A stretch of 64,000 bases of DNA from Trichobilharzia szidati (taxonomy: Eukaryota; Platyhelminthes; Trematoda; Strigeidida; Schistosomatidae), in assembly GCA_944472155.2 (NCBI GenBank), contig OX235273.1, forward strand, positions 106,042,582-106,106,581, read 5' to 3'. This document shows positions 1 to 64,000 of this stretch, in pieces; position 1 is the stretch's first letter; each line of letters opens with the position of its first letter. Made by a program: the position numbers and the translations under genes. The notes under the pieces are model-generated. The model saw only the letters and a list, made by a program, of their open reading frames with translations. It was not told the DNA's origin and made no database searches.

Positions 1-94
1 AAAGATTCTTACACTATGCCGGTAACTGCTTTTAGTCTAATCGCTATCCTAACAATCCTCCTGGCACGGTAAGAACTGCAGGAACATTAGTTCC

Positions 95-200
95 AGCCAG
101 TGTAGCTTGTTGGGTCATTGCGATATGCAACTCGAACTACTGCACATCGGTGCAAAGTTCTAAGTTGAAACCAGCCAGTTAGTCAGCCAGTCGCAAAGTC
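95..200 (+). mobile_element. LINE-W 3' untranslated fragment
   Basis: This resembles the tail of the second RTE-like LINE seen better at 34,010-34,100. Both contain an ACTxCxGCACAT block, then TGCAAAGTTCTA and a run of GACC/CAGCC-like repeats. Only the 3' end is present; no coding sequence is recognisable. Confidence 0.45.
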
Positions 201-535
201 TTCAGAATGTCTAAGACTGACACATTTGTGGACAGGAATAAGAATTAAGTATTTGACAGTAAAACTAATACTGTCGTCAAATTTCATCCAAAAATATTGT
301 TGACACTATAGATGGCTTTTGTTGTTTGTCATTTGTGTTTGTTTTCAAATTCTTTCACACTACAAGAAAAAATGCCTCCGGGTGTTTATATGGTACTACC
401 ACATTATACATTGATGAGAAAATCATATTACCCTGCTTGTGTTTATTTTCCTACCCTTAAGAACTATTTCACAAAATATACATATCATTAAACACCTAAG
501 AGGCGAGTAAAACACAGGCAGAGAATAAATACGTA
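200..535. other. Unannotated intergenic stretch
   Basis: AT-rich unique-looking DNA. I see no open frame with splice context, no box A/B and no repeat shared with the rest of the window. Confidence 0.4.
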
Positions 536-886
536 AAAGGTGAAGGGGCTGATAGGAAAATCCAGCATTTAAATCTTCACTGGTAGATATAGAGGAGCTA
601 GAAAATCCTAATTCCCAACCTATGGTTAATGTGCTTGGGCTTTAGAACCCGAAGAGATCGAATAGCAGCGTACGAACCAATTTTGATCACCAGCAACCGT
701 GGAAACGTAGTTCATGACACCATCCCACTGTTGTATGAATCAGACTTGAAGTCGAAGGCTCGGGGTTTGGGACCCCTTAAGACAACCACCTGTTTCAATC
801 TGTGCCTCCAGGCATTAACCCAGTCCTCATACAAACTACAAAATTTTCTGTGGCACTTCTACTGGTGCTCATAGTGTACTAAGTTT
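536..886 (+). repeat. Repeat H, plus copy (inverted partner at 1.9-2.2 kb)
   Basis: This block reappears almost unchanged in reverse orientation at 1,884-2,230 and in degraded form at 48,830-49,150. Shared landmarks are the CTTCACTGGTAGATAT block, CGAAGAGATCGAATAGC, and the GAATCAGACTTGAAGTCG block. The 81-residue frame inside it is conserved only because the repeat is; it has no recognisable domain. The transposon class is not clear. It could be a SINE body or a non-LTR tail. Confidence 0.6.
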
Positions 887-1044
887 GTCTTTTAGTAATA
901 ATAATAAATCGAGTGCTAAAATCAACAAGCCATATCTTCATATAAACAAACTATATTATTACGTATCACTAGCAAACCATACACACATAACGCCTAGCTA
1001 TGTGAACACTAATTTTTGGGGAATTAGAATAACTTATTAACCAC

Positions 1045-1235
1045 TCTGTATCAAGGCTTGGTCATGAGCTGACATCAGTTAAAGAACCATTGGGGAATTA
1101 AAGAGAACGGGAAAGCTGTTTCGTCCTAGTCCAGGACTCTTCATCACTACACACTCACCACAGAGGATTCGAACCCAGGGCCTTCCAGTTACAAGGCGAG
1201 TTTGTAGACCTTTCAAACACTGACCTGTGATTTTA
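1045..1235 (-). mobile_element. Family B SINE, partial
   Basis: On the minus strand this has the B tRNA-like head (box-B-like GGGTTCGAATCC), then the hammerhead-like tail: TGAAGA, stem II-like GTCC and GGAC arms, GAAA. The region upstream of the head is missing. Position 3 of the ribozyme core is A. Confidence 0.7.
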
Positions 1236-1390
1236 ATTCATTTTAGATTTCCCCACCGATTGACTGACATGTCGGCTCCTTGTGCCCAACCACTCACTAA
1301 GGAATGCAAGGACATCCAGATGACGAGTCCCAAATAGGAAGAAATACGCATCCTGAATTCCACTGCTAGTCACCATCCACCAGTTGACTT
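1236..1390 (+). mobile_element. Smα-like SINE (family A), 3' part with hammerhead-like tail
   Basis: This matches the tail of Smα-type elements: CCAG, ATGACGA, GTCC, loop CAAATA, GGAA, GAAA, TACGCA, TC, CTGA at 1,316-1,356. It is a hammerhead layout with A instead of C at core position 3 and a damaged stem II end. The tRNA-like head is poorly preserved. The flanking CACTGCTAGTCACCAT is shared with the copies at 1.7 and 18.6 kb. Confidence 0.7.
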
Positions 1391-1534
1391 CACTTTACAT
1401 GACCAAACATCATCGAAGCATCTGCATAAGAAGCCGACATGTCAAGCTGAAACCAAGCACTTCAGTTCAATCAATCGACGGGCAAAATCTAAATTGAATT
1501 AATCAATTAATAAGACCTGTTGCACAAAAGGTGG

Positions 1535-1720
1535 CTGTCGTGGCCCAAGTGGTCTAGTGGATAACGCTTTGGCTGGCGTTTGAAACTATGGGCACTGGGT
1601 TTGAGCCTCGGTGAGAACACCATCACTCTCTGGGGAATGCAGGTACTTCCATTTGAGGTGTCCCAAATAGGACGAAGTGTGGCGCATCCTGGATTCCACT
1701 GCTGGTCACCATTCACGAAT
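1535..1720 (+). mobile_element. Smα-like SINE (family A), tRNA head plus hammerhead relic
   Basis: This is the best family A head in the window. Box-A-like TGGTCTAGTGGATAACGC (1,556-1,573) is followed by box-B-like GGTTTGAGCC, then GGGGAATGCAGG and a hammerhead-derived tail. Stem II sequence TCCCAAATAGGA and the 3' arm CCTGGATTCCACTGCTGG remain, but the CTGANGA core and GAAA are mutated, so it is probably inactive. Pol III transcription from the internal boxes is expected for this family (inference). Confidence 0.8.
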
Positions 1721-1734
1721 TCACTGACCTATGA

Positions 1735-1785
1735 ATTCAAACTTCTGCCAATTCGTGATTTATATATATATATAGAGAGAGAGAG
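1735..1785. repeat. AT and AG microsatellites
   Basis: A (TA)n run is followed by an (AG)n run. No gene signal. Confidence 0.8.
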
Positions 1786-1930
1786 CAACCGCCAGCCAAT
1801 GATATATAATACATTAATACAAAAATCACAAATGCAACAAAATACACTGGTTCACATGCTTTTAATATTCATTCTATATTAACCTACTTCTTAATAAATA
1901 AATAAAAGGAGAAGGGGAAATAAAACTGTT
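1784..1930 (+). repeat. Direct repeat, copy 1 (partner at 2,668-2,822)
   Basis: About 150 bp shared with 2,668-2,822, including ATCACAAATGCAACAA, GGTTCACATG and ATTCTATATTAACCTACTT. Both copies run into repeat H sequence (AAAACTGTT then TAGCGAT), so they are probably the flank or body of repeat H. Confidence 0.65.
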
Positions 1931-2230
1931 TTAATAGCGATAATGCCTGGAGACACAGATTGAAACAGGTGGTTGTCTTAAGGGGTTCCAAACCTCGAGC
2001 TCTCGACTTCAAGTCTGATTCATACAACAGTGGGATGGTGTCATGAACTACGTTTCCACGGTTGCTGGTGATCAAAATTGGTTCGTATGCCGCTATTCGA
2101 TCTCTTCGGGTTCTAGAGCCGAAGCACATCAACCATAGGTTGGGAATTAGGATTTTCTAGCTCCTCTAGATAGGACAGCATATCTACCAGTGAAGATTTA
2201 AATGCTGGATTTTCCCTTCACCTTTTTGAG
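1884..2230 (-). repeat. Repeat H, minus copy
   Basis: Reverse-complement partner of 536-886. Together they form an inverted repeat with roughly 1 kb between the arms. The two share long identical blocks and differ by small indels and substitutions. Confidence 0.65.
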
Positions 2231-2667
2231 GAATATTCCTGCCGCCTGAAGGCGGGAAATAGGACTTATTTGGCAAAGTTGATGAACTCGTGGCCATATG
2301 ATAGCATTTCGAGAAGAGGTTCAAAGTTTACCCACCCTCCGCCATACCAGTTTGTTTATAGGGGTAAGCACTGGTTTTACAGCTAGTAGTTTCAGGGTTA
2401 GGGTCGCACTCCATCTTAAGTCTTGTAACTTGGAGTCATAACGTGATAAATATATATATATACGACAATAAATGCTTGAAAGGCATTTAGTGGTGATGCT
2501 AAGTTGTAGGAATCTGAGAGAGAGTATATCACGGAATTCCTAGAAGTGTGGTACTCAGGTCCATTCGCTGAGATATATTTCAAGTTTATCAAAACATATG
2601 GCTTACACGATCTCAGGGTCAAATATTGGAGGCAGCCATTCAGAGTATATATATATATATAATGTAT
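2231..2667. other. No gene; (TA)n near 2,645
   Basis: No coding or RNA feature recognised apart from short TA runs near 2,450 and 2,645-2,660. Confidence 0.4.
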
Positions 2668-2860
2668 AGTGCAACGGCCAGTCAATGGTATATAATGCAT
2701 GAATACAGAAATCACAAATGCAACAATATACCCCGGTTCACATGTTTTTAACATTCATTCTATATTAACCTACTTCTTAATAAATAAATAAATAAATGAA
2801 AAGAGAAGGGTGAATAAAACTGTTCCACTAGCGATATGTTCATGAACTTAGATTGAATTA
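2668..2860 (+). repeat. Direct repeat copy 2, running into truncated repeat H
   Basis: Second copy of the 1,784-1,930 sequence with an extended AATAAATA run, continuing a short way into H-like sequence before the match is lost. Confidence 0.6.
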
Positions 2861-4195
2861 ATTCTCAGAAATTGAATGTCAGAATTAGGTTATACACAGA
2901 ATCCACGTGTATAATTAAATTAAAAAAAAAGAACCAATTCTATTCATCAAAAGGTGTATCCTTATATTATATTATGTATGTTTCGTTTTCTTGTTTCAAT
3001 TATTATAAGAATATGTCTATCTGGCGCATACAACAGACAGAGAGAACTAGGGTAAGAGAGACATATATAGAGGGGGGGGAGAGAGACTTGCAACAATATA
3101 CACCACATTCTGACTTCAGTTGGAATCTGAAACGAGATCTTCATATACAAAATAAACAGTGACATCAATAGGAATAACATTATTATTATTATTATTATTC
3201 CTACTATCTCATCATCAAACTCGTTTAGTAAATTGAAGATGAAATAAGAACAATGACAAATTAGTGATGTCTCAGGTCTCTCTCGCTCTCTCTCTATCTT
3301 TCTAGTGATGGTGAGTAGTATAGAAAGGTGCCAGTGAGTGAGTGAGTGGAGAATCGTAGGAAGGCAGGAAGGGACGAATAAATGAAAAACGGAATACTTG
3401 GCACTTGTATTTGACAGGAATTATGCACAAAGCAATGCCTTTTACCACACACACAGCCTAGGAAAAAACCTCTACCTGAGAAACGCCTTATACCTACCTA
3501 CCTACCCACCTATCTGTCTACCTATAACTGGGGAAAGCATAGAACATGTTTTTATTTTTGTGAGCAAAAACAAAAGAAGAGAATATAATTCTCTAATAGA
3601 AGAAGAAGAAATGAGTTCGTTTTGAGGTCAGAAGCCAAAAAGGCTTATTTATCTCTGTATCCTGTATGTCTTTTCTTCTTTTTCTATAGTCAGATAAAAG
3701 AAATTTTGACGAACAAATTGTTCCTTGCCCCTTGTGTATTTATTATCACTTTTTTAATATTTGCGTGTTTGTTTGTATTATGCTTAATGACGATTGAAGA
3801 GAGATTAGTGAGAGGCTTAGAGAAATGTAGGCATGATTGACAGAAGATCTAACCTCAAGGAGGAAAGGCAACAAAATGAAGAGGGGGGACGACAGACTGT
3901 GAATAGTAGTAATAAACAAATAAAGAGGTGAGATGATGATGATTATGGTGATGATTAATCACTGGGTAAATGATAATGGACGATAGCCATCATTAAGATA
4001 AGAATATAAATTTTGTTCTTATAGTGACCATCTGTTTTTGGGAAGTATTTTAACACGCCAGTATTGTTGTTGTTGTTTTTATATTATCATTATAATAACT
4101 TTCTCCTGAGACCTATTCAATCCAAAAGGAAGAAATGAAATGGTAACCTGCTTCCACTTATTTTATAAGTAGAAGTACTGGAAAAATTGTGTCTA
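2861..4195. other. Microsatellite-rich gene-free DNA
   Basis: Contains (ATT)n at about 3,180, (CTCT)n at about 3,280, (GTGA)n at about 3,335 and (CCTA)n at about 3,500. Short open frames here consist of these simple repeats and AT-rich text. I find no supported gene. Confidence 0.5.
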
Positions 4196-4197
4196 AA

Positions 4198-4345
4198 GTG
4201 AATCTGTAGCTTAATGGTCGAAGGGTGCCTGATTTCCAACTAACCGTTGGGTCATGGCTTCGATTCCAGCTCCTTGCATCAAGGTTTAGACAACCCTAGG
4301 TGATATAACCAGCCTAGCTCATCGCCAAATGCGTGGAATTGCATG
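4198..4345 (+). mobile_element. SINE-G, tRNA-derived
   Basis: Box-A-like TAGCTTAATGGTCGAAGG and box-B-like GGCTTCGATTCCAG at tRNA-like spacing, then a non-tRNA body. Related copies lie at 44.7 and 53.55 kb (shared CTGGGTCA-like stretch between the boxes). It lacks a plausible acceptor stem or mature tRNA fold. Confidence 0.55.
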
Positions 4346-4524
4346 CGATTGTTGACTAACATAAGAAAAAGCACACTGAAGGGCCTTAGAAATAAAAGAA
4401 CTTTGGATGAATGGTAAATCTAGGTTTGTGAAGGTTTTCCGTACTACAGAGCCAAAGAATATAGTAAAGAAGTTCCTTAGAGATTGTGCAGAGTAAGGTA
4501 TGAAAAATCCACCTCCCAGCATAT

Positions 4525-4770
4525 ATGCACAAGAAAATGGAGATGAATTGAACAGACGCTGAGGAGACCGTTAACTGGCACTAGGAACTAAGCCAGCCGT
4601 CGAGTGGAACTCGAATAAGAAACTAAGAGTTAGGGAGATCATGTGAAGAGGCGGAGATGCAAGCTTACAGATAATCATGGAGCCAGTTAGAATGACACTG
4701 AAGAGAACAACATGAAATAATGATGTGTTGATAAAGCCCTACATTCCACTCAGAATCCAAGAGAATAATA
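4525..4770 (+). mobile_element. LINE-R (RTE/SR2-like) 3' end, degraded
   Basis: The C-terminal track (GAAAATGGAGATG, CGAGTGGAAC, GAGATCATGTGAAGAGG) and the tail AGCCCTACATTCCACTCA followed by AATAATAAT match the better LINE-R copies at 15.7, 28.7, 46.4 and 62.3 kb. Frames are destroyed. Confidence 0.7.
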
Positions 4771-5224
4771 ATTATGAAAAAAATAATAATAATTAGAAGT
4801 TAATCACAGTAGAAGTTAAAATTTTAAAATTTAACGAAGAATGACAGAAAACCGTTTCTCTGTTGCCTTTCTTTCTCTCTCTCTCTTCCAAAATTTCAAA
4901 TAAAATATGCCCAAGTCACGCATAGACATCCTTATATTCCTATATATTTTGTATAAATTGATAAATGTGGCAGGAAATTAGTCAGTCAGACTAAGATTTT
5001 GTTCATCTTAGTTCCTTTTGAATGAAATAGGATAATACCAATGGATTCGCTTTGAATGTGCATTTGAAAATAATGCGACTCAGTAAACAGACATCTAGAC
5101 TTGTGAAGAAGGCAGTAACCCACATTTATTCGTATAGGGTTGATTACACCACCTGGATGTGAACACATCTTTAAATTAGAAAGGGGTCTAAACTTATGAC
5201 CCATTCCATATTAGTTTGTTTTTT

Positions 5225-5300
5225 AGGTATATCACACAGTGAAACAGTATTATTCACTGGATGACGTTTCGAACAAAATTTATTGTTCATAATCATATCA
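5225..5300 (-). ncRNA. Degenerate hammerhead-like fold downstream of a PLE
   Basis: On the minus strand a six-pair hairpin GAACAA/TTGTTC precedes GAAACGTC and then ATCCAGTG, the layout of stem II, GAAA and cleavage arm in PLE hammerheads. It lies about 150 bp beyond the endonuclease stop of the PLE at 5.4-6.4 kb, where PLE long terminal repeats usually carry such motifs. The CTGANGA box is damaged (ATGATTAT), so activity is unlikely. Confidence 0.4.
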
Positions 5301-5416
5301 CTTGTAATCACACGACTTCGAAAATTAAGTTCTATGGTTTTCTTTGTTCTCTCTTATTTGTCGTATGGATAGTAGAATTTTCCAGATATCGGGGACAGGT
5401 GATGAATCATTCCTAT

Positions 5417-6435
5417 TACATGTATTTGCAGTTGATTCGATAAACAAAGCTTCTGTTATCAATCTCTCCCTTAGATTTTAAAACTGTCATCCTATCCCAT
5501 CCTATTGTATGGTTGTGTGTGACTGCATGTAGTGCTATAGACGAACTATTCTCTAGATTTGTTATCTTATTTGGGTCAACCAATCTAGATTTTGCTAGGT
5601 TTTTATGTTCAGCTAGTCTGACTGTCCCTGTTCTACTAGTTTGACCTATGTATTTGACCTGACAATCATTACAGGGTATGAGATAAACTAAATTGTTTTG
5701 TTTTAAGGGCTCTACAGGATCCTTTAACCGAAAAGCTTGTTCCTTATTGGGTTTGTGCGTCTGAATGCCAGCGACCTTTATTCCTGCCTTGTTAAGAATT
5801 CTGCGTATGGAATTACTACTGATGATTTAGATTCCTTATTATTGGTGTCGTCATTAATATTATTATTATTATCACTATTATTATTATCATTATTATTGTT
5901 ATTATCACTATCGCTACTATCATTATTTATTTTATTTTTATATTTCCTTACATATTTCCTGACTAATTTATCCGGGTAATTATTAAGTTTCAAGGCTTCT
6001 TTTATGTGTATCAGTTCCTGTTTTAGATTTTCTTTGGTACTACTTAATTTTTGGCTCTGTCATTTAAACATTTCACCAATCCTATTTTTACTGACATAGG
6101 ATGGGACGATCGGAAGTCTGAATATCTGTTTGAGTGTGTGGGTTTCCTGTAAACACTAGTGTTTAACTTCTCATCTTCTTTCCTCTTTACGTTGCAATCT
6201 AACATTGGGAGCTCCCCTTCCTGATTTTCCAATTCATAAGTGAATTGAATTGCTTCAACCTTCGAGTTGATGTGTTCGAAAAACCTATCTATATCTTGTG
6301 TTCTAAGTACAGTGAATGTGTCATCTACGTATCCCCAGCATACTTTTGGGATGGGGGTGAACGTTTTAATCGCTATGCTGTCCCACTTATCCATGAATAT
6401 ATCTGCTACCACTGGGGATATTGGTGATCCCATGA
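5417..6435 (-). pseudogene. Penelope-like element, truncated RT plus GIY-YIG endonuclease
   Basis: Read on the minus strand. It begins at the RT motif MGSPISPVVADIFMD (codons from 6,433), reaches the catalytic YVDDTF about 34 residues on, then the thumb region (FLDC-like MLDCNVKRK, YRKPTHSNRY). After a stop near 6,044 the frame passes through an Asn/Asp/Ser-rich linker made by an (AAT)n expansion (5,830-5,945). A frame change then leads into a GIY-YIG domain: LVYLIPCNDC, KYIGQTSRTG, RLAEHK, ending at about 5,417. The family normally copies itself by RT-primed insertion using the GIY-YIG nuclease. The N-terminal half is missing, and at least one stop plus one frameshift make it dead. Confidence 0.85.
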
Positions 6436-6439
6436 CCCA

Positions 6440-7012
6440 TTATTTGATCTTTTATGATTTGGATCAAGAGGTGACAGTTTTACGGATACCTACAGCTCCC
6501 AAGTGTATTTTAAAACAAGGAACGCCATTCCATATTGGCAAGATGTTCTTTAAATCTGATGAGAATCAGGAGTTCACATATCATTGTCTTTACCGGATAG
6601 TGTAAGGCCCTAATGACATTATAAGTGGAGACTGTATTATCAAGTAATCCATAACAGGGATTAAAATGCCAACATGACTCACTTTCTTAGTGTGGTACTA
6701 GATTAACTGACTAACAAGTTTAATTATTAAGGGGTGTACACATCTGTTTATTCTTACATATCTTCAACTGCATATACCAGGCCATGAGCCACACTTCTTG
6801 TATGACTGCTGGTTGTACTACCCACTTACCTAGGCAGAAATATATTAAACCAGATTCAAATCTGGAGACTCGATGGTTGGAGGACGAGGGTTTAAGCCAA
6901 TTAGCAAAAAATATCGAAGTGATTTGCTTTTTATCTGAGCAATACACTTTTTAGGTAGCTTACTCAAGCATTCTTTAGGACGAAAGATGATGGTGAAAAA
7001 AATTGAATGATA
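6440..7012. other. No gene recognised upstream of the PLE
   Basis: Sequence 5' of the truncated PLE on its minus strand. Small frames show no domain. No box A/B is seen. Confidence 0.35.
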
Positions 7013-7014
7013 AA

Positions 7015-7311
7015 ATCGCAGACTGGGATGGAACAGCTGTCTAATGCTCCCTGAATCTTAGTAATCCCTTAATTACTGTTTGGTGCGCGATTAAAAATCG
7101 ATAATGTGAACACATACCTACATCTCATTACCGGCCAGTGGATGGACATGTTTAAATTCTACTGAGAAGTTGTGATTAATGGGACCTACCATGTCAGAGT
7201 GAAATGGACGCCCACTCATGACACTGTTTGGATGTAGAACTATAAATTGTGAGTTGACAGAAGTTAGAATTCACGAGTAATTGACCTCGAACCCAGTGAC
7301 TAAATGGCCGA
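7015..7311 (+). mobile_element. Family B SINE, degraded: hammerhead tail followed by 5' domain
   Basis: GGGATGGAACAGCTGTC (hammerhead 3' part) with a B tail is followed by the B 5' domain (GAGAAGTTGTGATTAATGGG, TGACAGAAGTTAGAATTCA) and the start of a head (GTGACTAAATGG). A tail followed by a 5' domain is the order expected of two tandem units. The junction is interrupted and diverged. Confidence 0.5.
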
Positions 7312-7323
7312 CAAGGTGGATTC
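7312..7323. repeat. Target-site duplication, left (CAAGGTGGATTC)
   Basis: Identical 12-mer at 7,772-7,783. It brackets the family F inverted dimer. Confidence 0.75.
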
Positions 7324-7771
7324 TTTGATTGGACACTAGTCAGTGACTAGTGTAGTGTCTCTAGTCCTTTGTTTGGTGCAGTCTAGTTTGCAATGAGGCC
7401 ACCATGCTAGGTGGCTCGCCATCACGAAGCACTGCACTGTGATCGAACCTGGACCATGTGCATGGTCGGAGAGCGTCCTAACCGCTATGCCACACACTGC
7501 CTGTGAATTGTTGATATTAGATGGTTGGAGGCAGTCGGCAGGAAACCCTACTTCACCTAGGTTTCGTGCTAGTTGGCACTTGTCAGCAAGGCGTATCTGC
7601 CCGAATAGCTCAGTGGTAACGTCTCTGATTGCAGCACTGGGTGACTCGGGTTCGAATCTCAGAAGGGACATGACTTTCTTCAAGATTGCAGATACGCCTT
7701 GTTGACGAGTGCCAGCTAGCACGAAACATAAGTAAAGTACAGCTTCCTGCGATTGCTCCAACCATCTAAAT
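7324..7771. mobile_element. Family F inverted dimer inserted as one unit
   Basis: Minus-strand F tail (7,324-7,598, ending TAGTGTCCAATCAAA at its 3' side) abuts a plus-strand F head plus tail (7,599-7,771). The plus head has box-A-like AGCTCAGTGGTAACG and box-B-like GGGTTCGAATCTC. Two roughly 80-bp inverted arms (7,520-7,598 and 7,684-7,768) flank the tRNA-like part. The whole block lies between identical 12-bp duplications. In the plus arm the hammerhead-like core reads TTGACGA, GTGC/GCAC arms, GAAA. A SINE-C-like head fragment is nested at about 7,438-7,497 on the minus strand. Confidence 0.75.
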
Positions 7772-7783
7772 CAAGGTGGATTC
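7772..7783. repeat. Target-site duplication, right
   Basis: Second copy of CAAGGTGGATTC. Confidence 0.75.
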
Positions 7784-7784
7784 A

Positions 7785-7895
7785 TAATCTGTCATGTCCC
7801 ACGTTCCATTCCTTGTGGGATCATAGGTGCATACTGTTAAATGGCAGAAAACTAGGACGAACACAACTGTGCAATACTTCCTGGTTTGCAATGAT
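7785..7895 (+). mobile_element. Family B SINE tail, degraded
   Basis: GGTGCATACTG, AAACTAGGACGAA and ACAACTGTGCAATACTTCC match the B hammerhead tail with several substitutions. It ends at GGTTTGCAATG. Confidence 0.55.
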
Positions 7896-8447
7896 TATAA
7901 AACTGATATTGATTTTAGGCGTCATCTACATTGAAGTTAATTCCAATCCCTATAAGACACATAATCTGAATAAACTAAAAGATCGTGATTCTCACACTAA
8001 TTTTCAATTTACTTCGCCTTTTCAATGGGCGTCACATATGAAAAAGAATCAGTTCAATCTTTCTCATCAACAAGATACCATTAGGACGAACCAAAAAAAT
8101 GCCAAGCCTACTTGATGGCTAAAAAGCAAAATCGTACTGAAAAGCATTGTAAAGCGTTGAAGAAAAAGTCGGTCATTGTTTAGAAGGGAACCAAGATGGA
8201 ATAAAAGACGAAGGTGATTAATGTAACCGAATAATTGTTTGTAAAATCCCCCCCTCTGAAAGATTTAACCACAATATTTATACTTATTTCGATGTTTCAA
8301 TCAGCTTTGTAATTATTATCCGTTTTTCTCCTACACTGTATATCCTTGTTCTGATATTTGTATATCTTATGTTGACTTGATCCCTATTATTTGTCTTTGT
8401 CCCTGTTTAATCTCTAATTTTAGAGCTTCTCTTTGCGGTTGTCAAAT
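7896..8447. other. No supported gene
   Basis: A plus frame runs to 8,115 with a hydrophobic start, but it has no splice signal or recognised domain and begins inside a B tail. A remote likeness of GVIYIEVNSNP to the start of CR1-type ORF2 proteins is too weak to call. Confidence 0.35.
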
Positions 8448-8458
8448 ACATTGATAAT

Positions 8459-8914
8459 TTTTACAGGATTTCATCATGAGCTGACATCAGTTACAGAACC
8501 ATTAGAAAACCTGCAAGGAGTACTGGACAGCTGTTTCGTCCTAGTTTGGGACTCTTCATCAGTACGCATCCACAGGGGTTCGAACCCAGGACCTTCTGGT
8601 TACAAGGCGAGCTAGCTAGTAGACCATTAAGCCACTGGGACTGCCAATGTCGTGAATTGGCAGAAGTTAGAATTCATGGGCTGGCCACTGGATCGGGCCC
8701 CAGTGGCTTAATGGTCTACGAGCTAGCTCGCCTTGTAAACAGAAGGTCCTGGGTTCGAACCCTGGTGGGTGCGTACTGATGAAGAGTCCCAAACCAGGCT
8801 GGCGAAACAGCTGTCCAGTACTCCCTGCAGGTTTTCCAATGGTTCTGTAACTGATGTCAGCTCATGATGAAATGCTGTAACCAATCAATCAAATCCCTGC
8901 AAACCAATACTTGA
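8459..8914. mobile_element. Family B inverted dimer with target-site duplication
   Basis: Minus-strand B copy (8,459-8,645: tail, hammerhead, head) joins head-to-head with a plus-strand B copy (8,646-8,914: short 5' domain, head, hammerhead, tail). ACATTGATAAT (8,448-8,458) and ACATCGATAAT (8,915-8,925) flank it, an 11-bp duplication with one mismatch, so both halves entered together. The plus ribozyme module spans 8,773-8,821: stem I GTACTG/CAGTAC, core ATGAAGA, stem II start GTCC, GAAA, CAGCTG. The intact 3' tail (CCAATACTTGA) is only on the right. Confidence 0.85.
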
Positions 8915-8925
8915 ACATCGATAAT

Positions 8926-9317
8926 GTGTTGTTTTATGGTATGATTTTGTTTGATTGAATTAATGTCATTCTCTGGGAATTATTGGACAGAGATTTTTAT
9001 CCTGTCTTGTGGGGAATATTCTACCTGATTCTAAGTACTTGTTTTGTATTTAGAACGTTTTCTTGACTATGTAGCTGGCTAACGGCACTTTGAAAGTAAT
9101 TTTGAGCTTTTGATGTTAATATTGTTGAATAGAGTCACAAACTGATCGAAGAATAATCATCTTTTTCCTGTCTTTGCAGCGTTTTGTAACTGTGCATGTC
9201 TGAAGGAAGTTTCAGACAGCTATACAGTTGGAGACAAAGATCGGTTCCCTGAGTTTAGATCACAACAAGTCGGTTTTGGTTGTAACAATTAAGGACCAAG
9301 TTAAACTTTAAGCACCA
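8926..9317. other. Spacer before the Merlin relic
   Basis: No recognised feature. Confidence 0.35.
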
Positions 9318-10243
9318 CTAACTACCAGTGGATTGCGTCCGCACCACTGACCTTTAATGGCCCACGTGAGTTGAAGTTTCTATTTCGCTTGATTTGAGTC
9401 AGATGCCTGCTGTAACGCAGTCGCGTTTGCTGATGATTCTAATATTTCTCAGGAACATGTTTTGCCAGGTCCCATGTGTCCTTAACCCAGATTTTGTATA
9501 TTTGTAATCACTTTGTTTTAGAACAGCCTGTGAGAAGTGTAACTGCTGAAACTCAAAATAGTCTCGTATTAGCAGTTCAGTGGTATCAGCACTGTAGGGG
9601 TATCGCATCCTGGAAAATGGAGAGGCTTACTTCCTTATTCAGAGGAGAAGGTGTCGTCATACATGTAGATGAAACTGTCTTATTAAAGAAAAAATACAGC
9701 CGTGGTCGAGGACGAACGAATAATTTTTCGGCGTTTGGTTTATATTATACCTCTCTACGGAAAGGATTCGTCGAGAGGATAGCAGATAGAAAATCAAGTA
9801 CTTTAATACCTATAGTTACTCAACTGGTGAAACAAGGATCCATAATACACACAGATGACTGGAAAGGTTATAACTCCTTGGATATCTTCACCACAGAGTC
9901 AACCATTCTAATGATTTTTTAAATTCTCTTACAGGGACCTATACCAATTCTATCCGAAGCTTTTGGGGAAGGCTAAAAAACAGGATTAAAGCTATTCACG
10001 GATCACAAAGCGGTGTCATTTATAGTCATTTAGATGGATATATGTATAGGATGTGGTGCAACTTTTGCATTGATACTCCTAAGCTAAACTGGGCGACGTT
10101 TTTATCACATGTGAGAGAAAGGTATCCTCTGTAACACTTTTACACAGCTTTTATGCATTTTTTCGTAAATATATGTAATCTATACACAAAAATGCCTCCT
10201 TCGTGTGATTGGTGCGTTCAAGGTCATTCACTTTGGTAGTTAG
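9318..10243 (+). mobile_element. Merlin/IS1595-type DNA transposon relic
   Basis: Contains the DDE transposase described separately. Possible terminal inverted repeats are CTAACTACCA at 9,318-9,327 and TGGTAGTTAG at 10,234-10,243, with weaker complementarity just inside. No clear 8-9 bp flanking duplication is visible, so the exact ends are tentative. The coding match is much stronger than the ends. Confidence 0.55.
9476..10134 (+). pseudogene. Merlin (IS1595/ISXO2-like) DDE transposase, frameshifted
   Basis: The first frame (9,476-9,920) contains HVDETVLLKKKYSRGRG with the first catalytic Asp/Glu context, then FGLYYTS, IPIV and HTDDWKGYNSL with the second catalytic Asp. Near 9,885-9,895 the frame shifts and continues as HRVNHSNDFLNS, YTNSIRSFWGRLKNRIKAIHG, SHLDGYMYR and WATFLSHVRERYPL, stopping at 10,134. 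This is the usual ISXO2-like order: DE, DxW, NHS, ESFW-like, then the C-terminal YMYRMW. The family cuts and pastes DNA. One frameshift and an absent N-terminal zinc-binding part make it inactive. Merlin elements are known from schistosomes. Confidence 0.85.
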
Positions 10244-10860
10244 TTACCTAGATAAATTAAACTGGAAGTTAGTCATTTGTCTTCCATATTCTACAAAATG
10301 GCGTACCGACCAGCATGTTCTCAGCTATAAATCAGTTGATAAAGATTACCCCGCCCACACTATAAGGAAAGTAAATGTTGTTAAAAATTGACAGCAGTAC
10401 GCCATACTGACTACTTACCAGCCTGTTAGCTACCAGTTAACCACATATCCTAGGATTAGTAATGTTGGTAAAAGGCTCAATAAGAATGATGAATAAAAAG
10501 AACGAAAAACCCCTACACATAAAATAGTATCTATACGACATCGAGATCACAGATCTTTGCATAGAATAACTACATTTAATAAAAGGAGATAAGGCGATGT
10601 AAATGTGGGTACAAATCGATAATTAATTTAGTTCCCAGTATAATACCATCGTTTAGTAGAATACGCCGGGTGAAATATCAGCTAAGGATATACGTATGCT
10701 GTATGACTGAATTGCAGAAGTGACACAGTGATAGACTAGAAAAATATTAAACCTATGATGAATGTGAATAGTTCACGTCAGTTTCAGTTCTATTTTGAAT
10801 AAAACCCGTCTACCTGCTTCATGTAAAATCTTATGAAGCAAGATAAATGTTAAAAATGTA
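10244..10860. other. No gene recognised
   Basis: AT-rich DNA with short frames only. Confidence 0.35.
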
Positions 10861-10864
10861 TACA

Positions 10865-11465
10865 TAAACTGATAAGCGGTATTTGGCCATTGAAAGTGAA
10901 TGATATGAAAAGACTAGCTGTCTTTGTTCACAAATCTTTGCATTCTATCTTCCATGTTAAGCGGTATAATATGGTGAGTAATATGGAGGTTAAGCATCGA
11001 GTGTTAGGTAAGGAGGGAAAGTCAATCGATGAGGCTGTGAAACTGCATCGATTCAGATGGCTAGGACACGCGTTGCGTATGCTCAGTCACCGCCCTCCTT
11101 GACATGAGATTACGTTGGAAAAGAGTTAAGAGTGGTAAAACCAAAGCCCAGCGTCAGTCGATGAAGTATGTATGGAGGTGTAGACTTCCTGTTTGGGGTC
11201 CTCAGGATGATAGAGATCAACTTGTAGACACTACTGGTGACATGACTCAAATAAGTTCTCAATGGCGTAGATGCATTCACTCTTTGCGATATCTCGTAAC
11301 CACTAGACCGTCATGTTTTCCCATTTTACCATTCTTTTTCCCGTACATTTGTGCTTATTACAGTTCTTTAGGAACCCTTTTTTCTACCTTTCTGTGCAAC
11401 ATGGAGTGTGGCCACTTGAACTAGTGCACTTCTCTGCTACGTTCAGTGTTGAAACTCAGTCGGTC
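10865..11465 (+). pseudogene. LINE-W (RTE-like) C-terminal coding end and 3' tail
   Basis: A frame at 10,890-11,102 carries KLHRFRWLGHALRMLSHRPP. After a stop, 11,104-11,424 carries TKAQRQSMKYVWRCRLPVWGP, then SSQWRRCIHSLRY. These are the signature blocks of the region after the reverse transcriptase in a second RTE-like LINE. A tail with ACATGGAGTGTGGCCACTTG follows. Other pieces are at 16.9, 26.3, 33.7, 39.4, 41.0 and 45.9 kb. 5'-truncated and with an internal stop. Confidence 0.75.
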
Positions 11466-11754
11466 ACGTAGGTTGCACTTATTATCTCAGTATTTTTGTT
11501 ACCTAAGCTTCTTCTGTTTTAGAAAAACTCATGAGCAAGTTAGCATGCAATAAAATACATGTCAAAAATGCATTTTTCTCTTCAGAAATGTGTCATTTTT
11601 CGGAAAATTTTAAAATTAAGAGTAAGGTATAATGTTTTGGTAAGTTGGAACTTCAAGAAACATTTGGCCACTCATTAGTATACTAGTAACACGTATATGT
11701 ATACACAAAAGTTCCAAAAGGATCACACAGTCAATAAACAAAATCAGATTCAGA

Positions 11755-12080
11755 TCGCCCCAAATTCTAGTGGGAAGCTGTTTTCAGTGGGATCCAGCAA
11801 GTTGTACATTAAGGACAGATAAACACCGATGACATTTGTTGGCAGTCGCGATATATGCATCGTGAAATGGCAGAAGTTAGGATTCATAAACCACTGGATT
11901 CTGTCTTAGGGGTTGAGTGGTCAACAAGTACGCCTTGTAACCTGAAGGTCCTGGTCCGATCCCTATTGGTGGGGTCATTGCTGCCTATTGCTTAAGAGTC
12001 CCAGACAGGGACGAAACAGCTATCCAGTCCCCTCTTGTTTTCAGTAGTTTAGTCAAATCCCTGTAAACAAACACTTGAAA
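11755..12080 (+). mobile_element. Family B SINE, nearly full length
   Basis: 5' domain, head (TTGAGTGGTCAACAAG, GGTCCGATCCC) and hammerhead-like tail. The module reads CTATTG, CTTAAGA (G5 mutated), GTCCC, GGGAC, GAAA, CAGCTA, TC, CAGTCC. It ends with the usual AAATCCCTGTAAAC then ACTTGAAAA. Confidence 0.75.
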
Positions 12081-12308
12081 ATTTCCTTAATGTCAACTTC
12101 TATTAAACTGATGGTGTCAACAAGCAGTTTTCTTGAAAGATTTCCTACCACCAAAAGAAGTTATTCAAATGGGTTAATCGCTTGAAGTCTATTCCAGCAC
12201 TTTTATAGTCGACTACTGTTCCTACTACATAACATCCTTTGAAATATGCGCGTAACCTAATGAAGTTCAAATACAAACTGCTTTACACAGTAGTCGTTTA
12301 CAAATAAT

Positions 12309-12486
12309 ATGGAGAAAACTTCAAGTGGAAAAGTTCCTGTTTTGTTAGCAGACATCATATTGATAGGGGGTATTTTGTTAGGATCTCCAAATTGTGTGAA
12401 TTATTATATGTACAAAGGACACCAAATTTATTACGATTTTCAGAAGTGGTTACAAGCAAACAATCAATCCATCTCTCATTCCTTTG
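12309..12486 (+). CDS. Candidate host-gene first exon, unknown protein
   Basis: ATG at 12,309 opens a 59-codon frame that ends at a good splice donor (TTTG then GTAAGT at 12,487, phase 1). The encoded segment begins MEKTSSGKVPVLLADIIL, runs through a hydrophobic stretch (IILIGGILLG) that could be a membrane span or signal anchor, then NYYMYKGHQIYYDFQKW. It overlaps none of the repeat families recognised here. I do not recognise the protein. No convincing next exon with a matching phase was found, so it may splice across a long intron beyond this window, or be chance. Confidence 0.4.
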
Positions 12487-12492
12487 GTAAGT

Positions 12493-13062
12493 ACATTTTG
12501 ATCTCAATTATACTGATTAATCATCCATGTTAGTGATTTCAGCATACTGAGTGGACTTCACTCTTATGAACTATAAACATTCTTGAGTTGCTGTGTGAAC
12601 CTACTAAACTATGTGTGACCATACGTGCATTTAAATTGGTAGATATAGTGGGATGTACCATCATTTTTCGTATGTTCTAACGGCCACACATACAAAAGAA
12701 GGACTCATCGATCTTTGCAAGTAAGGGCCTCAGAATATATTTCTAAATGGTTTCAGAAGCAAATGTAATCCCTTGAACCCATTAATTGTGAGAACAGACA
12801 ATCTAGCTCTTCTATTAAGAAACACGATATAAAGACAGCATAAAATTAATGTTTACACCTCTTTTAAATCTATCTATAAAACGTGTTTAGGCGTATCCTA
12901 AAGTTTGTGGAGGCTCTAGCAGTTCGGAGGTTTAAACCACCTTCATGTGTTTAAAACAATTGGGCACCACATTAAACCTTCTTTGGTAAACTCTGTTTCG
13001 ACACCAGGGTGAATGTATCATCTTGGCGGTATAAGACGTTTATTTATTTGCTTATTATTATT
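12493..13062. other. No gene recognised
   Basis: Would be intronic if the 12.3 kb exon is real. No repeat family identified. Confidence 0.3.
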
Positions 13063-13256
13063 GTGCGTCGGTGGCACAGTGGCTAGGACGCTCGCCGACC
13101 AAGCACATCATCCGGGGTTTGATCCCCTTCAGACAAACACCTGATATCAATGGTCGGCCTGCAAAATTTGGGCTACAGATATCACATGCTGGAAATTTCA
13201 TACTTGCACCGAAAATACGGTGTGGAATCAAGCTATTTTCAAAATAAATTTAATAA
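13063..13256 (+). mobile_element. SINE-E copy 1
   Basis: Head TGCGTCGGTGGCACAGTGG, then CGCTCGCCGACCAAGCACAT and box-B-like GGGGTTTGATCCCC. Body: CTGATATCAATGGTCGGCC, GGGCTACAGATATCACATG and GGTGTGGAATCAAGCTAT. The head is almost the SINE-C head, but the body and tail differ. Confidence 0.75.
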
Positions 13257-13507
13257 AAATTATTATCTCTGCATAGCGAAATTATGTACACCTAATCTTC
13301 AAATCACCCTTTGCACAGATTTTCCGTGTTTTGCTACTTCTGGCCTTTATATTGCGTTTCTTCGTGTTCCTTTCACGTCTTCCATGTATGTCTGCAACAC
13401 TGTATCATTTGCTTTCTCTGACGTCGAATCTATCTCCCTGCTATTTGATGTCTTATGCCAATGAACGTCTCTTTATATACTACTGATAAATCTTATCAGT
13501 AGCACAT
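13257..13507. other. Spacer between two SINE-E copies
   Basis: No feature recognised. Confidence 0.35.
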
Positions 13508-13700
13508 GCCACATGTCGGTAGCACAGCGGTTAGGACTCTCGCCGACCATGCACATGGTCCGAGGTTCTATCCCCCACCGACGCACACCTGATATCTATG
13601 GTCGGCCTGCTAAATATGGGCTACCGATATCACATACTGAAAATTTCATACTTATACAGAAATACTGTGTGGAATCAAGCTATAATAAAAATTTTTAAAA
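13508..13700 (+). mobile_element. SINE-E copy 2
   Basis: Same head and body as copy 1 (TGTCGGTAGCACAGCGG, CTGATATCTATGGTCGGCC, GGGCTACCGATATCACATA). It ends in an A/T-rich tail after GGAATCAAGCTATAATAAA. Confidence 0.75.
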
Positions 13701-13792
13701 AGTATTACCTCCCTTCTTTGGTTAGTGGATCCCCATTGTAGTGTATGTTATTGTCATTCTTTTATGACTCTTTTGAAATTTCAGATAGTGAT

Positions 13793-13846
13793 CTAGAGCT
13801 GATGAGAACTTATGAAATAGAATGATGATGTCATTTTACAATACAA
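13793..13846 (+). ncRNA. Hammerhead ribozyme, PLE type, solo copy
   Basis: Core CTGATGA (13,799-13,805), then GAACTTAT and GAAA, then a nine-pair stem III (TAGAATGAT with the GTCATTTTA arm). The cleavage-site dinucleotide is changed (AC in place of TH) and stem I is weak, so activity is doubtful. Downstream TACAAATTTGGTCTCTCTTG parallels sequence beyond the 62.0 kb PLE hammerhead, so this is a solo terminal fragment of the same PLE family. Confidence 0.65.
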
Positions 13847-14004
13847 ATTTGGTCTCTCTTGATTTATCGAAAAAGTGAGTAATAAACATGGAATTAGATT
13901 TGTAGGATTCAGTCAATGTCACAGATTACTTTTTAACAAGCGACAGGATTTTATTAGTCCCTTTAACATCTTAGTCAGTACTTATTTATTGATCTTCAAA
14001 TGTT

Positions 14005-14510
14005 ACTTTGTAGGGATTTAACGGGTTTCAAGTTTGCCGACGGATTGATATCAGTTAGAGAACCATTGAAAACCAGGGAGACTTAGACATCTATTTTGTC
14101 CCACTATGAGGCCCTTCAGCAGCACTCATCTATAACCCTACAGCCTTGGATCGAACTGAGAGCCTTCAGGTTACAAGGTAAGGTCACTTCCCATTCAGCC
14201 AATTGGGCAGAAGTCCAGTGGTCGGCTCATTTTGCAATTTTAAGCACCACCGCTAACCAATGTCATGGTCCATGGTCAAGCTTGAAACCAATTAAAGCCT
14301 TACAAACTGAAACTAGAAAACTAATCTGACGCTCACCAATAAATGTTTAGCTACAAGATGAATTTGTCTGACATTGTCTGAGGGTGACGCTAAAAATCAC
14401 CAAATGGTAGAAGTCAGAATCCCTGGGTTGGATTTTTAGATTCCATCCCAGTGGTTGAGTGGTCAACAAACTCCCCTGCTAATCTGAAAGTCTGATCTTT
14501 GAAAAACACT
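14005..14510. mobile_element. Family B inverted pair
   Basis: Minus-strand tail, hammerhead relic and head (about 14,005-14,255) are followed by plus-strand tail, 5' domain and head (about 14,256-14,500). The order on the plus side (tail, then 5' domain and head) again crosses a unit boundary. A direct repeat TGATCTT lies near each end, but I could not define a clean target-site duplication. Confidence 0.6.
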
Positions 14511-15350
14511 TATGAAAAAAGAGAGGCAATCAACCTAAATCAAGGGAAATATAAACGAAAACACTATCTATATCATAGAGAATAATTTCCCAACGGAAAA
14601 AGTAAGGAAAAATACTACAACACTACGGAAATGTCATCCTTCATAATTAGTACTAAATGACTGGCGTCACAGACAGAAATTAGAAGGAAAAAAACTGTGG
14701 CACTCAAAAAAAAACAAAGGAGAAAAGAAAAATCAAGCAAAAATAGGAAGTTGGAAAAGTACACCAGAAAATAAATTTTAATAACCTATCGTTTGTCTTT
14801 CTTCTACCCCTTCCACTCGTCTTGTCTACACTTACTTAGAATGTAAGTATGCAGTGCTTAAGAAATCTGTGTTGAAAGTAATTACTACAATGCGAATTGT
14901 TAAATTCCACAACAAGACTTGGTGTACACCCTGCCTATCCTTCATAGTCGACTTTAGCCTATTTGTAAGTCTCCTCAGTTCTATCATTTTCTGTCCCTTC
15001 CCCTCCCCTCTTCATTCTCCTGTTTTTCACAGAAAATAAATTATGAAATGCTAGTGTTGTTGTTGCTCTTGTTGAAACGAAATAATTCTTAAAAAAAAGA
15101 GCCTTTAAAAATTATGACAGGATGATTAATGGGTACACAGAGTAATTTTATATTTCTGCCTCATTAAATTCGGCAATAGGGAGTATATATTTATATATAT
15201 GTTGCACACAGCAGTAACTCTTACATGACCACATAAATCATAACACTATAGACTAACTATTCTTTTTGCCGTATTCGATTAACTTTAATTGTTTTACAAA
15301 TTGTACGAATTTGTTACACCCATCATAAAAGAAATTTATTTTAATATATT
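14511..15350. other. No gene recognised
   Basis: A-rich then T/C-rich DNA. A 61-residue frame at 14,854 has no domain or splice evidence. (TA)n near 15,185. Confidence 0.4.
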
Positions 15351-15354
15351 TAAG

Positions 15355-15465
15355 CGTTGAAGTTTCTGTGGCACTTTGGTTAAGTTTTGGGGGTGGAGTC
15401 GCTAGCACCATGCCCCAACCCTCCCTCTTTACCTGGGCTTGGGAGTGGCTAGAAAACTAGCGAGC
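15355..15465 (-). mobile_element. SINE-C fragment
   Basis: TTGAAGTTTCTGTGGCA, GCTAGCACCATGCCCCAACC and CTCTTTACCTGGGCTT match the reversed SINE-C body. It is truncated directly against the LINE-R piece that follows. Confidence 0.6.
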
Positions 15466-15477
15466 TAGTAATCTAGG

Positions 15478-15695
15478 CGTCAGGCCCTCGAGTGGAACCC
15501 GAAAGGGAAGTGGCGAGTGGGACGTCCGAAGGTGACATGGAGGAGATCGTGTGAAGAGGAGTTGAAACAGTGTGGACTAACATGGATGCGGGTGAAAAGT
15601 ACAGCAGAAGACAGAAGAAAGTGGAGACGTGTAGTTGAAGCCCCATGTTCCACTAGGAACCCAAAGGAACAATAATAATAATAAAATTAGATGTT
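15478..15695 (+). pseudogene. LINE-R 3' end, in-frame subfamily
   Basis: Encodes the last part of the RTE-like polyprotein (LEWNPKGKWRVGRPK type), then the 3' tail GAAGCCCCATGTTCCACTAG and (AAT)n. Unlike four other copies it reads CGTCAGGCCCTCGAGTGG, without the AGTG insertion, so this part stays in frame. Confidence 0.75.
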
Positions 15696-15717
15696 TATTA
15701 CTATAATTTGAAAAGAA

Positions 15718-16508
15718 GACTTATAAGCGAAAACCGACAAACTGGTCGAAGAAGCAGCAATGACAGGACTCCAGGTGAACATAGACAAGACGGAGGTTAT
15801 GAAAATAACCAACCAGCCAACAACAACAACAGTAACATCCAGCGCCAATCACCATCAACGGGAGGGATTTGAAAGAGGTTACTTCATTCACTTATCTAGG
15901 GAGCATTGTCTCAACTACAGGAGGAACGGACGAGGATGTAAAATCGAGAATCGGGAAGGCGAGAAACACATTCATCAACCTGAAACCAATCTGGAAATCT
16001 TCGTCACTCAGCCTGCATCAACAACAAAATTCGGATTTCCAATATGCAAACGTCAAGTCAGTTCTTCTATACGGATCAGAAACTTGGCGGGTCACAAAGA
16101 ATATTTCCAACAGCCTGTTGCAGACCTTTATCAACAGCTGTCTTCGTTCCATACTGAAGATCAGATGGCCGGAAAGAATCACCAACAAGAAACTATGGGA
16201 ACGAATAAAACAAGAACCAATCACCCAAAAACTCTGCAAGAGAAAGTGGAGGTGGATTGGACACTCGTTGAGGAGGCCGCTGGATGACATCACACGTCAG
16301 GCCAGTGCTCGAGTGGAACCCGAAAGGGAAGCGGCGAGTGGAACGTCCAAGGGTGACATGGAGGAGATTGTGTGAAGAGGAGCTGAAACAGTATGGACTA
16401 ACATGGATGCAAGTGAAAAGTACAGCAGAAGACAGAAACAAGTGAAGACGTGCAGTTGAAGCCCTATGTTCCACTAGGAACCCAAAGGAACAATAATAAT
16501 AATAATTT
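15718..16508 (+). pseudogene. LINE-R, C-terminal third and 3' tail
   Basis: Starts at the VEEAAMTGLQVNIDKTEVMK block, shifts frame at an (AAC)n run, then KEVTSFTYLGSIVSTTGGT, SVLLYGSETW, LRSILKIRWPERI and KRKWRWIGHSLRRP. It shifts again at GGCCAGTGCTCGAGTGG and ends with the GAAGCCCTATGTTCCACTAG tail and (AAT)n. These are the standard post-RT blocks of RTE/SR2-like LINEs. The endonuclease and RT catalytic domains are absent (5'-truncated). Confidence 0.85.
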
Positions 16509-16919
16509 GAAAAAGGCTTTAAGCGAGACATTAAGGTGAAAAGTCCAGGAAAAATATACTTTGAAAGCTACTGGTTCTCTTTTGAAGCACTTCAGAGTGG
16601 TGTTATTCTTCTTTGCAAAAACGCTCAAAACTAGAATTGACTGATAAAACACACACGAGACTGATGTAAGTACCAGACAGGTATTCATTCATCAGGTTAC
16701 TTACTGAATAATAAATATTGTCGATTGTATGGACAATATAAAACTATTTAGAATGAAATTTCACTGAGTAATATTCTTATTCAGCAGTGTGATGAAACTC
16801 TAGTTGATCCGTTTAGATAGCTGAATGCCTCTTTTTTAACTTTGCTGCTTCATTCCTTTGCTCTTCAAGTGGAACATATGACTTCAAGCTTGAGTTTTGA
16901 AGCTTTAGTTAATAGTGAC

Positions 16920-17335
16920 TGACTGACTGGTTTCAACGTAGAACTACTTTGCACAGATGTGCAGAAGTTCGAGTCGCCACACTTCACTTATCACACAAAG
17001 TAAGAGAAGAAAGTAAAAAGAACTGCAAAACAGAAACAGTAAACAGAGATATGAGGCAAAAAGAATAGTAATATCGAAGAACAACATAGTTTCATAGGAA
17101 GTTATAAGCCACAAGGAGTGGATGCATCTGTAATAGCCATTGTGAACGAGGGTTTTGAGCCATATTACTAATTGTCTCCAGCTGTCATTGGTTTTTGCCG
17201 CCCCGAGGACCCCAACCAACCAGTCTACACCTCCCAACGTGGCTGGCTTAAACTAACTGTTGTGGATTTCATTGACTGATGAAGTCATGTTTTGGTTTGA
17301 CCGCCACTGGCTCTTTTCCAACCTGTCAGATAACA
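16920..17335 (-). pseudogene. LINE-W 3' end
   Basis: On the minus strand: TTGGGAGGTGTAGACTGG, GGTCCTCGGGGCGGCAAAAA, AATGGCTATTACAGATGCAT, then the tail ACTTCTGCACATCTGTGC. The order matches 33.7-34.1 kb. Frames are broken. Confidence 0.7.
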
Positions 17336-17473
17336 TTGCCCACCAGTTAATAGTAGTGTAGTTTATCCAGACCAGGGTTGTTAGCCTCACTCTTACCTTA
17401 CCTTCCCTATATTCCAGACTTAATATCCAGCGAACTAAACAGGCTGCAAGTTGCATCGGTAGCGATGACCTGA

Positions 17474-17477
<4 letters not shown>

Positions 17478-17520
<43 letters not shown>
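17478..17520. repeat. (AT)n dinucleotide run
   Basis: About 40 bp of AT/TA repeats. Confidence 0.9.
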
Positions 17521-17522
<2 letters not shown>

Positions 17523-17694
17523 ACATAGTTTTTAAGAAGTTATATCCGGTGAGGGAGTTGAATCATAGGCGTGAATGCATAAAATAATAATAATAATAGT
17601 GGTATGAAATGCAATTAAAATGTTTACGATATCATAATCATAGTTAAATGTCAAGTGGCAAAACAATTAATGTCAAATATAGAATAATTCATAG

Positions 17695-17992
17695 GATGTC
17701 ATATCCAATCAAAGTATCCATTACATTCATTCTGAAGGTCAATAGCGAGCTCAAATAACCCAGTGGTAACGTCTCTGACTGCGGCACTGGGTGACACGGG
17801 TTCAAATCTCAGAGGAGACATGAGTTCCTTAGACGTTACAGATATACCCGGCTGACAAGCGCTAACAAACACGAGAACTAAGTCAGGAGGGGCTTCCAGA
17901 CGATCGCTTGCAACTATTGAACATCGATTCAGAGTACATCGCGATGGTGAGCTGACAGAATTCATTCTACATCAAACCAAGGACTAGAAGTA
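17695..17992 (+). mobile_element. Family F SINE, near full length
   Basis: Starts ATCCAATCAAAGTATCC, then head (CAAATAACCCAGTGGTAACG, CGGGTTCAAATCTCAG) and hammerhead-like tail (CTGACAAGCGCTAACAAACAC then GAGAAC, decayed). Body through TGGTGAGCTGACAGAATTCA and CCAAGGACTAGAAG, ending near TAGTGTCCAAG. The 5' start resembles the 3' end (TGTCCAATCAAA), as expected of a unit cut from a tandem. Confidence 0.7.
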
Positions 17993-18119
17993 TAATTTTG
18001 GTTGCTGCCTAGTGTCCAAGTATACATTTTTCATACTGTAGCTTGGTTTGATGGTGGCGAACAATGGGATCCTGAAGCCCGGAAATCACAATAAATAGAA
18101 CATTTGACCGATTGCATAT

Positions 18120-18535
18120 CTACGCAAGGTTTACCCACGGATTGATGTCAGCTAGAGAGCCACTGAAAACTACCAAGGGGTACTGGACAGCTGTTTCGTC
18201 CTATTTTGAGATTCATCAGTAGTACCTACCCATCGGGGTTCGAATCCAGGACCCTACGTTTAAAAGGCAAGCTTGTAGACTCGATCAAAAAGGGTTCATG
18301 AATTCTAACTTCTACCAATTCGTGATTTTAGCTCGACTACCAGCCAGTGTCACTGGAGAGTATTTGTCTTTCAACTCTCATGGGTACATACTGTTGAAGA
18401 GTCCAAAATTGGGATCCACCAACAACTGTCCACTACTCCCTGATGGTTTTATCAACAGTTCTCCAACTGACATCAATCCATGATCAAACTGGAAACAAAT
18501 CAAATCCCTACAAGCCAACTCTTGAAAAACAAAAA
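18120..18535. mobile_element. Family B inverted pair
   Basis: Minus-strand tail, ribozyme module, head and 5' domain (18,120-18,370) face a plus-strand ribozyme tail (18,372-18,535; core TTGAAGA with C3 changed to T). It ends in CAAGCCAACTCTTGAAAAAC, the canonical B 3' end. The flanking duplication is not clear. Confidence 0.65.
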
Positions 18536-18539
18536 TAAT

Positions 18540-18695
18540 TTCTTTATTTAATTGAATTTTAGATTTTCCCGTCGATTGATTGGACCGAAGTTCTCGGTCT
18601 CAGGGGAATGCAGGCACATCCAGATGACGAGTCCCAAACAGGACGAAATGCGCATCCTGGATTCCACTGCTAGTCACCATACACCAATTAAATTC
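18540..18695 (+). mobile_element. Smα-like SINE (family A) with well-folded hammerhead
   Basis: The ribozyme segment 18,612-18,665 has stem I ATCCAG/CTGGAT, then A at core position 3, TGACGA, stem II GTCC/GGAC with loop CAAACA, GAAA, palindromic TGCGCA, and TC before the predicted cleavage at 18,656/18,657. All is preserved except C3. The tRNA head is truncated. The flank CACTGCTAGTCACCAT is shared with other A copies. Confidence 0.8.
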
Positions 18696-20090
18696 TAATT
18701 TATTTATTTATTTTAATTTTTCTTTTAACACAGTACTAGTACATAATGCGGACTGATTGACGAGAGCAATAGGATAGGAGTCATATCAATCAATAGTGCT
18801 TATTAGTTAGCCAAATCAGAGTGATGTAAACACTGTATAGCTATTAGACTAGTTTGGCGTCAAGCTCATCAACGATGAAGCCTGTTTCACTCAGATCAGA
18901 CATCCAAATTATGTTTTTAGTTGACTATTTTTGGCGAACTGGTGATGCGTGAAATCGAATTCCCATTTTTAAAGTCGACGCACGATAATAATGATAATAA
19001 CAATAATAACAGTAGTAATAACAACAGTGTATTGAGTTATATTATTAATGAAAGGTCTGTACTCATCTCTCCTACCATTCTCTTTCTATTATAAAAAAGA
19101 TAGAAGGAAAGAAAGACAGGCGAAAAACAAGGCGTGGGGGTGGGGTTGGGAATAATTTCCTTTTCTGAGAATTTTTCTGAAATGATTATGAAATAAGCCA
19201 AGTTGCTTTGCATAGCATCATTCTATTATCATTATTGTTATTATTACAATTATTAGTAGTAGTATAGCGCGTGCTGTGCTATTATGCTCGGCTTTATTTA
19301 GCTATTATATAACTAACAATAGAACCCTAAGCGTGTATACACAGCATGCCTATCGAAACATGCACAGCCAGGCTGTAATGTCCCCTCTCTCTCACATGCA
19401 CTAACACACGAAGGTATACAAGCATTTACTAACAGAAGGATGACGGAAAGCAGAATAATAATAATATATAAAAACAATAATAATGATATATAATAACCCA
19501 TAAATCACATTATTATTATTATTACTATTATAATTATAGTAATGACTAAAGGAGAGGATAAAGACAAAATGGGGACAATTTCAATCTGATAATTAAAGGT
19601 TTCACAATGTGAATAAGTTTGTTTTATATAATAATAATAATTATTATAATTATTATTATTATACATTCTATTCTGTTCTATTCTTTCCCATTCTATACTA
19701 CTTACTCTATTATGATAACAACAATAGTCATTGAGAAGTAATAACAGTTTAACTTGAAAAATTTATTTTTTTTATTCTAAAACATACATATTGAACAAAA
19801 TCATGATAATAATTATCATATACCTTGTTATATAGATGAAAATTAAAAGGCGTAGAGAAAGTTAACCATTTGGAATTAGTGTGTGCCTGCGGGTATATGG
19901 GTGGAAGTATGTGCGCCGATGTATGAAGGCATAGCGTTTTGACTTACACAATTGACTTCCATACTGGGTAACTGGGACGTGTATAAAACTATATATATAT
20001 ACTACTGATTGGCAGAGATAAGTAGTTGTTTTTGCTAGCCAGTCAGTCAGTCAGCCAGTTATATCGAAGTAATCTAAACACCAAGACTGC
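18696..20090. other. Microsatellite-rich gene-free DNA
   Basis: Several (AAT)n and (ATT)n runs (about 18,985, 19,215, 19,460, 19,515, 19,630). 18,845-18,905 resembles 20,100-20,165 (AGCTCATCAACGATGAAGCC versus AGTTCATCAACGGTGTACCC), a short shared repeat of unknown class. Confidence 0.45.
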
Positions 20091-20165
20091 CATTTCGCTG
20101 TTTCCGTGTCGAGTTCATCAACGGTGTACCCAGCTTGACTTACCTCAGACAGTCAAACGAGTTTA

Positions 20166-21155
20166 AAACATCCGAATTCTGTCACTGAAATAGAGACCAA
20201 CTCGGAAATCAAATATCTTGGCGTCATTCTATCTGCTGATCTTTCCTGGTCGTCTCATATCTTGATGATTTCTAAGAAAATATTCCGTCTTATCTTCTAC
20301 ATCAAGAAGTTAAGACATTCTGAAATAACCCAATCCTTACTCCTACGATTCGTTAACTCTTGCATTCTGCCTATTATTCTCTATTGTTCCCCCTTAGTTT
20401 TTCCCGGGCTACTGAAGAAAGACTATAACATATTACGCAGGATGTTAAAGGTTGTCAGCAGGGTAAGCAACGTGCCACTTAACCAGCTTGTTAATATTCT
20501 GGTCGACAGGCACTTGGACTCATGTGAAAAATGGGCTAAATCCATTTTATCTAACTCACACCACCCTCTTCAATCACAACTCTCCCCTTGTATCTCATCA
20601 GGCAAAACCAGAAGCCTATATAGAAAACTATATGCTCGCACCAGGCAAGTACAAAAACTCAACCATACCCTACTTAGCTCGTGTTCTGTGCGATAAAGAA
20701 AGCATTAGGCGTGATACCTATAAATAGTCAGTAGAACAACTGGATCTCGTCTTTCCAACTCATATCATTTATAGGTACAACGTTTTTCTTTCTTTCTTTT
20801 CTTTCTCTCATTTTGTTGTTGTTATGTGCTGCTTTGTTTCTCTCTTCCTTACAAACTCTATTTAAAACATTTTTCATCGTCATGTCACACTCTGTATATC
20901 TCGACCTTTTTGGTTACCGCTTACGCCAGTAAATATGCTAGCATCTACCTGTCTAACACCTTCAAACACTCTGTTCAACTTTGGCTTTGCTACCGACATG
21001 CTAATATATTTTTGTCAAAAATAACCGAGATTACCCTTAATCTATGTAGAATTTTATTTATTGTTAATGTACTAATTGGATGCAATACTGTAGTAAAATG
21101 CTGAGAATTCCATTCTGTATCACAAGTACTATTTTGGAATAAAGCATTATTATTA
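20166..21155 (+). pseudogene. LINE-K (CR1-like) C-terminal end and 3' tail
   Basis: 20,190-20,696 encodes IKYLGVILSADLSWSSH, LIFYIKKLRH, RFVNSCILPIILYCSPL and DYNILRRMLKVVSRVS, the thumb and C-terminal region typical of CR1/Jockey-type reverse transcriptases. The tail ends TGAGAATTCCATTCTGTAT, then AATAAAGCATTATTATTATT, a form recurring at 33.17 kb. The N-terminal endonuclease and RT catalytic region are missing. Confidence 0.75.
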
Positions 21156-21489
21156 TTAACTATGGTTATCTACTTGGGTGAATTGGTTTAGGTGAGTGGT
21201 ATACAACTACTCATTTCGATCAGTCAGTAGTATGTATAAGTAGTTTTATACATTTGATTATGTTTTCCTGATTACTATTTATGGTATCAAGCAGACTATA
21301 CTTAGTTTGATCTGAATAATCTCAGTTTCAAAAGGAATCTTCGATGAAATTTCATCCCCTCTAACTGTGTATATCGCAAATTGATAATCTGGGACAATAT
21401 AAGCCCTGACATAGTATATGTACCTCTTGGCCTGCTACATAGAGGGGTTCTCATACATATGCATGTAGCAAGTTAGATTATAAACTGAC

Positions 21490-21797
21490 TTTATTTAGCG
21501 AACCAGTGAAAATCAGTAAGCACTGGACAGAGACTTCGTCATAGTATGGGACTTTTCAGCTGTATGCAGCTATAACCACACCGAGAAGTGAGCCCATGAC
21601 CTTCAGACCAGGAAGCTGGTTCAGGAATTATAACTTCTGCCAACTACGCAATCATCTAATATATCATAGGCGAATACCTTTTTAACATACTCGACTTGGG
21701 TGACTACACTGGTCATGACTTTTCACTTCCAACTGATGTGACTTCGTTATCTCATTTCAAATCAATCCAATTCCTCTAAAATAAACACTTGAATCAT
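21490..21797. mobile_element. Family B inverted pair
   Basis: Minus-strand ribozyme tail and 5' domain (21,490-21,715; core CTGAAAA, stem II GTCC-type, GAAG) abut a plus-strand 3' tail (21,716-21,797) ending AAATAAACACTTGAAT. Confidence 0.6.
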
Positions 21798-21989
21798 GTA
21801 TGAGACGATAGACAAAAATGACAACCTCCTCTATAAGAAGCACAACCAAGTCCACTATAAATTAAGATGGGACATCAAACAACAGGACACGTATAATCGC
21901 AACAAATTGTTGATAACATATAGTCAGAACTGTTGAATATCATTTTAGTGTCTGATTGATGGATTTTAATTTTATTCAGCAGACAGTGG

Positions 21990-22670
21990 AGACAAAACAA
22001 TGAACTACAAAAACAACCAGCACCAATCACCATCAGTCGGAGAGATTTAACAGAAGTTACTTCCTTCACTTATCTATCCAGCCAGCCAGCCAGAATCGGA
22101 AAGGGAAGATACGCCTTCATCAAATTGAAAACAGTTTGGAAATCTTCTGCTGTCACTCCCTCAGCATAAACAACAAGATTCGCATTTTCAACACCACTGT
22201 CAAGTCAGTCAGTTCTTCCATACGGGTGAGCAACTAGCACTGCGTGTCTGTCACGAAAAGGATTTCCAACAGCCTGTTGAGGACTTTCATCAGCAACTAA
22301 AATCTTCGCTGGCTCCATACTGAAGATCAAATGGCCGGAAAGAATTAGTAACAAGAATCTCTGAAGTGGTACAAACCAACAGACGAGAGCCTATCGCTCA
22401 ACAAATTTTTTGGAGAAAGTGGACATAGATCGGGCACCGTAGAAGGACATAGCGTGGCAGGCCCAGTAGCGGAATCCAAATAGGAAGCGACGAGTGGGTC
22501 GTCGGGTCAGGGGTGATATGGAGGAGATTGTGTGGGTAAAAGATGGGAGATTATGGGCAATCGTGGTCTAAGCTGAAGAGGACGGCAGAAAATAGAACAA
22601 AGTGAAGATGTGTTGTTGAGGCCCTATGTTCCCCTCGGAGCCCAAGGGAATGATAATAATAAATAATGAG
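21990..22670 (+). pseudogene. LINE-R, highly decayed copy
   Basis: Recognisable blocks: CCAATCACCATCAGTCGGAG, AAATCTTCTGCTGTCACTCC, AGATCAAATGGCCGGAAAGA, and a tail TGAGGCCCTATGTTCCCCTC then ATAATAATAAAT. A GCCA tandem expansion sits at about 22,078. No usable frame. Confidence 0.7.
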
Positions 22671-23074
22671 AGAGTGGGGACAAAGAATATATCAAGTAAC
22701 CAAGCTTACTTGATCCGTCATAATTTCGATAATGTATTTTTTTAGCTAGACAATACCTATTTGATTTATCTACGATCTAATGGATAATTAACACAGTTCT
22801 CTTCATTTTTCGCCTTCCGAGTGGAACATAGATAGGCAAGCTTTCAAGTTTCATAAGTCACGATTTTGATTCTGCGAAGTGAAACTGCTAACCTCACACA
22901 CACAACGTTTCCTTTTCCAGCTTACCATTGAAACATTGGACCAAAACCATTGGTTGTTTTTTAGTACTACTGAGATAAATCCCCTAAGCACAGTAGAAAA
23001 TGAAACGAAGGTTATTATTGTATTTATGTGAAGATTGTATTCTATTTAACCTTCAAAGTATGACTGTCATCCCT

Positions 23075-23165
23075 GTGTGTTATTTGGAATAACTCAGTGC
23101 AAGCGTCTATGCCTCTGAGTTCGAATCTCAGATGAGACGTCGATCCCTTAATGACGACCTATTTC
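23075..23165 (+). mobile_element. Family F head remnant
   Basis: GGAATAACTCAGTGCAAGCG and GAGTTCGAATCTCAGATGAG match box A and box B of family F. The ribozyme-like tail is absent. Confidence 0.5.
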
Positions 23166-23459
23166 CAAGCCTTCCGACGTATTGCCCCCAATCACCTAAA
23201 GATTCTCAATGTTTTAAATCCATCTATAACCTATAAGTGAACCTACTAACCATTAGTTGTGAGAGGAGTGTATAAACAAATTATACAACATCTCTGGTAG
23301 ATACAAGGCAATATATATGTGAATTTGTCTTTATTTAAGTATATCAGGGTTAAGATATTCAGACAAACAGTATTATTTATCGTAATCAGGGGCGTCTACC
23401 AGGTTGAGTAGGTGTGAGGACGGATGCTCGCCGATGACACTGACTGGCCATCGTGCTAT

Positions 23460-23665
23460 ATGTATCACAAATTGACTACCCTCCCAATGGCTGAATGGTC
23501 AACGAGCTCACTGTGTTAACCTGAAGGTTCTGGATTCGATCCCAGGCGACGGCTGAAGACTCCAGTGCTCCCTTCTAGTTTTCATTGACTCTTTTTACCT
23601 GAAGTCAGTTCATGATCAAAAGTCGAATAATCAAATGCCACTACAAACTAACAGCTACAAATAAG
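23460..23665 (+). mobile_element. Family B SINE
   Basis: Head CCAATGGCTGAATGGTCAAC and GGATTCGATCCC, followed by a ribozyme region shortened by deletion (CTGAAGA kept, then GACTCCAGTGCTCCC), then tail. Confidence 0.65.
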
Positions 23666-23689
23666 TAGAATTATCAAACAATCTCAGTT

Positions 23690-23905
23690 CTTTGATTGGA
23701 CACTAGCTAGTAACTACTGTGATGTGTCTAGTCCTTTGTTTGGTGCACATTGAATTCTATCAGTCACGTGTTTAGGTGACTCACCATCGCGGAACACTGT
23801 AGATTGTTGATATTAGATGGCTGAAGGCAATCAGCAGATAGCCTTGAACCTAGGTTTCGTGCTAGTTGGCACTCTTCAGCAAGGCGTATCTCTCATTTCT
23901 TGCCA
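23690..23905 (-). mobile_element. Family F tail with near-consensus hammerhead core
   Basis: On the minus strand: GCCTTG, CTGAAGA, stem II GTGC/GCAC with loop CAACTA, GAAA, then CCT/AGG hairpin arms. All conserved hammerhead core bases in these two boxes are present. A conventional stem I is not evident. The body continues to TAGTGTCCAATCAAAG. Confidence 0.65.
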
Positions 23906-25655
23906 ACAAGAAAACATCAATAATGAAGTGTGTAATGAATAGTAGATCTTCATTTAAAATTTAGAAAAACAAGTTTTATTATTTAAAAAGCGTAAACCCA
24001 CACAGACACACACACACAACACTCACATACAAACCACGCACAAACCAAGTGAAAACAAGCATGTGATCAACTTTTCAACCTGAAGGAGGATTGAAATCTT
24101 TTTTATCAGAGAAATATTAGTAGACAAAATATTAAGCACAAAGCAGAAAAATAAAAGGCAACAGGCAACAGTATGTATAATTTATCATATATAGTATAGT
24201 GTGTGTTTTAGTGTGTGTTAACCATCAACTTTTTTTCATTCTATATCTGATGACGTATCTGATAGATGACAATGTTAGTACCACTACTACTATTACTACT
24301 ACTACTACAATTGCTACCAGTACACTAGTGTTAGTAGTAATAGTAATACTATGGCGAACTAGTCAAATTCTAGTTAGTTAATTAGAATTAATGAAATTAT
24401 CAGTTTGTCATTAATTAGTGGTGTTACCACCACTCCAATCATCAAATGTTGTCTGTGTTACTTACTCACTGAATTTCTCTCTGCGTTTTTGTGTAGCGCT
24501 GTGTGGCTGTGCGTGTGTGACTATTCTTGATGCCTACTGCCAACATGCACTCACAAACACACAAGCACACAAAGTCAGAGACAGAGGCACGTGTACTAGC
24601 AGACTTGACATGCTGGAATTTGTAGCCAAAATCAAAAAAATAAAAATATCGTTTACCTGATGATAACACAGAAAGGCGATAAGTTGATGGTAATATGCGC
24701 ATATCGAAAGACACACAGAAATAAAATAAGAACAAGCCACAGACGCTCATGTATAGTAGTAGTATTAATTAATCATATAAATATATATACATATATATTG
24801 TAAATTAAATCATCAAGAAGGTTTATTTGTAAAATATATCAGAAAGCGAAACCGATCAGATGTTTATTTCGTATGTTGCGCATATATGTCAAAAGCCCAT
24901 TGTGTGTGTGTGAGTGTTTGGGAACCTGGCTTTAGCAGAATTAGAAAACCGATGCCAGTGATGTGTGTGTGTGCGTGGATTGTCTTATTCGTCCGCCAAC
25001 AAATTCATTTCTCTCTCGAAAAAAAAGGTCATCAGTGAATTAAGCGAAATAAGACAGGGGAAGATAGTAGTAGTGTGCCAAAAACACCGAACAAAAATTA
25101 ACATTCAGAAGAGATGAAGGAAGAAGAACAAGGCGGGGGTTGGGGAATTATAATGAGATATATATTTGTATGAGTGAGTGTGTGAATACCAGTCTTAATT
25201 ATATCTTATCTTATCTAATCCATCATAAATAAATTCAGTATTCATTGATGTATTCATTATTATTCCCACCTCTTTAATATATATATATATACATATATGC
25301 GTGACCTCGAATTTCTACGTTCTCACACATCCACATATTCGTAGATGGATGATTGACATTTTACGTAAGACTGTAATTATAATTAAGTGAACTTGTCTTA
25401 TTATTGTTATAGCCAAATTGTTGATAAATGACTATCTTTCACCTTATGTTTTGTTTTGTTTTTTTTGGTAAATAATTAATCACCTCGGTCATTTATCTTC
25501 TGATTTATTTTCTATGTCTATAACTGACTTGTATTATTGTATTTATTTTCGCTTTTTTAGCAATCAGAATGTTCAAGTTTCATTTGGTAAGTAGGGATTA
25601 GGGGAGTGGAGTATTGGTTTTATAGGCGACTTGCCACTTGGGTGTACACCTTGTA
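23906..25655. other. Long microsatellite-rich gene-free DNA
   Basis: Contains (CA)n near 24,005, (ACT)n near 24,280, (TG)n near 24,905 and 24,970, and (AT)n near 24,785 and 25,285. Overlapping frames at 24.4-24.75 kb on both strands are compositional. Confidence 0.5.
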
Positions 25656-25659
25656 TTCC

Positions 25660-25985
25660 TACTGGACCCTATTTGAAGCAAACATCTTGTTGTTTCAAGT
25701 TTGACTCATCGGTAGTACGTACCTACACAGCTAGGCTTCGAATCTAGTAAACCATTCAATCATTCGGACCCTAGTCAATGACGCGTCTATGAATTCTAAA
25801 CTTCTACCAATTCGTGATGACTTCAACGGGACTACCAACCAATATCATCAGCGTGTATTTGTCCTGACTGCCTACCTGGTGGACTCCACTGGCCGCGACT
25901 TCTGAGTAGAACTCCAAGGAAAATCGCCCGACAGAAAGTCACAGACAAACAAACAAATCAAATTCTAAAAGAAAAAACTCTTTAA
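25660..25985 (-). mobile_element. Family B SINE, 3' truncated
   Basis: Minus-strand 5' domain (CCAGTGGAGTCCACC, CACGAATTGGTAGAAG), head remnant and start of the ribozyme module (TACCGATGAGTCAAACTTG). Confidence 0.6.
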
Positions 25986-26004
25986 AATGGTGTTGCAAAC
26001 GTCA

Positions 26005-26168
26005 AAGCACTATTGAGTCCAGTAGCCCAGTATTAGTAGGTAACGCATTCATTTAAAAGACAATCGGTTCTGGGTTCGAGTCCTCGTGGAAGAAATGTCG
26101 GCATTTACTTGTATTGTAGGTACATCCGATCGACGAGTCCCACTGTTAGTCACCACTAACTAAATAAC
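26005..26168 (+). mobile_element. Smα-like SINE (family A), decayed
   Basis: Head AGTAGGTAACGCATTC and GGGTTCGAGTCCTCG, then GTAGGTACATCC, ATCGACGAGTCCC and CACTGTTAGTCACCAC. The middle of the hammerhead (loop, GAAA) is deleted. Confidence 0.65.
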
Positions 26169-26279
26169 ACCATCTTCACTAACATGTCTCACATACCTCC
26201 CTTGACGAGCAATCTTAGCTGACATAGGATAAGGTCAGAAAAATGTTAGAGTTTTTCCAATTAATCAATACATGACATC

Positions 26280-26600
26280 AGTCCATGAAGTCTTTGAAAT
26301 TTGGTTTAAGCCAGGTGGAGATGTCCAGACTGTCTGGCTGTGGAGCTAGAGATTGTAAGAATCACTTGCTGGAGACTATAGGTGATATGGTTCAAAATTA
26401 TTTCCAGTAACGTAGGTGCATTCACACCTTTCGATCTCTAATATCCATTAAATACTCATATTGTTCTTTGTTAGTATTCTTCGTTTCTCTCGTAGATTTC
26501 TTCTCACAAAAGGCCTATTTTCTCTATCTATGTGTGCTGTACAAAATTCTGCACTGAAGGTCAGTTAGTCAGTCAATCAGTCAGTGCCTGCATTAGTTCT
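26280..26600 (+). pseudogene. LINE-W 3' end, decayed
   Basis: GGAGATGTCCAGACTGTCTG, TATAGGTGATATGGTTCAAA, CGTAGGTGCATTCACACC, then TGTGTGCTGTACAAAATTC and GTCAGTTAGTCAGTCAATC. Same block order as at 10.9-11.5 kb. Confidence 0.6.
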
Positions 26601-26753
26601 ATATCACGGTAAATATCATCATTTTCATAGCTAACCTAAGCTAAGACTATATAAATCTCTATCCATCATCGCCATATCTATGCATTGTTTCATAACTGAT
26701 TATAGAATTCGATTAAAGCAGGAATTTTAAACACAAAACATTGAATAATGCAC

Positions 26754-26763
26754 AATGCTATGT
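26754..26763. repeat. Target-site duplication, left (AATGCTATGT)
   Basis: Repeats at 27,458-27,467, bracketing the family B multimer insertion. Confidence 0.65.
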
Positions 26764-27457
26764 TTCATCCTAGTCTGGGAATCACCGGCAGTACGCACCC
26801 ACCTCCACGGTTCGAACCCAGGACCTTCCAGTTACAAGGTAACCTCGTATACCACTCACCCACTGGGACCCGATTCAATGGCCAATTCATGAATTCTAAC
26901 TTCTACCAATTCGTGATGCATTTAGCGCGACCACCAACCAATGTCATCAGCGGGAAATCCATCCTCACACTTGACTGGATGGACTTCACTGGTCACGACT
27001 TCTCACTAGAACTCCAGGAAACTCCGTCCTGTAGCAAGTCATTAGCGAGCATCAGATTGATTTTGAAGAGTTGGTCTGTAAGGATTAGATTTGTTTTTTA
27101 CAGTTTGACCACGGACTGATATCAGTTAGAGAACCATTGAAAACCAGGGAGTACTGGACACCTGTTTCATCCTAGTTTGGGAATCATCAGCAGTACGCAC
27201 CGACTAGAGTGGTTGGTGGTCCCGCTAAAGTCACCACGAATTAGTAGAAGTTAGAATTCATGAACGGGTCACTGAGTAGGGTCCGACTTGTAACCAGGAG
27301 GTGCTGGATTCGTAGCCTGACGGTTGGTACGTACTGCTGATGAGTCCCTAGTTAAGACAAAACCACTGTGCGGTACTCCCTGATCGTTTCCAGTGGTCCT
27401 CTAACTGTTATCAATCCGTGGTCAAATTCGGAAAAAACAAATCTAATCCTTGAAAAT
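26764..27457. mobile_element. Family B insertion copied from a multimer of three or more units
   Basis: From the junction at about 27,205 leftward on the minus strand: hammerhead, tail, 5' domain, head, second partial hammerhead. Rightward on the plus strand: 5' domain end, head, third hammerhead, intact 3' tail. The CAGTAC marks of the two minus hammerheads (27,191 and 26,789) lie 402 bp apart. The block is bounded by a 10-bp duplication. The 3' end is intact only at the right, as expected for a 5' inversion. Confidence 0.8.
27151..27196 (-). ncRNA. Family B hammerhead with complete core
   Basis: Minus strand: stem I GTACTG/CAGTAC, core CTGATGA, stem II arms TTCC/GGAT with loop CAAACTA (first pair U-U mismatch), GAAA, CAGGTG, TC, predicted cut between 27,157 and 27,156. 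All catalytic core positions match consensus. Confidence 0.65.
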
Positions 27458-27467
27458 AATGCTATGT

Positions 27468-28055
27468 GAAATTCAAGCTGCAAAAGAGCGATATTGATAT
27501 TATTATTATTGTTATTATGACTATAATGATAATGATTATCGTTAGTTAGTCTAATTATTATTCATAAATGTTTTATTGCCTGCCTGCCTGCCTATATTTA
27601 TCTACCTAGCTATACACCTACCCATTCATCATGGTTTGAATTGAAAATATCTTTCTCTTTTTTCGCACACACGAGGACACATGTAAAAGCTCGAAGAATA
27701 TACACAATCCCCCTCCGCCCCACGAAGAGAGTTATCTAATTTACATGCAACGCCTTTTGTTCACATATTCTCCTGTTAGAGATTTTTCGCTTGCATTCAT
27801 GATGAAGATAGAGAGAGAAAGAGAGATTTTATTTTGTTGTGCAAAAGACGAAAATAAACTCTTGTCTCAATGTATTATTATGCTCTTATATAATCCCGAT
27901 AATAATAATAATAATGTGTTTACTGATTCGTATATTCATTAAATAAGAAGCCATTAACTATGTAGTAATTCAGCTGAGAGGTGTAGATGAGTAGAGAGAC
28001 AGAACAGTGAGGGAGACAGAGAGAAAAATGATAATTTCTACGTCGATTTCTTCGC
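27468..28055. other. Gene-free DNA with (ATT)n and (TGCC)n
   Basis: Microsatellites near 27,500, 27,580 and 27,900. No gene. Confidence 0.45.
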
Positions 28056-28059
28056 AAAC

Positions 28060-28380
28060 CAACACCAGTTAAAAACTGAGTGAAAACCGGGGAACACTGA
28101 ACACATGTCTCATCTTCCTAGTTTGGGACTCTTCAGCAGTATGAAACTATGACCCCACCACTGGGAATCGAATCGAAAACCTTTAAATTATGAGGAAAGC
28201 TCGTTAACGATTTAGCCCTTTGGGTTGGAATTCAACACCCAGTGGATTCTAAACTCTATCAATTCGTGATACAGGGGCTAGGATCGACCAATGCTTTCGA
28301 TAATCACCCGCTTCATCTTAACTTCGCAATATAACTACAGGAAATCCTTAAAAAATCCTAAATAAGTCTTCAGTTCACTG
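28060..28380 (-). mobile_element. Family B SINE, decayed
   Basis: Minus strand: 5' domain, head and ribozyme tail with core CTGAAGA and stem II GTCCC, but GAAA is lost (reads GATGAGA). Confidence 0.65.
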
Positions 28381-28554
28381 ATGGCTACTGGATGAATGTC
28401 CTGAAGGTGTATCAGGAAGTCATAACCAATGGGGGCCATCTTGTGGAATTCAACTGAATGTTCATTGAAGGCACTGGTTGATGATAACCTGATTATATCT
28501 TAGGCTAACAAAAACCTCCATCATATTATACTGCATATAATTTCAACCCAGTGT

Positions 28555-28742
28555 TGTGTAATTCTCGATGGACGCAAAGAAGACATATCACAATGAGTAG
28601 GTTTACGCTTCAAGTCAGACAGCAGTGTGTTACAGGATCTACTGCCTGTTAATACTTCATCTAAAGCATATACAATGAACTCTGCTGAGAACTCTGTACA
28701 TTATGTAAACAATGTTTATAATCAATCCATTATTACTGATTC
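28555..28742 (+). mobile_element. Repeat J (LINE-like 3' end), copy 1
   Basis: ATCACAATGAGTAGGTTTACG, ACAGCAGTGTGTTACAGG and CTGCTGAGAACTCTGTACAT parallel 42,150-42,360. It ends in ATTATTACT, like LINE tails at 21.15 and 33.17 kb. A LINE-R copy starts immediately after. Confidence 0.5.
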
Positions 28743-28743
28743 A

Positions 28744-29398
28744 TTATTCAACGGGAGGGATTTGAAAGAGGTTACTTCATTCACTTATCTAGGGAGCATT
28801 GTCTCAACTACAGGAGGAACGGACGAGGATGTCAAATCGAGAATCGGGAAGGCGAGAAACACATTCATCAACCTGAAACCAATCTGGAAATCTTCGTCAC
28901 TCAGCCTGCATCAACAACAAAATTCGGATTTTCAATACAAACGTCAAGTCAGTCATTTTTCTATACGGATCAGAAACTTGGCGGGTCACAAAGAATATTT
29001 CCAACAGCCTGTTGCAGACCTTTATCAACAACTGTCTTCTTGCTCTATACTGAAGATCAGATGGCCGGAAAGAATCACCAACAAGAAACTATGGGAACAA
29101 ACAAAACAAGAACCAATCGCTCAACAAATATGCAGGAGAATTGGAGATGGATTGGACACTCGCTGAGGAGGCCGCTGGGTGACATCGCGCGTCAGGCCAG
29201 TGCTCGAGTGGAACCCGAAAGGGAAGCGGCGAGTGGGACGTCCAAGGGTGACATGGAGATCGTGTGAAGAGGAGTTGAAACAGTATGGACTAACATGGAT
29301 GCAGGTGAAAAGTACAGCAGAAGACAGGAGCAAGTGGAGACGTGCAGTTGAAGCCCTATGTTTCACTAGGAACCCAAGGGAACAATAATAATAATAGA
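28744..29398 (+). pseudogene. LINE-R, C-terminal third and 3' tail
   Basis: DLKEVTSFTYLGSIVSTTGG opens the recognisable part. It then loses frame at a deletion near 28,943, continues through ILKIRWPERI and WRWIGHSLRR, and carries the shared GGCCAGTGCTCGAGTGG frameshift. The last frame gives LEWNPKGKRRVGRPRVTW. It ends with GAAGCCCTATGTTTCACTAG and (AAT)n. Confidence 0.8.
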
Positions 29399-29401
29399 TT
29401 A

Positions 29402-29605
29402 CTAATAAGTGTTAGAATTCACGGGTCAATGAATACCAGCCAAAGTAGCTGACTGATCAATGAACTTAATCTTGTGACCTGAAAGTCTTGGGTTTAGTCT
29501 CTAGTGTGGTTGTGCGTCAGTGCCAGACTAGGGAAGAAACAGCTCATATTGGTTCATGAAAAAATCGAACTCAATCCAAATCCATACAAAAACTCATAAA
29601 TTTTT
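29402..29605 (+). mobile_element. Family B SINE, decayed
   Basis: TTAGAATTCACGGGTCAATG, head remnant (CTGACTGATCAATGAACTT, TTGGGTTTAGTC), ribozyme remnant (GACTAGGGAAGAAACAGCTC), tail. Confidence 0.55.
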
Positions 29606-29682
29606 TCTCTTTTAGTATTCTCTGTTCAGATTGTGTGTGTGTATTGGTGTGAAAATATGCTCTCTCCAAAGTGGTTAATCTT

Positions 29683-29885
29683 CGGACGTCTGTGGCACAG
29701 AGGTAGAATAATCGTCGACCACTCAGGTGGTCCGGGTTTCAATCTCCGACCACGGACGCACCCGTTTACCCCGCTAACCCAATTAAAAGAAAAGACTGTG
29801 AAAGAGTGAAGGTCGGGCATGAGGCTAGCAACCCCCTACCAAAACTTTAAGCCTCTATCTTGAAGCCCTATCCACACGAGTGTAT
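29683..29885 (+). mobile_element. SINE-C
   Basis: Head CGTCTGTGGCACAGAGGTAG and CCGGGTTTCAATCTCC. Body: GGACGCACCCGTTTACC, AAGGTCGGGCATGAGGCTAG, TTGAAGCCCTATCC. The 3' hairpin tail is truncated. Confidence 0.7.
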
Positions 29886-30119
29886 GTATGTCTGGTGATG
29901 ATTGAATCTCTTCAGTAGTCGTTGTGCATGCGCCATTTGTTTTACCTGAGAGATCACTTAAGACAAGTATCTGCTGCTCGCTGTTTGAGTTCAAGACCGA
30001 TGTATTTGTGCGTATGTATGTGTGTGCTAGTGATGTGTGGTACGTTGTCAGCTTTAACATTCTTTAAGAAAAGACACTTCACACTAACCAATACCACTTT
30101 TATTTACACACACAAAGTG

Positions 30120-30835
30120 TCTTACAAAAAAAAGGAAAACTGTCATAAAGAAGTTTGAAAAGGAATACCCCCAACAAACAAAAACAATAAGTCAAATGTG
30201 AATAGTTTCAAAATGATGAGTTCTCACTCTTTTATCTCAGTTTAAACCTTATTGTTGTCTAAAATAGACAGAAAAACTTTTTTCATTTATTCAAGGATTA
30301 GCCTGAATAGTTTTCTTTCAAGTGGATGATTTGTATTCACTCATCACTACCAAACTAGGCAAGAACACACACACACTCTCTCTCAAAGAGACATAGACAA
30401 GCACTCATGCACCTACGCACACACGCACACACCCATACAGACTCGCTTAAGTGGATGAAACAAAGAATCTTAGTAATTTGATGATGAGACTCTTGTAACG
30501 CCAAAAAAAAAGGCGTGACATTGTTTCCAAACTTATATATATAAACAAGGTTAAATTTCATTCTTATTGTAAGTGGTGTTGTTTAGGTGTAATGATGACA
30601 TTAGGTCATAAGGTCAACAAAATAAAACAGCATAGAGATTAGATTCTATAACAATAATAATAATTAATCATCAAAATATTCATAATGATAATGATGAACG
30701 AGTAGGCACAAGTGGTTTGTGTTCTATATAACTATTCGACGTTATTTAACTTCATCAAAATGTGTAATGTAGGTTGGAGAAATACAACTGACTATCTAGA
30801 ATAATTTATGTGTAAACCATTCAGAGTACGATTAT
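30120..30835. other. Gene-free DNA
   Basis: (CA)n near 30,370-30,430, AT-rich elsewhere. The 68-residue minus frame at 30,355-30,561 is CA-repeat derived. Confidence 0.45.
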
Positions 30836-30837
30836 TA

Positions 30838-31030
30838 TTATTATTCCCTTGGGTTCCGAGTGGAACATGGGGCTTCAACAACACATCTCCACTTTGTCCG
30901 GTTTTCTGCCGTCCTCTTCAGCCTGGACCATGATTACCGACAATCTCTCATCTCCTCCTCACACGATCTCCTCCATGTTACCCTCGACCGGACGACCCAC
31001 TCGTCGCTTCCCATTGAGATTCCACTCGAG
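30838..31030 (-). pseudogene. LINE-R 3' end
   Basis: Minus-strand LINE-R coding end (GAGTGGAATCTC, GAAGCGACGAGTGGGTCG, ACATGGAGGAGATCGTGTG) and tail GAAGCCCCATGTTCCACTCG, preceded on the plus strand by (ATT)n, which is the element's 3' repeat. Confidence 0.75.
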
Positions 31031-31039
31031 GGCCTGGAG

Positions 31040-31245
31040 CGCTATGTCATTCAACGGTTTAGTGGTATATTTACTGGTAGAATGTCTGCCAGCCACTAAG
31101 GTGGGGATCCTAGTTCGACGCCTAACCGATGCACATCTAAACCTTGTCTAGCCTGTTGGGAAAGAAAACAATGCCAAAGCTGCTGAAACCTTAAAGCTGC
31201 GGAGCCCTATGTTCCATGTGGAAATTTCAGTGTGTAGTAGAATAT
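31040..31245 (+). mobile_element. SINE-C-like, diverged
   Basis: Head remnant (GGTTTAGTGGTATATTTACT, TAGTTCGACGCC), body ending CTGCTGAAACCTTAAAGCTG and tail GGAGCCCTATGTTCCATGTGG. Confidence 0.55.
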
Positions 31246-31261
31246 TGCATCCAATTTTCGA

Positions 31262-31830
31262 AACCCAGTGGGTGCGTACTGCCGATGATTCCCAAACTAG
31301 GATGAAACAGCAGCTGTCCAGTACTCCCTGGTTTTCAATGGTTCTCTAACTGATATCAGTCCGTGATCAACTCGTAAAACATAACTAATCCTTACAAACC
31401 AAACTATAGAAAATAAATCTGATACTCGCTAGTGACTTGCTACAGGATGGAGCTTCCTGGAGTTCTAGTGAGAAGTCGTGACCAGTGAGGTCCAATTAGA
31501 TGTCACGTGTGTGGATGGATGTCCCACCAACGACAATGGTTGGGGTCGCGCTAAATCACGAATTGGTAGAAGTTAGAATTCATGGGCTGGCCACTGAATC
31601 GGGTCCCAGTGGCTGAATGGTATACGAGCTTGCCTTGTAACCGGAAGGTCCTGGGTTCGAATCCCAGTGGGTGCGTACTGACGATGATTCCCAAACTAGG
31701 ATGAAACAGCAGCTGTCCAGTACTCCCTGGTTTCCAGTGGTTCTCTAACTGATATCAGTCCGTGATCAACTCGTAAAACATAACTAATACTTACAAACCA
31801 AACTATAGAAAATTACATTACTTATTATTT
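31262..31830 (+). mobile_element. Family B tandem dimer (399-nt period)
   Basis: A partial unit (end of head, hammerhead, tail; 31,262-31,425) is followed head-to-tail by a complete unit: 5' domain 31,430-31,600, head with GTGGCTGAATGGTATACGAG and GGGTTCGAATCCCAG 31,600-31,670, hammerhead 31,672-31,727, tail to 31,830. The predicted cleavage points are 31,318/31,319 and 31,717/31,718, exactly 399 nt apart. Cores read CCGATGA and ACGATGA, so both are mutated at U4. Confidence 0.85.
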
Positions 31831-32945
31831 CGCAGTTAGGTGTTAGCAATTTCATGTCCACCACTTTCTTCATCGGATATAATCCGTTCCAAATAAGATG
31901 TCGTAGAGTTTTTACACTTAGTCATTCGAGCATTATGTCCTGTATAATTGCTTCTAGTCCTACCTGATGAGATACAGCAAATAGGGAGAGTTGTGTATTA
32001 GACAGTATGCTCACACTCGGACAAAATGATATTCGTTAATTCCATGCATGAGTTCAAGTGTCTGCCTACAACAGTATTAACGAGTAGGTTTCAGCATTAT
32101 GCCACTATCACTCTCTCTGCCGACAGCTTTTACTGCCCTTCATAAATGTAAAAGTAGAGACTGAGAAACATCTTTCTAGAAACCACTATGATATGGAAAG
32201 ACCAGGAAAGATCAGAGGAAAGACATAATCCGAGCTATTCAACATTCGCCTTAGTTTCAACTTCAACGCCATCTGTGAAACAAAAATCGTGGTAACTCAT
32301 CACTGGTTGACACATATAAGTTGTTTTATTTTTTTAACAAATGAACCTAGAACTTGGTTTGTTTTGTCATTCATAAAACAGTTTCAGGCACTTCACAATG
32401 GTATTATATCAATCTAATGTGCATCAAGTATATCATAGAATGACTTTGAATTTCAGATACATAATCCATATTTCAAGCATCAACATGTATTTATTATTAA
32501 CGTGTGCGAATTACTACTATTTTTTTTAAACTTCTTTAAAATTCCAGTATCCCTGAGAATATATTCTGTTTAAATTACACATTTTCCCCTCAATTTTATG
32601 ATTGATGGGTATGCAATGTACTCAAAAATCAAAAATTGAACACAAGGACAATGTTGCCTACATACCAAAAAGAATAAAGGACTGCCCACTCTCCCTGTGT
32701 GTATGAAAGTTGGCCACTGTGTGGTAGTACGTAATTACTTATCACCTTGTTTATTGTGAATCACAAAATGAAACATGTTATATCAGATGAAAATACTGCA
32801 GTGGGGAATGTGTGAAAATTAAAGATAGTACTGGAGACCAGAATACGCGAAACTCCGATCAGTTATTTCGATAAGCGTTATGATTGGCAGTTGGCTTAAA
32901 TCACTAGGATACTTATTACCTGGATTTTTAATACAAAATAAACCA
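31831..32945. other. No gene recognised
   Basis: More than 1 kb of apparently unique AT-rich DNA. No open frame with splice context stands out. Confidence 0.4.
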
Positions 32946-33059
32946 TTAAATTTCTTATTAATTGATTGGTGTGCCCCTGTGTCGCACACAAATGTTTAAT
33001 TGGCTTACAACCTGCTGCTGTGGTTCTCTTGAAAGAGGCGAGTAGTTGGTGTTTGTTTT

Positions 33060-33192
33060 TACTTCATATGGGACAGAAGTGAGTCATGAGGTAGACTGTC
33101 GATTATAATTTAACTTAAAGCATATTCTGAGAATTCCCTTCAGTGTGTAAACATTTTGCCTAGAATAAAGCTATTATTATAATGCTGGGAGC
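33060..33192 (+). mobile_element. LINE 3' tail (LINE-K/J type)
   Basis: CATATTCTGAGAATTCCC, TGTGTAAACATTTTGCCTAG, AATAAAGCTATTATTAT matches the tail of the CR1-like element at 21.1 kb in order and spacing. Possible upstream extension to about 32,950. Confidence 0.5.
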
Positions 33193-33194
33193 GA

Positions 33195-33495
33195 ACCAAC
33201 CAGGAACCGATTGTGAAACAAATAGGCAGGAAGAAATGGAGATGGATTGGTCATACTCTGAGGAAACCATCAAGTGACATCACTAGACAAGCCCTCGAGT
33301 GGAATCCGAAAGGGAAGCGGCGAGTTGGTCGTCAGTGCAAGGGTGACTTGGAGGAGGTCATGTGAAGAGGAGATGAAAGCGTGTGGGCAGACTTGGAGCC
33401 AGGTGAAGACTCGAGCAGAGAACCAAACCCAATGGAGACGCACGGCTGAAGCCCTATGTTCCTCTAGGAATTAAAGGAAACAATAATAATAATAT
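33195..33495 (+). pseudogene. LINE-R 3' end, in-frame subfamily
   Basis: ACCGATTGTGAAACAAATAG, GAAATGGAGATGGATTGGTC, then ACAAGCCCTCGAGTGGAATC without the AGTG insertion. The tail is CCCTATGTTCCTCTAGGAAT with (AAT)n. 5'-truncated. Confidence 0.75.
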
Positions 33496-33499
33496 AATG

Positions 33500-33712
33500 C
33501 GCTTATTGAAGTTGGGACACGGATCAGTGTCAGTCAGAGAACTATTGAAAACCAGGGAGTACCTGACATATATATTGTCCTATTCTGGAACTCTTAAGCA
33601 GTACGCGAGCGGAACCCAAACGAGAATCCAGCGTATGACTCTAAGGTTAAAAAGCAAGCGCGTTAGCCATTCAGCCACTTAGATGGATTTTAACTTCTAC
33701 CAATTTACCGCC
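33500..33712 (-). mobile_element. Family B SINE
   Basis: Minus-strand head with TTGGGTTCCGCTCGCG and a ribozyme module: stem I GTACTG, core CTTAAGA, GTTCC/GGAC, GAAA lost. Confidence 0.6.
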
Positions 33713-33727
33713 ACCACTCTTTTGGAA

Positions 33728-34105
33728 GTGTGTGGGCGGTTGTTACTTCCCGGCTGCCCACACCAGTTAGTATAAGCCACGTAGGGAGGTGTAGACTTCC
33801 TGGTTGGGGACCTCGGGACAGTAAAAACCAATGTTTGGAAACAATTGGTGACATAGCTCAAAATCGTTCTCAATGGCGCAGATGCATCCACTCCTTGTGA
33901 CTTATGATTTCCAATGAAACTGTTTTGTTCTCCGTTATTACTATTCCTTTATCTCACACCTCTGTTTACTGACTATATTATGCATTTCTTCTACTTTTTT
34001 CTCTTGCTTTGTGTGCTACATGGAGTGTGGCGACTTGAACTGCCGCACATATGTGCAAAGTTCTATGTCGAAAACCGACCGACCGCCACCCATTGTCATC
34101 GAACA
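33728..34105 (+). pseudogene. LINE-W C-terminal end and 3' tail
   Basis: GGGAGGTGTAGACTTCCTGG, GGGGACCTCGGGACAGTAAA, GGTGACATAGCTCAAAATCG and CAATGGCGCAGATGCATCC encode the GRCRLPGWGPRD, DMAQNRSQWRRCIH blocks. The tail ACATGGAGTGTGGCGACTTG follows. 5'-truncated. Confidence 0.75.
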
Positions 34106-34462
34106 ATGCTAGTCCCTTCAAAATGATTAAGTGGATCTCAGTTTTGACGATTTCTCAGTAGAACTCCAGGACACTGTATCCGGTAGTCAGTCATTAATAA
34201 ACATAGCGCCGGCTTTATAAATCACAAGCTGCCAGGAGTTGGAATTCACGAGCCAGCCAATCAGCTTCATCTGAATTACCAATAGACTCGCCTCCTGGTT
34301 TCATTCCCTAGTGGGAATCATGGCGCACACTACTGAAGAGTTTCAAACTAGGACGAAACCTCTCTTTAGTGTTCCCTGACAGTTTTCAAAGGTTTCCTAA
34401 TTGATGTCAATTCATCATCTAACCTGAAACCGGTTAAATCTCTCTGGTAAACCAACAGTGTG
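34085..34462. mobile_element. Family B inverted pair
   Basis: Minus-strand 5' domain (34,085-34,212) faces a plus copy (34,214-34,462). The plus ribozyme has core CTGAAGA, stem II GTTT/GGAC (G-U pairs retained) with loop CAAACTA, and GAAA. The TTAGTG cleavage arm pairs with ACACT. Confidence 0.65.
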
Positions 34463-34469
34463 GAATAGC

Positions 34470-35030
34470 AAATCTTGAAATAATCAATGATTCGTTTAAC
34501 TTCACAATAAAATCTCCTAAGAGGCATGTGGATTAATGCGCATAACATGCTACTTCGCGTGTTACTATTGACTACCATAAAATAATGACATCAGTCTGAG
34601 TCATAATGGATTAAATCAGTATGAGGTCAAATGTCACAAAAATCTCATCTTGTATTACACTTTCCACTTGACCTTTCATTGAAAGAAAGCAGATCAATAA
34701 AAACTGACCTGTTTCCCTACACTAAATTTTTATCTTGATTATTCTTCATTCTGTACAGACAAAATAATAATGATAGGACAAATTATGTTTATTGACCTTT
34801 CTCACACTCGAGTTGCTTAGGTTCTCATCTTTAAGGCATTACGTAATCATGGTTGAGTAGAAACAGTAGGCGTATAATAAAGCAGTTGAGTCATATTTTT
34901 GTTTGTATGTTAATTAGAAGTCTCTTAATGAAAACACTATTTCGCTACAAACAAATAATGTGTCAAAGTTGTGTAGGAATTGGAGGCTGTATTAATGAGA
35001 CTTAACAGTTACACCAGTTACATTCATTAC
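34470..35030. other. No gene recognised
   Basis: AT-rich, no repeat family identified. Confidence 0.35.
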
Positions 35031-35034
35031 TAAT

Positions 35035-35330
35035 TAAGATATTGGTTGGAGGCAATCGACAGGAAACCCTACTTCACTTGGGTTTCGTGCTAGTTGGCAC
35101 TTGTCAGCAAGGCGTCTCGGAAATCATGAAGGAACTCATGTCCTTTCTGAGATTCGAATCCACATCACCCAATGCTACAGTCAGAGACATTACCACTCAA
35201 CTATTCAGGCCGCAACTAACTTCCTGTAGGACTACATTGGATACTTCGATTGGACATTAGGTAGGAACTAGTGTCACGCGTCTAATTATTGATGTTGGTG
35301 CAGATTGAATTCTGTCAGTCAACATTGCGA
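35035..35330 (-). mobile_element. Family F SINE
   Basis: Minus strand: 5' start GTCCAATCGAAGTATCC, head (CTGAATAGTTGAGTGGTAATG, GGATTCGAATCTCAG) and hammerhead-like tail (CTGACAA, GTGC/GCAC, GAAA, CCCA). Plus-strand sequence right of the head (to 35,330) carries another F tail part. Confidence 0.7.
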
Positions 35331-35339
35331 ACACACTCC

Positions 35340-35465
35340 GAACCTAGAAGGTATTTCTTCCTGTCTGGGGCTCATCAGCTGGGTGTACCTGCACCCTTAG
35401 TGAGTGATAATATTCTCAGTGAGACTCAGGCCCTGTACCCATCGCATAAGAGCCACTTTTTGTGG
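35340..35465 (-). mobile_element. Smα-like (family A) tail with intact CTGATGA box
   Basis: Minus strand: GGTACACCCAG, CTGATGA, GCCCCAGACAGGAA, GAAATACC. Both core boxes are consensus, including C3. Stem II's closing pair is a G-A mismatch and stem I is partly mispaired. Confidence 0.6.
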
Positions 35466-36055
35466 AACAGGTATGACTGGAAACTGTCTATTCACACTTG
35501 TGGCTTCATGTTGATATATACAGACTGAAGTGATCAGTCTTTATTATGGAACTGATGCTTTGATATTACCAGGACTGCTAACTAAAACTTACTCTCTTTG
35601 ATGATGTCTAGCAGAGAAATGCAGGATGCTATTCTGTAAATAATAGTGAATGACTTTTCAGTATCACACAGATAAAGTAATGTTAAATTATACCAAGTTA
35701 CAGTCCTGAAGAAATACACTTAGGCAGAGTGAATTACTGTACAAATATAATGTGCCGGTCAAAAAAATTATCTAATTAATGTCTTACATTCCAGGATGAT
35801 TACTGCTCAAAAGTATATTATTATTTTCATCTTGACTTCTAGTTTAGTCGCCTTAATTTTTATCAGTCCAGCTAGTAGACCTGACAGACAAATGCAGTCT
35901 CACCTTCATTACTAACAGCTTGACGGATGAGACAATTGTACAATTCTGGGTAAATAATTTAACTGAGAATTTAAAACAATTTTATCGAATATAGTTTGAT
36001 TGACGAGTTACTCCCGATAGCTTCGGTTATTACATAAAATTAAATATTAATCACG
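35466..36055. other. No gene recognised
   Basis: AT-rich. No recognisable feature. Confidence 0.35.
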
Positions 36056-36057
36056 GC

Positions 36058-36925
36058 AATTTATGTCGAAGATCTACAGGCAAAAATCAACAAAATGCCA
36101 GAAGAAGCAGCGAAGACAGAACTTCAGGTGAACACAGAGAATATTGTGATGATTTGTTTTTATTCCTTTACGTTCCCAATGGATCATAGGGCTTCAAGCT
36201 GGTGGCTTGAAGTTTCGGTAGCAGTGGTGTTTATTTTTATGGGATGGGGTTGCCAGCCTCATGCCCAACCTTCCCTCTTTACCAGTCTTATTACTGGCTT
36301 AGCGAGGTAAAGGGGTGCGTCGTCTGGGGATCGAACCCCGAACCACATGAGGCGTTGTTGGCGAGCATTCTACCGCTGTGTCACCGACTCACATATTGTG
36401 ACGATGAAGACTGCAAATCAAAAACAACAACACCAGTGACTACTAACGGGAGAAATTTCAAGAAAATCACCTCCTACACTCATCTAGGCATCATCTTTTC
36501 AACTACAGTCGGCAGAGATGAGGATATCTCAGCATAATGAGCAAGATTAGGATTTTCAACACTAATGTCACGTCAGTCAGTGTCTCTGTATAATTCCGAG
36601 ACGTGGTGCACACATCACGAAGTGTTTCTAACAGCTCCATGCTGGCCAGAAAGGTTAACTGACAGTCAAAATATTCTGGCAATGAACCGAACAAATATGC
36701 AAAAGAAGAAAATAGAGTTAGACTATATATGAACCGATGAGACCGCTGACCCGAATCACGCGTCAGGTCTTCGAGTGGAACCCGAATGGGAAACGACGAG
36801 TTTAACGTCGGTTTTTCAGGTGACATGGAGGAGATTGCGGAACCAGGTAAAACAGACCACGGAGAACAGAGTGAGATGAAGTCCTATCTTCCACTGGAAA
36901 CCCAAGGAAATAATAATAATACTAA
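36058..36925 (+). pseudogene. LINE-R interrupted by a SINE-C insertion
   Basis: GTCGAAGATCTACAGGCAAA and AGAAGCAGCGAAGACAGAAC (before 36,152) resume after 36,393 with ACTAACGGGAGAAATTTCAAG, the YTHLGIIFSTTVG block and the GTCTTCGAGTGGAACCCG stretch (in-frame subfamily). The tail is TTCCACTGGAAACCCAAGG with AATAATAAT. It is older than the SINE inside it. Confidence 0.8.
36153..36392 (-). mobile_element. SINE-C inserted in LINE-R, with target-site duplication
   Basis: Reversed SINE-C, about 240 bp: A-rich tail (reads TTTGTTTTTATTCC on plus) at the left, then 3' hairpin region, body, and tRNA-like head (box B GGGTTCGATCCC on minus) at the right. Flanked by ATATTGTGATGA (36,141-36,152) and ATATTGTGACGA (36,393-36,404). 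Confidence 0.85.
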
Positions 36926-37254
36926 CAGTGAAATGCTACAATAATGATTAGAACATTAAACGCTAGCCCTTACATCTAATTTATCAAATTCGAACTAATA
37001 ATCCAGTTAGTAGATTTTCTAGATGAATAGTTGACACTAGTGAATATTTTTCGATTATAGAATTGTCAGAATTCACCGCCTATACGTTCGCATACTTCAA
37101 AATTCTGTCGATGAAAAGTTGTAAAAACTGTATGCTAACCTGATTCTAGGCAGTTTACAGAACTATGACTACTTCAAATTCATGATTCACTAACATTAAA
37201 ATGTTTTGTTTTTTTAAAATCTAAAATATTCTTTTTATTATCAACACCTTATTA

Positions 37255-37512
37255 TATTTTATTTTCAGTGTACAAACTACTAACAAGGAGGTGAAGCGAT
37301 TCAACAACGAAAAAGTTACACACACAAGGATGGTGATGATGATAACACTAGTGTTTACAGCGTTCTGTTTCTTCAAGAAAACAATTGTGGGGGGGTGGTG
37401 GAACGATAAAAGATCTAACCATACTTTAAAGTGGATTCTAACTGTGTCCTATCCTATATGCATAGATATTTTTATTTGTTGGCCTAGCCTCTTCAGCCTC
37501 TCAGAGGACTAA
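37255..37512 (+). CDS. Weak candidate terminal exon, unknown protein
   Basis: A pyrimidine-rich tract ending TTTATTTTCAG (to 37,268) precedes an open frame in phase 1 to TAA at 37,512. The product includes NKEVKRFNNEKVTHTRMVMM, then a hydrophobic stretch. The charged loop followed by ITLVFTAFCF is faintly like the loop 3/TM6 region of rhodopsin-like receptors, but later motifs are missing. Chance is at least as likely. Confidence 0.15.
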   Translation, partial: YFIFSVQTTNKEVKRFNNEKVTHTRMVMMITLVFTAFCFFKKTIVGGWWNDKRSNHTLKWILTVSYPICIDIFICWPSLFSLSED

Positions 37513-37519
37513 TGCTACT

Positions 37520-37985
37520 TTCCATTGATTCATTCACTTACACACACACACACACAAACAAACCCTGCTTATCAGCAGGCACACACATACACACACGTAT
37601 TTGTCTACCTATTGCCTACCTTCTTAACGAAATTCTTCTCCTTAGACAAAGTTTTGCGTGGAAAAACAACAGATAACATCTTCTTGTGTGTACATAAATC
37701 GTTGAAAAGCAATAATAATAATTATTATTATTATAGTAATACTTGAAAAACAAAGTAAAGATGACGAGTTTAAGTGTAGAATACTCGGTTATTATTACTA
37801 TCGACTCTCCTTTTACAGTAATCTTTTGCCCATCGAATTTCCAGTCTAACTGAGTATTTCACTCATCTCAAATAATTTGTGAGCATATCTCATTCATATC
37901 AATATGACTCTAAATGTTTGATAAAACATATTCCTGAAAAAAATTCACTGCTGAACTGCCCAAACGTAATGATGAGTTGCCGTTG
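37520..37985. other. (CA)n and (AAT)n, no gene
   Basis: Simple repeats at 37,535-37,600 and 37,710-37,740. Remaining DNA is unremarkable. Confidence 0.45.
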
Positions 37986-37986
37986 T

Positions 37987-38178
37987 TTTTCGTTTTATTC
38001 CTTTACGTTTCCAGTGGAACATAGGGCCACTTCAAGCTAGAGGCTTGAAGTTTCTGTAGCAGTAGTGTTTATTTATACCCAGTCTTGCCTCTTTACCACT
38101 CTTATTGCTGGCTTAGCGATTTAAAGAAGTGCGTCCGTGGCCGGAGATTGAACCCCGGACCACCTGAGTGGTTATGTA
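37987..38178 (-). mobile_element. SINE-C
   Basis: Plus strand reads TTATTCCTTTACGTTTCCAG, TGGAACATAGGGCCACTTC, TTTACCACTCTTATTGCTGG, GATTGAACCCCGGACCACC: the reversed SINE-C tail, body and head. Confidence 0.75.
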
Positions 38179-38184
38179 ATAGTT

Positions 38185-38400
38185 GATTCTAGATAGCAGT
38201 ATGATTTGGGAGGCTAGTCTCCGCCTGTTTTGCGTTTCGTCATCTGAATGTGTACCTACTATCCGTAGTTCCCGATAGGAATCGAACTTCTTTTCAGAAA
38301 CGAAAGAGTTAACTATTAGGTCGGTGAGCCACGACAGTCACCTCTTGTTTGCTAGGTGGTGGGGAGAGATTCATAGTCCCTGTTGACATGTCGGCCCCTA
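38185..38400 (-). mobile_element. Smα-like SINE (family A)
   Basis: Minus strand: head with GTGGCTCACCGACCTAATAG and AGTTCGATTCC, then GGTACACATTCAG, ATGACGA, AACGC and AGGC. The hammerhead is degraded, again with A at position 3. Confidence 0.55.
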
Positions 38401-38509
38401 GTATGGCTGCATTTTAGGATACGAATAACATATGTAACACTTTGATTTACTTGGCAGTTGTGTTTCTTCACCAGGGCTTTTGCACATCTATCTCATGAAT
38501 ATGCATTTT

Positions 38510-38735
38510 TTAAAATTTACATTTCACTCCAGTGGTACGGTTATAGAATGCTTGTCAAACGCACACAAGTGACCACGTTCGACTTCTAGTCGATACACGT
38601 AGTCGATGGTAAGCCCGGAAAAAGAGAGAGGTTAGGAACAGAGTTAGCAACCTCACCTATTGAAAAAGGAACACCATCACTACCGAAGCTTCAAAGCTTA
38701 AAGCTCGAAGTTCCACTTAGATCCATTAGTATAAG
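38510..38735 (+). mobile_element. SINE-C-like, diverged
   Basis: Head remnant (AGTGGTACGGTTATAGAATG, CGTTCGACTTC), body GGTTAGGAACAGAGTTAGCA and ACTACCGAAGCTTCAAAGC, then a worn tail. Confidence 0.5.
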
Positions 38736-38739
38736 AACT

Positions 38740-39405
38740 AATAAAAATAGTAATGTGGTTAACAAAAAATCAATTACTTAGTATACATTTACGCATTAAA
38801 CTATGATTAATCTCGAGGTTGCTTAAATTCAGACAAATGGTAAGGATTTTGAGCACACAGACTGTGGATATGTGACCTGTTCACGTGAATCATTCATAAC
38901 CTACAGACCAGAAAACGTTCACCAACATTCTTAGGATGGTAAAACATTTTTTTGGCCCCCTGCTCCAAGGATAGTTTAACCAGTGTTTTAGGAGGACTCT
39001 GAGGCAGCCTACAATATTGCATAATTAGTGAGGTGGTTTGATGGTTGGTAGCTGATAAAATAATGATTGTTCAGCATGTTATGTATGTGATATTTTTCTC
39101 ATTATATCTGCTACAATATAAGGAGTTTTACAAACTCTATATGGCCTACAATTTCTGTTTATCAAGGGGTCAAAGTTAATGGAGAGAGGGGAAATGGACA
39201 GTGACCTCAAATGAATGAATGGATGAATGAATGTCAAGTGCTTGAATCAATGAGGCATATCGTAGGGTTATACATATTATCTATGACAATTTCCTATGCA
39301 GAGTAACGCTCAGTTTCTGACGGGACATATTAGACAATATCCTTTAATACCTTCAACTCAAATAACTGTAAACTTTCCAGCAAAATTTTGCTGATTACTA
39401 ACTGA
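38740..39405. other. No gene recognised
   Basis: AT-rich DNA with an (AATG)n patch near 39,215. Confidence 0.4.
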
Positions 39406-39409
39406 TTGG

Positions 39410-39870
39410 ATGATTGCGTTTCAACATAGAACACATACCACAGAAGTGTGATTTTGAGCCATTTCACCAATAGTCTCGACCATTTTTTTCCTTCACGTTC
39501 CCCAGTGGAACATAGGGCTTCAAGCTAGTGGCTTGAAGTTTCTGTAGCAGTGTTTATTTTTACAGGATGGGGTTGCTAGCCTCATGCCAAACCTTTCCTC
39601 TTCACCAGCATTATTTCTGGCTTAGCGAGGTAAAGGAGTGCGTCTGTGGCTGGGAATCGAACCCCGGACCATATGCATGGTCGGCGAGCGTCCTAACCGC
39701 TATGCCACCGACGCAGTCTCGACCATTAGCTCTTAGAATCCTGAGGACCTCAACTAGCCAGTCTGTACCTTTGTATGAAGCTAAAACCAACTATAAAATT
39801 ATTCGTGCATTAATCCAGTGTTCGGATTTGAACCCCGCTAACTCTTTTCCAGCGCAGTACCATTGTCAAC
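39410..39870 (-). pseudogene. LINE-W 3' end interrupted by SINE-C
   Basis: GCGTTTCAACATAGAACACA and GATTTTGAGCCATTTCACC on the left, and GAATCCTGAGGACCTCAACT, CCAGTCTGTACC on the right, are the two halves of the reversed LINE-W tail. The SINE splits it at GTCTCGACCATT. Confidence 0.7.
39487..39715 (-). mobile_element. SINE-C with perfect 12-bp target-site duplication
   Basis: 229 bp in reverse orientation, starting at the T-run and ending at GCCACCGACGCA. Flanks GTCTCGACCATT (39,475-39,486) and GTCTCGACCATT (39,716-39,727) are identical. Confidence 0.9.
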
Positions 39871-39874
39871 TAAC

Positions 39875-40650
39875 ATTTCTTGGCGAAGAAGACGGTAGTT
39901 TAGCATGTGTAAGCCATGTCCAACTCCATCGACTGACTCACTATATTATACCACTTAACGCCAGAGATAGAACAAGCAAGTTTCAAAAACACACTCTTGG
40001 CGCCATTTCATAACTACCGCAATTAACGAAAACACCAAAACGTTTACACACATTCTGCGTAATATAATCAACAAAAAAAATCAATTTATCTTGAAATATC
40101 TTGAAAGAAGCATTCTTCCAAAGTCAGTCATATATCTTATCATCTAAAAGGGGACCATTTCAATCATTATTTTTTTATTTACTATCATTATTATTGTGTA
40201 TATGACGATAGTGTATGCAACACTAACACGAATACTTCATGACAAGAGATATAAGTATAATATGGTGAACAATTGATGATATATGCGCATCATCTCATGG
40301 TGAAATTTTGAGAAAAATAATAACCATACACACCCTAGTAAGCTATCCATCTACCTATCTACCTACACATGTACGTACGCACGCACGCACACGCACACAC
40401 AAACACACTCATGCATGCACATACAATCATCATTATAAAAAGAAACAAGCATTACATATTGATTGTACCATTCAATCAGATAATATCATAGAAAAAACAT
40501 TGATTTTTATACCTTTATATACACATTTACTGGAAGGCAAAGCAAAGCGAAGCGTAAAACAGAAATAGAAGAGAATATAAGAAAAGGCAACATGACTAAA
40601 CAAAAAGAAGCTGAGGATAGTTACTCATCGAAGAGATTTCTAAGTGGTTG
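39875..40650. other. No gene recognised
   Basis: AT-rich with (CA)/(CGCA) repeats near 40,380. The 86-residue frame there is repeat derived. Confidence 0.45.
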
Positions 40651-40654
40651 CATT

Positions 40655-40868
40655 ATGTCGTGAATTGACAGAAGTCAGAATTTATGGGCAATTGGAGCGG
40701 GTCCCAGCGGCTTAATGGTCTACGAGTTAGCTCGCCTTGTAACCACCAGTAGGTCCTGGGATCGAACCATGGTGATAGGTGCTTACTAGTGAAGAGTCCC
40801 AAATTGGGACGAAACAGCTGCCCAGTACTCCTAGTAGGTTTTCAAACGACTACTGATAATAGCTAAAT
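40655..40868 (+). mobile_element. Family B SINE
   Basis: Head GGTCCCAGCGGCTTAATGG and GGGATCGAACC. Ribozyme module TACTA, GTGAAGA, GTCCC/GGGAC, GAAA, CAGCTG, CC, CAGTAC. C3 is G and the cut-site U is C. Stem II and III remain well paired. Confidence 0.75.
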
Positions 40869-40969
40869 GAGATTCCTTCTATCTTCTTCTAAGGTAGGGC
40901 AACGTATATGTGAAGAAAGCGAACACTGTGACGCCTGTAGGGTGGGTGATCAAGGAAGAGAGGTAGAAC

Positions 40970-41235
40970 GAGCCAGAGAGTGAGAATGTGTCAGTGCGAT
41001 TTAGAATGATTTTGAGCTATCTCACTAATAGTTTCAAGCCACTGGTTCCCAACAATCCACAGAATAGAATCACTCAGTCTACAGTACCCTACATGGTCAG
41101 CTCAAATCATGAATCGCAGACTTCAGAAAGTGATCCCATATCTTGGTTTGACCACCTCCCACTAAATCTTTTCCAACCTGATCCCATGTTAGTTAATAAT
41201 GCATTGTATGAGGGAGCCAGTTACCCACTGAATGG
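40970..41235 (-). pseudogene. LINE-W fragment
   Basis: TTTTGAGCTATCTCACTAAT and CTTGGTTTGACCACCTCCCA match 17,150-17,320 in order. Heavily decayed. Confidence 0.5.
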
Positions 41236-41317
41236 TAGAGAGACAGAAGGAATGAGAATTACGTAATAATATACCAAATAGTTCGCACAATTTTGATATT
41301 TTACAATGTTTTTTCTT

Positions 41318-41770
41318 TTATTCCTTTCAGTTTCTTATTTCTTCGGTGAAATTCTTACATCATAGAATACTTTTAGTTGGTAAGATGCATTCCCTGTGCT
41401 CGAGGATTGACTCTCGACAGATCAACTTTAACCCAGTTTACTAATCAATGGTAACACGAGGAATAAAGGGGGAAGGTTGAGGGTGTAGGGGTTAAAACTT
41501 TACTCGGTAATAAGAACAACACTATGGATACTGGAACTTCAAGATTTCAACGAAGGTGAAGCCCTATGTTCGATTCGGGAAGCAAGAGAATGAAGGGAAA
41601 AACAGTGATACAGAATTGTTTTTACTGATGATGATGGTGATGTTTCGAGCAGAATTTTGTTGCTGCTTTGTTTAAGTAATTCAGTTGTTTCTTATCCTTT
41701 GATTCTATTGCTGGTAATATTTTGCATATCTCTGGTACTGGGGTTGCGCCAATCCTATTGCAAGTATTAA
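41318..41770 (+). repeat. Direct duplication, copy 1 (contains an old SINE-C)
   Basis: Parallels 42,405-42,850 along its whole length: CAGTTTCTTA, ATTCTTxxxTCATAGAAT, AGTTTACTAATCAAT, GGAATAAAG, GAAGCCCTATGTTCGATTC and TAATATTTTGCATATCT. It includes a SINE-C-like segment and its flanks, so the two are duplicates of one insertion or of a larger shared repeat. Confidence 0.65.
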
Positions 41771-42149
41771 ATGTGTAGAGTCAATAAACAAAGGTATGTT
41801 GGCGGCCTGCATAAAATCTGAACTCCATCTCACGTTCACATTGTTCTAATCTATAAAAAATATTCCCTCTAGTGGTATTGTTCACTCTGGCAAGTATTTG
41901 AAATGTATACAGTTTGCTGACTCACTATTGTCAATAGAACTTGAGAAAAAAAAATCATAATCATGGATGACAATGTATCCCATCCTAGAATAAAGAACTA
42001 TTCCCGATATATTTTTAGTATAAAAAAAAACTGTCACTCCCAAGAGAATAAAACTGACCACCCCAGCAGTTTATTATGTCTTTGGGTGGCAAAATGTACT
42101 TGCACACTTTTTTTATAAACGGCTTTCAATAGCATGTCGTTTATTTATC

Positions 42150-42362
42150 AAAGGAGGCAGATAAGAGATATCATAATGGATTAGTTTGCGCTTCAGGTTG
42201 GACAGCATTGCTCCATGCGGTCTACTACCGATTACTACTTAACCTGAAGACACCAGACGAAGAGAATATATTAGACAATAAGTTCTGCCGAGAATTCCGT
42301 ACATTTTATAAAAACACTATCCAGAATACAGCTTTTATTATTACTGTTATTACTAATCAAAT
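42150..42362 (+). mobile_element. Repeat J (LINE-like 3' end), copy 2
   Basis: ATATCATAATGGATTAGTTTG, GGACAGCATTGCTCCATGCG, TTCTGCCGAGAATTCCGTAC, AGAATACAGCTTTTATTATT. Same order as 28,555-28,742. Confidence 0.55.
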
Positions 42363-42404
42363 ATAAGAAATACTTTACGTAATTTTAATAATTGTCAATG
42401 AGTT

Positions 42405-42850
42405 TCCTGTTCTCCTTCCAGTTTCTTACCGTCTCAGTGAGATTCTTGAGTCATAGAATTATTTTATTTGAGAAAAGACACTCCTAGTGTTCTTTGTTGG
42501 TCCCGTGGTTCGGGATTCGACTCTCGGCCGTCGACGCACTCTTAAGCCTCGTCCAGTTTACTAATCAATAATTATCCCTACACAGAATAAAGAGGGTGGT
42601 TTGGGGGCATGGGGCTAGCAACCTCACCCTGTGTAATGAAAACGACACTGCGGCTGCTGAAACTTCAAACGAGCCTGGAACCCTATTTTCCACTCAGAGG
42701 GTAAACAGTGACATTTACAGCACAATTCTGTTTCTGCTTACAATGCAATCAAAACAGTCACATAGCTTTCTATTGTCTTTTATCCTCGGATATTGTTGGT
42801 AGTAATATTTAGCATATCTGTGGTATTGGCATAACACATGTCAGGTTTAT
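42405..42850 (+). repeat. Direct duplication, copy 2
   Basis: Partner of 41,318-41,770. Contains a SINE-C head (GGTTCGGGATTCGACTCTC) and tail (GGAACCCTATTTTCCACTC). Confidence 0.65.
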
Positions 42851-42854
42851 AGAT

Positions 42855-43540
42855 TCGATGAAGAAAGATTCGGTGGTCAAATGCTCTCTGAATCACGGTG
42901 TGGATTTGTATATCAAGTAAAATTATTCCAAGGTAGAGTTATACTCGACCATACAGTGCCCAAATTGTATTCTTATATCGATGAAACTAGATATACATTG
43001 AAAATCTGAGTAAAAACTCTAAGCAATACGTATACATATTATACTGCTTAGAATGATGGTTATGCTCATGATCACTGTATATAGAATTGAGTCATCTGAT
43101 AAGTTATTATACACAAAATATCACTGAATATCATTCATATATTGTATTCAGCATAAAAAGAAGAGGTCAAAATTTTGAAATATATTTAAGGACATATTAA
43201 AAATTAAAAAAATATATATAAATCAATAAAGCATCAGGCTTCTCGTGATGCACAAGTTATTCATGTACACGTGATCAGGGTATCATGTAGGGTTCTCTTT
43301 TTTGAGTATATTAATGCTCAGAGTAAAAATATGTATGTTTATAGATATCCATTCTGGATACTTTTCTATTTCTTTGCTTGTGTCGTACCTGTGACCTGAC
43401 AACTTTGACTACTGTCAAGGAGAATGTGTTCCGAATTTTTGACATTTATGTTAAGTCATCGATTCCAGATTTCAGTTTCTGCCAACTGTAGACTTAGAAC
43501 AATAACTGACCTTATCAGATACTGAAATATCCAGTCAGAA
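42855..43540. other. No gene recognised
   Basis: AT-rich DNA. Confidence 0.35.
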
Positions 43541-43544
43541 TGAG

Positions 43545-43780
43545 TAAGTATCAGTGCAGTGAACCATCTAACAACCTGTTGCCTAACAAATATGCTGAAG
43601 GATGCCTTCAAGAAGCATGACACTCGTGACCGGCCAGCCATGGAGTGGAACCCGAATGCTAAGCAGCAGACTGAACGTCAAGCAGTTGTGGAACCATCTA
43701 AAAATGATGGTAGAGAATTGAATGCGACCGAAATTTGTCAATGAGGCCCTGACTTCCACTCCGAAAGGAAAAAAAATAAT
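43545..43780 (+). pseudogene. LINE-R 3' end, very decayed
   Basis: CCAGCCATGGAGTGGAACCC, GCTAAGCAGCAGACTGAACG and TGAGGCCCTGACTTCCACTC are the LINE-R coding end and tail after heavy mutation. Confidence 0.5.
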
Positions 43781-43782
43781 TT

Positions 43783-43866
43783 GCTGAAGCAATTGCTATC
43801 AAACGACTTAAACCAAATCTATGTACGCAGAAAGAGACAGTGGTGAATCTTGCACTGCCCTGGTGA
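43783..43866 (+). pseudogene. PLE endonuclease C-terminus
   Basis: 28 codons in frame: AEAIAIKRLKPNLCTQKETV, then the NLALPW end and TGA. This matches the end of the PLE at 61.5-61.64 kb. The rest of the element is missing; its 3' region and hammerhead follow to 44,382. Confidence 0.75.
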
Positions 43867-44320
43867 CAACAAAATATACAACTTGTATGAGTCACCTTTT
43901 TCTTGTTTAGAAAACTCTACTCTCTCATCTAAACATGACTCACCCTTTCTTGTTCTTTTCTCTTCCTTTTTTTTCTGTTGGCTATTAGATATAACGTTTT
44001 CTTTAGTTACGTAATCTACCTTTTTGTTATGCTCTGTCTAGCTAAACCTTGTTCCTATATACATATATATATATATAGCAACTCTGTTTTTGTTTCCAAG
44101 CCTAATTGCCTAATTATTCTATAAGTATTTATAAACTGTCAAATATTGATCACAGTTCATTTGAATTATTCTATAAATAGTCAGTGTTTGTAACTCTTAA
44201 TTAGTTAAATCATTCCGGACTAATGTTACTTTTACTTCCTACCAATTACTCCTTGTGATCGTGGAAAAGTATGTTCAAATCTTTAATGTAATGTAATTCA
44301 TATTTTTTATCGTTCAGGTT

Positions 44321-44382
44321 GTAACCAGTTGAGAAGAATCCTCGAAATAATAATAAAAGATGAGCTCATATTATCCTGGTAC
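44321..44382 (+). ncRNA. PLE-type hammerhead relic
   Basis: Stem I ACCAG/CTGGT, a shortened core (TTGAGAA, lacking the middle of CTGATGA), stem II-like GAATCCTC, GAAA, then AATAATA pairing with TATTAT and TC before CTGG. It lies 455 bp after the PLE stop, in the terminal-repeat position. Confidence 0.6.
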
Positions 44383-44689
44383 AATTGTCGTTGTTCTTGC
44401 TTCGTTCAAGTTTATTAATGGGAAGAATTGCATGAAGTTTTGGGTTGTAGTAGTTGAACCTTTATTATTTTAATTTGAACACGGGCGGATTCCAAGCTCA
44501 CCTGATTCTATTCCAGAAATGTAAACAATTTCTGTTTGACTGTGTTATCAGGATAGCTCTTAGTACTTAAAGATCATTCAATTACATAAAAAAACACCAA
44601 CCAGTGATTGATTAAAGGAAAATCCATTACAATAATTGACACATGTTACGCAACAAAGAAATGCGTTGAGAAATTCATGCACACTTGTT

Positions 44690-44860
44690 ATGCAAAAGTG
44701 GAAAGGCTTTCGTCGAACTGTGACTAATTAGTCTAGGCCTTCAACTTCAAACCACTGGGTCACAGGTTTGAAGTCTACTTCACCTACCAAAGTTTCGGTA
44801 GTGTCCATACACCCTCACACAACACGCACGGTTCATTACCGATTGCAGAAAAATGCTACT
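44690..44860 (+). mobile_element. SINE-G
   Basis: GACTAATTAGTCTAGGCC and CTGGGTCACAGGTTTGAAGTC (box-B-like), then CATACACCCTCACACAACAC and TTCATTACCGATTGCA, which parallels 53,550-53,705. Confidence 0.55.
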
Positions 44861-44934
44861 TAGATACATTATCTCACTCGTAAATAGGGTACAACTCGGT
44901 GATTAGATCGAAATGCACTCAAAAATTGATTAAC

Positions 44935-45185
44935 GAGAAAATGTGGCTGTTTCGTCCTAGTTTTAGACTCTTCAGGTGCACTCACCACGAACCCCCAGAT
45001 TACAGCAGACAAGCCTGATGACTATTCACCTACTGAGATGGAGTCCAGTAGTCCATAATTTCTAACTTCTATCACTTCTCGACACTAGTGAATAGTCTCA
45101 AACCAGCATTCTGTAGTGGTTTTCTAACGGATATCATTTTGTGTTCTAACATGAATACAATCCAATTGCATACAACCTAATACAT
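44935..45185. mobile_element. Family B inverted pair, decayed
   Basis: Minus-strand ribozyme and head (GGCTGTTTCGTCCTAG, TTCAGGTGCACTC) joined to a plus-strand 5' domain/tail remnant (GTGAATAGTCTCAAACCAGC, CTAACGGATATCA). Confidence 0.5.
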
Positions 45186-45189
45186 AATT

Positions 45190-45530
45190 TTTCGATCTGG
45201 TGATATTAAGTTTATTAATAATCATTCCTTAATATCAACATTTCAAAGAGAGTGATAATTAACCAAAAAAAACCAAAAAATAATTTAGCGGAATAATTGA
45301 AGAGTGGAAATAATTATGAAAATTTTTCTAACACGTGATTACATCATGTCTGGTTTATGTATATCTTGAAAAAAAAATAAGGAGAATAAATTAGTGCCGA
45401 AATTATTAACACCGACTGCATAATAAGGGTAATTAAAAGTGAAGTAGGTAATATTAGTAAGATTGTAGAATTTCGAAACACCATCCATCATTCAATGTTA
45501 GGAAAGGCGAAGACAGTGGCTGCGTGACCG
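45190..45530. other. No gene recognised
   Basis: A-rich DNA. Confidence 0.35.
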
Positions 45531-45532
45531 TT

Positions 45533-45776
45533 CTTTTTTTATTCCTTTACGCTCCGTGTGGAACATAAGACTTCAAGCTAAAGCTGTGAAGTTTCGGTAG
45601 CAATGGTGTTTATTTTTACAGGGGAGAGGGTTGGTAGTCTCACGCCCAACCTTCCGTCTTTCCTGGGCTTACTACTGCCAGCTTACCGAGGTTTAGGAGT
45701 GCATTGGCCGGGGGTCGAATCCCGGACTACACGTATGGTTGGCGAACATCCTACTGCTAAACCATTAATGCGTTGT
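45533..45776 (-). mobile_element. SINE-C
   Basis: Reversed SINE-C with T-run, CCTTTACGCTCCGTGTGGAA, TTTACAGGGGAGAGGGTTGG, head box B GGGTCGAATCCCGG and ACCATTAATGCG. A flanking duplication (TGACCGT versus TGACCAT) is imperfect. Confidence 0.75.
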
Positions 45777-45861
45777 AATGACCATAGAAATGAATATTAA
45801 CAAGGCATTACTACAGGTTTCATCGTTCAGTGCTGAAACTACACCGGTGTTCTGAGAAGTC

Positions 45862-46150
45862 TGACTGGTTGACTGCGTTTCAAAGTAGAACTGTACACCG
45901 AAATGCACCAGTTCAACTTACTACACTCCATGTAGCATGCAAAGGTAGCGAAAAGGAAAGAAGAAAACTCAAAAAAAAAACTATAAAGAGCGGAAGGAAC
46001 AATTACATAGCGGAACATGAGGACTTAGGTGATCTGGGAAACTGTAAATGGTGAACGAATTTCAGCCCTATAACCAGCAGTCTCATATCATTGGTTTGTA
46101 TCATCCTGAGGACGCCAAACAAGCAGTCTCCACCACTTCTTATCTTTAAA
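45862..46150 (-). pseudogene. LINE-W 3' end
   Basis: CTGCGTTTCAAAGTAGAACTG, GTTCAACTTACTACACTCCAT, GGACGCCAAACAAGCAGTCT: reversed LINE-W tail and coding-end blocks. Confidence 0.6.
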
Positions 46151-46374
46151 CTAGGAGCCGGTAAAGACCATTTGATAGGTACGACAGTGTCACGTCAAAT
46201 ATACTAAAATTTCCGCTCAAGGTATTCAGAAGACTGCATTTTGTCAGCACCTTCACTAAGAAGAACAATATCACTTCTTCTTACCCCCAACCATCGATCT
46301 TTATATGAATAATACGCTTCTCACTAGCTCACTTGACATCCCCATTTGAAAAAGGTGATTAAGCCCCCCGGATG

Positions 46375-47062
46375 CAGCAACATCCAGCGCCAATCACCAT
46401 CAACGGGAGGGATTTGAAAGAGGTTACTTCATTCACTTATCTAGGTAGGGAGCATTGTCTCAACTACACGAGGAACGGACGAGGATGTCAAATCGAGAAT
46501 CGGTGAGGCGAGAAACACACTCATCAGCCTGAAACCAATCTGGAAATCTTCGTCAGTCAGCATCAACAACAAAATTCGGATTTCCTATGTACAAACGTCA
46601 AGTCAGTCAGTTCTTCTATACGGATCAGAAACTTGGCCAGTGTGTCACAAAAAATATTTCCAACAGCCTGTTGCAGACCTTTTTCACCAACAACTGTCTT
46701 CGTTCTATACTGAAGATCAGATGGCCGGAAAGAACAAGAACCAACAAGGAACTATGGGAACAAACAAAACAAGAACCAATCGCTCAACAAATATGCAGAA
46801 GAAAGTGGAGATGGATTGGACACCCGGTGAGGCGGCCGTTGGGTGCTATCGCGCGTCAGGCCAGTGCTCGAGTGGAACCCGAAAGGGAAGCGGCGAGTGG
46901 GACTTCCGAGGGTGACATGGAGGAGATCGTGTGAAGAGGAGTTGAAACAGCATGGACTAACATGGATGCAAGTGAAAAGTACAGCAGAAGACAGAAGCAA
47001 GTGGAGACGTGCAGTTGAAGGCCTATGTTCCACTAGGAACCCAAAGGAACAATAATAATGAT
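46375..47062 (+). pseudogene. LINE-R, C-terminal third and 3' tail
   Basis: Blocks in order: ATCACCATCAACGGGAGGG, the TYLG region (with a 4-bp duplication TAGGTAGG), LRSILKIRWPER, RKWRWIGHPVRRPLGAIARQ, then the shared AGTG frameshift. LEWNPKGKRRVGLPRVTW follows in the next frame and the element ends with GGCCTATGTTCCACTAGG and (AAT)n. Confidence 0.8.
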
Positions 47063-47628
47063 AATATGCAACGAACAAAAATTAGTCACATGAAATACGA
47101 ATGAAGACCAGTGAAAGCCTCATTGATTGATTATTAATGTGCTAATTAATCTGTGTGCTACCAAAAACAGTCAACAAGCAAACAATCTGAATTTCACTCT
47201 TAATACTACTTACTACTATTTTGCACAACAGACAGAAAAAGAAGTCTGTTCAACAGAAAGTGTCATTTTGTCTGTGTGTACACATTTTCCAACACGTTTT
47301 GTACAAAAAAACAATACCATTGAAGAAAAGTAAAAACAAATGACATACTTGTACTATACATTGTAAGTGCTACATTTATTATACATATACCAACCAATTT
47401 GTCAATAAACTTGAAAACACATAACACCAATACACACCTCACCAGTGCTAACATTCACTATTCCTAAACCTGACAACAGTAGACAATAGTATACTATTGT
47501 AACTACTGTCATTACGTATCTTTTTAGAGGTATGTAAGCGTGATTTGTTTGGAGAAAAAAGTACATGTTACAACTTAGCCTAGTAGATGAAAGTGAACGG
47601 ATTAATTTAACACATATAATATATGTGA

Positions 47629-47676
47629 AATCCAAGAGGTGAATTTCGTCCTATCCATGACTCGTCAGCCGAATAT
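47629..47676 (-). ncRNA. Smα-type hammerhead with intact core
   Basis: Minus strand: stem I ATTCGG pairing with TTGGAT (two G-U at the junction, one more inside), core CTGACGA with C3 present, stem II GTC/GAC with loop, GAAA, TTCACC, TC, TTGGAT. Flanking TTCAC continues the family A alignment. No tRNA head lies nearby, so this is a solo tail. Confidence 0.6.
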
Positions 47677-47879
47677 GCATAATATCAAACAGGCTTTATC
47701 AAGTTATTTTCATTTATGACTCTATAATGAAAAAGATATAAATAATAGGGTATTCAAAAACCCTCCGTAAGATTCTTGATGAGGCTGGAATTAAGACGGC
47801 CTTTCAAACAACTAACCAACCAACTCACTTAGAGATAAACTTTATCAACTTAAAGACCCGACAGATCCAACAATAAGGA

Positions 47880-48088
47880 AAATTCATGGGCCACTGACTC
47901 GGGTCTCAGTGGCTTAATGGTCTACAAGCTCGGCTTGTAACCAGAAGGTCCTAGGTTCGAACCTCAGTGGGTGTGTAGTGCTGCAGAGTCCCAAACTAGG
48001 ACGGAAGAGCTATGCAGTACCCCCCCCTCAGGTTTCTCAATGGTCCTCTAACCAATGTCAGTTCATGATGAAATGGGGAAATTTGTTT
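47880..48088 (+). mobile_element. Family B SINE
   Basis: Head GGTCTCAGTGGCTTAATGG and GGTTCGAACCTCAG. Ribozyme module TAGTG, CTGCAGA, GTCC/GGAC with loop CAAACTA, GGAA, then CAGTAC. Confidence 0.75.
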
Positions 48089-48094
48089 ATTTTA

Positions 48095-48825
48095 TCAACA
48101 CCAACCACGTGGAATCGATATGACGCAAGGCCTTTGTCAGATATAGGGAAAATTACAATAAACAACAATGGGAAGGGAGAAAAAGAAGACACTTAAAGTA
48201 CATTCTGAAGCCATGTGAATACACTTATATGAGACTATGAGCAACAAATTGTGCCTGAAAGATCATTCAGTTATTAATATACTGAATCGCTCTGTGATAA
48301 ATAAAATATACGTTTCTCATATAGAATAATTAGGACAGTATATATGTAAAGATTAGAAAACCTTTAGAAATTTGTTACGTCACATTCAGTTCCTTAGACA
48401 ACATTGGATTCATTAAAAAGACGGTTGCAGTGAAGAAAATTTTCTGTTCGACTAAATCATTAACTAGGCTGTACATTCGCATATTTATGATAAATGGGTG
48501 GGAATGTTCCAGAATAATTTCCGGTCAAGGGTCAAATTAATAAAATTACAATTAGGAATTAAAACGCCATAATAAACAGGGGGATGGATAAAACTTAAAC
48601 AAAGTAGCGTTATAATTACTGAGAAGATTGACATATTGTGCAATTGGGGGGTTAGATATGTAGAAATAACAAAAATAGACAGGATGCTTGTATGAGAAAT
48701 CTAGTGAGATCATGACTAATGTGACGAATAATTGTTTATGTAGTTAGGGATCAAATATGTAATTTTATTATTTCTACATATTCACTACCTTTACATGGCA
48801 AGGAGGAGTGTTGCTCACAAAAATG
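48095..48825. other. No gene recognised
   Basis: AT-rich DNA. Confidence 0.35.
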
Positions 48826-48829
48826 AAGG

Positions 48830-49150
48830 GACAAATGCGAATACCTGGCATTTACAACACCAGACTAGTGGAAATACGAGTTGGAAAACCCTGATTTCAA
48901 ACCTATGGTGTGTTCACGGACTCCAGAATCTGAAAGGATGAAATTTCAGCGTATGAACCTGTTATGGTATCCGGAAACTGATCACTGCCTTATGAATCAG
49001 ACTTCAGGTCAAAAGCTCGGTGGTAGGGTAACCTGTTAAGACAATTACCTGCTTCAGTCTAGACATCTGAGCAGTATCTTAGCTCTGATACACAAACTAT
49101 GAAATTTAGTGTAGCAAACCTCTTGGTGACATTATGTGCAATTATGTTTT
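48830..49150 (+). repeat. Repeat H, third copy, decayed
   Basis: GAGTTGGAAAACCCTGATTTC, CCTTATGAATCAGACTTCAGG, AAGACAATTACCTGCTTCAG follow the order of 536-886. Confidence 0.6.
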
Positions 49151-49154
49151 AATA

Positions 49155-50033
49155 ATAAATAATAATCACTAATGTCGGGGGTATAGACAATATATTCATG
49201 AAAGTAGTAATTTGAACAATAAATTTAGTAGGAGGATAGCATAACAGCACAATAGACTTACCGAATATTCAAAGTTATTCCTTGTGTGTGTGTGTATATA
49301 TATGAGCGTATGTGTGTACAATTCCGCAGGTATTCTCAAAGTAGTACCAAAGAAAATTTACATTCCAGATATGTGTTGTTTCTCAGAACAAATAGATTTA
49401 CAAACTGTTGGTTTTAACAATTGAATAGATTCCAGTTCGCATATTATAAATATATAATGTATAATGAAGTTGTAATTAATACTATTTTATTTTGCAAACA
49501 AAAAGACGTTATTCATGAAAATCCACTACAGATAAAAAAAATTTTTCTCCTCAGAAAAACGTACAATATTCACTTGAAACACATGTGCAAAATTATTCTT
49601 CTGATATGATAAATAACGTTTTACTACTCTCCTGCATTCTGATTGGTCAATATTCTTATTGGATGACGATAGATAGTCAGCTGAAATATGATTGGTCGAT
49701 GTAATCACACATACAGAGGCTTTTTTGAATGTGGTCATGAGACTCAAAAACTTTCAGTTGATTCATGCTTTTTTGCCTTACCAATAAGGAAGGGGGGAGT
49801 GGAATGAGTCACTGAGTGAAGCGATCGTGAAATCGACACGAAATTTCATTTTTTTTGAAAAGGTGGACAGAAATTAATTTGTCATGTGAACAGAAATGCT
49901 GTCACTGACAAATCAATGGTGATGTGTCATCGAAAATTAGCATATCAAAAATATACAGAAAGAGTGAATGAGTGAGTGAGTGCTTGCATATGCATAAATA
50001 ATAGTAGTAAAGAGAAATGTCTACATATTCGAA
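49155..50033. other. No gene recognised
   Basis: (TG)n near 49,285 and (GTGA)n near 49,970. Frames on both strands at 49.4-49.75 kb overlap and lack features. Confidence 0.4.
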
Positions 50034-50034
50034 T

Positions 50035-50220
50035 AATATGGGTTGGAATATATGACTTAAAGCTAAAGCATTGAGTTTTCAGTAGCGATGTTTCCTCTTT
50101 ACTGGGTTTACAACAGATCAGGTGAGATTTAGGAGTGTGCCGGTATTAGGGTATCGGACCCTGGACCACGTATGTGTGACTGGCAAGCATTTTACCACTG
50201 AACCACTAACGTACCTATCT
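50035..50220 (-). mobile_element. SINE-C, decayed
   Basis: AAAGCTAAAGCATTGAGTTTTC, CCTCTTTACTGGGTTTACAA, TATCGGACCCTGGACCACGT, ACCACTGAACCACTAACGT: reversed SINE-C body and head. Confidence 0.65.
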
Positions 50221-50265
50221 TACTTTCCGGTTATTCCTTATTATTACATAGGCCATATTACGTAG

Positions 50266-50492
50266 TGCGTCGATGGCACAGCGGTAGAATGCTCACCAAC
50301 CACGCCACAGGTGGTTCGGGGTTCGATCTCCAGCCGACACACTCCTTTACCTCGCTAGGCCAGTAATAAGACTGGTAAAGAGGGAAGGTTAGCAACCCCA
50401 TCCCGTAAAAAATCAACACCACTGCTACCGAAACTTCAAACCTCTAGCTTGAAGCCCTATGTTCCACTGGGAACGTAAAGGAATAAAAAAAT
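50266..50492 (+). mobile_element. SINE-C with perfect 11-bp target-site duplication
   Basis: Starts TGCGTCGATGGCACAGCGG, box B GGGGTTCGATCTCC, body CTCGCTAGGCCAGTAATAAG, tail GAAGCCCTATGTTCCACTGG then GAATAAAAAA. ATATTACGTAG flanks it at 50,255-50,265 and 50,493-50,503. Confidence 0.9.
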
Positions 50493-50574
50493 ATATTACG
50501 TAGGACTTTGAAAGCTGTAAGTCGAGTTAGTGGTATGCAGCTAACTGACAGTGTTGTTCATAAATGTTTAGATT

Positions 50575-50695
50575 CATGCAAGAAGTTGGCTAAGATCACC
50601 TGACTGGATTCAGGAAAGGCAGATCATGTGCTGATCAAATTGCAGCTCTGCGCAATTTGCAATGCGTCTCTAGACAACTGATCACTTGAAAATAT
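50575..50695 (+). pseudogene. RTE-like reverse transcriptase fragment
   Basis: LTGFRKGRSCADQIAALRNL (from about 50,598) matches the conserved QAGFRxGRSCxDQI motif of RTE-clade RTs. It is the only RT-core piece of this clade found in the window. Confidence 0.65.
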
Positions 50696-50804
50696 CGCCC
50701 ACGTTGAGCTGACACAAGAACTTTATTATTCACAATGCAGAGTATATCTCGTTTACTCATCCACAGAAATTTAAACAATAGTAATAATCAATAAGAGTGG
50801 GAGT

Positions 50805-50848
50805 ATGTACCATCATTTATTTCGTTGGCTTCTCATCAGCTGCTCACA
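50805..50848 (-). ncRNA. PLE hammerhead in inverted orientation
   Basis: Minus strand: GAGCAG, CTGATGA, GAAGCCAAC, GAAA, TAAATGATGGTAC. It matches the 52.1 kb hammerhead closely but lacks the 3' cleavage arm. It abuts the 5' end of a plus-strand PLE at 50,849. Confidence 0.65.
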
Positions 50849-51845
50849 GCTTAGTAGGTATCTTCATGTCAAACCTTGAGAAGACAAAGTTGAAGCATGC
50901 AAATGAAGAAACAACTTCCTATTGTCGATATGTTGATGACAAATTTTTAGTCTGCAACGATGAAAGCCATGCTTCCCTCTTACTCAGATTATTCAACGAC
51001 GCACATATCAATAGTGAGTTTACTATGGAATATGGAAGTGATGGAATGTTCCACTTCCTCGACATTGCCATGCAACGCCTAGAAGATGGTAGTCTCTAGA
51101 GGTCAATTTACCGAAAGCAGACATGGAATGGACAATACTTACATTTTAATAGTTTGTCCAAATAGCTTTAAACGAGCACTAGTCAAGACTCTGTACTATA
51201 GAGCGAGGAGAATATGCTCTGCAGAGGAATTACAGGAAGAATTTACGATTCTCGAAAAGGTGTTGAAAACACAACGACTATCCTCAAAGATTCATTAACA
51301 AGTACGGAAGATGTGGAGGTTCAAATGTCAAAAAATCACAGTTAAAAAACGGCCTATCTTCATTCAACTCGATTTTAAAGGTGAAAACATTGTAGCAATG
51401 GCCAACAGAAGACTGAGTACGTCACCAGCCAGAGCCTATCCTCCAGCTAAGTTGGTTTCCATCTATCGAACAACATGCTCTTTGGTGTAGTCAAAGGTCG
51501 ACAGATAGCCTTCTCATGTTAACTCTAACTGCGTTTACAAATATACGTGTAACTGCGGGAGCAGTTACATTGGGAGAACAAAAAAAGGGCACACTTCTGA
51601 TTTTTTGAACATGTGCCGAAAACCCTACGTCTCAAAAGAAGCAACTCTTATAATAGTGCTATCACCAGACATCGTCTTGATACGGGTCATGAGGTGGAAA
51701 TCACGAAATTCTTTAAAATTATCAATAGACAAAGGAGCTCGATTCTCCTCAAGTTTGCCGAAGCAATTTCTATCAAACGCTTGAAACCAGAATTGTGTTC
51801 AGAAAGAAGCAGTCACCAGTCTTTCCTTGCCAACCTGGTAACTGG
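50849..51845 (+). pseudogene. Penelope-like element, truncated and degenerate
   Basis: Plus strand: GIFMSNLEKTKL, then catalytic CRYVDDKFLVCND, FTMEYGSDGMFHFLDIAMQR, a stop, then PNSFKRALVKTLYYRAR, further frameshifts, a GIY-YIG remnant (YTCNCGSSYIGRTKKG) and NSAITRHRLDTGHEVEI-like sequence, FAEAISIKRLKPELC. N-terminal half and RT fingers are missing. Several stops and shifts make it inactive. Confidence 0.8.
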
Positions 51846-52092
51846 ATGTCTTTATTCCCTCTTTCATTTGATTACGTAGTCTTTCTCTGTAACCTCACCC
51901 TTTGATATAGTGTAATTTTGCATGTCTCTTGTTTCTATGATTTGAGTTGAACTCAGTACATTGTTACCTAATTTATTAGTCACTCATCATCTTACGCACT
52001 AATTGCGGAACCTTCTGTCAACTGACATTATGAAAAAATTTGCAAGTATGTTAAAAGTTTTCTGTATATAAACCTCATAATTTGTTTAGGCT

Positions 52093-52150
52093 GTAAGCAG
52101 CTGATGAGAAGTCAACGAAATCAATGATGGTACCATATTATTCTGCTCAA
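52093..52150 (+). ncRNA. PLE hammerhead ribozyme, intact core
   Basis: Stem I GCAG/CTGC, core CTGATGA (52,101-52,107), stem II region GAAGTCAAC (weak), GAAA (52,117-52,120). Stem III is built from TCAATGATG and the CATATTA arm with two single-base bulges. TT precedes CTGC, giving a predicted cut between 52,142 and 52,143. It lies about 250 bp after the degenerate PLE's endonuclease. Confidence 0.7.
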
Positions 52151-52324
52151 ACCACTGTTGTTCTTGCTTTATTCAAAACAATCAATATCTGATTGATTGC
52201 ATCAATCATGACTTTACAGCTAACAGTAATATGTCGTCCATCCCAACAGAGATACTCTGTGGGTGCTTAAGTGTCTTCATGGTATTCCTTAGCGATTAAC
52301 TTTTTATTTATTTTTTTTATTTTG

Positions 52325-52437
52325 CTTACAGCTTGATGCCACACAGTATTTTCAGTACAAGTATGGAATTTTCAGCATGGATATCGGTAGCCTAAATTTT
52401 GCAGGCCGACCACTGTGCCACCGACGCGGTAGATGTT
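52325..52437 (-). mobile_element. SINE-E copy 3
   Basis: CAGCTTGATGCCACACAGTA, GGATATCGGTAGCCTAAATTT, GGCCGACCACTGTGCCACC are the reversed SINE-E tail, body and head start. The box B region is deleted. Confidence 0.65.
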
Positions 52438-52539
52438 GTAGATGTCCTCAAAATTACAATAAGAAACCGTGACATTCATACAGGATTAACCATGAAAAGA
52501 TGCGAACTTTTAAGCCTAATGTCAATTCATTATTTTGTT

Positions 52540-52665
52540 CATTTTGGTTCAGAGACTTGGCGAATGCACACGTGACCAAAAGTATTCATCAACACCTGAC
52601 TTCGATCGATATTGGAGATCAAATGGCTGGTTGGTTAGGATAAGCAACAAGGAATGCCTCGAACA
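52540..52665 (+). pseudogene. LINE-R fragment
   Basis: TTCAGAGACTTGGCGAATGC, ATTGGAGATCAAATGGCTGG and AGCAACAAGGAATGCCTCGA match the SETW to ILKIRWP segment of LINE-R, heavily mutated. Confidence 0.5.
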
Positions 52666-52774
52666 AGGGATGCTCATTATAGCTCTATAGTACAGTGAAT
52701 AACATAGTGAAGTTTGGACTGGTTAAGAATGGATAATATGGCGATATTTCCCAAATATGAGAAAGTTCACTTAC

Positions 52775-53008
52775 TGCAAGGGAATATAAGACAGGGCCCC
52801 ACTTCACATCGAATGACCTCTCAAAGGCCTCACACGTCAGCATCATCCGCCATCGAATTGAGGAGTCTTTGAGATTCCAGTGAAGATTACAGTGGCAGTG
52901 GAGTGTTTTCAGCGGGATAAAGTTATGAGCTTCAACCTTAAACTTCCGTCTTTTCCAGTCTTCGAGTTGGCTAGTAAACTCTGCGAGTACTAGGTGACAA
53001 TTTACCAT
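52775..53008 (-). CDS. Candidate host-gene exon, unknown protein
   Basis: ATG at 53,008 opens 78 codons ending at a strong splice donor on the minus strand (CCCTTGCA then GTAAGTG at 52,774-52,768), phase 0. The segment begins MVNCHLVLAEFTSQLEDWKR and includes LKTLHCHCNLHWNLKDSS and SFDVKWGPVLYSLA. It is rich in Trp, Cys and His and has a balanced composition unlike the AT-rich flanks. An in-frame stop lies shortly upstream. I recognise no domain and no membrane span. It overlaps no repeat family seen here. The next exon would lie at lower coordinates and was not identified. Confidence 0.45.
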
Positions 53009-53014
53009 TTTCAA

Positions 53015-53545
53015 ACTATTTTAACGTGTATGCAACGTGAATTTATATTATCGACATCTATTTGTACAGCATAGAGTGAGATTTACAAAAATACAAGAAC
53101 ATACTTGAAACAAAGTTGGGAAATTCAGTAGCAATATAATAAGTACCGAAAGAGTGTTGTATTTTCATAAAACTAGTTCATTATTGTGTCTTGATTAGAT
53201 AGATAAATTTGCCATTCATAAGTAAATCTAATTTTCTCACACTAATACTTGAAGCTAACTTGATGAAATGAATCGATAGATTGATTTATTGATCCATCCA
53301 TGAATGGATTGATTTTTTTCTCTCTCTCTCATTTGAACTGACAATTAGTATCATTGAAAAAGTGAATACCACTCATATACTACCATGTGATTACTATACT
53401 TTTAGAGGGCAATCAATATTTGGGTATCTTTTTAGTTTACTTTTATTTCTTCTGATTATAAAACATTTCAACTGATCAATATATGTATTGTGAATTTTGG
53501 TGTTTGGTTCGACTGTTAAAAGAACTGGAGATTTCAATACCTGTG
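53015..53545. other. No gene recognised
   Basis: AT-rich with (TC)n near 53,320. Confidence 0.35.
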
Positions 53546-53549
53546 GAGT

Positions 53550-53705
53550 TTCGGCTCATTGGTCTAGATTCTAGACTTTCAACCTCTGGGTCACTTACTG
53601 GTTCGAGCCCAAACTCATATGCTGAGGTTTGGGCAATCAAGCGGTGCCGTCATCCCTCATACACAATAGGTGTGTGTCTCATTACCAACTGCATGAAATT
53701 TCAAA
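53550..53705 (+). mobile_element. SINE-G
   Basis: Box-A-like GGCTCATTGGTCTAGATTC, CTGGGTCACT, box-B-like GGTTCGAGCCC, then CAATCAAGCGGTGCCGTCAT and CAATAGGTGTGTGTCTCATT. Confidence 0.65.
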
Positions 53706-53934
53706 TGATTCTTTGAGCAACATTTCAGACTTCAGTATGTGTTCGATCTCATCATTACAGACAACTGCATAAATGTTGTGTACGTCCAGTTGAATAGGAT
53801 AATGACAAAGAAAAATGTCATCGTTTTGATGACTGTCAACTTCAAGGAATATGGCGCGTTTCAAAGGCTCAGTTTTGAAAACTATCTGAGGACATCTACA
53901 TGTATACCTGACACTCGAAAAACAGTGCTAACAT

Positions 53935-54085
53935 GTTACAGGTTTGATGACGAGCTGAAATTAGTTAGAGAACCAGTGGAAAACAAGGAATTACTAGTCA
54001 ACCGTTTCGCCCTAGTTTTTGACTCCTCATCAGTGCGCATCCACGACCTAACCTGGGTTCAAAGCCTGGTGAGTGTGTGGTTTTG
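53935..54085 (-). mobile_element. Family B SINE, partial
   Basis: Minus strand: ribozyme module GCACTG, ATGAGGA, GTC/GGGC arms, GAAA, then tail. A short plus-oriented head piece (CCTGGGTTCAAAGCCTGG) follows, so this may be another inverted junction. Confidence 0.55.
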
Positions 54086-54129
54086 GAGAGTTTGTGGAGT
54101 ACGCAACAATATGATGGTACACACATGAT

Positions 54130-54730
54130 GGTAGCAAGGTTAAATCTTAGTCTCTTGTTTATTCGGTGTGATATTTCATCTCCTTTGAAAGTCAGATGGA
54201 TAAATACCGGCTTCTAGTCGACCGTAACAACGTTCATTTATTATTATTATTATAACGACTCACTTATCTTAGCTCACTTAATTGATTACAAATCACCTCT
54301 AGATGCTCATTTCTGGGTTATTACTTAGTCCAATTTTATTTTATTTCGCTTAGTGTTCCTGTCGTCAAGCTAACTTCCAAAATTTCTTTAAAACTCTTCT
54401 AAACTTCAAATGATAAGGGAGCGCGTTGTATGACTTCCATCCTTGTCGGAAAACATTTCACTCATCATGAACGTTTTTAGGAATCTGTCCCCCCATTTAG
54501 GTCACATGGTTGATGACAAATGTTTACTGCTGACGCATTTTTTTGGCTAACATCACCCACCAATTTGGGTGGCCACTGCAAAAACATTATAGTTGGCCTT
54601 CGTTTGAGCAGTTTTCTGTACACCAGAAAGAGAAAATATCATTAGCGTTATCTCAGTAAAGTGACCCTGCGACAGCTGCCTGAAACCAATCATGAACACT
54701 CTGTTCCAAACTGGAGCTTTTAAGATTTCT
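54130..54730. other. No gene recognised
   Basis: (ATT)n near 54,240. Otherwise unremarkable. Confidence 0.35.
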
Positions 54731-54734
54731 TACC

Positions 54735-54915
54735 CGCTCATTGCTATACGAGGTCGCTTGACTTGTACCCAGAAGGTCCTGGGTTCGAGGCTCTTGGTGT
54801 GTACTGCTGAAGAGTCCCAAACTTGGATGGAGGAAACATCTGTCCAGTACCCCTTGCAGGTATTCTAATGGTTTTCTGATGTCAGCTCAAGATGAAATCC
54901 TCCAAACAATTGGAA
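54735..54915 (+). mobile_element. Family B SINE
   Basis: Head from CTATACGAGGTCGCTTG to GGGTTCGAGGCTC, then the hammerhead listed separately, then tail ending near AAATCCTCCAAAC. Confidence 0.75.
54801..54850 (+). ncRNA. Family B hammerhead with complete core
   Basis: Stem I GTACTG (54,801-806)/CAGTAC (54,845-850), core CTGAAGA (807-813), stem II GTCC/GGAT with loop CAAACTT, an extra GGAG, GAAA (833-836), CATCTG, TC. Predicted cut between 54,844 and 54,845. The four-base insertion between stem II and GAAA may impair folding. Confidence 0.65.
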
Positions 54916-55094
54916 TGTGAATGCATAAATTCCACTTCTAAACGCCACTGAATTATGGTCATCGCCCCTCAAAGTTTAGAATCTTAAATCCTCTTCAGTC
55001 ATTCCATGCATTTGAAGAGAGCTCTATTCAAGGCGTTGGTTTCTTACAATGCTTTTAGGCAAGAACTGATCCTAGCATGCATATATATATATAT

Positions 55095-55150
55095 TATTCC
55101 TGGAGTCACGGATGGAACATAGGGCTTCACATTTTGAAGTAAGAGTAGAA
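55095..55150 (-). mobile_element. SINE-C or LINE-R tail fragment
   Basis: ATTATTCCTGGAGTCACGGATGGAACATAGGGCTTC region: the reversed shared 3' tail, too short to say which element it came from. Confidence 0.5.
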
Positions 55151-55154
55151 TTTA

Positions 55155-55710
55155 GGCACTGCAGCAGATAAGCTTATTTGATATAAACCATGGTGAAATA
55201 ATGTGAATGACTGGGTGACGTCCTGAGCACAGTTTATTGCTACACATAATCATATCAATGTATTCACGTGGTTTGAAGGCTTGCCTTATATAGTCTTACG
55301 GCCTGCTGTTTTTCATTGCAGTTTCCTAGATGTACGGTATAGTTACTGTATCATTGTGATTGCACTTGTTCGCCGTTGAGTTGATGGACAAAAGAATCAG
55401 TAATTAACCTTCCTGTCTCTTTTTCCCCGCCCCCTTCTATAATACAATACTAATCAATACTTTTTGTCTATCCTTTCCCATTTCGTGATCCTGTGCAAGT
55501 GAATGCATAACAGTGATTGACCATTTTCTCAGATCATTTAACTTAGCAGGATCAGTCATTCTAAATCTGGCTAATTTCCTCGAATCAAAACCAAACACGT
55601 ACAGTCGAAATGATACAACACCTGTACCGAATATATGGAAAGGAAGGAGTAAGGCTATACGAAGCAAATTATGAAATCACGTGAATATATCTGTATGAAT
55701 AAGAGCTCTT
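55155..55710. other. No supported gene
   Basis: A 76-residue minus frame at 55,437-55,667 has no splice context or domain. Confidence 0.35.
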
Positions 55711-55714
55711 TACC

Positions 55715-55915
55715 TAACTGCATTCCTTTTTAGTCTCAGTAGTGTCGTTTTTTAACGGAGTAGGGTTTCTAACCTCACACCTAATCTTCCCTCATTTCTG
55801 AACTTACTATCGCCTAGTCAACTAGGCGAAGTTTAGTAGTAATTCGACCAGGAACCGAACCCTTACCACATATGCGTGGTTAGCTATCCTCCTACCAGTG
55901 AGCCAGCAAAATGTA
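55715..55915 (-). mobile_element. SINE-C, decayed
   Basis: GGGTTTCTAACCTCACACC, TAATCTTCCCTCATTTCTGA, AGGAACCGAACCCTTACCAC, CCTACCAGTGAGCCAGC: reversed body and head. Confidence 0.65.
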
Positions 55916-55929
55916 AAAAATTCTTTTCA

Positions 55930-56424
55930 TTTTCAAGAGTTGGTTTGTAAGGATTAAATTTGTTTTTTAGGAGTTTGACCACGGATTGATATCAGTTAGA
56001 GAACCATTGAAAACCAGTCACAGGGAGTACTGGACAGCTGTTTCATCCTAGTTTTGGATTCATCGACAGTATGCCGATATCCATGGTCTAATCTGACGAA
56101 GTTGCCTGCAGTTCTAGTGAGAAGTCGTGACCAGTGGGGTCCATCCAGTTAGAAGTGAGGATGGATTTCCCACCGATGACATTGGTTAGTGGTCGCGCTA
56201 AATGCATCACGAATTGGTAGAAGGTAGAATTCATGGGTTGGTCATTGAGTCGGGTCCCAGTGGCTGAATGGTATATGAGCTTGCCTTGTAACCGGGAGGT
56301 CCTGGGTTCGAACCATGGCGGTGGGTGCGTACTGCCGATGATTCCCAAACTAGGATGAAACAGTACTCCCTGTGGCTGGTTTTCAATGCTTCTCTAACTG
56401 ATATCAATCCGTGGTCAAACTTGT
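55930..56424. mobile_element. Family B inverted dimer with perfect 13-bp target-site duplication
   Basis: Minus-strand 3' tail and hammerhead (55,930-56,085; the 3' end TCTTGAAAA is intact at the left) face a plus-strand unit with 5' domain, head (GTGGCTGAATGGTATATGAG, GGGTTCGAACC), hammerhead (CCGATGA, part deleted) and tail to 56,424. AAAATTCTTTTCA flanks it at 55,917-55,929 and 56,425-56,437. Confidence 0.85.
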
Positions 56425-56439
56425 AAAATTCTTTTCAGT

Positions 56440-57120
56440 ATAACTTTTAAATCAATCTGTGACAACCTAATCAGTTTATTCAACAACAAAAACAAACAAG
56501 ATCAATCAATGACCGGAGAAAAATTAAACTTGAATACTTTGAACATTACTCATCACTGTCATTATATTATTCTAATGAAAACTAGACATTTCCGTTTCAC
56601 CCTAATAATTAATATTGTACATTATGCATTACATCCATTATTGGGGTCATTTTATTTTCTAAGTTAATCCGTTGTATTTCATGAAACGCCTAACTAATGT
56701 TAATATGTGATACCCTAACATACCCACCTATGTGTGTATTCATCGTAGTTTACATAAATATCAGGCCAAAAAGGTCATGTATAGGTCAGAATGAATAATT
56801 TCAATTCATGATAAACAGACTGAAAATGTTATTACGTAATTTGAAGTGGTGTCGTTCAAATGGATTAGAATTTCATGGATTACGTAACAGCAAAACAAAA
56901 AATTAAGGAAGTGATTTTATGTTATTTATGTTGAATATGGACTGTATAAAATGTGGTCAGCCTAAAGTATGACTAGATATTTTAAGATGTGTGTTATTTA
57001 CCACAAACGTTGCATAAACACCCCTATGGCTAATCTGTAGTAATTAGAACAACATTTAGGTTCTTTATTTGGGAGATTTTAGAGGAAGTAATTTGGGTTA
57101 TACACAATTATTCCATTATT
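56440..57120. other. No gene recognised
   Basis: AT-rich DNA. Confidence 0.35.
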
Positions 57121-57124
57121 GATT

Positions 57125-57215
57125 GCATGGAGGATTTTATCATGAGCTGACATCATGATGAAATCCCCAACATCAAACAAAATCCTATAAAACCAATACT
57201 TGAATATTCCATGAT
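57125..57215. mobile_element. Collapsed family B palindrome
   Basis: TTTTATCATGAGCTGACATC runs straight into ATGATGAAATCCCC and then CCAATACTTGAATATTCC: the tail of a minus copy joined to the tail of a plus copy, with both heads and ribozymes missing. Confidence 0.55.
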
Positions 57216-57404
57216 TATATAAGATTTTGTCTTTCCCAAAGAATGAAAAACAAAACGATATTGTTGTGTTTACTGACGTTTTGTTATTTAATGCTGCTAA
57301 TAGCTTTATCAAAGTATGATTAGACCAGAATTAACAAAATCTCAGCTTATATGTAACAAATTAATCATCGTTCATCAGTATAGGGTAATTTTTACATTTT
57401 CAAA

Positions 57405-57632
57405 TATTGGTTTTGTAGGGATTTTGTTTGTTTGATTCGTTAGAGGATTTCATCATGAGCTGATATCAGTTAGAGAACCATTGGAAAACCTGCAGGGAGT
57501 ACTGGACATCTGTTTCGTCAGCCTAGTTTGGGAATCATCGGCAGTAAGCAACCACTAGGATTCGAACCCAGGATCTTCTGGTTACATTAAGCCATCTCGT
57601 AGACCATTAAGTCACTGGGACCCGATTTTTAC
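57405..57632 (-). mobile_element. Family B SINE
   Basis: Minus strand: head CAGTGACTTAATGGTCTACG and GGGTTCGAATCCTAG, ribozyme TTACTG, CCGATGA, TTCCC, loop CAAACTA, GG, then GAAA, CAGATG, TC, CAGTAC, tail to TTGTAGGGATT on plus. Confidence 0.75.
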
Positions 57633-57824
57633 GTTTTCAAGTTGACCGTTAGGTAAAGATAACAAAGCCAAGTGTAGATTGTTGGATTTGATAAGTGTAT
57701 AAAATTATGTAAGCAGCTTGTGTCTACATAATGAAATTGCTTTTCGCATTCGTGTTGATTCCGTCATTTCATGGTGGAGGGGGAGGTGTTGTAACCAGGT
57801 CAAATTCTTTTTGTTTGTTACTCT

Positions 57825-58815
57825 ATTATTCCTATTCAGACAATTTGGATTCCATTTGATACGAAGTGCTTCTGATATTCGACCTTCTTTGTGATTTCTG
57901 AAACTTTTCTGGATTATTTCAATATTGTCAAAATCAATTTTGTGGCCTGATTCTATAGCGTTGTAGACCTATGGCTGATGATTTTTCAAGCTTTTCTAGT
58001 TCACTAACTGGATTTCTCGGTGGTCGAACAGATGCTCTACGGTGTTCATTTCTTCTGATTTTGACTTCTCGCTGGCGATGTTTGTTCGATGTATATCACA
58101 TCACATTCCAAGCATTTTATTTTGCAGACACAGTTAAATAGAGAATCTTTAGGGATTTGGTCTTTTATACGGACAAGGTTGCTTTGTAGTCTGTCTAATG
58201 TTTTGAAGAAAACTCTAATGTTGTGCTTATTGAGTACTCTTCTGATATCTTCTGATGTTTCTGCTCTGTATGGAATGACAACTGTTGAGGCCCATGTTAT
58301 CGGATTATGTTTTCGACCATTTTTAATGTCAGTGCTGGTTTTGTTGATGAAGTTCTTTGGGTAGTTGTTTTGCTTGAGAGTCTCAGTAATGTTTGATATT
58401 TCTTCTTCTTTTTCTCATCCGTTAACATCAGAGAGTGTGCTCGTCTAAGAAGACTTGAAACAACTGATACCTTTGAGCTGATGGGGTGTGATGATCCGAA
58501 GTCTAAATATTTATTGGAGTGGGTTTTCCTCCTGAATATAGATATACTAAAATGTCTGTTTTCCCTCCTCTTAACTATGCAGTCTAGAAATGGTAGTTCA
58601 CCGACGTCTGATTCTGCTTCCGAAGCAAACTGGACTCTGGGAGATAGACTGTTCAGTTTTTTCCAAGAATGAACTGTGTAGATCTCGTTTTAGCACTACA
58701 AAAGTATCATCCACATATCATAACCATATTTTAGGCGTGAATATGCTTGAAAAGATGTTATCTTCAAATCTATTCATAAAAAGATCAGAGACTATTGGGG
58801 AAACTGGTGAATCTA
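57825..58815 (-). pseudogene. Penelope-like element, third lineage, degenerate
   Basis: Minus strand: DSPVSPIVSDLFMNRFEDNI, a TGA, then catalytic YVDDTFVVLKRDLHSSFLEK. Frameshifts follow to ELPFLDCIVKRRENRHFSIS and KTHSNKYLDFGSSHPISSK. The GIY-YIG part reads LECDVIYIEQTS, with Glu replacing the conserved Gly of YIG. The C-terminus is recognisable to about 57,830. N-terminal half missing. Confidence 0.75.
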
Positions 58816-58863
58816 TATACGATTAGTTCCCCTGAACAATTTGAATAATGTGATAAGAACACC

Positions 58864-58922
58864 TATTGCAGGATAATATAAATTCATTTCACCCTATGGG
58901 ATCTTCATCAGCTGCATGCAAC
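58864..58922 (-). ncRNA. PLE hammerhead ribozyme, best preserved
   Basis: Minus strand: stem I TGCAG/CTGCA, core CTGATGA (plus 58,911-58,905), stem II ATCC/GGGT with loop CATA, GAAA (plus 58,890-58,887), stem III ATGA/TTAT, C at the cleavage position. Predicted cut between plus 58,872 and 58,871. It sits about 50 bp upstream (minus sense) of the truncated PLE coding part. No core base deviates from consensus. Confidence 0.75.
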
Positions 58923-59321
58923 CTGAATGATAAATTATATAAGCAATAAATGCGAAGTTATTCAACCATACCTTGATTGAATAACCAGTTCTCCTTATAC
59001 GAATAAAATAACATATTGGTAATGGAGATGGGGTGCAAAGTATTCGAGAAGTTAGAATAGTGAATTATAACCAAAACTGAAACATTCTATGTTGTACATA
59101 GAATGTTCTGGAACTTTCGAGCAATTGACATATAACTGGAGGCAACTAGGTTTCATTTCAACATTTCGTACCACTTATATAACCAATGAAACCAGAAAGA
59201 TGGTGAACAGATGCATGTTACTAGTTAGGTGCACTTCAACAGTATCAGATTATGCAGGAGGTTATCTAATAATGATTGATTGATTGATAGGAGCATTTGG
59301 ATGCTACACACATTGAGACTT

Positions 59322-59545
59322 GATGCGTCATGAAAAGCACTTCGAACAAACTACAGACCTTCATCAACAGCTGTCTTCTCTCAATACTCAAGATCAGATG
59401 GCCAGTCAGAAAAGATCAGCAACAGGGATCTCTGGCAATGAACGAACCAACCCAGCAGGAACGAATCGTGCAACCGATATGCAGGAAGAAACGGAGGTGG
59501 ATTGGCCATACTCTGAGAAAAGAAACCATCAAGTGAGTGACATCA
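59322..59545 (+). pseudogene. LINE-R fragment 5' of the PLE
   Basis: LQTFINSCLLSILKIRWPVR, then RKKRRWIGHTLRKETIK. It stops abruptly at GTGACATCACACC, where PLE-associated sequence begins. The LINE does not resume after the PLE. Confidence 0.7.
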
Positions 59546-59588
59546 CACCTTACTCAGTGATTTTGATATTATTTGTTGGCTTAAATTC

Positions 59589-61636
59589 ATGAATTTTATC
59601 AAAGAATTACAGTCTAAAATATCCGAGGATTATGAAACGCAGCTGACAAAAGCGTTGGTGAAAGAAAAGCTAATTGAAGAATTCCCAGAAGCACCTGAAC
59701 GCTACGTTTCTCATCTATCAAAATTACAATTAAGCAAAATCGAATTAGAAGCCTTCTCTATAGGATTCAAGTTCCACGTCCCCAAGAAGCATATCAGTCG
59801 TATAGACACAGAAGCACAATTCGAACACTTATACCATCAACTCTACGACCTGAAACCCCTAGACGAAGATAAAAGAGGATGGCTAAAGTCTAAACTCGTT
59901 GATATAGCTAACCAATACCACATATCACCAATGGAGAAGCACAAGATGCTGACAGAAGAGCATAGAATAGCTCTGAAGAAACTATATGAGAACGATGACA
60001 TCGTCATATTTAGACCTGATAAAGGCTCTGGGGTTGTTACAATGAACAAAGCTGATTATATACATAAAATGGTGACAATTCTGAACGACACAGAAAAATT
60101 CCAAGAAAAAAGGATGCCACAACGTCATTTGAAAATAAAGTAAATAAATATCTCAAAGAACTTCTAATGAAGAAACTAATCAACAGCGAAGCATACAATG
60201 AACTGAAGTCAAAAAGTGGACGCTTGCCGTTTATGTACGGCCTACCGAAAATCTATAAAGCAAATGTGCCCTTAAGACCAATCATGTCTATGATTGACTC
60301 AACATGCCACAAGCTAGCTCGATGGTTAGCTGATTCTACAGAACCGATTCGAATTAAATTTGCAACCCATAGCCTGAAGGACAGCTAACAATTTTCCAAG
60401 GAAGTAGACAATACTGATGTATCACACAAACTCATGGTATCGTACGACGTGACCTCCTTGTTTACAAACGTACCACTGATGGAAACAATTGACATCATTT
60501 GTAAACAAACGGATCTACTACCATTACCTGAAACAGAAATGAAACGACTACTGCTGCTTTGCACAAAGATATACAATCAATTTAACAACCAACTTTACCG
60601 ACAAATTGATGAGGTCGCGATGGGTTCGCCTCTGGGACCTATTCTGGCTGATATCTTCATGGACCACCTCGAACAGACACAAGTGAGTTCTGCTATCAAT
60701 GGAACAGCCTACTATCGCCGATACGTTGATGACACATTTGTTGTTTGCAACGACACGGATCACGCATCGCCATTATATGATCACCTAAATGAGACCCATC
60801 CAAACATCAAATTCACCATGGAATATGAACATAATAATGAGTTCGATTTCCTGGATCTAAATGTAGAAAGAACAAACGAAGGTACGATCGAAAAGTCCAT
60901 CTACAGAAAAGAAACCTGGACTGGACAATATCTTCACTATAACACCTTTTGTCCCATAAGCTATAAACGTGGATTACTGAGGACTTTGTACGACAGAGCC
61001 AAGAAGCTATGTTCACCGAACAAGTTGGAGGAAGAATTAGGTTTCGTTGAGAAATGACTAAGAGAAAATGGATACCCAAAGGGATTTATACAAAAGTATA
61101 GCAGAGAAAACGTTCGGAAGGAAAAACACCCAACTGTCGAAAAGAAGAAAGTGTTTATTTCTCCCCCATTCAAGGGAGATGCAGTGTCACAAAAGATTGA
61201 CAAAAGACTGAAAGGTGTAATAAAAAGAAGCTTCCCTGCAGCTAAACTCATATCATTATACAGCACCACTTCTCCTACAAACCACTCGAAACTGGATAAA
61301 TACCCTGCTGATGTCACCTCCAACTGTGTTTATGAATTTACGTGCACTTGCTGGAGCAAGTACATTGGAAGGACAGAAAGAAGGGCTTCTATCCGGTTTT
61401 CTGAACATATTCGAAGAAACCTGTGCCTGAAAGGAATCAAATATTCTCAGAGTGCAATTACCAGACATATTTTTGATACTGGTCATCTCGTAGAGATTTC
61501 TAAGTCCTTCAAAATATTAAATAGACAAAGGACAGCAAATTTACTACGATTTGCAGAAGCGATCGCAATCAAATGATTCAAACCAGACTTATGCATACAG
61601 AAAGAGAGTGTGACTAATCTCTCACTCCCTTGGTAA
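59589..61636 (+). pseudogene. Penelope-like element, nearly complete coding region
   Basis: Frame 59,589-60,143 gives the N-terminal region (IFRPDKGSGVVTMNKADYI, the usual DKG motif). A frameshift near 60,110 leads to LPFMYGLPKIYKANVPLRPI, ending at TAA 60,386. 60,390-61,057 carries the fingers/palm (VSYDVTSLFTNVPL, AMGSPLGPILADIFMDHLEQ, catalytic RRYVDDTFVVCND, FDFLDLNVER). After a TGA, 61,058-61,576 has the linker and GIY-YIG endonuclease (CVYEFTCTCW, KYIGRTERRASIRFSEH, SAITRHIFDTGH). After one more TGA it ends in NLSLPW at 61,636. About 680 codons in all, with one shift and three in-frame stops. It is the reference PLE of this window. Confidence 0.9.
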
Positions 61637-61961
61637 CTGAATTTTGATTTTGATTACATTAATTAGTCATCTAATTTAGTGATCACAACTCACTGAACAA
61701 ATCTCAAACTTATAAACTGTAACCGCTTTTGTTTTTTGAGTTACTATGTGAACCTACAAGGTCACACTGTTTGTTAATTTTTCTGTTTTCTGTCTCACCC
61801 TCTCCCCTCTTTTCTACTTTGAAAGTGTATAAATTGATGATGAAAACTTAAACTAAAAATTGTAATGCTTTCATTTTGGATGCGTCAATTTTATTTCTTC
61901 TCTACTACCAATTAAACATTAAAGTATGTTATTATCATCTATATAACCATTGTAATTCCAG
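61637..61961 (+). other. PLE 3' untranslated region
   Basis: AT-rich trailer between the endonuclease end and the terminal hammerhead relic. No other feature. Confidence 0.5.
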
Positions 61962-62018
61962 GCGGTGTGCAGTCGATGAGAACCTGTAAAATAGAATGAT
62001 GATATCATTATATACTTC
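61962..62018 (+). ncRNA. PLE hammerhead relic
   Basis: GTGTGCAG, TCGATGA (one extra base), GAACCTGT, AAAAT in place of GAAA, then TAGAATGATGATATCATTAT hairpin. It lines up with the 13.8 kb solo copy. The core is broken. Confidence 0.6.
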
Positions 62019-62269
62019 AAATTTCGTCTTCCTTTCTTTATCGGGACAACTAATGATTTATGGAACAACCAGTAATCAGTAGTCAATCAACGGATTTCGC
62101 TTGGAACTCTGATGTCTTCAGTTGAGACAATGAACGTATTCTGTCGAAGTGGTGCAAAATACGATGAATTGACTGTCCAATGTACCATAGATTTTAGTGA
62201 CCCTGTGACATTTATATCAACCAAATCCCCATATTCATATATGTATACTAATAATGATTTATGTTTGAT

Positions 62270-63060
62270 GTCACACAAAATCGAAGACTTACAAGCGAAA
62301 ACCGACAAACTGGTCGAAGAAGCAGCAAAGACAGAACTCCAGGTCAACATAGACAAGACGGAGCTAATGAAAATAACAAGCCAACCAACCAACAAAAACA
62401 GCAGCAGTAACATCCACCGCCAGTCACCATCAACGGAAGGGATTTGAAAGAGGTTACTTCATTCACTTATCTAGGGAGCATTGCCTCAACTACAGGAGGA
62501 ACGGACGAGGATGTCAGATCGAGAATCGGAAAGGCGAGAAACACATTCATCAACCTGAAACCAATCTGGAAATCTTCGTCACTCAGCATCAACAACAACA
62601 AAATTCGGATTTTCAATACAAACGTCAAGTCAGTTCTTCTATAAGGATCAGAAACTTGGCTAGTGTGTCACAAAGAATATTTCCAACAGCCTGTTGCAGA
62701 CCTTTATCAACAACTGTCTTCGCTGGCTCTCTACTGAAGATCAGATGGCCGGAAAGAATCACCAACAAGAGACTATTGGAACAAACAAAACAAGAACCAA
62801 TCGCCCAACAAATATGCAGAGAAGGTGGAGATGGATTGGACACTCACTGGCTGAGGAGGCCGATGGGTGATATCGCGCGTAAGGCCAGTGCTCGAGTGGG
62901 ACGTGCAAGGGTGACATGGAGGAGATCGTGTGAACAGGAATTGAAACAGTATGGACTAACATGGATGCAGGTAAAAAGTACATTAGAAGACAGAGGCAAG
63001 TGGAGACGTGCAGTTGAAGCCCTATGTTCCACTAAGAACCCAAGGGAACAATAATAATAA
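62270..63060 (+). pseudogene. LINE-R, C-terminal third and 3' tail
   Basis: IEDLQAKTDKLVEEAAKTEL, VNIDKTELMKI, frameshift, then KEVTSFTYLGSIASTTGGTD, LKPIWKSSSLS. A TAA follows (VLLYGS interrupted), then ILKIRWPERI, WIGH with a duplicated CTGG, the shared AGTG insertion and an internal deletion. The tail is GAAGCCCTATGTTCCACTAAG then (AAT)n. The frame before 62,270 is of unknown origin. Confidence 0.8.
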
Positions 63061-63064
63061 TAGA

Positions 63065-63420
63065 GTTTAAATTATACAATTTATGCTAACTATTTGTCAG
63101 CAGATCCCATTGATGCATAAAGTGTTGTAATCACTTAATCAATATATATATATATGGAATATAGAAATTTTATTTTTAAAAATCAATTTTCACGGTCTGA
63201 TGATTACGTAAAAAAGAGTACTTTCCAAAATACCGCTTACTTTGTGATATATATATATATATATTGTAGAATACTGAAAATAAACATTTCAAGGGGTGTA
63301 CAGTATATTCACCTAGAAGTAATAATCAAGTTCAGTTAGAATGAACTCAAAAGGTTGATGGAAGCTTTAAAACTACTCACAAAAAAGGCTGAATGGTACA
63401 GTAATATTAAGGAAATAAGT
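63065..63420. other. (TA)n and AT-rich DNA, no gene
   Basis: TA runs near 63,143 and 63,250. Confidence 0.45.
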
Positions 63421-63424
63421 TTTT

Positions 63425-63640
63425 TGAGTATAATCCATCTGAAGTGGGTATTCGATACTCCGGGCGTCAATTCTCAACCACCATTCAGCCGGTAGTAAGC
63501 CCAGTAAAGATGGAAGGCTGGTTGGGCATGTGGCTTTTCACGTCAAGTCCTAAAAATGAACGCCACTGCTACTAAAACCACAAAACCTAAGCTTGAAGTC
63601 CCATATATATTACAGTTGGAATGCAAAGGAACAAGATAAA
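63425..63640 (+). mobile_element. SINE-C, head truncated
   Basis: Body GTAGTAAGCCCAGTAAAGAT, GGAAGGCTGGTTGGGCATG, ACGCCACTGCTACTAAAAC, tail AGCTTGAAGTCCCATATATA then GCAAAGGAACAAGATAAAAAA. Confidence 0.65.
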
Positions 63641-63917
63641 AAAGAATCTGCTATGACATAACTATTTATGGAATGCTGGAGTAAACTGCAAAATATATTC
63701 CTCTGATATGGAAGGAAAACGTGAAAAAGTATCAGCCTGTTAAAGACTACTTTCCACTTCGGGATTTACATTTTGACATTGTCTTCCTGTAGTTGAATCG
63801 ATGCAGTCCATAAAATTTCTGTGTCATTCCTTTGACAGTTTGAATAGCTTACAGATGTTCTTAATGAAACGTTCTTTCTTTCTTTCTCTGGTAATCAATA
63901 TTTTTTATCATCACTTA

Positions 63918-64000
63918 GATTCAGTGAGTCAGTGGTTTAGCAGTAGAATGCTTGCCAACGACGAATGTGGTTCAGGGTTCGATCTCCGGCCGACGCACTC
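63918..64000 (+). mobile_element. SINE-C head, cut by the window end
   Basis: GAGTCAGTGGTTTAGCAGTAG and CAGGGTTCGATCTCCGGCC, then GACGCACTC. The body lies beyond the window. Confidence 0.7.

Follow-up and report, generated by a model that had tools for sequence, protein, structure and literature searches.

The window analysed here is a stretch of 64,000 nucleotides (C3:106042582-106106581) from the 1.11-Gb genome of Trichobilharzia szidati, an avian schistosome (PMC4465651). It carries copies of family B, a non-coding repeat of ~395-400 bases with a hammerhead motif. The copy of principal interest consists of one full unit preceded by part of another. Its features are listed below, where S and L denote the short and long 3'-end sites.

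31257..31811, plus strand: family B copy, a partial upstream unit (from consensus position 245) followed by one full unit; partial tandem, 553 nt of consensus
31276..31324, plus strand: first hammerhead-like module; CCGAUGA core with U/U at 10.1/11.1; cut predicted after 31318; Rfam 30.3 bits
31410..31808, plus strand: complete 399-nt unit, used as the reference unit u1-u399
31603..31675, plus strand: tRNA-like head directly before the ribozyme; RF00005, 20.0 bits over its full length (gathering 29)
31610..31620, plus strand: A-box-like string TGGCTGAATGG
31654..31664, plus strand: B-box-like string GGTTCGAATCC
31675..31723, plus strand: second hammerhead-like module; ACGAUGA core; cut predicted after 31717; Rfam 27.0 bits
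31778..31813, plus strand: AC-rich tail of ~35 nt between the S and L sites; the dimer copy ends at L

The initial annotation had described two head-to-tail modules with predicted cuts exactly 399 nt apart and one complete unit between them, and both points are confirmed by the sequence (cuts after 31318 and 31717). The 158-nt stretches around the two modules share 96.8% identity. In a whole-window search the modules at 31276 and 31675 matched Hammerhead_1 (RF00163, type I) with E values of 0.0018 and 0.022, respectively, and neither is among the nine hammerhead matches of the window that reach the Rfam gathering score (34 bits). U/U occupies 10.1/11.1 in both, and CCGAUGA and ACGAUGA stand where an intact core would have CUGANGA, a point that the initial annotation had not noted. 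Because both cores are mutated, these two modules are expected to be weak or dead. The same core rule has been applied for judging hammerhead activity in Schistosoma mansoni (PMC8490949).

The tRNA-like head proposed earlier is matched by RF00005 over its full length and holds the A- and B-box-like strings. Its score, however, lies below the gathering level, as do those of other B heads (17.0 and 22.6 bits). ARAGORN found no tRNA in the window nor, run with its default settings, in the B consensus. Relaxing the threshold gave six weak candidates in a doubled B consensus, one position lying over the head.

Family B is represented in the window by 35 profile-HMM segments (11.6% of the sequence), which bears out an early count of more than 20 copies in 64 kb, and it makes up 10.0% of 50 kb sampled elsewhere in the genome (five 10-kb stretches, chosen by position only). 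The majority consensus of the window copies is 398 nt long, with a GC content of 47% and an intact core (CUGAAGA..GAAA..GUC). Five window copies exceed the Rfam gathering threshold, and a core-motif scan of the window gave four matches, one with an intact core. An antisense reading frame of B found no match among proteins, pattern scans of viral and bacterial contigs found none, and a text search of papers for the letters of B returned one chance match only.

Other hammerhead families are also present. Stems I and III of B differ from those of the window copies closest to the Rfam consensus, which we take to be Smalpha-like (family A). B had been characterised from the outset as a ribozyme-bearing, retrozyme- or Smalpha-like element distinct in sequence from these copies, and this description stands. 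The Smalpha-like copies at 1314-1358 and 18618-18662 (both plus strand) have strong hammerhead scores (64.4 bits at 18618) and have A in place of C at the third position of the core, a change also found in some B copies. Family C has its own stem sequences and occurs at 23841-23885 (minus), 7528-7604 (minus) and 7696-7740 (plus); its core is intact at 23841, and a tRNA-like head was recognised by eye at 7696. At 9443-9922 (plus) lies an ORF with a DDE_Tnp_IS1595 domain (PF12762), presumably a Merlin-like transposase.

Ends and orientation of family B copies

Adjacent B copies in the window lie head to head in eight cases, and in none do they lie tail to tail or in the same direction (35 segments merged by hand to 32 copies, neighbours within 100 bp). 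Random placement gave 0.42 pairs of each opposed kind, with head-to-head pairs never exceeding five in 100,000 runs. The five 10-kb stretches chosen by position hold five head-to-head, no tail-to-tail and one same-strand B pair. The window pairs are given below together with two further insertions; 3' ends in the window were assigned by hand, mainly from 26/28 rows, in bins set after the data had been viewed.

8459..8915: head-to-head B pair with S on the left and L on the right; duplication ACATTGATAAT/ACATCGATAAT
13995..14502: head-to-head B pair, old; plus-arm end not classed
18110..18527: head-to-head B pair with S on the left and L on the right, without a clear target duplication
26761..27464: head-to-head B pair, minus arm longer than one unit and ending at consensus 297; duplication AATGCTATGT
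28034..29544: head-to-head B pair, plus arm apparently interrupted by ~0.9 kb of another repeat
33504..34456: head-to-head B pair, minus arm apparently interrupted by ~0.36 kb
44945..45180: head-to-head B pair, minus arm ending at consensus 299
55931..56427: head-to-head B pair with L on the left and S on the right; duplication AAAATTCTTTTCA
57398..57627, minus strand: single 5'-truncated B copy with the long end; 16-bp direct repeat with 1 mismatch
7325..7771: family C head-to-head pair inside a B copy; 12-bp duplication CAAGGTGGATTC

Window B copies are mostly old. For the copy at 31257-31811 no clear target duplication was found, 5 of 26 control flanks being equally good. Because the best matches for old window copies were mostly no better than those of other flanks, the duplication test was shifted to young loci. 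A mixed arrangement was observed at 1045-1392, where a minus-strand B copy abuts a plus-strand Smalpha-like copy head to head at 1221-1223. By eye, no clear duplication surrounds it; it is possibly one insertion from two different RNAs.

The young loci comprise the 37 best matches to a single 182-nt query from the window dimer, with the window itself excluded (40 scored of 2,681 candidates). They contain 61 segments with at least 90% identity, of which 31 end at S (u360-380) and 26 at L (u394-399 or u1-10); the remaining four end at u11, u13, u241 and u345, two of them just beyond L. S and L are ~35 nt apart and lie ~60 and ~96 nt downstream of the predicted cut. The proposal that B units are delimited by the hammerhead folds is contradicted by this distribution, with 57 of the 61 segments ending at S or L. 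The preferred phase of ~400 nt predicted alongside it is real, but S and L rather than the ribozyme cut determine it.

Pairing in the young loci follows the pattern of the window. An automated count (gap up to 30, segment identity at least 85%) gave 27 adjacent pairs, 26 of them head to head, one on the same strand and none tail to tail. The outer ends of the 26 are L/S in 20 pairs (one of these, in L030, depends on a 33-nt segment), S/S in two and L/L in none, and four pairs have another end; both outer ends are therefore the 3' end of the element in 22 of 26. Twenty-one of the 26 are flanked as a single insertion by a duplication that measures 10 bp or more and has no more than one mismatch, most often 12 bp (nine pairs) or 13 bp (five pairs) long. 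Among 39 tries with mismatched flanks as a control, no match exceeded 9 bp. Across 23 duplications (the manual set plus L034, with pairs L028, L030, L031 and L045 excluded), the AT content is 80%, against 62% for the loci.

The head-to-head arms are 5'-truncated and joined with short microhomology, overlapping by 1-4 bp in 15 of the 26 pairs (range, 6-bp overlap to 22-bp gap). Arms are more alike within a pair (96.6% identity) than across pairs (95.2%; n = 20, none of 5,000 permutations as high). Seventeen segments in the 37 loci are unpaired, four of which have a duplication of at least 10 bp. L034 was counted as unpaired and is by eye a pair with unlike ends and a 12-bp repeat, AACAGTATATCT. 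The initial annotation had presented B as a head-to-tail tandem dimer, tandem arrangement being among the hallmarks of retrozyme or Smalpha-like elements. The commonest adjacency, which it missed, is instead the head-to-head pair within one duplication, and a true tandem array does occur in the intact subfamily described below.

This anatomy bears on whether B could be a tRNA-derived SINE of the usual sort, mobilised by a LINE, with head-to-head copies that are twin-priming inversions. The tRNA-like head, the 5' truncation and the target duplications would all agree with such an origin. In the twin priming of LINEs (LINE-1), however, only one outer end is the 3' end of the element, whereas both outer ends lie at S or L in most B pairs; twin priming was dropped as an account of the pairs on these grounds. 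The paired insertions are double-ended rather than single-ended as in LINE-type insertion, which leaves the 17 unpaired segments, and inspection by eye revealed neither a poly-A nor a simple-repeat tail on B copies. Mobilisation as a LINE-dependent SINE is therefore highly improbable.

The hammerhead and a 394-bp tandem array

In the 37 loci, which were selected by likeness to a mutated window copy, an intact CUGANGA core was found in only two of 73 modules. This count gave rise to the reading that the mobile subfamily has a dead ribozyme and that the hammerhead is dispensable family-wide. It was withdrawn in view of 2,851 exact genome occurrences of the intact 35-letter hammerhead motif, compared with none for a backwards-pattern control; one of two mutated core variants has 45 exact genome copies. 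In six fetched stretches, picked for their array-, pair- or dimer-like look among the matches listed (start of C1), the intact subfamily scores 54.1 bits against RF00163. The hammerhead covariance model suggested initially as a check thus recognises the intact form, whereas the copies to which the annotation had pointed fall below threshold (30.3 and 27.0 bits).

These counts also bear on the idea that the modules resemble hammerheads by chance or without being functional. The modules at 31276 and 31675 score below gathering and have mutated cores, and for 20 of the 37 loci the list at E values up to 5 includes few young modules, as would be expected of look-alikes. Against this, the intact subfamily scores well above the gathering level, and its exact motif is abundant in the genome, unlike the backwards pattern. 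In addition, 10 of 14 stem pairs are changed on both sides between families A (Smalpha-like), B and C, and 88.1% of cells pair, against 20-38% in slid versions, in a test on nine of 16 aligned sequences, a selection that raises the percentage. Left out were B31276, B31675, B8773, B54801, B57499 and B28094, owing to stem II/III insertions or misalignment, and C7696, in which stem I is unpaired as printed. That the modules are chance or non-functional resemblances is scarcely credible in light of this evidence.

The intact form is found in insertions of the same type. L073, L074 and L075 are each head to head, with L and S ends and a perfect 12-bp duplication. L076 is a 606-nt partial tandem that ends at L and has a diverged minus arm; no duplication was found there. 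A long hairpin, made up of the head-to-head tRNA-like arms at L075:439-538, matches the miRNA family mir-607 with 65.2 bits (gathering 94), and head-to-head B pairs may be mistaken for miRNA genes.

The most extended case is an array at C1:1661180-1686312, which spans 25,133 bp, or 63.8 units of 394 bp. It contains 64 intact motifs at an exact spacing of 394 bp (C1:1661362-1686218). No mismatch occurs in the 1,534 nt read at both ends, the middle being known from motif positions. In front of the array lies an inverted arm of 183 nt, likewise with 0 mismatches. This arm ends at S on the left, the array ends at L on the right, and both are enclosed by one 13-bp duplication, AAAGTGAAGATGT; four joins examined as a control gave at most 7 bp. 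Because it has an S end, an L end and one duplication around the whole, the array is framed like any single insertion.

The array is accounted for most simply by reverse transcription running many times around a 394-nt RNA circle. For the intact subfamily, we would place the likelihood of an RNA-circle template slightly below even. The copies of the 37 loci and the window dimer are short by comparison, none of the 61 young segments exceeding 544 nt and the dimer measuring 553 nt (a 548-nt join at 77% identity in L030 is omitted from this comparison). Their lengths fit a circle template for the intact form, without being proof of it.

Alternatively, the array could have grown to 64 units once it was in place, through unequal crossing over or slippage during replication, or a long multimeric transcript could have been its template. 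Expansion of satellites is commonplace. Arrays of hammerhead units of 399-402 bp on the W chromosome of S. mansoni offer a precedent (PMC8490949). The absence of mismatches in the letters read and the exact spacing of all motifs speak against it, as do the Penelope-type ends and the duplication that enclose both array and inverted arm; recent expansion of a short insertion would still accommodate them. We regard an origin of this kind as having an even chance.

Another possibility is a retrozyme whose inserted unit is bounded by hammerhead cleavage, with head-to-tail dimers as the product. The 399-nt spacing of the modules, the partial tandems and the array, in which every 394-bp unit read has one intact ribozyme, are what such an element would leave. 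Two old minus arms in the window, at 26761 and 44946, also stop 4-6 nt before the cut at 303, at consensus 297 and 299; cleaved RNA was perhaps their template. Ends of this kind are absent from the young copies, none of the 61 segments ending within 20 nt of the cut at u308, and copies with mutated cores have been inserted all the same, as the scarcity of intact modules in the 37 loci attests. An inserted unit with hammerhead-cut boundaries is thus quite improbable. Since mutated-core copies also occur as such insertions, their sequences suggest that hammerhead cleavage is probably unneeded for insertion as such.

A Penelope-like element in the same genome

A candidate for the machinery that inserts B is a Penelope-like element (PLE), one copy of which lies in the window.

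59541..61576, plus strand: PLE copy with three open stretches, read as 5'-truncated; reverse transcriptase (RT) domain PF00078 in 60389-61057; best named relatives from Trichobilharzia

The element would be Penelope-like to judge from its RT match, architecture and relatives. RVT_1 was the only Pfam match on it, and its sequence carries what we take to be a GIY-YIG signature. It is abundant in the genome, where 150 of 66,613 candidates were scored; many ~815-codon open frames, ~2.8-kb tandems and head-to-head neighbours occur among these matches. Tandem runs with a ~2.8-kb period were observed at C4:102767613-102776675 and C8:1488397-1500257 (G000), most with 815-codon frames. A hammerhead-like motif was recognised by eye before the start codon, and no hammerhead was detected in the PLE with Rfam.

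The PLE resembles B in how its copies end. Among 18 PLE 3' ends chosen by hand, nine lie near L055:3162, five at 3188-3189, two at 3199-3202 and two elsewhere. These three clusters, compared with two for B, fall at +32, +58 and +69 from a cut read by eye, compared with about +60 and +96 for B. Direct repeats surround three head-to-head PLE insertions, with lengths of 12 bp (L053), 12 bp (L060) and 16 bp with 1 mismatch (L052), against 12 or 13 bp in 14 of 21 duplications of B; the PLE set is limited to these three pairs, and one of its 12-bp repeats is of low complexity. Because the family C pair inside a B copy also has a 12-bp duplication, the Penelope-type scar is not confined to B.

In sequence, the PLE L ends and the L end of the window consensus of B have the last letters CTTGAAAA in common. 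The L end of the young 399-nt B subfamily is TATAGAAAA, not CTTGAAAA. No similarity between B and the PLE was detectable beyond this short 3'-end motif, and the idea that B is a relative of the PLE's own sequence was dropped for lack of similarity. B matches in the PLE loci L056 and L057 are B copies beside the PLE.

Because both outer ends of the pairs lie at two fixed 3' sites, with the longer tail mostly on one arm, PLE machinery is indicated. Judging from these sequence features, we consider it about 85% probable that B is a non-coding, non-autonomous element inserted by that machinery. B would consist of a tRNA-like head, a type I hammerhead and ~95 nt with two start sites for reverse transcription. 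Insertion would begin with a staggered double cut at an AT-rich target, reverse transcription would be primed from both target strands on B RNA at S or L, and the two cDNAs would be joined to give head-to-head arms. In the intact subfamily, circles of RNA made by the ribozyme could serve as template, and many laps would then yield a tandem array in one insertion. Formation of such circles is compatible with insertion by PLE machinery.

The most far-reaching version of this proposal holds that Penelope machinery made ~64 laps of a 394-nt hammerhead-made circle, creating the 25-kb array and its inverted arm in one step, and that ribozyme-bearing SINE-like repeats, which form about one-tenth of the DNA sampled here, are generally parasites of Penelope elements and not of LINEs. 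We advance it tentatively, the odds leaning somewhat against it.

Comparison with known systems

PLEs of other animals provide the closest parallel for the insertion anatomy of B. In the rotifer Adineta vaga, they have head-to-head arms, an optional 31-bp tail and duplications of 8-10 bp, as opposed to mostly 12-13 bp in B, and Arkhipova's paper ascribes the arms to self-priming on an antisense template, not to priming from both target strands (PMC3846280). The purified protein of an Anolis PLE cuts and extends both strands at AT-rich targets, and two adjacent internal start sites account for a tail of 30-40 bp (PMC11167929). Mutations in the hammerhead leave insertion in vitro unaffected, and the main start can be computed to lie ~85-92 nt downstream of the hammerhead cut (cut +26, start 111-118; PMC11167929). 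The published PLE signature also includes partial tandems (PMC11167929, PMC3846280). B shares the head-to-head arms, partial tandems, optional tail, AT-rich target and a hammerhead upstream of the start sites with these elements. Unlike them, it has a tRNA-like head and no PLE-like frame was seen in it; B would be a non-autonomous user of the machinery.

As a kind, B belongs with the Smalpha/W-elements and the metazoan retrozymes. Smalpha, Sjalpha and the W-elements W25.2, W26.2, W27.2 and W36.2 are likewise non-coding and bear a type I hammerhead. Their monomers measure ~330-430 bp and are tandem on the W chromosome and dispersed on autosomes, and the W25.2 and W36.2 motifs cleave in vitro (PMC8490949). 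Because the W26.2 monomer of S. mansoni is 399-402 bp long and contains a hammerhead (W27.2, 403 bp), B is probably a relative of the Smalpha/W-elements, as judged from length, motif and host kinship. The PLE scars described here come from another genus than the S. mansoni W elements, for which PMC8490949 gives one presumptive target duplication (W25.2); the words 'tRNA', 'polymerase III', 'retrozyme' and 'head-to-head' do not occur in its main text. By description, B can also be likened to a tRNA-Gln-TTG-derived SINE of S. mansoni, which has a tRNA-like head and is related to Smalpha (PMC2770079).

Metazoan retrozymes are characterised by a type I hammerhead in tandem repeats of 150-450 bp, from dimers to multimers (PMC7229834). 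The same association of a type I hammerhead with short tandem repeats is found in the 394-bp array and in the partial tandems. Unlike these retrozymes, B copies are mainly dispersed, often as head-to-head pairs, and the GC content of the B consensus (47%) lies above the <45% given for them. Hammerhead repeats in other animals yield RNA circles, and PLEs were named as a strong candidate for mobilisation on the basis of shared hammerheads, tandem copies and co-existence (PMC7229834). The same authors describe the metazoan repeats as lacking a conserved motif that would indicate the machinery (PMC7761336).

Which machinery moves animal hammerhead repeats was left open in these two papers (PMC7229834, PMC7761336). 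Here the insertion scars of 26 pairs point to PLEs, and since the genome also contains a possible partner, a single purified protein and a single RNA would suffice to test the question directly. No report of PLE scars on hammerhead repeats was found in the open-licence literature, a weak negative; as far as these searches go, the insertion anatomy of B, its possible Penelope partner and an array inside one duplication are new. An array within a single target duplication would provide a route from ribozyme-made circle to satellite DNA, which is relevant to the W-chromosome satellites of schistosomes.
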